Shown: piece by piece, positions 1 to 64,000 of the stretch | Position numbering within the stretch: position 1 is the first letter of the stretch | Layout of the letters: every line of letters starts with the position of its first letter | Source: Rugalucina vietnamica | Lineage: Eukaryota > Mollusca > Bivalvia > Lucinida > Lucinidae | Reading direction: 5' to 3' | NCBI GenBank assembly: GCA_964017185.1 | Contig: OZ024872.1 | Coordinates: 41,112,188-41,176,187 of the forward strand | Length of the DNA stretch: 64,000 bases | Made by a program: the position numbers and the translations under genes | The notes under the pieces: generated by a model | The model's database searches: none | What the model was told of the DNA's origin: nothing | Seen by the model: only the letters and a program-made list of their open reading frames with translations

Positions 1-2055
1 ATAAGGTGATTAAATATGACTTGTGATTTCCCGTGAATGGCGAACTCAACCCGGTTGATATTAGTAAAAGGTATGTTTTACATCAAATGAAGGATTTGAA
101 GACTTGCAGAAACACTGGATGAAAAGTTCGATTTATACACCTAGGTAAACCCTATGTAAATATGTGTGGATGCCTAAATTTATACATGTTTACCATTCGG
201 TTGTGATCGTTTGCCTTATCTTTGACTATCATTTACAGATCCGAAAATTTGATATTTACCTTTTCAAAACCAGGTATGTTCATGCCGTGGATACCGTATT
301 TACAACCCTATGAACCTACCTCTTAGTCCATGTTCAACTAATAAAATTATTTATCTAAACTTCGGGTATTAAAATAAAAAAGGCATTGCACCATTTCCAG
401 AGGTATTCTCATTTTACTATATACGGAAATTTACAATATGTATACATAAATGGTACACTTCATGTTTGTATAGCTTCGTAAACAGTTGTAGGCACACGGC
501 ATTTATAGACATACGAAAGGTTATGGTAAAGATCAAAATGCACACCTTATTTATCGGACGCATGCATTGTAAGAAAGACAGATGTTTGATAACTTGCATA
601 AACTGAAATTAAACATAATGTGCTTCCATTTTTAACGATGCGTGTAAACTTGGAATGCAAATGTTTTATACACAGCCGTAGAAATATTTGACAAATCATA
701 GAATGCATGCACTCGGTGATATATTAGTAAATATGTTAGAATGTATACATTTAACATGGCAGGTAACGTAGGTGAAATGAGTATAAACATAGAATTCGAA
801 CGGGTTTACATAGTAGGCCGCATATCTGTTTGGCCGTATGCTTCTTGGTAATCAAATGTTGATAAATGATATATGCGCATGCTGCTGCGTCATTGTTAAA
901 TGTGGTTAAACATCAATATGCATGTGTGTTTGTCTATATGGTGTATACTTTATAAATGGCATATGCGTACCTATTTACATGGGCTTCTATAGGGGCGATA
1001 TTAGTGGGCATATTTAGGACAATGGTTCATTCTATTTGTTGAAGGTTCGCTTCAAACAAACGAACATTGGCACACAATTGTGTACAGTAATACCATGACG
1101 TGTTGTTCGTCGTCGGTTCCCTTTCTCGGATTTCCCGCGTTTTTGTTTCTTTCTTCAATTCGAAATTGTCTTATTTCCCGCGTTTAGTTTCAATTCATTT
1201 TTTACTTGTTTGAGGCATGCGCGGTTTCGTTCAAAATTCGTCTTTGTCAAATAGAACTCCATCCCCTCTCCGCATTTTAAACAAGTACATACAATAAATG
1301 CGGGATGAAACTGGGGTTAAATTGATAAAATATATTTTCTCAATAAAAACTTAATTCTTTGCATTGATGAATACGCGTATGCGTAGCGAGCGGATGTAAA
1401 TGCCGAAAATTATTTTTTTATTCCATTGTATTCCTCTGCATCGGTTTTCGAATTCATGGCGTTTCAGATATTTCTGTTGTCGTTTTGAACATGGTGCATC
1501 GGATTTGATACAGAAGTTGATGTGTCATTCAACAACAAGCAAATAAGTATATCAAATACAAAATGAAATCTGCATTGCTATTTTTTTCCCTTTTATATTT
1601 TTCGCGCACATATATTTAATTTATTCAGCGTATTTAATATCCGTCCCCGAAATCTTTGAAATATTTGTAATATATGAAAAATCATTCGAAGCTCCACGTT
1701 CCAGTGTATTTCTCTGAATGACCATGGAGGCTTCATGGAATGACCCAATGAGTGTATGAAGCAGACATATTCTTAGCATATTGATAATTTGATTAACACA
1801 ATTGGTACCTGCAGATAGATCAAAGCTTCCGAAAGTATTGCCTAGCCATATGGACAATTAGCATAATCAAAAGTCATTTTGTCGTATTTACAGCGTTGTA
1901 AACAACACACCAATAACGAATATGAAAATGATATTGTTTAAAGCGGAAGTACTAGAAAGTTGAATATTTCAACTGTAAAATTAGGAATAAAAATGATACA
2001 CTGTATAATTTTAACCATAGCCATGCATGAATTCTATACATTTTGTATATCTATG
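1..2055. other. AT-rich intergenic DNA, no gene recognised
   Basis: No open frame here resembles a known protein; the 60-80 codon frames are chance. The first kilobase is rich in short recurring words such as CATTTAC and ATATGCAT, similar in texture to 14.7-15.15 kb. Two identical TTTCCCGCG words lie at 1131 and 1174, 43 bp apart. Confidence 0.5.
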
Positions 2056-2083
2056 AAAAAAATAAATAAATAAATAAATAAAT
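2056..2083. repeat. (AAAT)n microsatellite
   Basis: About six perfect AAAT units follow a short A-run. Confidence 0.9.
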
Positions 2084-2099
2084 GTGAAAGGCTTAACAA

Positions 2100-2725
2100 C
2101 AGTCACACTATGGCGTTTAACCCAAATGCGCGCCGTGGCGTATGAAAAATCTCAACACGCTGAAGATTTTGCACGTATACAATAAATTTGTTCCTTTTTA
2201 CTCGCTTTAGCAGTCACACAGGAGCGCATGACCGAGGCGTGTGCCGGGCGTATAAAAATATCAAAGTTTTGGGGGACGTTTGTGTTACGTCCCAAACACG
2301 GTATGCACGCGCTACAGGCGCACAGCAAGCATTCAGCGCGCGTCTCACACACGCATGGGGCACGCTACTGAAGCATTATCTAATAATTTCGGAACGCGCA
2401 TGTAGTGTACATTGGTGTGCCTCAAACATGCGCCGAACGCGTTCGAAACGTATTCAACGCGCCTGTAACGCGCTTGAAACTTATTCGAAACGTATAAGAC
2501 ACACGCCCGGGACACGACGAACTTCTACAAAATTTTAAGCATGTTCAATTTTTTTAGGCGAAACGCGCCTGGAGCGCGCAGCGACTTACAGCGACGTATA
2601 TCAACGTGCACACAGCGTACAAAATGCGCGTGTAACGCGCTTCTAACGTGTCTCCGACGTGCTCCTGGCGTATGTTGAATTTTACAGTTTTGTCAATACG
2701 CCCGTCCCGCGCGTTTGGCTTATAC
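2100..2725. repeat. CG-rich array phased at about 10-11 bp
   Basis: CG-containing words such as ACGCG, ACGTA and GCGCG recur every 9 to 11 bases for roughly 600 bp, clearest at 2430-2500 and 2560-2680. The stretch is much richer in CpG than its AT-rich surroundings. A 116-codon plus-strand frame (2188-2538) is a by-product of the periodic composition and resembles no protein I know. Confidence 0.6.
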
Positions 2726-2825
2726 ATGTACACTAATGTGTGACTGCTGTTTAACAAAATACCATGGTGACTCTACAGCTTGGACTTAAAATCTTAAAAA
2801 GTCCATACTTTTTCTAAAGACACCA

Positions 2826-2987
2826 GCTGCCGAAGGCAGCTTCGACCGGCCAGCCGTAGGCTGGCCGGTCGAGGTGTCTTTAGTATGTAAACACATTGTC
2901 CTTCCGAAGTGTCTTCGGCTGTTTCCGCCACATGCCGAACAAATACGAACGCCGTAGGCGTTCGTAAAAAAACACCGAAGGTGTTTT
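2826..2987. repeat. Cluster of five perfect short hairpins with 3-nt loops
   Basis: Five perfect inverted repeats lie in 162 bp: 2826-2840 (6 bp stem, GAA loop), 2843-2871 (13 bp stem, GTA loop), 2904-2918 (6 bp stem, TGT loop), 2945-2965 (9 bp stem, GTA loop) and 2969-2987 (8 bp stem, GAA loop). Four have a GNA triloop closed by C-G. The stems differ in sequence, so the shape and loop are shared rather than the word. Confidence 0.9.
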
Positions 2988-3128
2988 AAGAAAATGATCA
3001 AATAAAATGAATTGCATAAAAATATGTTTTTCAAAATATTTATGTATACATTTTCAATAAATGATTTTCTAAATAAAATACGGAATCGACCGAACTGGGT
3101 GGCCATATTGTTTTGGAATGGATCCATC

Positions 3129-3240
3129 ATATTTTTTTTTCACCAGCTTATCGAATCTCACGTTATGCGAAACGCGGGTACCATAGCGTTTCCGGGTCTC
3201 CGTAGCAACGGCAAGGTTCTAAAATTATTGAAAATCTAAC
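3129..3240 (+). repeat. Left copy of a ~110 bp repeat flanking the hairpin satellite region
   Basis: This segment, beginning with a T-run and CACCAG and ending near GTTCTAAAAT, is clearly similar to 5168-5275. The two copies bracket 1.9 kb that includes the hairpin satellite. Confidence 0.7.
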
Positions 3241-4084
3241 GCAATGCAGCAAATGATGAACGTTTCTCGAGATTTCAAGAGCTATTTGGAGTCGCTCGCT
3301 GTTGGACAGTTGTAATTACAGATGCCGGAGACTTTAAAGTGATAACTGACGTAGAAACAAGTTGTAAAATCAGGTTAACGTGAAACAAATTCAGGAGGAA
3401 GTCGTCATTCGAAAGTGAAAGTACAGGTGTAAGTTTAACACAAACAAGTTTTATGATGGTTGGCCCAGTTTTCGTGGTACTAATAATTCATAGGCATCTC
3501 CTGGATAACAGAAACAGCTCATAGCTTAAATAAATATGGAATTATATAAAATAGACCTTGACATTCTATGTCCATCTTACCTTTTCATGGCAAATCTGTT
3601 TATTGATTACATAGACGCCATTTTGAATGACGTATTGATCTTTGACGTCATCAAAAGTAAGGCACCAGAATTCGTGGGTCATTCAAAAAGTGGCTGGAAA
3701 TTTCAATGCGTCAGTAAATTCTTATCAGATTTTAATGTCTCATGATTTTATCACACCTTGTGAATTGAAATAAGTAAATTTGAAAATAATTCACTGTCAG
3801 ATGTGATAATAGAAACATTTTAAAAACATTTACCAATTTTGAGTAAAGCTTAACACCCATTCAGAATCAAATCAATGAGAAAAATTGAACAACCCTCACT
3901 AAAACATTTTTTAAATATTTTTCTTGCACAATATGGATGACATACGCTGGTAAACTTGACGACTTGTGAGAAAATACAGATTCAGCTGAAAAACGTGTAT
4001 ACCACGAAAACTGGAACCACCACGAAAACTGGGCTAAGTACCATACTCTTCATATTTAACACATTTTGTACATTCACTAACTGC
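3241..4084. other. Unannotated AT-rich stretch
   Basis: No gene, RNA gene or clear repeat is seen here apart from short similarity of its final part to the following satellite. Confidence 0.4.
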
Positions 4085-5155
4085 CACAGCCAGCACAACC
4101 AAAGTTTTGTGTTCCTATTTTGGTTGGCGTCACTGTCTATCAAAGTGTCTTAACTGCCGTAGGCAGTTTTCGGTTTCTGAGATGGATGGCATCACTGCCT
4201 ATCAAAGTGTCTTAACTGCCGTAGGCAGTTTTCGGTTCCTGAGATGGGTGGCTTCACTGAGACAGTTGGCGTCACTGTCTATCAAAGTGTCTTAACTGCC
4301 ATGGGCAGTTTTCGGTTTATGAGATGGATGGCATCACTCTCTATCAAAGTGTCTTAACTGCAGTTTTCGGTTCCTGAGTTGGGTGGCTTCACTGAGACAG
4401 TTGGCGTCACTGTCTATCAAAGTGTCTTAACTGCCGTAGGCAGTTTTCGGTTTCTGAGATGGATGGCATCACTCTCTATCAAAGTGTCTTAACTGCCGTA
4501 GGCAGTTTTCTGTTCCTGAGATGGGTGGCTTCACTGAGACAGTTGGCGTCACTGCCTATCAAAGTGTCTTAACTGCCGTAGGCAGTTTTCGGTTTCTGAG
4601 ATGGGTGGCTTTACTTAGACAGTTGGCGTCACTGCCTATCAAAGTGTCTTAACTGCCGTAGGCAGTTTTCGGTTTCTGAGATCGATGGCATCACTGCCTA
4701 TCAACATGATCAAAGTGTCTTAACTGCCGGTAGGCAGTTTTGGGTTCCTGACATGCATGGCTAACTGTCCATTAAAGTGTCTTAACTGCCCTAAGGCATT
4801 TTTCGGTTGCTGAGACAGTTGGCGTCAATGTCTATCCAAGTGTCTTGACTGCTGGTAGGCAGTTTTCCGTTCCCGAGATGGATGGCCTCACTGTCTGCCA
4901 TAACTGTTTTTGGTTCCTGACATGCATGGTTATTACTGTCTATTAAAGTGTCTTAACTGCCGGAAGGCAGTTTTCAGTTCCTGAGACTGATGTCCTCACT
5001 GTCTATCAAACTGTCTCTCATTTGCTTAGGCTGATGTCCTCACTGTCTATCAAACTGTCTCTCATTTGTTGAGGCTGATGTCCTCACTGTCTATCAAACT
5101 GTCTCTCATTTGTTGAGGCTGATGGCCTCACTGTCTATCAATGTGTTTTTTATGC
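4085..5155 (+). repeat. Hairpin satellite, alternating ~62 bp and ~80 bp units
   Basis: A unit containing AAGTGTCTT followed by a hairpin AACTGCC-GTA-GGCAGTT is repeated about twelve times. Hairpin starts are at 4152, 4214, 4294, 4355 (loop deleted), 4429, 4491, 4571, 4651, 4722 and 4784, with degenerate copies near 4848 and 4955. Spacings are mostly 61-62 or 80, with 74 and 71 as exceptions, so there are two unit types. The last ~200 bp is a different tandem of about 55 bp built on CTCACTGTCTATCAAACTGT. Confidence 0.9.
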
Positions 5156-5167
5156 CAGAAGTCAGTT

Positions 5168-5275
5168 CTGTTTTGTTTTTTTTCACCAGTTTATCAATTC
5201 TCAAGATTTGCAAAAACTGAGTACCAGAGCGTTTCAGGGTCTCCTTAGCGACGACAAAGTTCTAAAATAACATGC
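5168..5275 (+). repeat. Right copy of the ~110 bp flanking repeat
   Basis: Partner of 3129-3240, in the same orientation. It begins with a T-run and CACCAG and ends GTTCTAAAATA. Confidence 0.7.
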
Positions 5276-5549
5276 CGAATATGCAGCAGCAGGAACCCTT
5301 AAATCCAGAAGCTGCAAAACTTTCTGTATCGAGCAGCTATAAAATCGAAGTTGGGAAGCTTTTAATTTGTTTGTTGTCCAAGGAAATGCATTGAAGTCCG
5401 GATTTTAGTCAAACAGGAAGTGACTTAGCCTGTTTGAACCATTAATGAAAGACATTCGGAAAGTGAAAGTAGAACAATGAATAATTGTGCAGAGGCTCAA
5501 ATGAAAGTAAAACGCTAAACAGACTAGACAATACACAACCCAAAAGACT

Positions 5550-5785
5550 GTAAGTCAGTGACTCACAAGTTATATCAAGCACCAGCCGGCAGCTGCAGCC
5601 TGTGGTTGGTCTGTGTCTTTACTGTCCATACACCATCCTCCAGAAACTATGTTATGTGTCTCTTCTAAAGACACCAGCTTTTCTAAAAACACCAGTCAGT
5701 GAATCACAAGTTTTATCAAGCAAGCAGCTCGATGTTCGGTGTCTTTACTGCCCAAACACCATCCTCCAGAAACTATGAAAAATTG
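5550..5785 (+). repeat. Two-copy tandem repeat, ~130 bp
   Basis: A block with ACAAGTTATATCAAGCA, then GTGTCTTTACTG, then CACCATCCTCCAGAAACTATG occurs at about 5560-5650 and again at about 5705-5778. It shares GTGTCTT and CACCAG words with the hairpin region upstream. Confidence 0.65.
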
Positions 5786-5975
5786 TGTCTTTTGAAAATT
5801 TCTAAATGCTGTAAATCTGGAAATGTTTGCGAGAATATAATTTTCGCTAATATTTGTGAATTCGTTGTCTCGCAAAATTAAGTTCTCGCTAATAAAGAAT
5901 TACAATAAGATTTAAAAAAAAAATATCTGTGTGTTTATCCTGCTGCGGCAGCTTATCTAACCCGTACGAAACATT

Positions 5976-6310
5976 TCGCCAGTAAAAGAGACAGATTTTT
6001 TTCTTAAATTTTGCACGGAAATTTGTTAATTGTACGCCTCTAGGACTTAAGACAATACATTAGTTTCCGTGCGGAATCTGGGCTTAAAGGTGGGGCGTAA
6101 TATGCTAATTAGATGGAATTTTGCAAACTTGTCTGGACGGAAAATCAAAAAAACTTCCGGGTGGGATCCAAAAAATTTCTGTGCGGAATCTGGGCGTAAA
6201 ACAGAGGTAAAATATGCAAATTAGACGGAATTCTGGTAAATTTTCTGGGCAGAAATCAGAAAATTTCCGGGCGTAATTGTAAAAGGTTCTGAGCGGAATT
6301 ATTTGTATAC
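5976..6310. repeat. Short tandem repeat, ~115 bp unit
   Basis: GTGCGGAATCTGGGC recurs at about 6070 and 6181, each followed by a GTAATATGC or AAATATGC word and a TTAGA(T/C)GGAATT word. A partial third copy is near 6290. No coding signal. Confidence 0.6.
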
Positions 6311-7083
6311 ACAAAGACCTTGACTTTCAGTTTCAACACACCTTTTCTATAGCATAGAATATATTATATAAACATTGAATAACTGACACGTAAGCATGAT
6401 GAAACATGCATATCAGTGCTTTTCAACTTTTTGGGCGGAATTATGATTTCGGCTTCCTTTCGCCTAGAAAACAGGTTTGATGCCCCAATTACGCCTCATT
6501 TACAGGCAGAAATTCCGCCCCTAAATTTCGTACGGGCAGTCTCGACTTTAAGATGCATAACATGTTTTCTCATGATATGTATGGCTCTTTCTAAAAAGGT
6601 TGTCTGTCTTTATTTCAGTATAATGGCCAATGGTTGGGAAGGTTGGTTGAAAGATGCAGAGGGGCAGGACTCGGCTGATGCGGTACTCAGAACAGCTAGC
6701 TCATCACTTTTTGTGATTCAGTGAGCAGTATTTTAGGTATGTACATGTATGTAACTTTTGTATACTTCTTATTCTAAATACTTTTAAAGTAGAAATAACC
6801 TGCAAAAATTAATAGAATCTGTGAAACTCAGTGGCAAGGGTTTGATGACTAGAAATGTGATGTACTAATAGTCTACAGATCATAGCTCTTGATAAAGTGT
6901 TTTCTAATCTGCATCTGCAAAATACACAATTTTATCATGACAGTGGCTGCTTACACATGGGCTTGTGACAAGGAACAATATAAGCCAGGCTGCATATCCC
7001 GTGAAATGTTAAAACTATGAAAGATTATGTTGTGAAATAACCACCACTGTGTGAAATTATTCGTAAAATAGATCAGACTGTAG
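6311..7083. other. Unannotated stretch
   Basis: A 102-codon open frame at 6416-6724 has no recognisable domain and no supporting context; I do not call it a gene. Nothing else stands out. Confidence 0.35.
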
Positions 7084-7410
7084 TATAATTCGGCATATAG
7101 GTCACTGTATGGGCGTTACCTCATGAATAGGTTATTGGGTATGGTCTACATTTGACTTAGGTAAAAGCTATAGGTATACAGTTAAAAGTTTTCCGTTAGA
7201 AAATAAGAATAAAATACGAGTTTGTCTAATTCACTGGATTGGACAAAATACAGGTAGCTGATTTCTAGCGGTAAATATGTGACAGTGGTCCAGGCTGACT
7301 GAGTTCGACTATTCTCTAATCTCCCTACTTGAGCAGATAGACTAGCCGACCATGCCCAGAAATGAATATTAAAGTTGCCGCCTATACAGTGACCTATTTG
7401 CCGAATTATA
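7084..7410. mobile_element. 327 bp TIR element (MITE), TA-type ends
   Basis: About 32 bp at the left end (TATAATTCGGC... from 7084) pairs with the right end (...GCCGAATTATA to 7410) with two mismatches. The outermost TA on both sides fits a TA target duplication, as in Tc1/mariner-type elements. No transposase frame is present, so it is non-autonomous. Confidence 0.85.
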
Positions 7411-7653
7411 TGTTTCTGCATGAATTCAATAAACATAGCTTATGATGTAATCTGCATGAATGGATGAAAATTGTGTTTCAAGATTGATTTATATAAAAAA
7501 TATGCTATGCCTTCATCTCAAACACTTTCTTATGCATGATTTCTATTATCTTTCAGCATGACCATGTTGAGAGGCAGGGGATGTAATCATCCATGACTCA
7601 CTCCACAAACCAGAAAGCTCAAGGATGGATTATTTGTTTCTGATGATACATTG

Positions 7654-7995
7654 CAGTGTTAGAAATAAGACCGATACAGTTACTTGTCCGAGGGGCAACC
7701 TGAGAGTGTTTTGAACTTGCCCCATGGGATTCGAACTTGCCCATACTAAAACGCTAATTTTCACGAACAAAGCTGTATTTTGGTTTTTAGTTTTGTATAA
7801 GTTAAATAGCTGTTTCAAGATTATTGCACTGCTCTCAAGAGATAAAAAAATGTTTAAATAAGTAAAACTACTTGAACAAAATTAATTTTCTGGAATTTTA
7901 GGTTGTCCAGGGGGCAACCTTACAAGTCAATCAACTTGCCCCCAGCAATTTCAACCCGTGGGGGGCAAGTGGGCAATTGCTTATTTCTAACACTG
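7654..7995. mobile_element. 342 bp TIR element with CATTG target duplication
   Basis: The ends are perfect 16 bp inverted repeats, CAGTGTTAGAAATAAG at the left and its complement at the right. Directly outside both ends is the same 5-mer CATTG (7649-7653 and 7996-8000). The CAGTG terminus is hAT-like, but hAT elements normally make 8 bp duplications, so the superfamily is uncertain. Internal GGGGCAA words occur on both strands. No transposase frame. Confidence 0.88.
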
Positions 7996-8499
7996 CATTG
8001 TCAAAAACTGTATAAATGAAGAAGGACACCATAACAAGCACAGCTCTGACAACCAAGTTTAATTTTTTCTTCATCATAAATATTAGACTGGTCAAAGTTT
8101 GTGAGACTTTCAGTGTCAGATCTATATCACCAAGGCCAGCCAGTTGTCCTAACTGATAAATGTAATAAACAGTACTGCTAATAAGTTAATGCTGATATTT
8201 TTATGCTCAGTTGAATTGAGAATGAAAATGGTTTTATACTGTTAACCACAAAGCAAAGATCTTCTCATGACACAGTCCAAAAATGGGAAACAAAGAAAAC
8301 AGAAATAAATAAAGGAATAGAGTGCAATATTGTCTGTTTCATGTCAAAACCATACATGTACACATTTAGTATTGATGTGCATGGTTATGGTTTACACCAA
8401 ACCTCTTTCAAAGGGGCTTACAACCAGGTTAGATGCACACAACAGGCTTTATAAAAATCACAAAAGATATGCATGAAATTTGGCGTTTTATGGAACAGC

Positions 8500-8630
8500 G
8501 AAGGCCTGGTGGTAGAGTAGCAAATTCCTGAGCTAGAGGTCCTGGGTTCCATACATTTGCAGTGTAGTGTCCTTGAGCTCTAATAATATTGCTTATATAC
8601 TCAGAAATGGCTGGTCCACACAACATGACA
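8500..8630 (+). mobile_element. tRNA-derived SINE, copy 1
   Basis: An A-box-like TGGTAGAGTAGC is followed about 30 bp later by a B-box-like GGGTTCCATAC, then GTGTCCTTGAGC as in the copies at 8868, 36594 and 62930. Confidence 0.65.
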
Positions 8631-8867
8631 GAAAAAATGATATTCTGCCATAACCAAACTAAACCAACAAAAGACTTTAAGAATAAGAATAATTGTTCTG
8701 TATATATTTTGAGCTATAGCTTCGACGATAGTGTCTGATTCATAATGAAATGGGCCTGACAGGCATTCCACATACAACACACTTCTTTCATGAAGATCAG
8801 GTTATAAAGCAAACAAACTAAAAAGCTATGTTATGTCTACATTGTAAAAAAATGAGTTCACTTAAGG

Positions 8868-9058
8868 GAAGCATGGGGACCTTGTGGTAGAGCATCGGAC
8901 TCTCAGTCAAGAGGTCTTAGGTGGGATCAACACTCCAGGTGCTATGTTTTGTCATTGAGCAACACACATTTTAAAACTACCCACTGGTAAATACTCAGGG
9001 AGTGGGGGCTCTGCCCTGACATGACTGCAACATTGTTGACTAGGACTTTCTGCACCCA
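8868..9058 (+). mobile_element. tRNA-derived SINE, copy 2
   Basis: It starts GGGGACCTTGTGG, with A-box-like TGGTAGAGCATCGG and B-box-like GGGATCAACACTCC. The body contains TTGAGCAACACACATT and ends ATTGTTGACTAGGACT, a tail also seen at 36594. It abuts a Helitron-like repeat. Confidence 0.75.
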
Positions 9059-10140
9059 TTATAGCTCACATGAGCCCTTAGGCTCACAAGGTGAGCTTTA
9101 TGTGTAGCCATGATAGGGCGTTCGTCCGTCGTATGTCCACATTTTCAAAGATCTTCTTTGAAACTGCTTGGCCGATCAAGTGAAATTTTATGTCAAGCCT
9201 CCATGGGTAGGGGAAAGAAAGTTTGTTCACGGGATTCTTGACCTTGACCCAAGGTCATTTAAATCAATATTATTTTGTTTGTTTTTTTTTTGTCAGAAAT
9301 CACGTGGCTGATCAAGTTGATATTTTATGTGGAGCCTTCTTGGGTAGTGGCATTGATATTTTGTTCACGATATCTTGGTTACATGACCAAGATGGCCGCC
9401 ACACCCAAATATGGTAAAACTTCTTTAAAAATCTTCTTCTCCAGAACCAATCGGCGGATTTACTCGAAATTTGGTTTGTACCTTTGGGGACTCCAGCCAA
9501 TCATAGTTTGTTCAAATGATGACCCTGGTATGACCTTGACATATTTTATGGTAAGTTCAATTTTGGAAACAAAGGCTTTTACATGGGGAAAGGCGAAAAC
9601 AATGGATATTTTGGAAACTGTTTCAGCCTGACACTTGAAAGTTGCTAGATGCAGACAACTAATGGAGCCAATGAAGGTATGTAATTTATTAAGGCCAAGG
9701 TCATTTATTGACCTTGACCCAAGGTCTCCATGCTTAGGGGGAACAACATTTTGTGTGCAACTAGTCTGGGTCGAATACTGACAGTGCTCAACACGGCCAC
9801 ATGCCAACAAATGCTCAAAATATTCTTCTCCTGAACCGGTGGGCAGATTTTCACGAAGCTTGGTATGTAGCATCAGGGACCTTATCCCATCATAGGTTGT
9901 ACAAATGATGACCCAAGGATGACCTTGACCTATTTTACAGCATGTCAATTTTGGAAACTGGCTTTTACATGGGAAAAGGTGAAAATGCAGCCTGAGACCT
10001 GAAACTTGACAGATGCAGAAAACTAATGAAGTGAATAAATGTATGACATTATTCAAAGTGACTTAGGTCAAGGTCATTTCAATATGAATGCTCCAAGATC
10101 AGGCTTCAGGTGAGCGTTCTCAGGACCAATGGTCCTCTGA
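9059..10140 (-). mobile_element. Helitron-like non-autonomous repeat, copy 1
   Basis: One end is a hairpin AGCTCAC...GTGAGCT (9062-9098). The other ends at GGACCAATGGTCCTCTGA. Read on the minus strand the element begins TCAGAGGACC and ends in a hairpin followed by CTA, which is Helitron-like (5' TC, 3' hairpin). The interior has TGACCTTGACC-type words and is homologous to 37911-39242 and 46763-48924. A 198-codon minus-strand frame (9460-10056) lies wholly in this repeat and is not a gene. Confidence 0.65.
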
Positions 10141-12286
10141 TTAAAATGTTCCTAACACATCATGTTGTGCTTTGACAGAAACTTAACAAAGTGCAAGTTA
10201 ACCAAATAATGAAAGACTTTTGTGTAATGAGACATTCATGTAAACATATAGAAAAGTAAGTAGCCTTTTCATAGAATCATCGTGATCACTATGATTTGCA
10301 TCCCGACATCACATCAGGCACTTGCCATTGACGAAAAAAGAACAGAAGTTAAATTTCGCAAAATAACCCACATGCTTTCGGTAAAGGCTGGAAATCAGCT
10401 GTCATTAAGTATTGCCAAACGTATTACACCATCTTGAGCTCACCTGAGCTTTCTGGCTTACAAAGTGAGCATACAGTTTACATATGCTCTCACATCCCAG
10501 ATCGCTGCAACCTTGAGGACAATCCGGCATATAGCCAACTCCATATATATGTACTTACACCATCATATCAGTGTCAGTGACTGGCATACCAAATCTTATT
10601 GCTCAAGCTTTAAACAGTAACTGAAATTGTTCTTAGGACTGGTGTTTCTGATACCCGTTGTTGGTTTTTGCCTAAACTCTGGATGAAACAGAGTATATAA
10701 ACTCCCGCAGCTTTGCTGCTTTTTCTTGTTTTCCTGCGTAATGAAGTTTGTATAACAACGAATGGATAAAAGAAAATATGAAATAAGAGCTAAATACCGA
10801 CATACTGATGATAATAAATGTGCAATTTTTCAACGCACGCGTCTGTAAAAATGACATGGAGCTATTTCTGAAACTATGGCCAGAAACTTCTTGTTCGCAC
10901 GAACATTTACCTCAATGCTATCCGGCCTGTTTGTAGGATTTATCAATGTTGGGAGCCATCTTTGTCACTGACAGAAAAAAAATGTTACAGGACGCGAAAT
11001 ATCACCGTGCGCTGTGCGTTTTTATTTTCAAGACATAAAAATGCATTATTCCTTTTCTCTGTAAGAAAATTAGGCTGAATGATGAAAATACGTAAAATGT
11101 CGCTTATGCATAAACACATATATGTACTTGTTAAAAATCTACTATATGTGACAGGGTTACAAGGAAGCAGATTGAAAACTACATTCTGTTGGAATCTGAC
11201 ACTTGCTATGAAGTTTTTGAAATAAGACAGTTGTCAACTATCACTTATGCCTACTTATTCCTCTTAAAATGCTCATTTACATGTTTATTTTGTTTTTCTA
11301 TTCATATCATTCGGCATCCAGCATTCATCAGACCTGTATTATTCCGATTTAATCAAGTTTTCTTCTACATTTCATTTCGAATGCGCATATACATGTACTT
11401 CAAGTTGGCAATGATTTAAACAGTTAGCGTACATAATGTTTTTGATTGAGAATAGAGATTTTAAAATGCCGAGATTGGGTATTTCTATCACTTGATCTGT
11501 TTAAGTTCCTTGAACATCTACATACGAATGGCGAGAAGCAAGCAGCAAAATTATTTAGTCAAAGTATTTAAAAAGTCATATGCGTTGTTACGTATTGCTG
11601 AAACTTTTCAGGAATGCTGAACCTAAACATATATTTTATACAACGGCTTAGGAAAAGATAAACATATGTACGTGATTGTTCTGTGAATAGATGGTGAGTG
11701 CCAGCTATTGGCGAAATAATCAGAATTCGTATCTAACTGAGACCTACACATACTTCAAACCCACAACCTCTTTATACTTCAAGTACAATGTTCAATATGG
11801 TAAGCAGAAAGTATGTGATGGAGGCAACGTCCTGACATGACCATAGCTGTTGACTGGGATGTTAAGCATCAATTCTTGTAGAACGTCTGGTACTAGAAAA
11901 TCTTGGCGTTATATAAGTGTGTTTCCAATTCTATTCAATATTTAACAATTTTGCACGATGGAAATCATGCTCATCATTGCTTTGTAGTCTTAACCACAGT
12001 CTCAATACCTAGCTCATTTTTGAGCCTCATGAGATAATTGGTAGAAATTAATAATCTCAGCAGGAATATACATATTATTGCCTTACAATGTGGTCACTAA
12101 TTAGGACCACTTGGGATGGCTATTGAGCCACAGTATTTGTGATAAATACATGTAAGCATGATAATATCATGGCTTATGCGTTTGCATGGTTTTAACCACC
12201 ACTTTTCCTGGGCATGCCCATTTATTGGTTTAAAATATATGGTCAGTTAGGGCACGAGACTGTACTAAACTTTTAGTGACCATAAT
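10141..12286. other. Unannotated AT-rich stretch with repeat fragments
   Basis: A fragment of the Helitron-like terminal hairpin lies near 10437-10475 (GAGCTCACCTGAGC). A SINE-like tail with GTTGACTGGGATGTTAAG lies near 11840-11870. Open frames of 60-76 codons match nothing I recognise. Confidence 0.4.
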
Positions 12287-12513
12287 TGAGCCGCTAGTGG
12301 GATAAACAACAATGTGGTTTCCGAACAGGTCCGACACAAACCAGGCTGTACAATCACAGAAGCAGGCTATAAGCTTGAAATTTCGTTTTAAAAAGAAAAG
12401 GAAGTGTACTTTCCGTGTAGCGAAAACAAAGGCGCTGGTCAGATTCGCGGTCTGCTGATCTGCGTCTTTGTTTTCGCATATGTAGATTGTTTGTTTTCCC
12501 ATGAGGCGGCTCA
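12287..12513 (+). mobile_element. MITE1 foldback element, copy 1
   Basis: MITE1 has the ends TGAGCCGC...GCGGCTCA with nearby AAAACCAACAAT, an arm containing GGTCCGACACAAACC and an inner hairpin built on GCGAAAACAAAGGCGC. This copy runs from TGAGCCGCT to GGCGGCTCA and carries all parts. Confidence 0.9.
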
Positions 12514-12719
12514 ATTATGAAGACCACCATGATTACTATAACATAAATTGTAGAATCGTCTCACAGTAGGGGGTACACGTACAAAACCCGCTATAATTAT
12601 ATTGTTTAAAAGCATGTTATCCTGAAGCTATACACTGAGCTACTGAGGAAACTTTTGTTTCGTTTGGCATACTGATATTCACATATATGGCGCATCTGAG
12701 TTTCTTTGGTCAAAACGTT

Positions 12720-12751
12720 TTTTTTTTTTTTTTTTTTTGTTTTTTTTTTAA
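12720..12751. repeat. Poly(T) tract
   Basis: Two T-runs separated by one G. Confidence 0.9.
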
Positions 12752-13257
12752 TATATCTACTGATTCCTTTTCCAATTGTGTTTCGTTCATGTGTAGCGTC
12801 TAATGGGATTCCAGTAGTTCAAGAAAATATTCAGGCAACATGCTCTTTTTTAACATTGGAAGGTGATGCTTAATCTGTGTACACATCACTGGAATAGTAC
12901 AAAAATTATTTTGAGCTGTCGACGATTGTTTATTGTCACCTCCCCGTGACCGACTGAATCCCGTTTTAACTGTTTAGTTAACGGAACACGGAACCAATAT
13001 GACCTTTGCCACAACATGTTTACAAAATGGCATTATATACCTTATAGGTAACACGAAACAAAATTTGTAAACGGTCACTATAATAGCAAATTCTCCAGTT
13101 TGACAAAGTTCGGGACTATTTAGAAATATTAAGTCCACATTTCTTCATATCATATATAGTCAACAAAAGTTTGTGCTATTATTTCATACACGGCGGTGCA
13201 TCACGATAAAAGTCCGTGTAATTGTAATATTGAAAAGGAGTTTCGACGGGTTCACAT

Positions 13258-13392
13258 CAGGAAAACATGTCCGTGAGACAAAAAAACACCTATACCCCAG
13301 TTTTATATAGCAAAACTGGGGCATGCAGGGGTATACCTATTTTTCTTATTTTTGCTTCAAAACATAGATTGTGGGTACTCGTTAGAACCGCT
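13258..13392 (+). mobile_element. MITE2, half element ending at the palindrome centre
   Basis: MITE2 is bounded by CAGGAAAACATG...CATGTTTTCCTG. Inside are a hairpin ACCCCAGTTTT-ATATAG-AAAACTGGGGT and a large central palindrome (AAAACATAGATTGTGGGTA ... GAACCGCCTCG). This copy has the left end and left arm, then stops at GAACCGC, the centre of the palindrome. Confidence 0.85.
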
Positions 13393-15349
13393 TAAACATA
13401 AGGCAAACGCAGTTATTTTGTGCTTTGTAACTATTTACGATGCATGCAACGGTATTTCACAAAAACGTTCACGAGCGCTGCGTAAAGTCCTAGGAGCTAC
13501 ATGTAATGTACCTCTCGGAAAGCAGTCTATCGTTGCTAAGGAACTAGGAAAATAAAAATTTCGTCATTGAGCTTAAGATTTTTCTCACTGCTGAAACCCG
13601 TTATGTAAGACAATTTCACAGTAAATGTTACGGAAATCTTTTGTTTGTGTATTTAATGAAGCAAAATTAATTTATGTAGTTTTCTTGGCTTCGAAGAGAA
13701 TCGATTAAATCGTTGGTGGCTTATTAGCATTTTTGACTAAAATAGACTATAATTTTAAATTTCGCAAAAACTTTAGAAAATCTAAATCTAACTCGATGTA
13801 ATTTCCCGCCTTTTACCTAATGCAATGTACAACATGTTGCATAAATTATAAACAGCCGTTACGGCTCATCATTCAGAGATAATGTTCCAACCAGATACCA
13901 GCTGTGCTAATTAGAAGTGTTCCTCAACACTACTCGCTTAAAATTATCAACGACAAACTGAAGCAGGCGAGACTGCAGTTTAATACATCGAAATACAGTG
14001 AGATCGGCCTTGAAAAATCACACAGATATTCAACTGAAATGAGGCTTTAAATGTGCATGTATGTGGTCGTGAGTTTTTCCAAGGCTTGGAATAAACCATC
14101 TAAAACATGTAGCATTGATGTCATGGCTAATCTCAGTTTGCTTTTGCCTATCAATGATTCCTGAGGTGAACATTTATTTTATACGAGTCTCTGTTTTGGA
14201 GGAGGTATCTGTTGATATGAGCTTTTCATATCGACAGAAACCATATGCACTCGTTTGTCTTTGTAGTGTCACTACCACTACATGTATCACACCAAGCGAT
14301 CAAGACGATGCGGCTAAAATGAATGAAAATTTGACTACGATGCCAATTTCGCATTAATGATATTAAGCATTCATGATATCAAATTAATACAGGCCTGTAT
14401 TTTAATTCTTATAACTTGCTTATGTTCTTGCCTATTTGCGAAAATAGTATGAAATACAGAAAATCAAAGACAATTGCGTTTTTTGTTTTACTTTTTGAGC
14501 ACGTCCGTAGAGTATCTTGAACGTCTGCATGATCATTACACAGATGCATTTCGTTTTTCACTACGTCTGCATAGCTGTATAAATATCAACATGAAATGCA
14601 TCCAGTTTTACAGAGGTGTTTTCATTGAAACAAAACAGGCACAAGCATTTGACTATGTGCATACGCTATTTATCTTGATCCCCAAACCAAGACTTTGATG
14701 CATAAAAACAATCTATGTAAATGATCGAGTAAATTTTAGCATTTTCTGTCATGGTTTAGCCTCAGTAAACATGCATGCATAAATGAGCTATATGCGCATA
14801 TGTAGCCGTAAGTTGGCACTGTCTGTTAAATAATTGGCCAACATTTCACCATGTTTAGAGCATAGAAATTCAGATATATAAATGCGGTATCCACGTTATG
14901 CACTGATCCTGGGTAAATGTTCAGCTAAATGCTTATATGAAACAATGTTTGCCCAACTATGTGAGATACAGGAAATTTCAATACAATATGCATACCTGTT
15001 TACCAACACGATAAATATTGAACTCACATTTACCAGAGATTTATTTATCGTATAAAAGTCATTAAACACATGCGATATGCACTATCTAATTATGCGGTAT
15101 GTAAAATGGTATTTCATATAGCTTCAGAATTTATCACATATTTACGTACGCCAACAAATTTCGGTAAAATTACCTTTTCATGCAGTGAAACATCTTGATT
15201 ATTTTAGGCTTGAACATTAACTTTGGTTTCTTCTCTGTTGGTAAAAACCGATGACCTTTAATAGCAAAAGGAGGGTGAATGCATTTCTTACATAAGCAGT
15301 CACCAGCTCCATTGCTCAAAGGGGTCATCATGTATTTTGACCACTTGTT
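13393..15349. other. Unannotated AT-rich stretch
   Basis: Several 60-80 codon frames, none resembling a known protein. At 14.7-15.15 kb short words such as GTTTACC, CATTTACC and GCATATG recur, as in the first kilobase of the window. Confidence 0.4.
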
Positions 15350-15379
15350 TATATTTTTGTCTGTTGGCTTATCATTCCT

Positions 15380-15985
15380 AGTCGGTGTGTAGTACACCCG
15401 GTAGTATCCGGAGATACCCCTTACCAACAATAGCAAATTGACGTTTTGTTTCATAATGTGATGTGGCTTGGCTCGGCTGTTTGTTGCACTTGGTGGCAGC
15501 GGTGGGATGATGACAACTGCCGGACAGGAGTTGCCTTGCCCATGTAGACCCTAGGCCAAGACTCGGGACGAGTCTTCACGGAGGTGGAAGTAATGTGACG
15601 GGATAGCCTCCCTTGGAAATATGCAAATTTCAGACTTTTTGAATCGAGTAAGTGTTGGGTATATAGCGCAGTAAACCACCCTTGGTGGATGAGCATGCTT
15701 TTCCACCGACGGGGTTTGCTGTGGCTTGGCTCGGCTGTTCGTTACAATACAATATGTGTTGTGATGTTGTTCTTGACCTTCATAACGACGTTGTTTTTAT
15801 GTTGGTGTGTTGTACACCCGGTAGCATCCAAAGATACCCCTTACCAACATTGTTTGCGTTTTTATAACAAATATGATCGTTGTTTTAATGTTGCTTGGCT
15901 TATACATAGGGAGCACTGTTGACAACGTTTTTAGAATGTCGGCGTGTTGTACACCCGGTGACACCAGAAGATCCCCCTCACTGTC
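15380..15985 (+). repeat. Three-copy dispersed repeat with GTACACCCGGT core
   Basis: GT(A/T)GTACACCCGGTAG followed by GATACCCC and TTACCAACA occurs near 15388 and 15809, and a shorter form with GTGACACC near 15947. A second word, GTGGCTTGGCTCGGCTGTT, precedes or follows two of them (15463 and 15720). Minus-strand frames across it are repeat-derived. Confidence 0.6.
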
Positions 15986-16745
15986 TTTTTGAAATAAAAA
16001 ACACAATCAAAATAAAACAGAAAGAGAATAAAAAGATAATCCCTATGAACACATAAATATGCGAACATACTGCAACAGAAGAAGCAGCAGAATGAATTCT
16101 ATTAAGAAAGATCATGTTCTATACTTAAACATAAAATGTCGGCATATTCTTTAAAGTACAATTTTACAATTGTTATAATTCCTATTGAGTATTCAACCAC
16201 TAAAAATATCTTTGAAATAAAGATCATTTTCTTTTTCAATTCTAAATTCATTTCTAATTAAAGATCAAAGAAAGAATGCTTCTGTTTCTTAATAAAGATC
16301 AAGGATGTCAATTTCATTGTTATAATATTATCAGACCAAATGACACCTTCCGTGTTAAATGACACATAAGACGATAATCCAATTAACTACAAGCACACGC
16401 AGTAGGTAATCATCAATAACTAATCTAATTAAGGGCCAAGAAAGGATTATCAGATTTCTTTAATGTACCTGATCACTAACAGACGCAGATAATTTCATTG
16501 TAACACCTGGAATCTCTCTCTCTCTGGATAAAAATAATATCAGATTTTCGTGTTTTCTTAAATTACTAAATTATGCAATTTCACTATTCACTATAAATGA
16601 TTTCGTCAAATCATGTATTGTAAAATTAAATTTAAACTCCAATTAAAAGAGACAATATTATAAGTTTGGTAATTAATTCTTGAACTTTTTTCTTCTAATA
16701 CATGTAGAGAAAGGATTAATTATTTTTTATATAAATTAAGTATTG
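15986..16745. other. AT-rich stretch without features
   Basis: Short CT-dinucleotide run at about 16514-16526. Nothing else identified. Confidence 0.4.
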
Positions 16746-16749
16746 TATA

Positions 16750-17580
16750 AGAAGCGATTTTGCTAATTTGACTCTGTTAAGATTATCTCTCAACAATAAT
16801 AAAAAAAAAATATATATATAACCTTTTACTTTAAGATGTTGGATTATTACTACTAAATCATTTTATTGAGTTAAAATTGTATCTGTGTAACTACTTTGCC
16901 TTAAGAATTTAATTTAAGAGGCGATTTTGCTAATTGAACTTTGATTTCGTCAAGCTTGTTGCGCGAGATGCTTTTCCAGCAAGCTCGAATATTACACGAA
17001 TAATTGTCAAAATTTCTTATCATTGACATGTTCGTATATTTCTAATTAAATATATTGAATAGATAATGTATCTGGGTTATAAATTTGATTTAAAGATTTA
17101 ATATGAGGTGATTTCGCTGACTGAACTTTGATTTCCAAAAGCTTGTCTGGGTCAAACTAGTCGCACGAAATCGGCTCCCGAAGCTCGATTATCATTTAAC
17201 AGTTGTCCAAATATATCAGTTTTCTATGTCAAGATGTTGGTTTATAACTAACCAAATTATTATTATGGTTAAATAATGTATCTAGGTTGTAAATTTGCTT
17301 TTAAAATTTAATATTAGAGGCAATTTGGCTGATTGAACTGGTTGATTCCGTTGAGCTTGTTGCATGAAATCGGCTCTCCTAGCTCGAATATTACTTAACA
17401 ATTATCAAATTTTATTATCTTATACATTGATATGTTGACCTATAACTAATTAAACATATTATCAAGGATCTAATGTCTTCTAATTACCAATTTGCCTTTA
17501 AATTATTAAAAAAGGGACGATTTCGCATTTTCATTTTGATTTAGCAAAATCACCTTGATTTCGCATTTCAGTACCACCGC
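16750..17580 (+). repeat. Diverged tandem repeat, ~170-210 bp unit
   Basis: The phrase (A/G)GCGATTTTGCTAATTGA and relatives recurs at about 16751, 16919, 17105, 17317 and 17513. Most copies are followed by an AAGCTTGTT-like word, GAAATCGGCTC and AGCTCGA. Spacings are 168-212 bp and the copies are strongly diverged. Confidence 0.7.
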
Positions 17581-18050
17581 TTAAATACAAATGAGGTGAT
17601 CCAAAGAATAAACAACCTTTGATTTCATAACAATGGATCAATGAGTATGGAAACAGTTCAGTAACAAACGAAAAAGCATTTCTCCACTGTTAGAAATCTA
17701 ATGTGATTCAGTTGACATCAGATGAAGTAATCAAATCAAATTATTTTTCCTATTCATAATTAACAAAAATGTTAAATTCGAATGTACATGTATTTCAGTA
17801 TCTAAACACATACATGTAAGGACTTCTGACGGTGGTAATGGGAGCCATAATGTATAGCTGCCTCAGATTTTGATAAAAATAAATGTTGGTCAAATGCTTC
17901 TGTTTTTGTATACATTTTTGCTGGTAGTCCATAGTTTATGATATTGGATTGAGGTTCTTGTTTCTAAAGAAGTACTGCTTTATGTTTAGGTTAAATTGGG
18001 CATATTTTGTATTAAACATATAGAAAAATAGAAAAGAATTTATTTAACAT

Positions 18051-18172
18051 TGTTCCCCCCAGAGTCCCAAGAAATCCCTTTGCATAGGAATGTATCTTCA
18101 TATTATACATAATATATGTGAATGGCGTTCTGGGACTCGGGGGGGGGGGGGGGGGGGGGGGGGGGGTGAACA
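18051..18172. repeat. 122 bp inverted repeat containing a G28 run
   Basis: TGTTC plus a C-run plus GAGTCCCAAGAA on the left pairs with TTCTGGGACTC plus a G-run plus GAACA on the right. The right arm contains 28 consecutive G (18139-18166), against only six C at the matching place on the left. Confidence 0.8.
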
Positions 18173-18764
18173 GTACCCTACACCCCAAAATGTTATCTCA
18201 GTACTAGAGCCCAAGTATGTGAAAGTGTTTTAACTTAAAATTAAAAAGAAAACAAAACAGCAGTTAAGTTGTATGCCATATATAAAGTACAAAAAATGGA
18301 TATATACATTTGTTTCCCAAATTAACCCCAATCTGTTTGATTTATAACCACTTTTTATGTTCCATTCCCCAGAAAATGAGGGTACTGTACATTCTGTGGA
18401 ACAAACTTTTGTAATCATTCTATACTAATATTGTCCACTTGTTTACACGGCCAATAACCTCATGCACCACAAACAGTAACATTGATGGACTGTGTTCCTA
18501 TTTATTTTTTTTAAATGTATTAACTTTCAAATCAACAACTTTTCAGTCAGGTCAGTACGATGCCGCCATTGTCTAGGTATTAGCCACTACCATGGGAACG
18601 TAAAATGTCTTTGTCATTGGCACAATACAGCGACGTTAAGTTTCAAATCACCAACTTTAAGGGTGTTTACTCAATTTTCCATTCATTCTCAAAAAAACTA
18701 CATTTGCTTATTATATCACGTTACGCACTAAAACGAGAATCTTTCAGTTCTTTAATGAAAGTGA
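18173..18764. other. Unannotated stretch
   Basis: No supported feature; the short open frames are unrecognised. Confidence 0.35.
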
Positions 18765-19115
18765 ATCTAAATAGAGGCCCTGGGTTTGATCCAATCGTGG
18801 GGAGCCGTGCTGTGCCAGAGACACCCCCCCCCCCCCACCCCCAGAATACTTGGTACAAGAAGTAATACGTGGCTCAATCCCAAAATGATTGAAAAACTGT
18901 TCCTATTAAAGGATGCTCGGCCATATCTAATCGAATCAAAAATAACTTTTATGATTACAATCACTTCGACACAACCATTATACTGAAACGAGACACATGT
19001 AAGACAAGCCAAGTTCTGTTTGCGGGTTTGTCTGGAGTTTTTTCTCTGGGTACTCATGTTTTCGTCCACCTACTGATTGGTCAATCTCATACAAGCTGAA
19101 ATAATCTTGAAAGGG
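18765..19115 (+). mobile_element. tRNA-derived SINE of a second family, diverged
   Basis: B-box-like GGGTTTGATCCAATC at 18781, then a C-rich run, then a body with AGACAAGCCAAGTTCTG and a tail with GAAAGGGACATTAAAG. The body and tail match 23096-23345. Confidence 0.55.
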
Positions 19116-20489
19116 ACATTAAAGCGAATCAGAAAAATAAATACATTGAAGGCCGTGTTGTAACAGGTTTATACAGGTAAATAAATATTCATGCAAGGTT
19201 GCTCAGTGTGACCAAGTTTTGTCACAATGGGCCGTGTCTGGAGAAAATGTTTTTGGTTAAGATCGAACTCTAATCAAGCTGTGCAAGACATAGAAGATGG
19301 ATTGAAGTTTTGTTCATTAATGGCACAATTCTGAGTAGCTGGCTGGTCATCGCTGATCTGGGTATAAGGTTTTGTATATAACAGATAGCAGGTTTTCATA
19401 CAAGTTAACAGTGCCTTGTATAATGGTAGTACTTAGACAATAATATTATACAGGTAACTGCTAAAGGTTTGTACCCAAAATGTTGAAGTCGTAATATTTC
19501 AATTTTCTTTCAATGGTATTATGCATGTGTATCGCACTTTACACAGAGTTGCATGCACAAAATATGATACAATAGTGGCATAAAAGGACTACAAGCAAGG
19601 AATAGCGAAAAATTAAATTTTTCTCACATATGAAATTTTGACCCCCACCCCCGCTAAAATCGCCTTTTTTACACTATTTGGAGGAAATAGTCAACACTTT
19701 TAATAGTTATAGTTCAGAATACATTGGGCTTTTGCCCTAATCATGAAATACCACCACCAAAACCTTTGAGACATTGTTATGGTATTTTGAAAACGAGGCA
19801 TAAAACCCCCAAGAACGTCACAGATTCTTTGTTAAATGACAAATTAATAGTTTAGTGCATTCGTAAGCTTATCGTCACGAATGTCGTCGGATAAGCAGCT
19901 TTATCGGCAAGACCGTCATGCAGATAGCCTCAGCCCAATTGATTACAATGGATGCCAAAGCCCATAGGCTCACATTGTGAACTTATCTATCTATAGGCTT
20001 ATAATGTGAACCTGACAGCTCAGATAAGCTAAAAGGATCAAGCGGGAGAAGGCAAACATTTTTTAATCAATGATAACCAAATTGTAAGTGGAGCCTCTTG
20101 GAAACGAGCATCAGATCTTAATTAACTTGATGCCCAGGATGTCTGCGAGGGGGTATGGCGGTATACAGAGATGGATAGATAATTTGTTAGCCATCTCCAC
20201 TGTGGATGGTTGGGGCATAGCTGTCAAAATGAGCAGGTTTTACTTGCACACTGTCCCAGCAGTGCTGGGAAACAACCTGTGGTTTGCTGTATGTTTGTAA
20301 AAACAGTTGTACATTGAAATTTTCATAACAAAATGAGGTGCTTGATTATCAGAAATTGATCAACTCCATATCGGGGAAAGAACTGTATATGTAGAGCTTT
20401 TAACAGAAATTTACCGTGTACTGAAATTTTCAGATATCAATAATAGTTACGTTCATTCATTTCATAGCCTTCTAAGACCCTCATGTATT
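19116..20489. other. Probable upstream intron or intergenic DNA of the kelch gene
   Basis: No exon is visible. An upstream exon encoding a signal peptide for the kelch protein is expected but I cannot locate it here. Confidence 0.35.
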
Positions 20490-20710
20490 TGAGCCGCACC
20501 ATGTGAAACCAGATTCTTGCTAAAAACAAAGGTGCAGATGAGCTTCACAGTTTCTGATCAGCCTTTGTTTTCGCTGTACAGATAGTGCAATTCCTCCTCT
20601 ATTTAAATCCAAAATTTCTAGCTTCGAGCCTGCTTCTGTAACTGTACAGACTGGTTTGTTACAGACCTGGTTGGAAACCTCGAATACCTGTTATCTGGCG
20701 CCACGGCCCA
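20490..20710 (-). mobile_element. MITE1 copy next to the kelch splice acceptor
   Basis: Starts TGAGCCGCACC and ends near ACGGCCCA, with the inner AAACAAAGG hairpin and the GTAACTGTACAGACTGG arm. Its right end is 21 bp before the first exon base at 20732. Confidence 0.8.
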
Positions 20711-20731
20711 TTTTATGATTATCTGTTGCAG

Positions 20732-22140
20732 ATTTGACCTGGACTTGGCAAGCAGGTGATCAGACAGTAGACATTCATAAGAGCAAGACGAACCCTGGGG
20801 GTCACAGCGGGGGGAGCTGGTTCCTGCATCAGGATCAGTCCGCTGTCTGTATGTTTGGCGGAGAAAGGAAGTACAGTAAAACGCCATCCCTTTCTAATGA
20901 CCTCTGGAAGGTTGACTCTAGAAACAACTGGAAACTTCTTCATAATGGATCAGATATTGAAAATATGCCAGAAGCCAGACAGCTTGCGGCTGGATGTGGG
21001 ATACAGAACTATTATTTTGTTGTATTTGGGGGCCTGGGAAAAGGAGAGAAAGTTCTGGGGGACACATGGGTGTATTACATGCATGATGATAAGTGGTACA
21101 AACTTGACGAAATACAGAAAAAGTTGGGGGTTAATGTTGAAGCAAATTCTTCATTGAATCCACCAGCAAGAGGTGATGCTGCAGTATGGTGTGACAGTGG
21201 TCATAATATGGTAGTTTTTGGCGGTTTTGGCTCCGATAATAACCTCAGGCATGACATGTGGGTGTTCAGTATGTCATCACTCACTTGGAGGGAGGTGGAG
21301 AGCTCTACCAAGCTTCCAAATGATCCAGACTTTGTCAAGCATCTGTCTGATTTTCCAATGGGAAGATCTGGTGCCACAACATGGCAGTCAGGGAATTATT
21401 TGTACATGTATGGAGGAAACGTCCAGCATCAGAATTTACGATCAAAACATCTGAATACTGGAAATTCTGGAGATCTGTGGTTGTATAATCTACAGGATGA
21501 CACCTGGAAGTTTTTAAATGGATTCAAAGGGGTTTGTACAGAGGCGGGACATTTTGGCATGAAAGATCGTCCGTCCAGTGAAAACAGGCCAGGCTGTCGT
21601 AGGAGAGCAGCCGCTTGGGTGGATTATAGAGGAAACCTGTGGATGTTTGGAGGGGATGGGGCAGATGCGTCACAGGGGTCAATATCAGTAGTCCAGAAAT
21701 CAAAATTGCTTTCGGATCTATGGTTGTATGATGTGGAGAAAAATGTCTGGATTTGGAAAGGAGGTCAGAAGGCAGGTGATCAAAAGGGGCAGTTTGGTAA
21801 ACAGGGGGAGGCAGATGGGGATTTCCTCCCTGGGTCCAGGGCAGAGGTCATTGCCTGGAGCAGAGGAAACTATTTTTGGCTCTTTGGTGGTGTTGGTCAT
21901 GATGTAAATGGTCAAGGTGGATATCTTGATGATATCTGGCTGTTAAATGTCGACAAGGATCCCATCATGAGACCTGATCATATCAATGGTGGATCCGTGT
22001 TTGGCATTATATTTTTGGGCTTGGTAATGGTTGTAGCTGTGTTAGTACTCTTTTGTTTCCTGAGAGGTTACATTAAGGAAAGTGCTAAGAAAAGCTCTAT
22101 TGAAGTCAAGTACAGTCCATTAGAATTGGCTGAGCAATAG
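20732..22140 (+). CDS. Kelch-repeat single-pass membrane protein, large terminal exon
   Basis: This exon encodes about 468 residues after a clear acceptor (TTGCAG, AG ending at 20731); the frame is open from the acceptor, so the N-terminus must lie in an unseen upstream exon. Six kelch motifs are visible, with double-glycine strands near residues 42, 99, 163, 227, 306 and 385 (numbered from 20734). Each is followed by a D-x-W-x-(Y/F/L/V) strand and, in most blades, a later tryptophan. That pattern predicts a six-bladed beta-propeller, a fold used for protein or glycan binding. Residues about 420-443 form a hydrophobic membrane span, followed by a basic cytoplasmic tail of about 23 residues containing YSPLE and ending at a stop. 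With an upstream signal peptide it would be a type I surface protein with an extracellular propeller. There is no BTB, Back or oxidase domain, so it is not a KLHL adaptor. Ligand and orthologue are unknown. Confidence 0.88.
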
Positions 22141-22258
22141 ACCGAGTCAGATACTTGTAGTCATTTGAAATCCATATGAAACCCAAACCAGTTATACAAC
22201 CATAGAAGTTATAGCGCAGTTGCTGAATGCAAGATCAAATCAGATGAATTCTGAGAGC

Positions 22259-22402
22259 TGAGTAGCTAACAATTTAGGATTCTGACCAGACCCAACACAA
22301 ACCAGTCTGTACAGTCTCAGAAAGAAGGGATTGTACTGTCAGAAAAGTGAAAACATGGTCACTGATCAGCTGTGTAGTTTGGTTTTCTGATGTGGCAGCT
22401 CA
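22259..22402 (+). mobile_element. MITE1, shortened copy in the kelch 3' region
   Basis: GACCCAACACAAACCAG, a short ACAGTCTCAGAA arm and the end GGCAGCTCA are present. The inner hairpin is mostly lost. It may lie in the 3' UTR of the kelch transcript. Confidence 0.6.
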
Positions 22403-22587
22403 TTTAAAGCCTGTTTTACAACATTAGTTCTGCTCAAACATTGCAGCTGCATTAATCCATATAATTATGATGAATGGATTTTCCCATCATTATCATTTAG
22501 GTGAGTCCACTTTCATTTTCAGGGGCATTCAGGAGTGATTTTGACTTTTCATTCCATTTTTCGATGAAATTCCTCTTAGCAAACAGA

Positions 22588-22644
22588 ATAGCCCCAGATG
22601 GGACGCCATGTTCTACGACGTCACATCTGGGGCTATTTTTTTTG
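22588..22644. repeat. 13 bp perfect stem-loop followed by a T-run
   Basis: ATAGCCCCAGATG (22588-22600) pairs with CATCTGGGGCTAT (22624-22636) across a 23-nt loop, followed by eight T. The following phrase TTTGCCTATGTCCCATAAAA recurs at 25102, so the unit is likely part of a dispersed repeat. Confidence 0.8.
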
Positions 22645-22780
22645 CCTATGTCCCATAAAAAGGAAGTCAGGCTTAAATGAGTTAACTAATTTTTAAGATT
22701 GTTTGTTGCTATGATATTTTTACAAAGCAATTTTTATATAGCTCAACTGGTCCATGAGTTATTTTGGTACTATGTTAGGA

Positions 22781-22990
22781 CCATACATGTGATATCTCCC
22801 TATTTTGGAGGGATCTCCCTATTTTTGAACAAATCTTCCTATTTGGAATTTCAAAATTTCCCAATAGTAACTTAAACATCTCCCTTTTTCAAATTTCAGA
22901 TCTCCCTATTTGAAATCAAGTATTTCCTATTCTGTCTATTTCAAAAAGTAAATCTGCCTATTTGGCATCTCAGATGTATCACATGTATGG
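22781..22990. mobile_element. 210 bp TIR element with internal ATCTCCCTATTT repeats
   Basis: CCATACATGTGATA at the left pairs exactly with TATCACATGTATGG at the right. The inside is a degenerate tandem of ATCTCCCTATTT-like words. Confidence 0.65.
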
Positions 22991-23095
22991 TTAGGACTGG
23001 TCCCCCAAGGATCAGTATAATGAAAGTAAAAGTAGTATAATTTTAGGTGCCTGTGCTTAGTAATGATTGAAAGCAGTTCTACTATCTCAAGATGG

Positions 23096-23345
23096 CGCCC
23101 CCATGTCTAAGTGGTTAAGAGCGCTGATTCCATTAACATGCTTAATCATTTGATCATCTCTCTGCTGTGTCTAATTTGGGTTGGAGTCCTGCACAGGGCA
23201 CATGTGAGACAAGCCAAGTTCTGCTTGCAGTTTTGCCAGGTTACTGGTAGTTTTTCTTGGGGTGTTCCGTTTTTTCCCCACTTACCAATTGGCCTGTCTT
23301 ATATGAGCTGAAATAAGCTTGAAAGGGATGTTAAGATGTTAAGCT
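23096..23345 (+). mobile_element. tRNA-derived SINE, second family
   Basis: Head GCGCCCCCATGTCTAAGTGG with TAAGAGCGCTGATTCC resembles a Ser/Leu-type tRNA 5' half. A B-box-like GGGTTGGAGTCCTGC follows. The body AGACAAGCCAAGTTCTG and tail GAAAGGGATGTTAAGATG match 18765-19115. Confidence 0.7.
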
Positions 23346-23450
23346 GAATGAAAAAATCTCATATAGCTGCCATTGATTTCACTGTATAATTGTTGAAAGA
23401 GATGTTAGATGGTTACAACACATGTTACATATTTACATCTATCTATAATT

Positions 23451-23686
23451 TGAGCCACCTCGTGGGAAAACCAACAATGTGGTTTCCGAACAGGTCCGAC
23501 ACAAAACGGGCTGTACAGCTACAGAAGCAGGCTAGAAGCTTGAAATTTTGGAGCTAAGTAGAGGAGGAATTGTGCTATCCGAGTAGCGAAAACAAAGGCG
23601 CTGATCAGCTTCGCGGTTACCGCGAAGCTGATCTGCGCTTTTGTTTTCGCCAATGCAGATTGTTGGTTTTCCCATGGGGCGGCTCA
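23451..23686 (+). mobile_element. MITE1 with 21 bp flanking direct repeats
   Basis: A complete 236 bp copy with the ends TGAGCCAC and GCGGCTCA. The 21 bp directly before it (23430-23450) and directly after it (23687-23707) are identical. Confidence 0.9.
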
Positions 23687-23980
23687 TATTTACATCTATC
23701 TATAATTTGTCAGTTAAACTGATCAATGTATTGTGATGAGATGATAATGCAAAAATTCAGTTATTATGTTAATGTCTTTGTTTTGTATGTTCTATAAAAC
23801 TTCATGTATATTTCACTTTTTTTTTTCATAAATGAATACCCTGCTTCAAGCAAATTCTATACATCAGTCATTAGTAACAATGCCCCCCACCTACAGGGAA
23901 AAAGGGTGTGGATAGTGCAGAACAAGTCCCCTCAGTGTAGGGGAAATGATTGGATTTTGCTATTGGGATCTCTACCCCAT

Positions 23981-24276
23981 CAGGAAAACAAGTCTGTGTA
24001 GTGTATACCCCCTTGAACCCCACTTTTATATAGCAAAACTGGGGTATGCAGGGGTATACCTATTTTTCTTATTTTTGCTCCAAAACATAGATTGTGGGTA
24101 CTCGTTAGAACCGCCTCGAACCACCTCGGCGAGGCGGTTCTAACGTGTGCCCTCAATCAATGTTTTGAGCAAAGATAAGAAAAATATCAAAATTTATCAA
24201 AATTTTTCTACTGAAAATTTTCATTTTTTAACAACTTTAAAAATCTCTGTATTTTGCATGGGCAAGTTTTCGTAAT
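23981..24276 (+). mobile_element. MITE2, near full length
   Basis: It begins CAGGAAAACA, has the ACCCCACTTTT hairpin, the central palindrome with AACCGCCTC repeated, the AAGAAAAATATCAAA arm, and ends GGCAAGTTTTCGTAATG. Confidence 0.9.
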
Positions 24277-24573
24277 GCCAAATGGATTTTTTACATGAAT
24301 TACATAGGGCAAGACAGAGGGTAGCTTTGACCTCCAGTTTGACCCCTTCGGGTGGGGCATAAAGCAAGGCACTAAAATCTATAAAGTCATAATCCCTGTT
24401 TAGTTATTTTGTCTTGGAAGCTAGCCATTAAGTTTCGGGAGATTAGTTTCCTCTCGCCCAACTAAAATGTGGAAGTTTAGACTCAAGTTCAATTTCCTTG
24501 TTATAGGTGGGTGGGCCATGATAACCAATGACTGATGCATAAAAAGATGAAGTTATTTCTAACTGACATAAAA

Positions 24574-24828
24574 TGAGCCGCGATGCAAGAAAACCTGTCC
24601 TCGGGTTTTCCAACCAGGTCCGACATAAACCGGCCTGTACAGTCTCAGAAGATGGTTAGAAACTTGAAATTTCGGATTATGGAAGCAAAGAAATTGTACT
24701 ATCCGAGTGACAAAAACAAAGGCGCTGATCAGCTTCGCAGTTACTGCCAGCTTCGCAGTTACTGTGAAGCTGATCTGCGCCTTTGTTTTCGCATAGGCAA
24801 AACTCCAGTTTTCTCACGATGCGGCTCA
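24574..24828 (+). mobile_element. MITE1 copy
   Basis: TGAGCCGCGATGC to GATGCGGCTCA, with the full inner hairpin and a small internal duplication of AGCTTCGCAGTTACTG at the hairpin tip. Confidence 0.9.
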
Positions 24829-25311
24829 AATCATGATTAGATATTGCTGTCCTTGATGATAATATAATTGCCGGTTACTTAGTGGTTACCGATCACCCTT
24901 ACATTTAATGTGCCATCCAGACCTTGTCATGAGAACTGCTGTACCAAGCGGATGCTATCTATCTATCTCTGTATATTGCCATACGCCCTCGCGGACATTC
25001 TAGGCAGGGTAACGCAGCTTCTGTTAGTATCATACAGGAAAAAGGTTATTTATAGTATAGAGGTTTAAAAGCATAAAAGTGAAGAATAAAAACAGGTGAT
25101 GTTTGCCTATGTCCCATAAAAGGGACACCAGGCTTAAATGAGTTAAAATACCAAGAAGGTGGTTTTCCCATCTGAACATGACTATAAATTGTTGACTGGG
25201 ATGTACACCAAAATATAAACAAACAAATAAAGAAAAGTGCAGTTTTAGAATTTTAGAATTAACTCTCTAGTCCCAAGCATAGAATGCACTGTCAGAATAC
25301 ATTCATATTCA

Positions 25312-25525
25312 TTCCGAAAACTTGCCCATGCATTAAACAGAGATTATTTTAGCCTTAAAAATTGAAAATTTTCAGCTGGAAAAATTTGATATTTTTCTTA
25401 TTTTTGCTCAAAACATAGACTGTGGGTACACGTTAGAACAGCCTCAGTACATCCCTGCATACCCCAGTTTTGCTATATAAAAGTGGGGTATAAGGGGTAT
25501 TCATTGCATGGACATATTTTCCTGA
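25312..25525 (-). mobile_element. MITE2 with central deletion
   Basis: Begins at ATTCCGAAAACTTGCCC and ends GACATATTTTCCTGAT. It has one palindrome arm (AAAACATAGACTGTGGGTA) and the CCCCAGTTTTGC hairpin. Confidence 0.85.
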
Positions 25526-26628
25526 TTTTTTGAATGTCAAATAGAAAACAGGATCCAAAATAATCTTCAGGTCAGCAGTCTCTGAGATTGGCATGTAGCA
25601 TATATGCTACATTCATGATTGGGCATTAAGATTGGGCATTATATTTAAGTTTTCAGACGTGAAAAATACAAGGGCAAATAACTTAAGTGTTAATAATAAT
25701 TTTCAGTCTCTGTTTGGAATATAAAGGACAAAGAATAAGAAGAATATACTTGCTTGTACATGTAATTATCAGGTGTATTCAAATGGTAATGTCAGAATAA
25801 TGTTGTTTTTTTTTTTTTATTTATTTATTTATTTTTTTTTAAGTTGTTGCTGGATGTATCACATATGAAACATTTGCATTTTTGAACTTGAATCGAATTT
25901 GGTCGCTAATAAAATCCATTTGCTAAACAATATAATATTTTTTATGGTATAATCATTTTCCCCCAATTCATGTACCTTGCAAAACAGTCTAGCAGTGCAA
26001 ACCTTAAAGTTAATCGATACCCTGGCCATGGCACCAAAACAAAGAGCCATGTAGCAGATATGATACACCTGGCACTAGAGGCATAAGAGCAAATTAAGTA
26101 TCTAGTCACAAAAACCAAGATGGTAAAGGATTAAGCTGAATGATTGGGAATAATGAATCTTCGAATTTCATATGCACAAAGCTATGTTTCTCATGACAAG
26201 GGATGTCTTTTTGTTGAGGTCTTAATCACATGATTGTGTCATATGTCGTAGTTATTGTTTGACATTTTTCCATATTCAAAATATTTGCATACACAATTTT
26301 TAGCTTTATTACTCAAAACTGTATCCTTCAATTCGTTCTTAGTGAAGTAAATAATTATTGTTGTGAATCTGATTTTATTAAGGTTGCTTTGTACCATAAT
26401 TCTATCCAAAATATTGTATTTGTGATACATTTTTCTGTCCAATCAGAGTATATATGTAACATATCATGAATAATCAGCATATCATTGTTTACACATCTTG
26501 TGATTGTGATGTGATTCTGTTTTGTATACATGTAGTTTACTACTTATTGTTTTTCTTAAATTATTTGTTATATAAAACCTATTGTTTTTCTTAAATTATT
26601 TATAATATAAAACCTGCCTTATACCATT
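25526..26628. other. AT-rich stretch without a gene
   Basis: A T-run and TTTA microsatellite lie at about 25804-25842. A two-copy ~58 bp tandem (ATTGTTTTTCTTAAATTATTT) lies at about 26546-26615. Short frames are unrecognised. Confidence 0.45.
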
Positions 26629-26832
26629 TGAGCCGCCACATGGGAAAACCAACAATCTGCAAAGGCGAAAACGAAGACTCAGCGCCTTTGTTTTCGCTAC
26701 TCGGATAGTACAATTCCTCTTCTACTTAAATCCGAAATTTCAAGCTTCTAGCTCTTTTCTGTGACTGTACAGCCTGATTTGTGTCGGACCTGTTCGGAGA
26801 CCACATTGTTGGTTTTCCCACGAGACGGCCCA
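26629..26832 (-). mobile_element. MITE1 copy, inner hairpin reduced
   Basis: TGAGCCGCCACATG to ACGGCCCA. It carries the TCGGACCTGTTCGGA arm, but only one side of the inner GCGCC hairpin is kept. Confidence 0.85.
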
Positions 26833-27079
26833 TTTGTAACACAAAGTGAACCTATCATGTTTTTTCTTTCATTGTTATGCATAATTGTTGTACATACATT
26901 TACATGTTTATGAGTAATGCCATATTAAGCAAAACCAGGCTTCCAAACAGGGCTGACACAAACTTCCTTGTGAAGCCACGTTCTCATACAGTTTCTAGTT
27001 GGCCTCCCAAGCCCCCCAAATATTTTTCTGTTGGCATTTTTGAGTACATTTTGGCACCCATGCCCAATGTGTGCCTTAA

Positions 27080-27330
27080 TGTGTAACAATACACGCTAGG
27101 GTGGATGCCAAGTCTGAAAATGCCCAAAGATAGGTCAAAGGTCAACTAAGTGCAAAATTTCAGATATTTCAATATTATAGCAGTATCTTATTAAATATTT
27201 TCATTTTTTTTTTGTAAAAAAAACCCCCAAATTACATCTAATGCATTTGTATGGTGTAACCAGTTACAATTGTTACAACAAAGTAATGCAGACTTAGGTC
27301 AAAGGTCACTTTAGTGCAAAAAATGCTTAT
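27080..27330 (-). repeat. Inverted copies of a repeat carrying AGGTCAAAGGTCA
   Basis: Two copies lie here, with exact AGGTCAAAGGTCA at 27132-27144 and 27296-27308, each followed by a GTGCAAAA-like word. They are reverse-oriented relatives of the three copies at 32.9-33.4 kb. Confidence 0.7.
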
Positions 27331-27439
27331 TTTCATGCCCTTTTACAATTGTCTGTATAAAGATAAGTGTCAGTGGTATTCTGATGGGGATGAAGTTCTT
27401 TTAGATACTTTTTGTATCACTTGTGTATAGAATATGATC

Positions 27440-30240
27440 GTAGCAATCATTTGATACCAATTTCAGCTCTCTACAGCTTTTGGTTGCTGAGATATTGCCA
27501 ATTTTATTGATACGGGGGTCATTCAAGAATTAATGACAATGGATCCATATCTCGGAAGGTATAATTAAGCTCGGCTTTATTTGATATGTTACATGTGGAC
27601 ACATATATTATGCATTAATGCTGAAAATTTTGTGCTTTTATCATGTCTAGATTTGACGCTATATTAATTTGAATATGGCCCCTGAAGCGTCCATGGACGC
27701 GAAAAAGTCAATTTTTACTCATTTTTGTATGGGGGTAGGGTAAGTAAAACGTGAAGGACTGTTGCTTGGACAGTCTTTTCAGTGATTTTTGATGATTAAT
27801 GATAGCACCAGAGGCCGACAGGAGCAACTATAGCATTCATGTCAATTTCTGGTTTGCAACACGCGTGGTTGCTAAGCAACAGCAAAACAGGACAAAATAA
27901 ACCCATTCTAAGCCTAACCGTGTGTTTTAAACCAAATAATGCAACAAACAAATAAATTCAAACAGCTAATGATGTGTTTAATCTTAAAGGTATTCCTATG
28001 GCTTCTTAACAAAAACAAAAATTCAAAAATCTGAGACTGTTATGGTACAAGTATTAGATTTTAAAAAGACTGGCTAGATTTGATACAGTTAAATTTGAAC
28101 TGGAGAAAGTGCTGATTCATTTTGAAACTCTGTGTACAGTGTCACTGTGATCAATACCATTGACAGTCATGCTTACAACAACCACACATTCAATCCTCAA
28201 GAAATATTGTTAACAGATTCAAGATACTGGTCTTCCATCCAGGCAAGTACTAGCTTTTATAAACAACAGTATGTCGCGTCCAAGCTCTTTTACCTTGTAT
28301 TCTTTGGTTGCCTAGCAACCCTAGAACCGGCATCGTAGCGAACATTTGGAGGAACAATTGAATAGCATACATCTTCAAATTTGGTTGATAGTTTATGAAA
28401 AGCACACAAGTGTTAAGAATAAAGTTTTACTGAATCATTGTCATTAATTCCTGAATGACCCCCGTATACTCCACTGCATTCGGCTGTGTTACTTCTCATA
28501 TCTTAAGTTTTCTTAAATTTGTGCAACGGGATAGTCAGCTTGGTCATGTATATTATGACATGGTTATATATTTTTGTCATAACAATCATTTGATACCAAT
28601 TTCAGATCTCTAGGACTTATGGTTGCTGAGAAATTAGTGTTTCGGTTGGTATACCCCCTCTATTTTTCTGTGATTTTTATCAAATATTTTAAGTTTTCAT
28701 CAATATTCAAACAACAAGAAAGTCGAACTATTCATTTATCTTATCACATGTTTATAGAACATTATCATAACAATCATTTGATATCAATTTCAGCTCTGTA
28801 GGACGTTTTATTGCTAAGTTATAAAACATTTTATTGGTATATGCCATCCACTTTTCTGTGGTTTTTCACTAATATTTAAAGTTTTATCAATATTCGAAAA
28901 ACAAGAAAGTCAGATTGTTTGTGTATCTTACAACATGGTTATTGAATATTATCCTAGTAATCATTTGCTACCAATTTCAGTTCTCTAGAGTATTTGGTCA
29001 CTGATAAATTAGCAGTTTTATTGGTATACCCCCTTCGTTTGCCAGTGATTTTTCTCCTATATCTTAAGTTTCCTTAAATATTTGAGAAACAAGAAAGTAA
29101 GCTTGTTTATATATCTTATCACATGGTCATAGAATATTGTCATAGCAATCAGTTGATACCTATTTCAGCTCTCTATGACTTTTGGTTGCTGAGATATATA
29201 CGTTTCCATTGGTATACCCCCTCTATTTTTCTGAGATTATTATCTAAAATTTAAAGTTCTCATCACTATTTCAACAACAAGAATGTCAGATTATTTATGC
29301 AACTTATCATAGTATTATAGAACATTATTATAGCAATCACTTGATACCTATTTCAGTTCCCTAGGGCTTTTGGTCACTGAGATTTTAACAATTTTAGTGG
29401 TATACCCCCTTCATTTGCCAGTGATTTTTCTCCTATATCTTAAGCTTTCTTAAATATCTGAGAAACAAAAAAGTCAGCTTGTTTGTAAACCTTATTACAT
29501 GGTTGTAGAATATTGTCATAGCAATCATTTGATACCAATTTCAGCTCTCTATGACCTTTGGTTGCTGAGATATATACGTTTCCATTGGTATACCCCCTCT
29601 ATTTTTCTGAGATTTTTTATCTAATATTTAAAGTTCTCATCACTATTCCAACAACAAGAAAGTCAGATTATTTATGCGTCTTATCACAGTATAGAACATT
29701 ATTATAGCAATCATTTGACACCTATTTCAGCTCTCTATCGCTTTTAGTCACTGAGATATTAACAATTTTATTGGTATATCCCCTTCCTTTGCCAGTGATT
29801 TTTCTTAAATAAGTAAGTTTTCTTAAGTAAGTTTTCTTAAATATTTGAGAAACAAGAAAGTCAGCTTGTTTGTAAACCTTATTACATGGTTGTAGAATAT
29901 TGTCAAAGCAATCATTTGATACCAATTTCTGCTCTCTATGACTTTTGGTTGCTGAGATATAAACGTTTCTGGAGGTATACCCCCTCCATTGTTGCTGTGA
30001 TTTTTCTCTAATATTATAAGATTTCATCAATATTCGAACAACATGAAAGTCTGATTATTTATATATTTATTTTCATGGTTTAAGAATGTTGTCATAGCAA
30101 TAATTTGATACCAATTTCTGCTCTCTATGGCTTTTGGTTGCTGAGCTATAAACAGTTCTGTAGGTATATCCCCTCCATTGTTCTGTGATTTTTCTCTAAT
30201 ATTGAAAGTTCTCATCAAGATTTGAACCCCAAGCAAGTCG
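27440..30240 (+). repeat. ~189 bp satellite array
   Basis: A unit with AATCATTTGATACCAATTTC, GCTCTCTA, TTTTGGTTGCTGAGATAT, ATTGGTATACCCCCTC and ACAAGAAAGTCAG recurs at about 27462, 28591, 28780, 28970, 29155, 29344, 29530, 29720, 29918 and 30108. Spacings within 28.6-30.1 kb are 185-198 bp. Copies are moderately diverged. The 27.5-28.5 kb gap is a transposon insertion. Two minus-strand frames of ~100 codons (29722-30338) are satellite-derived. Confidence 0.92.
27513..28464. mobile_element. 952 bp TA-flanked TIR element inside the satellite
   Basis: The 29 bp ends, starting CGGGGGTCATTCA, match as inverted repeats with one mismatch. TA flanks both sides (27511-27512 and 28465-28466), and the satellite resumes in register at the break (ATTGGTA/TACCCC). 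This is a Tc1/mariner-type insertion signature. The inside has no transposase frame, so the element is non-autonomous. Confidence 0.9.
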
Positions 30241-30779
30241 AATTCTTTCTGTATCTTAGCACCATAGCGTACACATCTCTTATAAAATTTCTGTGCATTT
30301 TTTCTTCCCTGAACCATGAAGTTAGCATATGGTTTCAACTATAAAACTGGGCAATAAAGTGTTGCTGATGCTGCAGTTCACTGCAGGGAGTTTGTAATTA
30401 GCTGATCATGTCAGATAAAAAATATTTCTATCAGTGTGCAAAATCGTTAATATTTCATGTAGAAAAAAGATTGAAAATGCAATTTTATTCAAAAGATTCT
30501 GATAATGATGAATTTTTACTTTGTTTTCGTCTAAAATGTAGAATTAAATATTCTGATTTTTATATAGATATATCAATTATCAACAGATAATTAATCACAA
30601 GATAACCATAGCAAAATTTGCATAATGACCGCAGTAGCACTGGGGGAGTTAATTATTTTATTACTTTGTAATTTGCACCATCTGTACCCGAGATACCTTT
30701 CCTCTCAGGCAGAGTGAAAGGTATCTAGGGGTCCAAAACAATAAGACATGTGTACGCCATGCATTATTATAAACCATTA

Positions 30780-32165
30780 TCATATCAATCATTTGACATA
30801 AATTTCAGCTCTCTAGAGTTTTTGGTTGCTAACATACGAGGGGGGTTCAAAAAGTTCGAGGAAAAGTGCTACCAAATTTGTAATTGTCATGGGAAATTTA
30901 CGTTCTCTATACATGTTGCAAATTAACATATAATTAACATATATATGCACAAAATTTGAATAAAATCGGATGAAAATTAGGCATTAAATCATGTGCGTTT
31001 CTAAGGCAACAACAGTAAAACCGGCCCAACGTCATAACAACGTCATGCTATACACATTCTTGCCGCTGTTGGCTAGCTCTTAAGCATTTTGGAATCTACC
31101 TGGCATACGGGCGTCTAATTGTCAGTTCTGTGTGTATAATGTGATGAATTGTGCCGAAACAACAATTCGATATGTTGTGTATTTCTTGAATTCTCATTTT
31201 TTCTACCACGGCGATCATTTTCGATAGTATGACGTTATCTGACGTTACGCTGCGCGAGTCGACATCGACACTTCTCTGGCCGTGTAGAAATCATGCATAT
31301 TACTTGTTGATTGCCGTTTTCATAATTTCTTTGTTGCCATATGCGCTTTCTGCTCTTAGCAGCGTTTCTTTCTTTTATAGTCCGTTCCAAACACACAATC
31401 TATCGAATACCGTTGTTCCCTTCGCATTTTAGACATACCCTCTAAACAATATGGCCGCTTTACGCCCAAATGACGTCACACACTGATATGACGTCACGTG
31501 CTCACCGCAAACAAATTGAACTTTGTTCATACAAAGTTTGGTGAAAAAAGCACGGTAAACTATCAAATACAACGTCATCATTAAACATCGACTTTTTGCA
31601 AAAATGAACAAAAGTGGGCCGGTAATCGTGATGTACGGTTGCCATAGCAACCACTGTTAACATTGTATTCATGCCAGAGCCCCAAAATTTGCTGTATAAG
31701 TACAAATCATGTTTGTCTATATAACTGTAATAGTTTAATTCAGCTGATTTACAAACTAAGGATATGATGACACTTTTCCGCGAACTTTTTGAACGCCCTT
31801 CATATAAGCAATTTTGTTGGTAGACCCCCTTCATTTATCTGTTATTTTTCTATAATATCTTAAGTTCTCTTTAATATTAATCATTAAGATAGCCAGTTTG
31901 TTTATATATCTTATTACATGGTTATAGAACATTGTCATACCAATCATTTGATACCAATTTAAGCTCTTTAGGGCTTTTGGTTGACGAGATATAAGCAATT
32001 ATGCTGGCATACTCCATTTTTCTGTGATTTTGTTTCTAATATATAAAGTTCTCATTAATATTTGAACACCAGGAAGTCAGTTTGATATTTATGTCTTATT
32101 ACATGGTTATCAAGCATTGTCAAAGCAATCATTTGATACCTATTTCTGCTCTCTAGGTCTATCAG
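30780..32165 (+). repeat. Second block of the ~189 bp satellite, interrupted
   Basis: Units are seen at about 30795, 31950 and 32130. The gap 30837-31802 is a separate insertion. Between 30240 and 30780 the satellite is absent and no feature is seen. Confidence 0.8.
30837..31802. mobile_element. 966 bp mariner-like TIR element inside the satellite
   Basis: The ends are 32 bp inverted repeats with 28 matches, containing GGTTCAAAAAGTTCG, a mariner-like terminus. TA lies on both sides (30835-30836 and 31803-31804). The satellite phrase TTGGTTGCT is cut and resumes as TATAAGCAATTTT after the element. Open frames inside (about 60-110 codons on both strands) show no transposase motif. Confidence 0.9.
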
Positions 32166-32909
32166 TAGCCAAGAAACATGTGATTATATAGTTGTACCAC
32201 ACTACTTCCTCTGCTTATTAGGGGTGGGGTGAACACTCTGTGATTTTACATGACACAAATGTGCAATAAAGTGATCCTCTGACCAAACTGGCACCCATGG
32301 GCATTTGTTCTAAGGGTCCAATGTACATCCTATAGATATCCCACCCGAAACCCTTCAAATGGCAATAGATTGTCCCTTTGTAAATCTTGATTTTCGTCAT
32401 TTTCATTAATATTCATGAAAATGCAACTGAGATAATTTGTATTCAACTTTGTCAAATAGTATTATTGGTACAATTACAATGAGCCACAATGATAGCTTAG
32501 GTATGAAATTAGTTTTTATGGGATACTTTAATTGTTTCTGTTTTATTATTTTAAAGTTTTAATGGAAATTCATGAATATGCAAATTAGATATGTTCCATT
32601 ACTTATCATTGAAAGAAAGGGTTATGTCAAAGCTTTAAAATGAGACCAAGTTCAATGGTCTAGGATTACAAATCATTGAGATATCTTCAATTTTCTTTGT
32701 GTAACCCCATCATAAAAACGAAAAAAAAATGAATATTTAGGGTACTTTGATAGAACATAGCATAAAACGCAAGCACTTCCACTTCCAGATGGCAGAATAC
32801 AGGGTTTGATAGCTTTTTTAATGTACTTTTAAAAATCATAGTGTAGAAAATTCGCCCTGGGGGAGGGGGTATGGATAGCTAGAAGACTATTAGTTATCGT
32901 AACAGTTAT

Positions 32910-33370
32910 TGATATTTTTGCACTCATATGACATTTGACCTAATTATGTGACCCAGAGGCAGTTACAGACGTGGAATATACCTGTATGAGTTTAAACACT
33001 TATCAATAAATAAAATAAGCACATGTTGCCTTTAGTCAGTTCATGTTTGAATTAATAAATACTTGATTATTGTTAACGGGTGTTTGTTATTTTGCACTCA
33101 TTTGACTTTTGACCTAATTCTGTCACCCAGGAGCATTTACAGTCTTGGTATCCACCTCTAAGTCTTTGGACACATGTCAAGGAATGACATGAGTACAAGT
33201 TATCTATAATCAGTCCATTATTTTCCAAAACAATAATGTTTATTTTCATTTTTACAGATTTTTGCTATTTTGCACTTGTTTGACCTTTGACCTTGTTCTG
33301 TGGCCCAGGGTCATTTACAGACTTGGCATCCACCCGTACGAGTTTGGGCACATGCCAAGGAATATTATGA
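32910..33370 (+). repeat. Three-copy repeat with TGACCTTTGACC core
   Basis: Units near 32915, 33085 and 33262 each have TTTTGCAC, TGAC(C/A/T)TTTGACCT, a CCCAG word, TTTACAGACTTGG-like words and CACATG(C/T)CAAGGAAT, with a period of about 170 bp. The third copy has the exact TGACCTTTGACCT (33281-33293). Confidence 0.8.
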
Positions 33371-33798
33371 GCATAGGTAGAATAATGTACTCAAAAATGC
33401 CAACAAAACCAAAACTAAGCCACTTTTTTGGATTTGGACTGCCAAGTATTCAGAAACTTTAAGGAAAAGGCAAAGTTGAAACTGAGTATAATGCATCCTA
33501 AATGAAAGTTCCAGCCTACCTAAACAACATGGCGTAAGTTCTATTAAAATCAGATGAAAGTTAAGGAAGTTATGTTAGTTTGAATATTCCTTGATTTCTG
33601 TTAAAGGAGGTGGTCATCTTCTATATTCATGACTTAGGCTTTATGAGGTCATAAGCCACTACTAGAACAATGATGGCATAGTTGTGCTTATTTAAATATG
33701 TATGTATTTATGATGTTTTCATTTATGTCCTTTTAAAAATTTTTATGTTTATTATCAGCCATTATGAAGATTTGTGCTTAAATGTTCTTAGTATGATA

Positions 33799-34022
33799 TC
33801 AGCCAAGTCATGAGAAAACCAACTTTATGCATATGCAAAAACAAAGACGCAGATCATCTTTGCAGTAAATGCGATGCTGATTTTTGTTACATGGATAAGA
33901 CAATTCCTCTACTATCTAGGTCCAAAATTTCAAGCTTCTATCCATGTTCTGTGGTTGTACAGCTCAGTTTGAGTCAGACCTCTTCTGAAACCACATTGTT
34001 GGTTTTCTCATGAGGTGGCTTA
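33799..34022 (-). mobile_element. MITE1 copy, diverged
   Basis: It has terminal TCAGCCAAG and GGTGGCTTA, the AAAACAAAGACGCAGATCA hairpin arm, and the AACCACATTGTTGG end. The frame across it (33810-34013) is spurious. Confidence 0.8.
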
Positions 34023-34358
34023 TATAGTATCCCCATTTACTGTTTATGTAAGCTGTCGTAGAGAAAATTTGTTCTGAAAGTCTTAAGTTGTCAGTATAAG
34101 AAGTCACATATGCAGTGGTTATTTCAGCTGTAAACATAAGAATTTTCAGTTGACAAATTTTGATATCCAGTTTCAGATATTGATTGTGGATACACAGTAG
34201 AATTTCCTTAGAAGTTGGTCTTATAGGAGGCCCATTTTAAAATTGTATGGGCATGTTAGCATGATACAAACTGCGTAAATTTTAAGTTTATGTATGCTTA
34301 ATTCATATTTTCTCTTGATAGGTCTTGTGGTGTTTGTTCTGATTTTTTCTAGCACATT

Positions 34359-34580
34359 TGAGCCACATAAGAAAACCAACAATCTGCATATATGAAAACA
34401 AAGGTTGCAGATCAGCTTCGCGGTAACTGGGAAGCTGATCAGTACCTTTGTTTTCGCTACATGGATAGTACAATTAAACCCAAAATTTCCAGCCTCTAGC
34501 CATCTTCAGTGCTTGTTCAGCTTGGTTTGTGCCAGACCTGTTCAGAAACCACATTGTTGGTTTAATGATGAGATGGCTCA
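34359..34580 (-). mobile_element. MITE1 copy
   Basis: TGAGCCACATAAG to GATGGCTCA, with the inner hairpin AGATCAGCTTCGCGGTAACT and its complement. Confidence 0.85.
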
Positions 34581-35235
34581 TTAAGTGATAAATTTTGCAA
34601 TTTGATACGCAATAGATGTTGTAACAAAGCCTAAATACTCAATTTTACAAGCAGACCAGAAGTTATTACCTTTTATTACCTTTGTCTATTAATCTTCATC
34701 ATTTTTATATGGCAAATAAGAATATATGTGTTAAAATATATATTGCAGCATTGATTAAAAACATTTATCTGAAGTTTTCGCAAAACAACCATGTACATGT
34801 ACATTTTAACAGAAATTGTAGAATTTTCTACCGTTAATAACCTAGTCAAAAAGCTGACAACATTGTACAGTTTTTCAATAAATCCCCTTTAATGTTTATC
34901 CAATGTACATTCCTTGTATAACACAAATATGATTTATTTTTTTCCATATCATTGTGCCATATAAAGCCTGTATTTCATAACCAATTTTAAAGTAGAAATT
35001 AGTGCTACATGTATTCTGTAAAATTTGTTGAGTTTTTTGTTCTTCCGTTTTTGCTTGCTTTTAAAGACAATGTTCTCAATTACATGTAGATCTAGAAATC
35101 ATTCGAGTAGATATTCTCTGACTTGCACAAAATTGGCAATAAACCTGATTCCTTCAAGTTGATAGAAGGTATCACCATTCTGTGTGAAAGAAATAACCAA
35201 TTTTGTTGCATTCCTTATGCAAAGAAGGTAAGAAA
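34581..35235. other. AT-rich stretch without a feature
   Basis: Nothing recognised. Confidence 0.35.
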
Positions 35236-36173
35236 TGAGCCGCAATGCGAGAAAATTGGTCTTTGGGGTTTCCGACCAGCTCTGACACAAACTGGACTGT
35301 ACGGTCAAAGAAGAAAGCTAGAAATTTGAAAATTCGGATTTAACATAAAGAGGATTTTTATCGCACCTGCTTATAGCAGGGTGCGATATAGGAGTCCAAA
35401 TTTCTGTCCGTGCGTTCGTCCGTCCATCCGTCAACATTTAAGTCGAAGTTTGGTTTTCTCGACATCAGAGATAGCTGCGAGTCTGAAACCATGCATAGTA
35501 ATTGTCCTTGACATACCCTTCAAGCACGCACCTTAACCCGGTGCCCTTGACCTATATTTCACGGTCCACTGACTTTGAAAATTTTTACATCGAAGTTTGG
35601 TTTTCTCGACATCAGAGATAGCTGCAAGTCTGAAACCTTGCATAGTAATTGTCCTTGACATACCCTTCAAGCACGCACCTTAACTCGGTGCCCTTGACCT
35701 ATATTTCACAGTCCACTGACTTTGAAAATTTTTACGTTGAAGTTTGGTTTTCTCGACATCAGAGATAGCTGCAATTCTGAAACCTTGCATAGTAATTGTC
35801 CTTGACATACCCTTCAAGCATGCTCCTTAACCCGGTGCCCTTGATCTATATTTCACGGTCCACCGACTTTGAAAATTTTTACGTCGAATTTGGTTTTCTC
35901 GACATCAGAGATAGCTGCGAGTCTGAAACCTTGCACAGTAATTGTCCTTGACATGCCCTTTAAGCACGCATCTTGACCCGGTGCCCTTGAACTATATTTC
36001 ACGGTCTATTGACTTTGCCCGATGCAGGTGTGATATCGACCTCTGCGGAGTTCTTGTTTCTATTTGTGTTGAGAAAACAAAGGTGCTGATCAGCTGTGCA
36101 TTTACTTACTGCACAGCTTATCTGCGCTTTTGTTTTGCAAAGGCAAAATCCGGTTTTCTCATGATGCTTCTCA
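35236..36173 (+). mobile_element. MITE1 split by a nested tandem-repeat element
   Basis: The left arm (35236 to about 35354: TGAGCCGCAATG, CCGACCAGCTCTGACACAA, AAATTCGGATTTAA) and right arm (about 36060-36173: GAAAACAAAGGTGCTGATCA to GATGCTTCTCA) are one MITE1 separated by about 700 bp of other repeat. The copy thus predates that insertion. Confidence 0.85.
35358..36058 (+). mobile_element. ~700 bp element with four exact-147-bp tandem units
   Basis: It starts with a hairpin TCGCACCTGC...GGTGCGA (35361-35389) and a CGTTCGTCCGTCC run. Four units follow, their (C/T)GAAGTTTGG-equivalent starting at 35444, 35591, 35738 and 35885. It ends near GCAGGTGTGATATCGACC. The layout (end hairpin, internal tandem units) resembles the Helitron-like family, but the sequence is distinct. 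Confidence 0.8.
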
Positions 36174-36363
36174 AATGTTGTGTGAAGAAAATGTAAATGT
36201 AGCATCTTCTGTTCAAATACATGCATATTGTTAAATTGTGAGTCACAGTCACGACAACACCTGTTTCTTACCCATGTTACCAGTTTGGACGCAAACCTGC
36301 TTGTACAGGCGCAGAGGATTATAGCTAGAGGATTGAAATTGTGAATTGTGTATGGACAATAAA

Positions 36364-36504
36364 TGAGGCTTCACATGAGAAAACCAACAGGTCCGACATG
36401 AACCAGTCTGTGCTGTCTCAGAAAAAGCTTGCAGTTACTGCAAAGCTGATCTGTGCCTTTGTTTTCCCATATGTAGATTGTTGGTTTTCCTATGTGGTGG
36501 CTCA
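36364..36504 (+). mobile_element. MITE1, deleted copy
   Basis: TGAGGCTTCACATG to GGTGGCTCA with AGGTCCGACATGAACC. The first half of the inner hairpin is lost. A further fragment of the same family (36275-36345) lies just upstream. Confidence 0.75.
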
Positions 36505-36593
36505 TTAATATACAGCTGTGTGGTTACTGTACTGCTTATATGCAAATGAAGGTTTTTTCATGAAAGTGCTGAAATTTCAACTTTTATAAGTCT

Positions 36594-36770
36594 AGGGGAG
36601 CGCGTTGGAACAGCGGTAGAGCATCTAAAGATCCTGGGTCTGGTCCTCACTGGCGGCCTTGTGTTCTTGAGCAGGACACATTAACTCTTCAGAGTACTGG
36701 TTAAAACCTAGGAAGCGGTGGCTCATTCCTGACAGGAAAAATTGTTGACTAGGACGGAAACCTCAGTACA
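36594..36770 (+). mobile_element. tRNA-derived SINE, copy 3
   Basis: GGGGAGCGCGTTGG, A-box-like GCGGTAGAGCATC, B-box-like GGGTCTGGTCCTC, then TTCTTGAGCAGGACACATT and the shared tail ATTGTTGACTAGGACGG. Confidence 0.75.
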
Positions 36771-37123
36771 AATAAATCAATGAACATACATGTCAGGTGT
36801 ATTTAGTCTTATCTGAAGCAAAGTGCATAACACTTTTAATTTTTTTTTTCTATAGTTTAGTTGAGTAAAGCTTTTTTTGATTTAAATAAATGCTTATTAA
36901 AAAAAGTGTTTCTTTTCTTTACTTTAGCCCTTAGGTACATGAATGTTACATTCCTTTCTTTCAATTTATCAAAACAAACAGGTTTAGTGCTATGTTTACA
37001 GTCCTCGTAAAACTGTAATTTCTGTTTTAGGAAAATAATTTTTCACCTTTATACATGTATATTAGCAAGGTAATGAAGTATAAAAACATTCTTGTAACCA
37101 TTTTAAATCAAACGTTTAAGAAT

Positions 37124-37345
37124 TACGAAAATATGCCTATGTAATATACTGATTTTCCTATTTTGTAAAAAATGAAAATTTTCAGTAGTAAATTCTTGAC
37201 ACTTTTCTTATTTTTGCTCAAAACATAGATTGTGGATACACGTTAGGACCGAGTATCCAGATTAAAAATGAGAAAAATAGTTATACCCCTGTACACTCCA
37301 GCTTTGCTCTATAAAAGTGGGGTTCAAGGGGGTAGGCATATCGCG
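37124..37345 (-). mobile_element. MITE2, diverged copy
   Basis: ATTACGAAAATATGCC, then AAAACATAGATTGTGGATA, then the CACTCCAGCTTTGCT hairpin and GGGGTTCAAGGGGGTA. Confidence 0.75.
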
Positions 37346-37910
37346 AATGTTATTTTGATGGTATATGTTTGGACAGGCCAAAGAAGGTACATTCGTAATT
37401 GCAGTGCCATCAGGGTGCCTCTTTTTGGAGACTCAGATTGCAATGATCAATTGCATCGGGTGGTTTCAATATCGCAGTCTATTCATAATAACCAAATATC
37501 AATCTTCTGGTACAGAATGCTGGTTTAGGAGAAAATAAGTCAATGACAAGAATCAAAGAACAACGGCACTGGAAAATGGAAAAGCTTTTGTGAAACTTGT
37601 TTGAGTACCAAGTTAAATCAAGTTTAAGACTGTTTCAAGGCTTTTATGATTTTTCTATTTCTCATCAATATGATGTCACTTTTACTTGGTCAGTTTATAA
37701 TGACCAGGCATATAATTATGTTTTTAGAGAGTATATCTGGCCGAGTGGCTACCTACAGCAAACTTCATGAAAAGTGCCGGTCTGTCAGTCAAAACCAGCA
37801 AAATTTCATTCTGTCCTACAAAATATTTTATTCTGTCAGACAAATGTCCGGCAGAAATTACAATGATAACGTATAGAACTGTCCGACGAAATTGGGTTCT
37901 GTCCTACAAA
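37346..37910. other. Unannotated stretch
   Basis: No gene. TCTGTC(C/A)TACAAA-like words recur three or four times at 37800-37910, a short degenerate tandem. Confidence 0.4.
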
Positions 37911-39242
37911 CCAGAGGACCAATGGTCCTATAAACGCTCACCAGAGATCTGGGATATGTGACTTAAGTTGACCTTGCCGTAAAATGGGTCAAGGTCATCC
38001 CAGGGTCATGATTTATATAAACTTTATAAAGCTCTATTGCCTGATGCTACATGCCAAGTTTCAATATCATAGGCCTTCTGGTTCTGGAGAAGAAGATTTT
38101 TAAAGGTTTTTGCTATTTATAGCCATGGCAGCCATCTTGGTCATGTGACCTTGACCTTTTATACAAATTTTCATTACCTCTTCCTAACGATGCTCCACAT
38201 TAAGTTTGGCTTTAATTGGCATAGCGGTTTCAGAGAAGTACATGTAGATGTTTGAATATTATGGTCATATACATGTATATAGCCCCAGGGCAGGGGCAAA
38301 CAACCTCCTGGGGTCAATTTTTTTCCGATAAACATAGATTTTCTGTCCATTTGCATACTCCCAGCAAGTTTCCCCCATTTAATTACATTTTACTAATTTT
38401 TCCCATTCGAATGCATTACCGACCTAAGTTGACCTTGCCGTAAAATATGTCAAGGTCATCCCAGAGTCATGATTTATATAAATTTTGTAGAGGTCTATTG
38501 CCTGCTGCATCATGCCAAGTTTCAAAATCATAGGCCTTCTGGTTCTGGAGAAGAAGATTTTTAAAGGTTTTTGCTATTTATAGCCATGGTGGCCATCTTG
38601 GTCATTTGACCTTGACCATTTATATTAACTTTCATTTCCCTCTTTCTAAGGATAATCCACATAAAGTTTGGCTTTGATTGGCCAAGCGGTTTCAGAGAAG
38701 AAGATGATTGAATATTATGGTCATATACATGTATATAGCCCCGGGGCAGGGGCAGACAACCCCCTGGGCCAAAAATATTTTCATAAACATAAATTTTCTG
38801 TCCATTTGCTAATTCCTAGCAAGTTTTCTGCCATTAAATGAAAATTTCCTATTTTTCCCATTCAAATGCATTGGCGACCTAAGTTGACCTTGCCGTAAAA
38901 TAGGTCAAGGTCATCCTAGGGTCAAGATTTATATAAACTATGATGGGCCCGTATCCCCGATGCTACATACCAAGTTTCGTGGAAATCGGCACACTGGTTC
39001 AGGAGAAGAAGATTTTTAAAGGTTTTTGCTATGTATAGCCTTGGCCGCCATCTTGGTCATGTGACCTGGACCATTTATATAAACTTTCGTTCCCCCTTCC
39101 TAAGGATGCTCCACATGAAGTTTGGCTTTGATTGGCCAAGCGTTTTCAGAGGAGAAGATCTTTGAAATTGTGAACGACGGACGGACGACGGAGCATGGAT
39201 ATACATAAGCTCACCTGTGAGCCTTCGGCTCAGGTGAGCTAA
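37911..39242 (+). mobile_element. Helitron-like non-autonomous repeat, copy 2
   Basis: It starts CCAGAGGACCAATGGTCC and ends in the hairpin AGCTCACCTGTGAGCC/GGCTCAGGTGAGCT followed by AA. Three internal units begin GTTGACCTTGCCGTAAAAT at about 37967, 38428 and 38883 (period ~458 bp). Each carries GGTCAAGGTCATCC and GCCATCTTGGTCA-type words. Confidence 0.75.
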
Positions 39243-40497
39243 AAATGCAGTCCTGCAGCTGAAAAAAAAAGAATTTACGAAGACTGCCTTATAGGAAGTA
39301 TTTGTCTCCTCAGTTTACAATATTTGTATATCACGGTGTTCATTCTACGAAGCACACATGCTCCAATAAGCACACACCCTGGTTGTTTCTGAAAACCATC
39401 ATATCATGTACATAGCGCACACTGCTCGATTAACATAATTGTATTTACAGCAATTTTTCACAGTTATATCACGTTTGAACTTAATCTTAAATGATTAAAC
39501 ACTATTTTACAACAACTGGAACACTTAAATGACATCACTGATGTTTTTGACATGGTCACCCGGTCATTTCAACAGTCTATGTTTCAGTCCATAGTTTGTG
39601 CAAATTAGAAACATGTTTTATCTTATTTTGATAAAAAAAAGAAGAGTTAAATACACTGTGCGCTAATTAGATCGAATGAGGAATTTATTATTTCATAGGC
39701 TTCCTTTTGAGAAATAAGCTATTGCAAAGATTTTAATGATCGGAACAACCGGAAATTTTGCAAAATATTTGAACAGATGATATGACACCATGCAAGTTGT
39801 TGTTGCTTTGAAGAGATTGTCAATTTGTACTCATTTGTTTTGTGGTCTCCAGTATTTTGAAAATGTCAAATTCAGTTGGTGCTCCGAGAAGCACTATCTT
39901 GGTTGCCTAGGATACCAATATCTCCAACGGTGTACATTTTTCGGCTCAAACGGTTTTCCACATTTTTTTCGCATGTCCTTTATCTGTTCACCAGTATGTC
40001 TTTTATTGTAAAGCATACAAATAATTTTGAGATACAGACACAGTCTCGAAACTTTCCGGACAGCCCTCCACATGGCTGCACCCTAGACCTAGTGATTTCG
40101 CCTGATCTGACATGACCATCAGATAACTTGGCTTAGAATTTGCAGAAATCCTCAGCTTCCCAATGTGGGAATTTTAAAATGGAGTGCAGATTACAAGATT
40201 CAATAGGACAATTGAAATCGAATGATACGACAAAATGTCATATGAATGCATTATTAAAATGTGAAATATTTACTAATAAATGACCGAGTCATTGTTTAAA
40301 CGGACAGCGCGTGTGATCAGGCGTCGAAACCGTCGCACAATCAGCATTTCGTGTAGATATGTTTTTGGTTTTTCAAAGATGAAACATTTACAACGCTTCA
40401 ATTTTCTGTAATGTCTTTTTTGCAGAATATGATTTTAAAATATTTTCAATTTAACTTTTGTACAGTTGATAACATTTATGAAATGTTTCTATTTCTC
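39243..40497. other. Unannotated stretch
   Basis: No gene recognised; frames of 73 and 79 codons near 39.8-40.1 kb have no domain or conserved look. Confidence 0.35.
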
Positions 40498-42745
40498 ATT
40501 ACGAAAATTTGCCCCTGGAATAGGCAGAGAATCTTTTTTCAGCAAAAAAAATTCATTGTAAAAAAAATACTTTCAATATTTATGCTCAAAACATTAATTG
40601 TGGGTACACGATAGAACCGATGCGGTTCTAACGAGTACCCACAATCTATGTTTTGGGTCAAAAATAAAAATTGTAGACCCCAGTTTTACTATAATTTATA
40701 AATGTGGGGTTTAATGAAGGCCAAGACAAACTTCCTACGATGTATTGGTTACCTAAGCTTCACAAAAGACCATACAAAGCTAGATTTATTGCAAATTCTA
40801 GCTCTTGTACTACCACTGAACTTTCTAAATTATTAACTTCCTGTCTTACTGCTATCAAATCTCATGTTATAAGATACTGTGAGACAGTGTATGAAACTTC
40901 AAATAAAAATTGGTTTTGGTCAATTAAAAATTCTGGTGAGGTGCTCAGTAAATTGAAGTGTAGAGGGTTCCGTGCGACAAGCTTGTCCACATATGATTTT
41001 TCTACTCTGTATACAACATTACCACATAATCTAATTAAAGAAAAACTTCTGGATTTGATAGAGTGGACCTTCAAAAGGGCATTAAAAAAACTATGGTTCA
41101 CTTTATTTGGCATGTAATGACAGAAAGGCTTTTTTCACTTCCTCTGACCAAAGTCGGTATACACTTTGGTCATGTCAGAATGTATGCGACGCCTTATCCT
41201 ATCTCCTTGATAATATTTATATTAGATTTGGGACCAAGTTATACAGACAAATTGTTGGAATTCCGATGGGTACAAATTGCGCACCTCTCGTAGCTGATTT
41301 ATTTTTATACTGCTACGAAAGAGATTTCATGGATTCTCTTAACCATGATAATCAAGCTGATGTTATCGAGGCTTTTAATTCCACATCTAGGTACCTCGAT
41401 GACCTTTTGAACATTGACAACCCTTATTTTGAAGGTATGGTCAATCAAATTTATCCACCTGAACTTCAGTTGAACAAAGCCAATATCTCAGATACTGAAG
41501 CCCCCTTTTTAGATCTACATCTTTCTGTTGCAAATGGATTTGTTTCTTCTAAAATTTATGATAAGCGCGATGACTTTGATTTTGATATAGTAAATTTTCC
41601 TTTTTTGGATGGTGACGTTCCTCGTCGTGCTTCTTATGGTGTATACATTTCGCAACTTATTAGGTTTGCTAGAGTCTGCAATCATGTTACAGACTTCAAC
41701 GCTCGAAATAAATGTTTAACGGCAAAACTTCTCCAACAGGGCTATCGGTATCATAAACTTCGAAAAACATTTTCTAAATTTTATCGTAGACACTATGAAT
41801 TGATTTCCAAATATAATGTTGGGTTAAAGACGCTTTTAAGTGAGGGCCTTTCGGAACCTGAATTTTATGGTGACTTGGTTTACAAATTTAAGAAACTTAA
41901 AGGAATTAATGATTTTTCTTTTCAGTTCAGAAAAATCATAACTCGTTACAGACGTATAGGTTATAACTTAAATGTTATGCGACAGTCTGCATGCTTAGTT
42001 TTTAACCCAATCATGGTTGATAACTATGCTGCCTTCTTTAATTGCACGCCGGTGAGTCGGGCGTCAGACTCTATGATGGCCCCGACATAAAGCTATTCAT
42101 TTTAGTTGGTTGGGGCCGGAGCTTCTTGTCTGTTGCTTGGCCCACCGGGGTCCAACTGGTGTTTTTCTTTTGCTCCGGAGTTAGTACGTTATTCGGCGCC
42201 CAGGGATCTCCATCGTCGGGCAGCTTACTCAGTCTATGAGTCCTGGTTTTTGATCCATCAGGATGTTTATCATGATTTATTTGTTTGTTCTTGATGATTC
42301 ATTGACTAGTTAGAGATTCACCACGAGGACCGAATAACTAACTAAATGTTATGAACCACTGCAGAAGCTGAGGGTGAGGTTATGGCCATGTAAAACCGGT
42401 TTAAGCCCGCCAGTAACTTTGTGTTACTGATCGTTCCAAGTCGATACTTCTGTGGTGGTTCTTTTTGTTTTATGTCTTGGTGTTTAAAAAATTTTTTGTG
42501 CTGTTGGCGCCTTATGTATGTTTTCATATTTTTAGTTAAGTTAAGGTAACTGAGTGGCCACCTATTGGGAAAATAGCTGCTCATTCGGCTTACGATATGT
42601 TTCATGGTATAAGTACCTGATTGTTAGTTTGGTTTTTTCCCACCTCGGTTTTTGGAGTGGGAATCTTTTTCTGATTGCGCCTTTTCCTGATCTTTGCCTA
42701 CTTGTACCCTTTTAAGGGGGTATTACATGGGCATGTTTTCGTGAT
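40498..42745 (-). mobile_element. MITE2 split by a reverse-transcriptase insertion
   Basis: The left portion (40498-40714: ATTACGAAAATTTGCCC, the central palindrome and the ACCCCAGTTTTAC hairpin up to GTGGGGT) and the right portion (42711-42745: AAGGGGGTATTACATGG to GTTTTCGTGATG) join to give the normal MITE2 order. Confidence 0.85.
40715..42710 (+). pseudogene. Penelope-like retroelement, 5'-truncated, RT frameshifted
   Basis: This 1,996 bp insertion is flanked by TTTAA on both sides (40710-40714 and 42711-42715). Two overlapping frames (about 40704-41117 and 41107-42090) encode one reverse transcriptase. The first has the LPTMYWLPKLHK entry and the STYDFSTLYTTLP palm segment. The second has GIPMGTNCAPL and the catalytic YLDD (residues 96-99 of that frame), then FLDLHLSV. 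The reading frame slips in an A7 run near 41088. The RT type matches Penelope-like elements, and the C-terminus ends at a natural-looking stop without a GIY-YIG domain. That suggests a clade with the endonuclease at the (missing) N-terminus, such as Naiad; this is inference. A short further frame (42106-42294) follows. Confidence 0.82.
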
Positions 42746-42779
42746 GTTTATTTAGACACAAGGTGGCCCATTTTTTGGT

Positions 42780-43020
42780 ATTACGAAAACACTGCCATGC
42801 AATTTACATTTTTTTCTTTGAGCTGTAAAATGGAAATTTTCAGTCAATTGATTTCTTTTAGACTTTTTATTCAGTTTGTCTAAAAAATAGACTGCCAGTA
42901 CACATTTGAACCGACCAAGAACAAGTTCGAAAAATCTATATTAGCAAAACAAAATGTATATATACCGTTTACTATATAAAAGTGTGTACGGGGTGTACAT
43001 TACTAGGCACGGCAACGTTA
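42780..43020 (-). mobile_element. MITE2-related diverged copy
   Basis: ATTACGAAAACACTGCCATG, a TGAAAATTTTC-like word, a degenerate palindrome arm with TAGACTGCCAGTACAC, then ACTATATAAAAGTGTGTACGG. It ends just before the acceptor of the next exon. Confidence 0.6.
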
Positions 43021-43044
43021 TTTTAATGTCATTTTCTTCTGTAG

Positions 43045-43627
43045 CTCGAAGCATCTCCACTACCTACTGTGTGCGCACATCACGTTTGTGCTCCAGATCT
43101 TAACAATGACGGCGAATCTGTCAGAGGGCGTGGTCAACATCAACACATCTCTCACTGGGCTGGACAGGCTAATTCAGAACCATAGGGCTCTTTGTCGTGT
43201 TAACGACTCTTGTGCTGCAAAAGATACAACAGATTTTCGAACATGTTGTATGCCATGCTCGTGCGAGGCGTCTTGTTTCTCAGAAATAGCCTGCTGCCCG
43301 GAAGTGCTGACGGAATTCTGGGAAGAACCGGATACGGAAGTAACACCGACAGAGTGTTTGACCCCTGTGTCTGTCGGGATACAACAAACAAAAACCGCTA
43401 AACGTGTGTATCGCTCAAAAGATACATGTAGTGCTTATATGATAGCTAAATGCCCAGAAGATTTTGAAAATATAGAAATTAAAGCAAAATGTGAACAAAG
43501 AAATGGAACTACCCTTGAAGAACATATACCGGTAACTGATACTGACAAAACTGTCACTTTTGCGAACAGATATTGTGCAGACACTCATTCTAAAATAAGC
43601 AGCGCACCCCCTGTCTCGGGGTGTTAA
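43045..43627 (+). CDS. GPCR extracellular Cys-rich exon (exon A)
   Basis: An acceptor-like TTCTTCTGTAG precedes 43045 and the frame is open from there to the stop at 43625. The first part is hydrophobic, then come about 178 residues rich in cysteine, with clusters CCMPCSCEAS and EIACCPE and later ANRYCAD. In molluscan Methuselah/adhesion-like receptors a Cys-rich region of this kind precedes the 7TM domain, so I read it as the N-terminal ectodomain exon of the receptor whose 7TM exon is at 52.6 kb. The stop shortly after ANRYCAD may be intronic read-through, with the true donor just before it. No exact donor is proven. Paralogue identity and ligand are unknown. Confidence 0.6.
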
Positions 43628-45793
43628 ATAAAAATTGGTGTGACATTGTTTAATATATCACCAAGGTTGGCTGTATTTTCAAAATTTGGTACTATCTCCA
43701 TTTAAACCGAATAAAGTATGATACCCAGTTATGTTTTTTAAGATCTCTGGTAGTAGTGAATAATGCATGACCCCACCAAAAACGGCATGTCACAAACTGA
43801 AATGCAAAAATTCACAAGGCCATAGAATGAGCAATTTCTATTTTCACACGAAACAACATCGTTTGATTTACTTAATTTGACATTATCTTTTGGTAAAAGA
43901 AATGGTTATTTTATATCTTGCAAAGAAACAAAAATATCAAACATCAAAAATCGAAAAAGGCATGTCACAGAGTTTCTGTAATTTACGTGACGCTATAGAA
44001 GATTGTCCAAATCTTAATACTGCTTTCTCTTATTGCAGACCAAACTGTGTCAATTAAATAGTTGAATATGTCCTGTATATGGATAACATATGGATTTTTC
44101 ATTTTGCTTTACTATTTTGGTCAAATATATCTAATCCCCCTGCTTAACCATCGCGTCCCTTTTAAGATGTAATCATACGTGACACCATTTTTCTACAAAT
44201 CCAACATGGTATTTGAAACAACGTTATCTGAATATGAAAGTATGGAGGATGAATACATCTCAGAAAAAAATAAAATTAATATCAAACGACCCTAAGTTGG
44301 GTTTTTCGGATGCTAAAGTTGAAAATGTAATAAACGTGACAGTAATTTACGTGACGGTACTTACTTTCAAAATGCCAATATGACATACAATATAGCTAAG
44401 ATTGTGCTTTGAATCAGCGTCAATAAATGTTTTAATGTCCATTATGTACTTTTCAGTAGTTCAGTTTACGGAATATGATGTTTTTTCAAGCAGTGTCACG
44501 TAAATTACACATTTGTCACGTAAAATACAAAGGTAGTGTAAGTCTATTTATCAGTTATAGTTGAAAACAGTTGAATCTAAAAGGATCACACCTCCTTCAA
44601 CCAAAGACATAGCAATACTGAATTTGTTATTCGCATTTGTCCATTCCAAAATACTGACCAACAGTAAAATATCAGCCCTGAGATTAATATACATTTTTAT
44701 CAATATAAAACAGTTTTGTTTCATGAAATAATTACGTGGTTAATTAATCGAAGGATTTACTTCTTGTGCAGACTGGTTCAAATTCCATGCCTCATTTTAA
44801 GTTAGCAAAAACTCAAACATATCTAAGTTAAAAAATAATGTAGGTGACTTAAATATTACCGTCACGTAAATTACAGTATTCCGTCACGTATATTACATTT
44901 TTATAGAATGTTGTGCAAAAAGTAAAACAATATTAAAAAATGAAATAGGATCACACAAGATTGTCTGTTTGGAGTAAACGTATCCAGATAAAGTCTTTCA
45001 GATAATATTTAATGCCATTGTGTATCTGTATTGCAAAAATAATTTATGTTGCGGTTTGCAAGTAATTTACGTGACGCTGAATAAAACAAGACCTGTCATA
45101 TAACAAGATGTATTTAGAAAAGTAATCATAAGCTCCGCCACTCATGTAGGACAAATGTAATTATCATTACATGTTTTGATATAATTCTGATGTACAGGTC
45201 TGATGTTATTATAGTTTATAAGTTAACAACACTGAAAATTCTGAATCAAGAAGCCTGCATCATACACATATTATCTAACATTTTTCGATAGTAGATATGA
45301 AAGGACGTTTATTGTTTGATTTAATCTACTAAATATTGCTCTTTATTTGAGAAACTGAAGTCTGCTAGTCAGAGATATACGTTGAGTTTGTGTTATGGTT
45401 ACATTTAGTTCATATGTAGTGCGTCACGTTGATTACCAAATTGGAATATACCCATCAAGTTTCAAAATGATGTAGAAATTGCAAGAATATCGGGAAGGTG
45501 GTGAAATTTTTCAGGATGAAGCCTGAATGATCAACAATAGTGATGGTATGTCGAAAAAGTGTAATTCTAAAAGTTTATTTTTCTTCATTTTTTTCTCCAG
45601 GATTTGCACCTTATTTTAGAATGAGTGAGAATGTCATCTTATTCCTGCTGACAATCTCTTCAGTTGGCTAGTTAGAGTCGAATGTTTTGAATCGGTTTTA
45701 ATAGGTTCCCTTCTTGCTGACGTTGCTGAGGATAATGATTGTTACCTAGATTTCAAGTCATCATAAAAAGTGTTTTGCTGATAAGATTTCGTC
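43628..45793. other. Probable intron with repeated GTCACGTAAATTAC motif
   Basis: The motif GTAATTTACGTGAC or its complement is exact at 43978, 44342, 44495, 44861 and 45062. Variants are at 44515, 44883 and 45423. Orientation and spacing vary (tens to several hundred bp). No gene is seen in this stretch. Confidence 0.7.
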
Positions 45794-46097
45794 GTGAAAC
45801 GAGACTGGAGAATGGCAAGAGTACGACAACTTCACCGAACGGGCTTGTCAACTTTACAAGGCACCATTCCGAAAGTATAACAATCCGTTCTGTGCGCTTT
45901 GCAATGGCCTTTGTGCTAGTTATATAGCCGAGAATAAAGTAACTGATGGTCGTAATCCTCCTGCGTTTGTACGTTTCTCAGCTCGTATCAGCATGGACGT
46001 GAAAGAAAACATTGACACCACTTTTCGTGATGCCAGAAGGAACATTTTCAGAAAAAGTGGAAAATGCTCAGGGGATCAGATTTATGATGCATACACG
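45794..46097 (+). CDS. GPCR extracellular exon (exon B), partial
   Basis: An open frame contains WQEYDNF, an NPFCALCNG segment and SGDQIYDAYT, and runs directly into a strong donor (GTAAGT at 46098). NPFCALCNG-like words are typical of the membrane-distal region of molluscan Methuselah-like receptors. The exon ends in phase 0. Reading on into the acceptor at 52590 gives a frame matching the duplicated exon at 57826, which supports splicing to it. The upstream boundary is not certain: an in-frame TGA lies just before 45794. The next exon is 6.5 kb away because retroelements fill the intron. Confidence 0.6.
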
Positions 46098-46400
46098 GTA
46101 AGTTACAACATTATAAATCGCACTCATCGATAATATATGTTCTGCGCAAAGTAGGAATCGGTGCAATTCCGGCATAAGTATGCTTACTTAGGAATGGATA
46201 AATTAAAAGAGAACAGCAACAGGCACATTAAGAAGGGGAAAGGGAGAAAAAAGATGGTTAGAAAAAAACACCATTTTGAAACAAATCTGTGCATATATTT
46301 TCTTGCTTTGAAAAGGCTTTGATGTAACCACATTGCACTTTATTCAGTTTATGTCCTGTCTTTTAGCAGCATCGGGTGTTCTTTGAACAACAAGTCTAAT

Positions 46401-46762
46401 CTACAGGTGAACCGTGACCCTCCTTCGTAAATGTCCACCAGTTTCTCCGATGTATTCCTCCCCGCAACCCCTGCACTTCATTGCATAAATAACGTTATTT
46501 TTTTATACTTACATTGCATGTTGCATGACATGTTTTTATGAACATTACAATTAAACTGTATTGCACTACCTTCCAGCAAATGAATGCAGAGGCCGTAGGT
46601 AGGTTTGTTGCACCTTCGCACTTCCGGAATGTCATTTGATTGGAATTTTGCCTTTGTAAGAAGACGTTTGAGATTATTAGGCTGCCTTTTACTTTAATAA
46701 GTTTGTAGTTTGAAAGCAAACGTCTCATTATTTTATCGTCTTACTCAAGTATAGGTATATTT
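46401..46762 (-). pseudogene. Penelope-like element relic: C-terminal GIY-YIG endonuclease part
   Basis: Minus-strand translation gives a linker (DDKIMRRLLSNYKLIK) and, nearer 46401, VIYAMKCRGCGEEYIGETGG followed by RRRVTVH and then a stop. CxGC with EEYIGETG is the diagnostic start of the GIY-YIG nuclease of Penelope-like elements. The frame is broken after the conserved histidine. Together with 48925-50724 it forms one element cut by a later insertion. Confidence 0.85.
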
Positions 46763-48924
46763 TTAGCTCACCTGAGCCGAAGGCTCACAAGGTGAGCTTA
46801 TAGGATGGCCATGATCCGGCGTCCGTCCGTCGTCCGTCGTCCGTCCGTCCGTCCGTCCGTCGGCGTCGTCCACAATTTCAAAGATCTTCTTCTCTGAAAC
46901 CGCTTGGCTGATCTAGTTGAAATTTTATGTGGAGCCTCTTTGGGTAGTGGCATTTCAAGTTTGATCCCGTAATCCAGGTCACATGACCAAGATGGCCGCC
47001 ACGCCCATATATGGTAAAAACCACTCAAAAATCTTCTCCTCCAGAACCGGCTGGCCGATTTTCATGAAACTTGGTATGTAGCATTGGGGACTTCAGCCCA
47101 TCATAGTTTGATAAAATGATGACCCTTGGATGACCTTGACCTATTTTACGGCAAGGTCAAATTTGGAAACATAGGCTTTTACATGGGAAAAAGTGAAAAC
47201 TATGGATTTTTTGAAAACTATTGCAGCCTGAGGCCTGAAAAGTGGTAGATGCAAACAACTAATGGAGTAGATGAAGGTATGTGATTAATTTAGGTCAAGG
47301 TCATCTCTTGACCTTGGCCTGTCTGTCGTCCATACACACTTTTCAAAGATCTTCTTCTCTGAAACTGCTTGGCCAATCAAAGTGAAATTTTATGTGGAGC
47401 ATCCATGGGTAAGGGAGATGAAAGTTTGATTGCAAAATCCAGGTCACATGACCAAGATGGCCGCCACGCCCATATATGGTAAAAACCACTCAAAAATCTT
47501 CTTCTCCAGAACCGGCTGGCCGATTTTCATGAAACTTGGTATGTAGCATTTGGGACTCCAGCCCATCATAGTTTGATCAAATGATGACCCTATGATGACC
47601 TTGACCTATTTTACGGCAAGGTCAATTTTGGAAACATAGTCTTTTACATGGGAAAAAGTGAAAACTATGGATTTTTTGAAAACTATTGCAGCCTGAGGCC
47701 TGAAAAGTAATAGATGCAAACAACCAATGGAGTAGATGAAGGTATGTGATTAATTTAGGTCAAGGTCATCTCTTGACCTTGGCCTGTCTGTCGTCCATAC
47801 ACACTTTTCAAAGATCTTCTTCTCTGAAACTGCTTGGCCAATCAAAGTGAAATTTTATGTGGAGCATCCATGGGTAGGGGAGACGAAAGTTTGATCGCGA
47901 AATCCAGGTCACATGACCAAGATGGCCGCCACGCCCATATATGGTAAAAACCACTCAAAAATCTTCTTCTCCAGAACCGGCTAGCTGATTTTCATGAAAC
48001 TTGGTATGTAGCATTTGGGACTCCAGCCCATCATAGTTTGATCAAATGATGACCCGAGGATGACCTTGACCTATTTTACGGCAATTTCAATTTTGGATAA
48101 ATAGGCTTTTACATGGGAAAAGTGAAAACTATGGATTTTTAGAAAACTGTTGCAGCCTGAGACCTGCAAACAACTAATGGAGTAGATGAAGTTATGTGAT
48201 TAATTTAGGTCAAGGTCATCTCTTGACCTTGGCCAGTCTGTCGTCCATACACACTTTTCAAAGATCTTCTTCTCTGAAACTGCTTGGCCAATCAAAGTGA
48301 AATTTTATCTGGAGCGTCCATGGGTAGGGGTAACGAAAGTGTGATCGCGAAATTCGGGTCACATGACCAAGATGGCCACCATGCCCAACTATGGTAAAAA
48401 CCACTCAAACATCTTCTTCGCCAGAACCGGCTGGCCGATTTACACGAAACTTGGTATGTAGCATTTATGACTCCCAGTCCATCATAGTTTGTTGAAATGA
48501 TAACCCTAGGATGACCTTGACCTATTTTACAGCAAGGTCAATTTTGGAAACATAGGCTTTCACATGGGAAAAGGCGAAAACAATGGATATTTTGGAAACT
48601 GTTGCAGCCTGAGACCTGAAAGTTGCTAGATGCAGACAACTAATGGAGTCATTGAAGGTAAGTAATTAATGAAGGCCAAGGTCATTTGTTGACCTTGACC
48701 CAAGGTCATTTAAATATCAAAATTAAAATTATGGTTTTCTCAGAAATCACTGGGTTTAAAAACTATTGCAGCCTGAGACCTGAAACTTTGCAGATTTCAG
48801 ACAACTTGTGAAGTCAATAAAGGTGTGTGAGTATTCAAGGTCAAGGTCATTTCATGATGACTTAATACTCCAAGATCAGGCTTCAGGTGAGCGTTCTCAG
48901 GACCAATGGTCCTCTGGTCTCTGA
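46763..48924 (-). mobile_element. Helitron-like repeat inserted in the Penelope relic, copy 3
   Basis: The left end is the hairpin AGCTCACCTGAGCC-GAA-GGCTCA...GGTGAGCT and a CGTCC run (46810-46863). Four internal units begin TTTCAAAGATCTTCTTCTC near 46876, 47340, 47806 and 48255 (period about 450-468 bp). It ends GGACCAATGGTCCTCTGGTCTCTGA. Nearly every unit has CAAGATGGCCGCC and TGACCTTGACC words. The Penelope reading frame resumes on both sides. Confidence 0.85.
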
Positions 48925-50724
48925 TTACATTGAACATTTTTGGATCTTTGGGGTTGTGCGTTGATACAGAAGGTATGATATTTTCTGTTGTTTTAGGCTT
49001 TACTTTTCCCAGATCATTTTTATCTAATGGCATGGCCCTTTTCACGCCGTAATCAATTACTTGCAAAGGATATTTTTTGTTCAATAAACATTTTAGTTCC
49101 TGCATACGATGATTTAGGGTTAGGTCATCGGATACAATGGTTCTGATACGGCGTGCAAGGTTATATGGGATATTTACTTTGGTATGTCTAGAGTGGCAGG
49201 AGTAGAATAACAAATATTGCCTGCTGTCTGTCTCCTTATAGCAAATATTTGTTTCTATTTTACCGTTTGGGTTTTTTTTACTAGGGATGGTATTTCTATA
49301 TTACTGTAGCTCAATGTAAAGTTTATATCTTGGTGCAAATTATTCAAAATATTGTGTAAGTTTTTGATATCATGATCTGACTTTGGCCATGGGACAAAGC
49401 AGTTGTGAAGAAATCGTTTCCAGTATTTTATGAAATGGTTGGCAAATTCAGTATCGAAAATACCTTCTTTTTTCGTATAGTTTTTCTTCTAGGTATCCGA
49501 TAGTTTAGGTCGCATACACATGTGCGACCTTAGTCCCCATGGCTGTGCCTTTTACCTGTTCGTAACTGGGCCTGGTTGAAGGAAAATGTATTGTTCTCAA
49601 AAATAAATTTAATTCCATCTAGAACAGACGCTTATGAAAACATATTTCTGAGTTCCTCTGGATATTTTTCTGGATCTGGACAATATTCCACTGCCTGTGT
49701 TCCTAAATCACATGGAATATTCGAGTAAAGTGCCTCGATGTCAAACGAGGCAAGAAAAGTGTTTAGTTGACTTCATGTGTTCACTGCTCTTAAAGGATCT
49801 CAGTTTTAATTTTTATTCATTTGGTAAATTATTTCGAAAGTCCGTTGTATCACATTACATACTTTTGACATGCTTTGTGAACGGCCGTAGAAGTTACTCA
49901 GTCTTTGAGTAAGGTAGGACGGACCAGCTACTATCGGTCGAAGCTTTATGTCATCTACATATGTCACCTCTACGTATGATGAATTTGACAATGTACATTT
50001 TTCATTTATTCTTTCATTTTATGTATCTTTGGTACTTGAATTGATTTCGAAATTCCTTCAGTAATCAAGTTCTTTTTCAGTAAATAGGCTTTGATATTTG
50101 TTTAAAAGTGTATTGGGTTTTAGAAAATGTTCTTTATGGGAATCTGCTGCAATTTTTTCATAATAGGAGGAGTCATTTATTATGGTTTCTACCATTTGTT
50201 TGTAGTGTTCTTTATCCATAATAACAGATGCTCCACCTTTGTCGGCCTCTTTTATTATTATTGATTCATTATTTTGTAAAGACTCAATTGCTTCTGACTC
50301 GGTTTTTGAAATGTTTGGATTCACATTGGTCTTGGTTTTGGTTGGTAAATCTTCAATTTTCTAGATTAATTTATCAAGTGCCTCATTTCTTTCAGCAGGG
50401 GGTATGAAATAACTATTATTTCTTACCAGAGATTTTTGTCCCCCGTCTGTCAGATAAAAAATTTCTCGGCAGCCGTTGCAGATTAAAACAAAAAGGACAT
50501 TTTGCACTGTACAGTCCATGCTTTCTTAAACGTGAAATGTTTTGTTGTAGATCCTTCAATTAAGTGTTTACAAAGCCCACACCTGGGCTCATTACATCAG
50601 GTGACCTTGCGGGCGATCTTAATTCATTAAATTCAGATTTTGTTAGCTTTTGGAGTTGTCTTTTGCATTTAATAATTTTTGCCGTTTTAATATATATATA
50701 TTTGACATGGTTTCGTCCGAGGTT
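48925..50724 (-). pseudogene. Penelope-like element relic: reverse-transcriptase part
   Basis: Read 5'-3' on the minus strand it has a CNGC-containing segment (~50440), the RT entry KEADKGGASVIMDKEHYK (50.2 kb), SFDIEALYSNIP (~49.75 kb), GTAMGTKVA (~49.53 kb), WKRFLHNCF (~49.41 kb) and a C-terminal HTKVNIPYNLARRI block (49.17 kb). These are ordered Penelope RT landmarks. Catalytic aspartates are expected in the WKRFL-DD position, but here the codons (49402-49407) read His-Asn. Several stops and frameshifts confirm a dead copy. It sits in the putative GPCR intron, antisense to the gene. Confidence 0.88.
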
Positions 50725-50736
50725 AGAACATCCATG

Positions 50737-50741
50737 TTTTT

Positions 50742-50789
<48 letters not shown>
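50737..50789. repeat. 53-nt poly(T) tract
   Basis: T-run with a single C at 50754, next to the 5' end of the Penelope relic. Confidence 0.95.
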
Positions 50790-50792
<3 letters not shown>

Positions 50793-51149
50793 AACACCAA
50801 ATACCTCTTTGTTTTTAGGATTGTAGCAGAAATAAAAAGCAGTATATCTTCCGTTTCCTTATTTTTTTTTTACTTCTAGGCGTTTGGCTCTTGGGATAGA
50901 CGTCGCTTTTTGGATGCCTGCACTAATGACTTCAGTTGGATATTTTCTTTGTACGTACAGATTATTTTAATTTTTATACTTTTTGTTCTTGTGCCTTTTT
51001 TTCCATTGACTTTTTTCCTGTTACTACTCTCTTATGATCTACAAATAAGTGTAACCGGTAGGAGAGGATATAGTGTACGATTTTAATTTACTGTTGAATT
51101 AAAAAAATGAAACGGTGATCAATATCGGGGCGATTTTTGTCATATTTCA

Positions 51150-51660
51150 GTCTGGTGAAACTTTACTACCAACACGCTTGGAAGAATTGTCTCATATTAC
51201 TACTGAATTAAAAACAGACTGAAACGGTGATTTAAAACAAAGAGGTATTTGCAATCCTGTAATATGAGATATGTGACCTTAAAGTAATATGAGACGATTC
51301 GTCCAAGCGTGTTGGTAGTAAAGTTTCATCAGACACCATACGGTATTCTACCATAACTCTGCAGAATAAATCTATGATCATAGTGTCACGTCCCGTTGTC
51401 TGCTACAACAAGCAATCCTGTAATATGAGATATGTGACCTTAAAGTAATATGAGACGATTCGTCCAATCGTGTTGGTAGTAAAGTTTCATCAGACACCAT
51501 ACGGTATTCTACCATAACTCTGCAGAATAAATCTATGATCATAGTGTCACGTCCCGTTGTCTGCTACAACAAGCAATCCTGTAATATGAGATATGTGACC
51601 TTAAAGTAATATGAGACAATTCTTCCAAGTGTGTTGGTAGTAAAGTTTCATCAGACAAAA
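51150..51660 (+). repeat. 161 bp tandem repeat plus inverted start
   Basis: GCAATCCTGTAATATGAG starts at 51251, 51412 and 51573, a 161 bp period. Units one and two are almost identical; I see one difference. The region 51150-51205 is an inverted match to the TAATATGAGAC to GTAGTAAAGTTTCA part of the unit. A 20 bp inverted repeat (50795-50815 and 51234-51252) also brackets the start. Confidence 0.88.
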
Positions 51661-51804
51661 TTGCGCATATTATATATACAGGGTGTGACAAAAAGCGCAA
51701 CCGCTACTAATAAGTGCATAACTGTTTTAATAATAAAGATATGAGTAAGATATTTAACATAATAGTAGATCTGTTATATTTTATCCTTAATCTGGCACCC
51801 GTTT

Positions 51805-52400
51805 TGCTAGGCAGTTCTTCAACAGGAAGTTCCGTCAAAACAAATCTGTGATCATAGTGTCACTTCCTGTTGTCTGCTGCAACAAGCAATCCTGGAAATG
51901 GAAGACAGCGAACAAAATGCAATTTTCAAGCGTTCTCAAGCCTTAATTCTCTCTTAAAATGGATAAAATGTGGATGAAATTGCCATAATTATCTGTGCAG
52001 CTGTGCATTTTCTACACAGCTAATCTGTGCCTTTGTTTTCGTAGTTGGTGTTTACTGGTTTTGAACGACATTATTGCAAATGACTGCTTTCGGAATATTG
52101 GAAATTTTTCATGACACTTGATGGTCGCCCACTTCCTATTCTGGAATATAATTTTCATTGAAATTTAACAAATTTTGTCCATTTTTGAACCAGCTTTCCT
52201 AATTCTCTGATTATTATTGCATTTTTTCTAAGCATTATACCACTTTTAAGAGAGAATAAAGGCTTGAGAACGGTTTGAAATTGTAGTTTGTTAACTGCTT
52301 TGTATTTCTAGGAATGCAAGTTGCAGCAGACATCAGGAAGTGACATCACATATTTGCTATGACGCCACTTTCTGTTGAAGAACCGCCAAGCAAAAATCAT
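51805..52400. mobile_element. Foldback element with ~150 bp inverted arms
   Basis: The left arm (51809-51960: GTTTTGCTAGGCAGTTC, GGAAGTTCCGTC, CTTAATTCTCTCTTAAAA) pairs with the right arm (52240-52396: TTTTAAGAGAGAATAAAG to AACCGCCAAGCAAAAA). The left arm shares GATCATAGTGTCAC and ACAACAAGCAATCC with the 161 bp tandem unit upstream. A MITE1-like inner hairpin fragment lies at 51995-52045. Confidence 0.8.
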
Positions 52401-52589
52401 GTCCATGATCCGTCGTCATTATGACCTTAGCTATTGGTGTGACTTTATCAACTAACAAACCAACAGTCGAAACCGCGGTATGGCCCACCCCTTTCTCATT
52501 TATGTGTTCGCTGCCCTTAAAGGATCTCAGTTTTAATTTTATTTTGTGTCATTTATGTGTTCGTTTGACAATCATTCATCTCGTTTCAG

Positions 52590-54630
52590 GTAATATGTCA
52601 GGATATAACCTGCGGTACTGGCCGTGTTGAAGGCAGGGCGCTGTGTTTCAGCCTTCAATGAAACCAGGGGCATCTGCTATAAGGTATTCCTAAAAATAAC
52701 ACCCATAGAAAAAGCGAACCACGACAGTGAATCAGAGGTTGAACATTCACATAATGCATTAACTCAACCTGACTGTTCTGAACTACTAGATTTTCCAACA
52801 CAAACAGAATATCCCTCTCCAAACTTACCAACTCGTCCTTGTAACCGTAACCAAACACCACAAGACTGTTCATTTCTTCTTGATATCCAGTCACCTCAGG
52901 GCTCTTTACCTCCAGTAAGCCACCCAACCCCCACCAAATGATCACTTACCACCGGACCACACATCATCATCAGGCAATCTTCCACCATTAGGCAACTCAA
53001 CACCGATAAATCAAACATTTTCACCATCACCTTTAGGCTACCATTCACCACGAACAACAAGGTCATCAGCTAATGTTCCGATTTCTGAAAGCCAAACACG
53101 AACACAAAAGCATATACTAATCAAACGTTCTTCGGGAAATGAACTAAGTGAATCATATTTCTATGCAAGAGAATTTAGTAGGGATATTGGCAATGAAATT
53201 ACAGAGCTTTTAGATAATTTATACCTGGATAATCATTTCAAAGTTGTCATTTTCAATGCTTCGGAATCGAAAGACAAAAATGCCACCATAACAAACATAT
53301 TGGTCGCTGAAGTATCTATCTTTGGTAGGGACTATGTTCACACAGACACATTGGTTGATGGTATTCTTCAGATGTTTGAAAACAATCAAAGTCAGTTCAA
53401 GGTATGGGATGGACTGATGAATGTTGACAAACTACATTCTACTAGGATAACTCGCCTTGAGGAAGGCAATAGTAATGGGTCATACGCATCACCTATCACA
53501 GGCAACCTTATGACTCCTATCTATGAATCAGAAAAAAAGGATAAACGATAGCGAAGTAGAAATCCTAGATTATTATAATAATGTTCAATGTCGAAAATCA
53601 ACGCCACTTATCATAACACCGTTTATCAACTGTCCACGTGTAAAGCTCGAGCCCTCGCCATTCTCATGGCAATTAAATAATACGGGAATAATAATCAACG
53701 AATTAAATGTATACGTAGATAATGCAATGTTTAGACGAGACGGCGAATCTGGTATTTTAATATGTCGTGAAACGTTTATGGAGGCAGTTGAAAACACATT
53801 AAACAAATCTATATACAAAGAGAAAGTTGTATATCAGGCTGATGCCGAAGGTATTGTCTCTTTCACATTGAGCTGCATCTCTGTTTTCTGTCTCCTTCTG
53901 AGCCTAATGGCATTTATGTTATTCCCAGCCCTACGGACTCAACCAGGATTGAACAATATGTTTCTGTCGCTGTTCCTTACTGGGGCATACCTAGCCTTAA
54001 TTTTTAAAGCATCACAAACTAAAAGCGTAATTGGCTGTACCATTCTCGGGGGCATTGTTCCCTTTTGTTGGGTACTAGTTTTCTTCTGGATGAATGTTTG
54101 TTCCATCCATATGTTTATGGTATTCAGATCACTTGGACAACAATCGCCATCTACAATCAACTTTTGATTAACCTTGAAATATTTAATTTATTCAGTTATA
54201 AGCACGTTGGTTATAATGGGAATCAACATTGTTGTGAGCCTTTGTGTCAGCAATGGAGAAACTTATGGATATGGACTAATTAATAACAGTCTGTGTTACA
54301 TACGTTACCCTTTGATGGTTTTACTCACAATGGTATACCTGCAAATCTCATCGGTATATCATATCTCATCATGCTCTTTATTATTTCTATGAAGATCAGG
54401 GACAGTTCTAAAATTCAGAAACATACTCAAAAGGACAGAAACTATTTCATTATATATGCACGACTGTCTACAGTTACAAGGGTAACTTTAATACCAACCG
54501 TATTAACTGGGTATCCAGTTTTCGCTTACATCTTCAGTGTTCTAAACTGCAGTCAATGTATTTTCATCTATTACTGAGTTGTACAGGAAGATGATCATGC
54601 GACCAGGTTCACAAAAAAGTCACGCCTCTG
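52590..54630 (+). pseudogene. Family-B/Methuselah-like GPCR, stalk and 7TM exon, copy 1
   Basis: After an acceptor (TTTCAG, AG at 52588-52589) the exon encodes, in order, a short Cys segment, a Ser/Pro/Thr-rich mucin-like stalk, a conserved membrane-proximal region (SESYFYAREF, EVSIFGRDYVHTD) and seven membrane segments. LRTQPGLNNMFLSL lies after TM1 and GCTILGG before TM3, as in secretin/adhesion/Methuselah receptors. The frame breaks several times: two bases missing near 52624 relative to copy 2, a loss near 52940, an A-run slip near 53532, breaks near 54165 and 54345, and a ~25 bp loss near 54572 in TM7. Exons A and B upstream probably belong to it. It is either a decaying gene or a gene with assembly indels. 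No GPS cleavage motif was found. Confidence 0.75.
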
Positions 54631-54689
54631 AAGCTAGCCGTAACATTTAAAATTGTTTTTGCAAGTTATAAGAAAAAATATCAAAACGA

Positions 54690-54826
54690 TGATTTTACTC
54701 ATGTCCATGAAAAGTATACCCATTGAACCCTAATTTTATATAGTGAAACTGGGGTTTACAGGGGTAAGCCTATAATTTGTTATTTTTGACCCAAAACATT
54801 TATTATTATGGGTACTCGTTAGAGGC
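54690..54826 (+). mobile_element. MITE2 half element (copy 1 of the duplication)
   Basis: ACTCATGTCCATG, AGTATACCCATTGAACC, the AACTGGGGTTTACAGG hairpin and GGGTACTCGTTAGAGGCGG, ending near the palindrome centre. The same half element occurs at the same place in the duplicate (60172-60303). Confidence 0.8.
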
Positions 54827-55354
54827 GGAAGATGGCAATGTATACAAGATCAAGGAGGCTTAAATGGAAGACAATGTTACCCCAGGTTCAGTACTATGTA
54901 TATAATGAATTATTTCCGTTGTATATTGCTTGTCATTGTTCAATGTACAGCTGTACATATAATCCAATCATTTGCTACAATGAATATTATCTCAAACAAC
55001 AGTATTCATGTTAACGTACAAAAACAGGGGCGTCTGATAAACCGATTGCGCTGTACATAGTCACATCCACACACATTAAACCAACCAGCTAAACTCCAGA
55101 AACATAAAACCGAAGAGTCAAAACAATGTCAACAATGTCTTCATTGATAGACGAAGTGTCAATGCTGTTTGTATTCTCTTGATGTCTTTTTTTTCATATT
55201 CCAATTAGAATTAACTCGTTTATTGTCTTCGTGTTTCAGTATTTTTACTTCGTGTTGTGTGTCTCGTTTTTGTCATCATCTGAGCACACAGAACATTCTA
55301 AAAGCAGCCGAGTTGAGTATTAAAAGGGTACCTGGTTGACCTCTATAGCTTTGG

Positions 55355-56293
55355 CTATGGCGAATCATTTAGCCCTGGAACGGCCAAAAGCAATCTGTTG
55401 ATGCAATCAAGATACTCAGATGTATGTATTATCAAGTGAGCGGCATGTCTTGATTCACGCCAACATTTGTCAAGCACATGGAACGAACCCATTGTCTTGT
55501 AGCGTTCGACCAGTTTACGGATGTCTTGATGGCTAGTCACGGGATCATTTTCACTATAGAAAAAGAGAGTTGTAACCTCCAAGGGCATGGTTTGTAGCAC
55601 CTGTAGCACACTTTCCATTCGTTGTAAAGTGAAACGTCGCATTAGGTAGAAGTACATCATCATAATTTCTGGAAACGCTCTTTGTAAATAAACATTGTTA
55701 AAAGCATGCAAACCAATTAAGTTAATAACCGCTTTGACCACCCTATCTGCATTTCCGGTGGCGAACCCAATACTGTCATATATTGAAGCTTTAATTTTAG
55801 CTTTAATTTTATATCGAACAAGTCCATATTTTTCGGGGTTCTTTAAAAGAACGTCGTAAGTGAAAACATTGAAATTGAAACAGCCTAAGGAAATTCCATG
55901 AATAATAAAATGTGTATATTCCGACGCCTCAAAGTTTAAATACTCCATTAAATCTTCTCCGAGTTTGACAGAAGAACGGGGCCACAGTACCTGTCGGAAT
56001 GACCTTGGAACAAACAAGACAGACCAACCTCGGTTGAGGTAAATATCGCAGTATCTGGCGATGATTCTTTGCGTGGCACCGATAAACCCAAACAAAACAA
56101 CGAGAATTTTTTGCCTTGGATCATGGTCCGTTGCTGTCCAGAGTGAGAAACGTCCACCACGTACAGACACTATGTTGTACTTGCTACATGCTGTCGACTC
56201 CACATTAATTTTATATAACTGACAACCGAACGCCTGTCCATATGTACAATGGGGACGCCGTATTCTCATGCATGTTCGCAGGATGGATATCAT
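55355..56293 (-). CDS. DUF829/TMEM53-like alpha/beta hydrolase, intact
   Basis: A single open frame of 312 residues on the minus strand converges on the GPCR exon. It has the DUF829 (TMEM53-like) pattern: LVVLFGFIGAT near residues 65-74, a helix with IARYCDIYLNRGWSVL, the nucleophile elbow HGISLGC with Ser135 in G-x-S-x-G, a late acid candidate at YSENDPVT (Asp250) and His286 in RHAAHLIIH. Catalytic-triad candidates are therefore all present. TMEM53 proteins are usually a little shorter (about 280 residues); the extra length here is N-terminal. No membrane segment is clear. The first ATG is at 56293; a later start is possible. Single-exon structure and strong similarity to the broken copy at 60.8-62 kb show local duplication. 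Substrate unknown. Confidence 0.85.
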   Translation of the reverse strand: MISILRTCMRIRRPHCTYGQAFGCQLYKINVESTACSKYNIVSVRGGRFSLWTATDHDPRQKILVVLFGFIGATQRIIARYCDIYLNRGWSVLFVPRSFRQVLWPRSSVKLGEDLMEYLNFEASEYTHFIIHGISLGCFNFNVFTYDVLLKNPEKYGLVRYKIKAKIKASIYDSIGFATGNADRVVKAVINLIGLHAFNNVYLQRAFPEIMMMYFYLMRRFTLQRMESVLQVLQTMPLEVTTLFFYSENDPVTSHQDIRKLVERYKTMGSFHVLDKCWRESRHAAHLIIHTSEYLDCINRLLLAVPGLNDSP

Positions 56294-57825
56294 GTCTGAC
56301 TGAGACGGTTTCCGTCATATGGCTCTTTCTAAATAAAATTGGAGCATGTTATTATAGTTGATATTTTCCATCCTCGCAACTTACATAATTTACTTCAATA
56401 CGTTATTGTCATGGATCCACATTTTCTCAAGCTAATTTTGTCCTACATTTCTAAAATCTGGCTTTCGCAGCAGTTATCTGTATAAAAGAAAAAAAAATTC
56501 TTGTCAGTATCTAGTTTAAAGATCTTGCAAAACAAGTAAAAATCGGTCTCCATATAATGTTTAATGGCCAAAATCATTTTTGTCTGTTTGTTTGAGTTGC
56601 TGTTGAGTGTTCCAGTCAACAGGAGAAGTTGCCTCCATTTTATGGGACTTTTGCCCAAAATTAGGATGCCATGACATCCGAAAAGTGCTTCAAATATAAC
56701 CAACCAAATAAGCCAATAGAGCTTTTATGTATGGATGGTTTGACTTGAACAACCTTTTCTGGACAGGTTCATGCGGTTAACCAGTTATCAGATGGTCAGT
56801 CAGTAGCGAAGAAGCTTTGCATAGAGGCACAAGCAGCCCATCTATTTCTTTAGGCCCCAATGGGTGGGGGTCCCAAAATCAAATTTGAATCCGGATTTTG
56901 TTTTTCAAGGGGGATAATGCATGATCATGAAATTTCATTTATTCGAAACGTTTTACTTAATTATGAAAATTTGGTTTCATGAAAGTCATTTGTCATTTTC
57001 ATACAAAAGTTTTAAGCAATCATAATAAAATACTTTTTGTTTTTAAATCACCAAAACTGATTTAATCAATAGATTTTCTTCTTCTTTGCTGCACAATTTG
57101 CGACAGTGCTAAAGTTTGTCGAGAAAATATTTTTAAAAGATTTGTCAAAAACGCTCGATGAAGGTGAAACTAAAAGCTAATAAAAACTTACATTTATCCG
57201 TTATTAGACTGATCTTAAGTGCATTCATGCTACATGAAGTTTACTTTATACATTATGTAAGTGCGCAGAGTGCAGTTCAATATGCGCTTGAATAGCTGTT
57301 TCGTTGAATCAATAACTCACTTTAGTGCAGTAAGATTCGATACAGTGTTTAACCTCTGAACATAAGAAAGAAGGGATGCTCTGAACGTAATCGGATAAAA
57401 ATAATTGTTAGATCCTTAGGAAGCAGTAAAACACTTAAAGCGAGAAGATGGGCTATATTGTACAATTTCTGGTAATGAACCTTCATCAGTGACCCTTTAC
57501 AAAACTGGCAGCGAAAGCCAGACGTTTTACTGCAATTTCAAGGGCTTACATTTGTGTAGTCTAAATCAAAGACTCATATTCCCATAGGGGCCAAATAATT
57601 AAAATACTGTTAAGAAGATGATTCTTAACGTACAATATATTTGAAATACTCCAAATATATTCACTGATCCCAAAGGATCAAAAGAAAAATATAATCTGCA
57701 CTATGGATGATGTACGGGGAGACTTTTTAGGGCCGCCACACGGCACAACACCAGCTGCAGTAATAGCAAATAAAAATAATTGTTAGATCCTTGGAATAAT
57801 TGGATGATTGGAAGATTATTTTCAG
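56294..57825. other. Shared flank of the tandem duplication
   Basis: 56330-57245 is similar to parts of 62030-63620, for example GAATCCGGATTTTG at 56890 against GATTCCGGATTTTG at 62672, and AACTTACATTTATCC at 57186 against AACTTACATTTATATC at 63532. 57250-57825 separates the two duplicate units; I see no gene in it. Confidence 0.65.
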
Positions 57826-60115
57826 GTTAGTCAGATTCTCTGTACTGGCCAAGTGTTGAAGGCAGGGCGCTGTGTTTCTGCCTTCAATGAAACCAAGGGC
57901 ATCTGCTATAAGGTATTCCTAAAAATAACACCCGTAGAAAAAGCGAACCACGACAGGGAATCAGAGGATGAACATTTACAAGCTGCACTAACACAGCCTG
58001 ACTTTTCGGAACTACATGTACTAGATTTTCACAACCAGAATATCCCTCTCCAAACTTACCAACTCGTCCTTGTAACCAAACACCACAAAACTGTTCATCT
58101 CTAATTGATAACCAGTCACCTCAAGGCCCTTTACCTCCAGCAAGCCACCCAACCCCTCCTGATGATCATTTACCACCGGACCACACATCACCATCAGACA
58201 ATCTTTCACCGTTAGGCAACTCAACACCGATAAATCAAACATTTTCACCATCACCTTCAGGCTACCATTCACAACCAACAAGGTCATCATCTAATGTTCC
58301 GATTTCTGAAAGCCAAACGCGAACACAAAAGCATACACTAATCAAACGTTCTTCGGAAAATGAACTAAGTGAATCATATTTCTATGCAAGAGAATTAAGT
58401 AGCGCCATTGGCAATGAAATTACAAAACTTAGATAATTTATACTTGGATAATCATTTCAAAGTTGTCATTTTCAATGCTTCGGAATCGAAAGACAACAAT
58501 GCCACCATACCAGGCGTATTTGTCGCTGAAGTATCTATCTTTGGTAGGGACTATGTTCACACAGACACATTGGTTGATGGTATTCTACAGATGTTTGAAA
58601 ACAATCAAAGTCAGTTCAAGGTATGGGATAGACTTATGAACGTTGACAAACTACATTCTACTAGGATAACTCGCCTTGAGGAAGGCAATAGTAATGGATC
58701 ATACGCATCACATATCACAGGCAACCTGATGACTCATATCTATGAATCAGAAAAAAATCAAAAAAAAAAAAGGATAAACGATAGCGAAATAGAAATCCTA
58801 GATTATAATGTTTAATGTAGAAAATCAACACCACATATTATAACACGGTTCATCAACTGTCCACGTGTAAAGCTCGAACGTTCGTCATTCTCATGGTAAT
58901 TAAATAGTACGGGTATAATGATCAGACATAGATAATGCAATGTTTAGACGAGACGGCGAGTCTGGTATTTTGATATGTCGTGAAACGTTTATGGACGCAG
59001 TTGAAAACACATTAATCAAATCTATATACAAAGAGAACGCTGTATATCAGGCTGATGCCGAAGGTATTGTCTCTCTCACATTGAGCTGCATCTCCGTTTT
59101 CTGTCTCCTTCTGACTCTAATGACATTTATGTTATTCCCAGCCCTACGGACTCAACCAGGATTGAACAATATGTTTCTGTCGCTGTTCTTTATTGGGGCA
59201 TACCTTGCCTTATTTTTAAAGCATCACAAACTAAAAGTGCTATTGGATGTAGCATCCTAGGGGGCATAGTTCACTTTTGTTGGGTTCTAGTTTTCTTCTA
59301 GATGAATGTTTGTTCCATCCATATGTTTAGGGTATTCAGATCACTTGGACGACAATCGCATTCTTCAATCAACTTTTGTTTAACCTTATTCCGTTATAAG
59401 CACCTTGGTTATAATAGGAATCAATACTGCTGTGAGTCTTTATATCAGTAATGGTGAAACTTATAGCTATGGACTAATTAATAACAGTCTGTGTTACATA
59501 CGTTACCCTTTGATGGTTTTACTCACGATGGAATTGCCTGCAAATCTCATCGTTATATCAAATGAGCCGCGACGCGACAAAACCGGTCTTCGGGGTTTCC
59601 GACCAGGTCTGACACAAACCGGCCTGTGCAGCTACAGAAGCAGGCTAGAAGCTTGAAATTTCGGATTTAAGAAGAAGAGAAATTGTACTATCCGTGTAGC
59701 GAAAACAAAGGCGCTGATCAGCTTCGCAGTTACTGCGAAGCTGATCTGCGCCTTTGTTTTCGCATAGGCAAAAATCCGGTTTTCTCACGATGCGGCTCAT
59801 TAATCTCATCATGTTCTTTATCATTTCTATGAAGATCAGGGACAGTTCTAAAATTCAGAAACATACTCAAAAGGACAGAAACTACGTCTTTCTATATATG
59901 CACGACTGTCTACAGTTACAGTGTTAACTTGGCTTTCATCGATACCAACGGTATTAACTGGGTATCCAGTTTTCGCTTACATTTTCAGTGTTCTAAACTG
60001 CAATCAAGATATTTTCATCATTATTGCCTTTATTTGCAACAAGAGAGTTGTAAACCTGTACAGGAATATGATCGTACGACCAGGTTCTCAAACAAGTCAC
60101 GCCTCTGACAGCTAG
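57826..60115 (+). pseudogene. Family-B/Methuselah-like GPCR, stalk and 7TM exon, copy 2
   Basis: Duplicate of 52590-54630 with its own acceptor (ATTTTCAG, AG at 57824-57825). The first segment is in frame through VLKAGRCVSAFNETKG, where copy 1 is broken. Damage includes loss of frame in the stalk near 58035, a missing CTT/TTA-type codon region near 58428, a stop where the frame should continue near 58815, loss of sequence before FRRDGES, a TAG in the third membrane segment (59299-59301), and a MITE1 inserted at 59563-59799 in the TM5 region. The 3' end is better kept than copy 1: TM6-TM7 with PTVLTGYPVFAYIFSVLNC continues to a normal stop at 60115. No exon A or B lies upstream, so copy 2 probably never encoded a whole receptor. 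Confidence 0.85.
59563..59799 (+). mobile_element. MITE1 inserted in GPCR copy 2
   Basis: TGAGCCGCGACGC to GATGCGGCTCA with a near-perfect inner hairpin (59699-59763). Copy 1 has the uninterrupted sequence ATATCATATCTCATCATG at this point (54354-54371), a natural empty site. Confidence 0.95.
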
Positions 60116-60171
60116 CCGTAACATTTAAAAGTGTTCTTGCAAGTTATAAGAAAATTATCAAAACGATGATT

Positions 60172-60303
60172 TTACTCATGTGCATGAAAAGTATACCCCT
60201 TGAACCCCAATTTTATATAGTGAAACTCGGGTTTACAGGGGTATGCCTATTTTTGTTATTTTTCAACCTAACAGAGATTATGGGTACTCGTTAGAGGCGG
60301 AAG
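60172..60303 (+). mobile_element. MITE2 half element (copy 2 of the duplication)
   Basis: Same truncated element and position as 54690-54826, so it was present before the duplication. Confidence 0.8.
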
Positions 60304-60806
60304 ATGGCAACGTATAAAAGATCTAGGAGGCTTAAATGGAAGATAATGTTACTCCAGGTTCAGTACTGTAATGAATTATTTTCCCTTGTATATTACTTAT
60401 CATTGTTCAATGTACATAATCCAATCATTTGCTACAATGAATATTATCATAACACAATGTGCCCATATTAACGAACAAAAACATGGGCGTCTAATAAACC
60501 AATTGCACTGTACATAGTCACATCCGCACACATTAAAGCCCAACCAGCTAAACCCCGGAAACATAAAACCGAAGTGTCAAAAACTAAGTCTTCATTGATA
60601 GACGAAACGTCAATGCTGTTTGTATTTTCTTTGTCTTTTTTTCAAATTCCAATTAGAATTTACTTGTTTATTGTCTTCGTGTTTCAGTCCCGGGGTTTCA
60701 GTATTTTTACTTCTTGTTGTGTGTCTCGTTTCATGTCATCGTCTGAGCACACAGAACATTTTAAAAGCATGAAAAGTATTTTATCACCTCGGTACCTGGT
60801 TGACTT

Positions 60807-61985
60807 TTATAGCTTTGGCTTTGGCGAATCATTTAGCCCTGGAACGGTCAAAATCAGTTTGTTGATATAATCAAGATACTCAGGTGTATGCATCATCAAG
60901 TGAGCGGCATATCTTGATTCACGCCAACATTTATCAAGCACGGGGAACGAACCCATTGTCTTGTAGCCTTTGACCAGTTTACGGATGTCTTGATGGCTTG
61001 TTACAGGATCATTTTCACTATAGAAAAAGAGAGTTGGAACCTCCAAGGGCGTGGATTGTAGCACATGGAACATGCGTTCGATTTGTAGTAAGGTGAAACG
61101 TCGCATTATAAAGAAGTAAATCATCATAATTTCTGGGAACGCTCTTTGTAAATAAACATTGTTAAACGTATGCAAACCAATAAAGTTCATCACAGCTTTG
61201 ACCATCTCATATGCATTCCCGATGACGAATCCCATACTGTCATAAATTATAGCTTTAATTTTAAATCGGATATGTCCATACTTCTCAGGATTCCTGAAAA
61301 GAACGTCGTATGTGAAAGAATGGAAACTGTAACATCCCAAGGAAATTCCGTGGATAATGTAATGAGTATATTCCGATGCTTCCATGTTTAAATACTCCAT
61401 CAAATCCTCTCCGAGTTTGACAGAAGAACGGGACCATGGTACCTTCTGGAAAGACACGGGAATAAACAACACATGCCAACCTCGGTTGATTTAAATATCG
61501 CAGTATTTGGCAATGGTTCTTTGCGTGGCACCAAAAAACCCATACAAAACAACGAGAACTTCATTCCTTGTATCGCCATTTTTGTCCGTTGCTGTCCAGT
61601 GGGAGAAACGCCCACCACGTATAGGCGCTATGTTGTATTTGTTCCCTGCTGTCGATTCCATATGAGCCTGTGCGTGAGAAAACCAACAATTTGGGTTTCG
61701 ACAAGGTCTGACACAACCGCGGCCAGTAAAGTCACGGAAGCAGGCTATAAGCTTGAAATTTCGGATTTAAGGAGGATTGTACTATCCATGCAGCGAAAAC
61801 AAAGGCGCTGATCAGCTGTACAGTTACTACACAGCTGATCTGCGTCTTTGTTTTCGCAGATGCAAAGTTGGTTTTCTCATGCGAAGGCTCATATGCATGT
61901 TATAAAACTGCCAGCAGAATGCTTGTCCATAGATACAATTGAGACGTCGTATTCTCGTGCATGCACGCAGGATGGATCTTGTCGA
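60807..61985 (-). pseudogene. DUF829/TMEM53-like alpha/beta hydrolase, broken copy 2
   Basis: The C-terminal 221 codons (60807-61472) are open and keep HGISLGC, YSENDPVT and AAHLMMH, so the catalytic residues survive. Upstream, the codon matching copy 1's Tyr in YCDIYLNRG is TAA (61491-61493). The N-terminal part is split by a MITE1 (61663-61891), and the start region carries about seven extra bases near 61970 that break the frame. A transcript starting downstream of the stop would lack the first beta strands of the fold, so function is unlikely. It lies convergent to GPCR copy 2, as in copy 1. Confidence 0.88.
61663..61891 (+). mobile_element. MITE1 inserted in hydrolase copy 2
   Basis: TGAGCCTGTGCG to CGAAGGCTCA, with inner arms GCGAAAACAAAGGCGCTGAT and their complement. 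The matching position in copy 1 (about 56200) is uninterrupted. Confidence 0.95.
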
Positions 61986-62053
61986 TCATGAGATGGTATC
62001 CGTCAGTTTGACTGATTCTGAATAAAATTGAAGCATGTTATTGCGTGTTCAAT

Positions 62054-62325
62054 CAGGAAAACATGCCCATGCAATATACAGAGATTCTTAAAGTTGTTGA
62101 AAATTAAAATTTCTGTAGAAAAAATTTGATATTTTTCTTATTTTTGCTCAAAACATAGATTGTGGGTACACGTTAGAACCGCCTCGTCGAGGCGGTTCTA
62201 ACGAGTACCCACAATCTATGTTTTGAAGCAAAAATAAGAAAAATAGGTATACTCCTGTAAACCCCAGTTTTACTATAAAAAAGTGGGGTTGAAGGGGGTA
62301 CTTATTTCATGGACATGTTTTCCTG
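62054..62325 (+). mobile_element. MITE2, full-length copy
   Basis: 272 bp from CAGGAAAACATGCCCATG to CATGGACATGTTTTCCTG. It has the complete central palindrome (GAACCGCCTCG/CGAGGCGGTTC at 62176-62199) and the CCCCAGTTTTAC hairpin. The equivalent place in copy 1 (about 56345) is empty, so it inserted after the duplication. Confidence 0.95.
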
Positions 62326-62929
62326 ATGTATTACAGTTGATATAAAAGTTTCCATCCTCGCAACTTATATAATTTACTTGAATACATTGTCCTGGATCCA
62401 CATTTTCTCAAGCTAATTTTGTCCTATTATCTAAAACCACCTGACCTCTGATAATATACGTTCGCAGCAGTTGCCTCTCTACAGGAAAAACTGATCTCAT
62501 CAGGATCTAGATATTAAATATAGAGGATCTTACACGAGTGGTCATAGCACGTTTTATTACATGACGTTATCCACTGGAAAAACATCGACTTCATATGATA
62601 AGGTCCATTCAGGACTTGCAAAACATTTGAAAATCGGTCTCCAGATAATGTTTTTATGGCCAAAATAAATTTTGATTCCGGATTTTGTTTTGAAGGGGGA
62701 TATTCCATGATCACGGAATTTCATATTATTTAAACCGTTTACTTGACCATGAAAGTTTGGTTTTAAAAATGTAAGTCATTTGTCTCATTTTATATAATGG
62801 TTTTGAGCAATCCTTATAAAATAGCTAGAATTTTCAAATTTTATGGGAGATAATTAGTCTATTTGTCGATCTTTAAATCCTTATAAAAATTGTTTTAATC
62901 AACAGATTCTTTCAAAGCTTTACATTTAG

Positions 62930-63075
62930 GGGAGCGCTGTGACCTAGTAGTTAATGCGTCAAACTCTGAATCGTAATTAAGACCCTAAATTCTAAATCCA
63001 CTCGTTGTGTCCTTGAGTAAGACACATTGACTTCTTGTACAGTATATAGGTAAAAACAAGGTGGACAATCACGTG
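62930..63075 (+). mobile_element. tRNA-derived SINE, copy 4
   Basis: GGGGAGCGCTGTGACC, A-box-like TAGTAGTTAATGCG, a weak B-box region, then GTGTCCTTGAGTAAGACACA as in copies 1-3. Confidence 0.65.
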
Positions 63076-63189
63076 ACTTAAAGCAATTATTGTATACTAG
63101 TATATATTCGACCAGAACCAGTCAGCAAATCAGCTATATAGTTTTCTGTAGGATCTCAGTTTTAATTTTTAATTCTTAAAACTGAATGA

Positions 63190-63350
63190 AATTTCACGGT
63201 GTAAAGTGCACATACCACAACCGGATTCATGTGTTAACCCCGAGGTTGCTCGGGGTAATCTATTAAACTATAACTCGCATTAAACTGTCTATTGTATAAT
63301 ATGTTAGAGGGAAGCATTCCGGGGTATGTGCACTTTACCCCATGAATTTT
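63190..63350. mobile_element. 160 bp inverted-repeat element with central stem-loop
   Basis: GTAAAGTGCACATACC near 63201 pairs with GGTATGTGCACTTTAC near 63323, extending outward imperfectly. In the middle CCCCGAG-GTTG-CTCGGGG (63238-63255) is a perfect stem-loop. Confidence 0.75.
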
Positions 63351-64000
63351 AAGAAGTTTTAAGAAATCTATGGCCGACTTGCTTACTGGTTATGTCCGAA
63401 TACTACTGAGTGCTCAAAAATAAATTTTAGTCACGCGATTGTCTACTTTGATAAAGCGACGGCTCAGTCTAGACATCGACATGACTTAAATTTTTTTACT
63501 AGAACGGTAATCCACAATACAAACCAAGCTAAAACTTACATTTATATCATTTATCCGTAAACGAGCAATGTGTACTTTAGACTTATCTTTAGTGCATTAT
63601 GCTATGCAGTACACCATTACACAATACAATCAATTGCATGATATTGCATATAACAGTAAAACTATATACTTAAACGCAAAAGTTTCGCAACACTTATAAA
63701 ATGCAAATTTCTTCTTGTCGACTCAAAAATTTCTTTCGGTGATATTACGACTGGTAAGTCCTGTTCTTTGCCTTGCATGCAACATGAAAATCAGAACGCT
63801 GCGGCTTATATTTCTTCTGATACTCTGAGTCGATCAATTTCTGATAATCATGCCCTCACAGACATTTTATTTTTCAGACATAGCGATTTGTTTCATAAGT
63901 AATGGTATATAGCAGTACCAGTACTTGCAGCTAGGCCAAAGTTCATTGGGTATTTGCAGATTTGAACGGATTTCGCTAACTTTGTCAAACCTAATACATA
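63351..64000. other. Duplication flank and unannotated end
   Basis: 63530-63620 still resembles 57186-57245. No gene is seen in the remainder. Confidence 0.45.

Follow-up and report, generated by a model that had tools for sequence, protein, structure and literature searches.

Features of the locus

The window is the whole stretch of DNA analyzed here, 64,000 nt of contig OZ024872.1 from the lucinid bivalve Rugalucina vietnamica. Its genes include Kelch/attractin-like, secretin-family 7TM and DUF829 genes. A pair of adhesion-GPCR-like genes occupies 52.6–54.2 kb and 58.0–59.3 kb (7tm_2 is found in the first, and the second is alike by eye), and a pair of DUF829 genes, both found by Pfam, occupies 55.4–56.3 kb and 60.8–61.5 kb; the segment 52609–61490 is thus a local tandem duplication of the two kinds of gene. 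An open frame at 41086–42090 is reverse-transcriptase-like by eye and has no Pfam match, and a SECIS_1 match (42065–42132; 37.4 bits, E 0.00069) overlaps its end.

The main subject of this study is a cluster of hairpins at 2826–2987 (Table 1). The initial annotation had listed five perfect hairpins there and had read four of their loops as C-GNA-G. When the whole window is scanned for 3-nt loops closed by perfect stems of 6 bp or more, all five hairpins are found, each with a 3-nt loop and four with C-GNA-G, but three of the stems had been listed 1 bp too short: the maximal stems are 7, 14, 6, 10, and 8 bp. In 5000 dinucleotide shuffles of 2801–3000, the stretch that holds these five triloop hairpins, such hairpins number 0.05 on average and never exceed 2. 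Over the whole window, there are 55 triloop hairpins of at least 6 bp (25.4 in shuffles, n = 100) and 11 C-GNA-G hairpins (0.07 in shuffles, n = 100), six of the latter being copies of one tandem-repeat hairpin, AACTGCC-GTA-GGCAGTT (4152–4667).

Table 1. Coordinates in the window of the element and of its hairpins, repeats, and arrays
Feature	Position	Strand	Description
Dispersed mobile element	2812..10728	+	5'-TTCTAAAGACACC...GCAGCTTTGCTGCTTTTTCTTG-3'; exact paired tips, differing flanks, empty site
Outer stem, 5' arm (5' subterminal inverted repeat)	2814..2824	+	CTAAAGACACC; 2 nt from 5' end
Hairpin 1	2825..2841	+	7 bp, GAA loop; within outer stem
Hairpin 2	2842..2872	+	14 bp, GTA loop; within outer stem, abuts hairpin 1 directly
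Outer stem, 3' arm	2873..2883	+	GGTGTCTTTAG
Hairpin 3	2904..2918	+	6 bp, TGT loop
Hairpin 4	2944..2966	+	10 bp, GTA loop
Hairpin 5	2969..2987	+	8 bp, GAA loop; arms AAAACACC/GGTGTTTT
Tandem array	4121..4896	+	62/80/142-nt units; carries AACTGCC-GTA-GGCAGTT, six times with GTA and once with ATG
Second tandem array	4982..5141	+	44-nt unit
Degenerate internal copy of the T-shaped tip	5663..5749	+	Model R1, 17.4 bits, E 0.026; borderline
Subterminal 3' inverted repeat	10676..10694	+	ACTCTG...CAGAGT; in a predicted fold with unremarkable energy (z -0.45)
3' terminal hairpin	10707..10719	+	GCAGC-TTT-GCTGC; 5 bp, TTT loop, 9 nt before 3' end

Two of the other perfect triloop hairpins in the window lie outside this element. 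A 31-nt perfect hairpin, GATCAGCTTCGC[R]GTTAC[Y]GCGAAGCTGATC, with 14 bp and a TTA loop, is found at 23603–23633 and 59716–59746 and in degenerate form at 34410 and 61810. Its pattern has 42,798 matches in the genome (21,390 + 21,408; reversed control, 0); among 100 listed matches, 67 have the G..C form, 31 the A..T form, and 2 the mixed form G.T. The 28 copies that were fetched include the further stem forms TTCGC/GCGAA and TGTGC/GCACA, and the stem often extends through GCGAAAACAAAGGCGC/GCGCCTTTGTTTTCGC. At 62171–62203, a perfect 15-bp hairpin, CGTTAGAACCGCCTC-GTC-GAGGCGGTTCTAACG, lies in another dispersed repeat, in which copies of the element described below are inserted (L021, L062).

A predicted T-shaped fold at the 5' end

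The initial annotation overlooked that CTAAAGACACC (2814–2824) is the perfect 11-bp complement of GGTGTCTTTAG (2873–2883). This outer stem encloses hairpins 1 and 2 and makes of them a T-shaped three-way junction, in which only the two loops are unpaired because the hairpins abut each other and both arms of the outer stem. Folded as single-stranded DNA, the 73 nt at 2812–2884 form the T in 76% of the ensemble, at -38.0 kcal/mol (z -12.9). The 201-nt region as a whole also folds well beyond expectation (z -11.4), with hairpin 3 unformed: in the minimum-energy fold of the whole region this hairpin (2904–2918) is absent, and its 3' arm pairs elsewhere. The arms of hairpin 5, AAAACACC and GGTGTTTT, are similar to the subterminal repeat, and a weak inverted match (2810–2824/2980–2994, 87%) lies inside the 5' region. 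The exceptional stability that had been ascribed to the GNA loops does not emerge from the energy model, which gives both strands about equal energy and does not favor the GNA strand.

The cluster as the tip of a dispersed element

The 1.09-Gb genome (47 contigs) was searched for copies of the cluster and its surroundings. With 2790–3010 as the query, there are 157 candidates, of which 40 were scored (window copy included) and are 98–100% identical; the 39 other matches begin in the T run that precedes CTAAAG or where this run ends (query 10–20). Downstream, a query of 10600–10735 gives 152 candidates, and of 40 scored, 38 stop at query 130–136 and two at 117. An exact 27-mer of the 5' tip occurs at 113 places (61 + 52) and an exact 25-mer of the 3' tip at 124 (64 + 60), each against 0 for its reversed control. 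The 3' tip was located by comparison of copies and by a head-to-tail junction (see below); the boundary is uncertain by one or two Ts.

Of the 100 listed 5' tips, 90 lie on C1–C13, the contigs that the list of 3' tips covers. For 80 of these 90, an exact 3' tip follows downstream on that strand at a distance of 4.9–27.1 kb (median 8.3 kb), and at least one of the remaining ten (C11:22394549) has an inexact 3' tip 12.8 kb on. Among 34 distinct 5' places, no two upstream flanks are alike in register at the boundary, and among 30 3' places there is one pair of like flanks (L074/L075). These two loci, 99.6% identical in their flanks, are the two that were fetched from three exact 3' tips on the minus strand of C1 (49882600, 49888536, and 49894472) with a spacing of exactly 5,936 bp, which are probably a tandem array. 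The element ends in CTTG followed by T in 29 of the 30 fetched 3' loci and in CTAG followed by T in one (L072). The identical perfect T is found in 32 of 34 fetched 5' tips, although young copies scarcely vary and are over-represented among the fetched loci (30 5' and 30 3'), which are the best by identity.

Thus, the hairpin cluster is almost certainly the tip of a dispersed element that inserts without target duplication. The element is 7.9 kb long in the window, with the cluster as its 5' tip, and it is a recently active mobile element with more than 100 copies in the genome. The earlier suggestion of a transposition signal is supported: paired tips, flanks, and an empty site place the cluster at the exact 5' end of such an element. 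Compared with the copies at L009–L013, the window element is 91–99% identical over the first 430–650 bp and only about 70–91% over much of the interior. From these identities, the tips look younger or more homogenized than the interiors.

Insertion site and head-to-tail junction

About 1.4 kb past the 3' end of one copy (C1:14354654–14362782), the sequence of its 5' flank recurs without the element, 99.6% identical over 250 nt. The empty site reads CCCAAAAACTTATTTTTGTATTTGGTGTC, whereas the occupied site reads CCCAAAAACTTATTTTT, then CTAAAG...CTTG, then TTGTACTTGGTGTC; at the boundary, ..CTTATTTTT|GTATTTGG.. is replaced by ..CTTATTTTT|CTAAAG...CTTG|TTGTACTTGG... Insertion at this one complete empty site (L010/L068, a sister copy) took place inside a T5 tract, without target duplication, and the best assignment gives two of the Ts to the element. 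At six further insertions (L062, L052, L061, L021, L023, and L043), one-sided matches to repeats that are not interrupted agree, allowing for the length of the T tract and the divergence of the repeats. TT precedes CTAAAG at 34 of 34 5' places (TTTT at 30 of them), and T follows the 3' tip in 30 of 30 loci. At L036 (C2:65056646–65071518), two full-length elements stand head to tail as CTTG-TT-CTAAAG, with exactly TT between them; this junction is either a rolling-circle product or an insertion at the boundary Ts of a resident element.

The 3' end and the interior

The fold of the 3' end is no stronger than that of shuffled sequence (z -0.45), and a 3' copy of the 5' inverted repeat has no statistical support. 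One candidate, CTGGTGTTTCTGA, matches the complement of 2814–2826 at 9 of 13 nt (p 0.21), and with repeat lengths of 15, 13, and 11 nt from 2812 the values are 0.19 (10 of 15 nt, at 10639–10653), 0.71, and 0.30.

The interior holds two tandem arrays, which are variable in other copies of the element; AACTGCC-GTA-GGCAGTT sits in the 62-nt unit of the first (4121–4896). The window copy has no stop-to-stop frame of more than 200 aa. Long frames are present in L009 (1280 aa) and L076 (1243 aa); both encode endonuclease-reverse transcriptases (Pfam RVT_1), which we read as nested insertions.

Diverged copies of the T also occur inside several copies of the element and are better preserved in L010 and L012–L015 than in the window. 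A covariance model (R1) built from three near-identical tips gives 24 matches at E 5e-8 or better in the nine sources searched, six of them tips and 18 internal; the resulting alignment (A3, 24 rows, six of them tips) was fitted to the structure of the model and leans towards it. Over 14 distinct sequences, tips and internal copies taken together, 91.1% of cells pair, against 88.4% in shuffles (0 of 500 as high) and 25–46% in slid controls. Pairs changed on both sides number 5 against a shuffled mean of 2.7, a value reached by 27 of 500 shuffles, and cells changed on both sides number 11 against a mean of 4.0 (0 of 500). The stem of hairpin 2 has 14 bp at the tip and 6–9 contiguous bp in internal copies, with both arms shortened. 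The T shape is thus partly kept inside the element, with modest covariation. The initial annotation had taken the differing stems to imply compensatory conservation of shape; pairing above the shuffles speaks for this, whereas the number of double changes (5 against 2.7) and the near-invariant young tips lend it little weight.

The C-GNA-G loop motif

CC-GNA-GG loops are concentrated in the element. Across seven element stretches, G-N-A lies on the same written strand in all C-GNA-G hairpins, and C-TNC-G is found in none. The motif AGCTGCCNNNGGCAGCT occurs at 227 places, and in the 50 listed the loop, read on the GNA/ANA strand, is GAA 27 times, GCA 15, ACA 6, GTA 1, and CAG 1. Likewise, AACTGCCNNNGGCAGTT, which represents the AACTGCC/GGCAGTT hairpin of the 62-nt array, occurs at 796 places genome-wide, with GTA 37 times and ATA 13 times in 50 listed; both sets of loop counts come from related copies and are not independent events. 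Loops in internal copies are often ATA or ACA rather than GNA. Since C-GNA contains a CpG, such ANA loops would be the expected product of cytosine deamination on the other strand.

Outside the element (137,267 bases), the 98 distinct triloop hairpins include three that read C-GNA-G on one strand or the other, compared with 0.2 of 55.5 in shuffles. The number expected with random loops for that many C-closed hairpins is estimated at about 2.4, so the C-GNA-G hairpins outside exceed the shuffles but lie near the random-loop level, and the strong bias belongs to the element. The idea of a free, genome-wide family of minimal DNA hairpins is therefore not supported. A genome-wide class of GNA hairpins was also sought with GCCGTAGGC and rejected (993 + 974 places, against 1370 + 1382 for the reversed control). 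A CC-GAA-GG hairpin is present in the window outside the element, as TGAGCC-TTC-GGCTCA at 39218–39232 and in the opposite-strand form TGAGCC-GAA-GGCTCA at 46773–46787; these TGAGCC/GGCTCA hairpins adjoin long satellite-like arrays with units of 455–465 nt.

Comparison with Helitron2 and Helentrons

The comparisons that follow draw on excerpts of the cited papers. Helitron2 is defined by a 5' inverted repeat, 0–2 bp from the end, that pairs with a downstream sequence to form a 5' hairpin, with another repeat and a hairpin at the 3' end (Bao and Jurka, 2013; PMC3627910). Like Helitron2, the element has a 5'-terminal T, a 5' repeat 2 nt from the end that pairs downstream, and a 3' hairpin. Unlike Helitron2 as it appears in those excerpts, its 5' hairpin is branched, with the loop replaced by two abutting triloop hairpins, its 3' inverted repeat is not convincing, and there is no RepHel gene in the copies examined. 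Helitron-1N1_CRe inserts between TTTT and T/C (PMC3627910); the element described here likewise enters between a T tract and T/C and leaves no target duplication. For CRe-1, 2, and 3, also of Helitron2, target duplications are reported (PMC3627910), so their absence from the element is not diagnostic by itself.

Helentron-derived HINEs insert at TT without target duplication and carry central tandem repeats (Thomas et al., PMC4067079; Vojvoda Zeljko et al., PMC7492417). In the oyster Cg_HINE, the left repeat and its complement are 1–12 bp apart, and an autonomous partner could not be assigned (PMC7492417). The element shares with Cg_HINE and DINE-1 the non-coding copies, the left subterminal repeat with a complementary inverted repeat, the central satellite-like arrays, the right palindrome, and T-rich insertion without target duplication; the lack of an assigned autonomous partner is shared with the oyster element (PMC7492417; PMC4067079). 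It differs from Cg_HINE, as excerpted, in that 48 bp separate the repeat from the inverted repeat, a gap occupied by two perfect hairpins, with more hairpins at 2944–2987.

The 5' hairpins of FoHeli1 and FoHeli2, Helitron2 elements of the fungus Fusarium oxysporum, are CAGCC-GAA-GGCTG and AGTCC-GAA-GGACT (PMC5148889). They thus have the same CC-GAA-GG hairpin center, and multiple 5' termini per element are found in Fusarium as well. Unlike the bivalve element, the excerpted FoHeli1 and FoHeli2 have a single unbranched 5' hairpin, encode RepHel, and insert after TNAT, where the next base is T in the legend and A in the text (PMC5148889). Short stems with three-base loops, a closing C:G, and G and A in the loop are also found in the early-promoter hairpins of phage N4, in which the closing C:G and the loop G and A are required for extrusion, at physiological supercoiling (PMC4496689). 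Unlike the hairpins described here, these are promoters for the phage RNA polymerase and, in that account, belong to no transposon. In Helraiser, exchanging the stem of the 3' hairpin leaves about 90% of activity, whereas changing the loop and closing pair has the same effect as removal of the hairpin (PMC4778049).

The element therefore shows T-tract insertion without target duplication, a 5' subterminal repeat that pairs downstream, a 3' palindrome, and central tandem repeats, all features of Helitron2 and HINEs, although central tandem repeats are usual rather than universal in these. A canonical Helitron1 (5'-TC, 3'-CTRR, between A and T) does not fit, since the element reads TTCT...CTTG and lies in T tracts, with one of 30 3' ends being CTAG. 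For the RepHel domain PF14214, there are 409 candidates in the genome, of which 150 were scored, and many have open frames of 2,500–3,500 aa; none of these 150 matches falls inside the 80 paired elements or within 3 kb of them. In one abundant RepHel family, the two copies sampled (L077 and L078) have a Helitron1-like 5' start and no perfect triloop hairpin of 6 bp in 2.8 kb. Another feature, seen in one RepHel family, is coding sequence in tandem repeats ahead of the Rep domain. Among the titles and abstract openings listed from the open-licence literature, none concerns a branched Helitron end; no paper in this literature pairs "helitron" with "CCGAAGG" as one word, the Fusarium paper spacing the letters.

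With no RepHel partner among the matches scored, an insignificant 3' repeat, an unremarkable 3' fold, and a Helitron1-like 5' start in the abundant RepHel family sampled, the element is called only Helitron2/Helentron-like. That it is of the rolling-circle type, Helitron2/Helentron, is likely, and with somewhat less assurance we take the cluster to be the 5' (left) terminal sequence of a non-autonomous Helitron2/Helentron (HINE)-type transposon that uses the mechanism proposed below. It is a known kind of mobile element with an unusual, elaborated (branched) 5' end.

Alternative explanations

The least unlikely alternative is that snap-back (template-switch) DNA synthesis, with CC...GG as primer and a loop of three bases, left the hairpins as by-products, in which case no function is implied. 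Such priming would by itself give different stems around one loop, and the GNA hairpins do share only CC-GNA-GG; the two arms of hairpin 2 are shortened together in internal copies as compared with the tip, and other abundant perfect triloop hairpins with other loops exist. Against this stand the perfect T kept by 32 of 34 fetched tips (though these copies are young and were chosen for identity), the fact that GNA loops frequently read ANA in internal copies, and the match between the position of the tip and that of the Helitron2 5' hairpin. We judge this explanation unlikely in place of a rolling-circle tip; the two are not exclusive, as snap-back synthesis could be how the hairpins arose. 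It is quite improbable that the hairpins act in RNA, whether within a folded non-coding transcript or as a small-RNA source, with the repeats as retroposed or read-through copies. Perfect stems would pair in RNA too, and no Rfam family at the gathering threshold covers the cluster, SECIS_1 elsewhere in the window being the only match, so any such transcript would not be of a known RNA family. The structure lies exactly at a DNA boundary, though, and the element has no poly-A end and no target duplication at the complete empty site, whereas elements copied from RNA normally leave target duplications.

The weak inverted match at 2810–2824/2980–2994 could be read as a trace of a cut-and-paste (MITE or foldback) element, and the hairpins as what is left of its terminal inverted repeats. 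The 3' tip does not match the 5' tip significantly in inverted orientation, and the empty site without target duplication and the head-to-tail junction also disagree with this origin, which we consider improbable to a slightly greater degree than an RNA; as a TIR (DDE) transposon or MITE the element lacks both terminal inverted repeats and a target duplication. An integrated linear-DNA viral end, such as a parvovirus-like (AAV-type) hairpin telomere, is suggested by the two triloop hairpins in an outer stem, which resemble the A/BB'/CC' fold of AAV. The inverted terminal repeat of AAV is T-shaped, with two triloop arms on an outer stem, and is present, inverted, at both ends. The element has a like T with two triloop arms but, unlike AAV, at the 5' end only: its 3' end is a different, simple 5-bp hairpin with no significant inverted copy of the 5' repeat, and the long frames in L009 and L076 are reverse transcriptases. 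The exact T signature is absent from viral contigs, and phage records give only four 31-nt matches (E 0.06–0.8). A viral or phage origin is accordingly very improbable indeed.

A proposed mechanism and its implications

To our knowledge, how the 5' ends of Helitron2 and Helentron elements are marked has not been established by experiment. The predicted T probably marks the start point of the element's copying enzyme. By analogy, the triloop hairpins may be read as extruded DNA structures, a reading to which we give even chances. On a supercoiled or transiently single-stranded donor, the CC-GNA-GG hairpins would extrude easily and offer single-stranded DNA on which the enzyme could land. That enzyme, an HUH-type Rep that an autonomous relative would provide in trans, would recognize the shape and loop of the hairpins more than the sequence of the stems and would nick at the T|T 5' boundary beside the base of the T, after which the displaced strand would be rolled off. 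The 3' hairpin and CTTG would help end transfer, and the circle or single-stranded DNA would then integrate at another T tract. As far as the excerpted accounts of Helitron2/HINEs, FoHeli, Helraiser, and phage N4 go, these parallels would make recognition of loop and shape at the 5' end a reasonable mechanism. The ATA and ACA loops of internal copies and the energy model, which does not favor the GNA strand, count against it.

More tentatively, CC-GNA-GG could be a structural code for the Helitron2/Helentron Rep at the 5' end that is shared by fungi and animals, in which loop and shape are read while stems drift, and some lineages could stack several such hairpins into an AAV-like T that multiplies as internal satellite arrays; we hold this as a conjecture that is rather doubtful. 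A young family with a perfect branched 5' hairpin, an exact boundary, and a loop motif shared with fungi would make such a recognition code concrete and testable. A T tract followed by a 5' T of triloop hairpins may also serve as an annotation signature for elements that are otherwise hard to recognize, and the family ties hairpin-bearing satellite arrays to the tip of a transposon.
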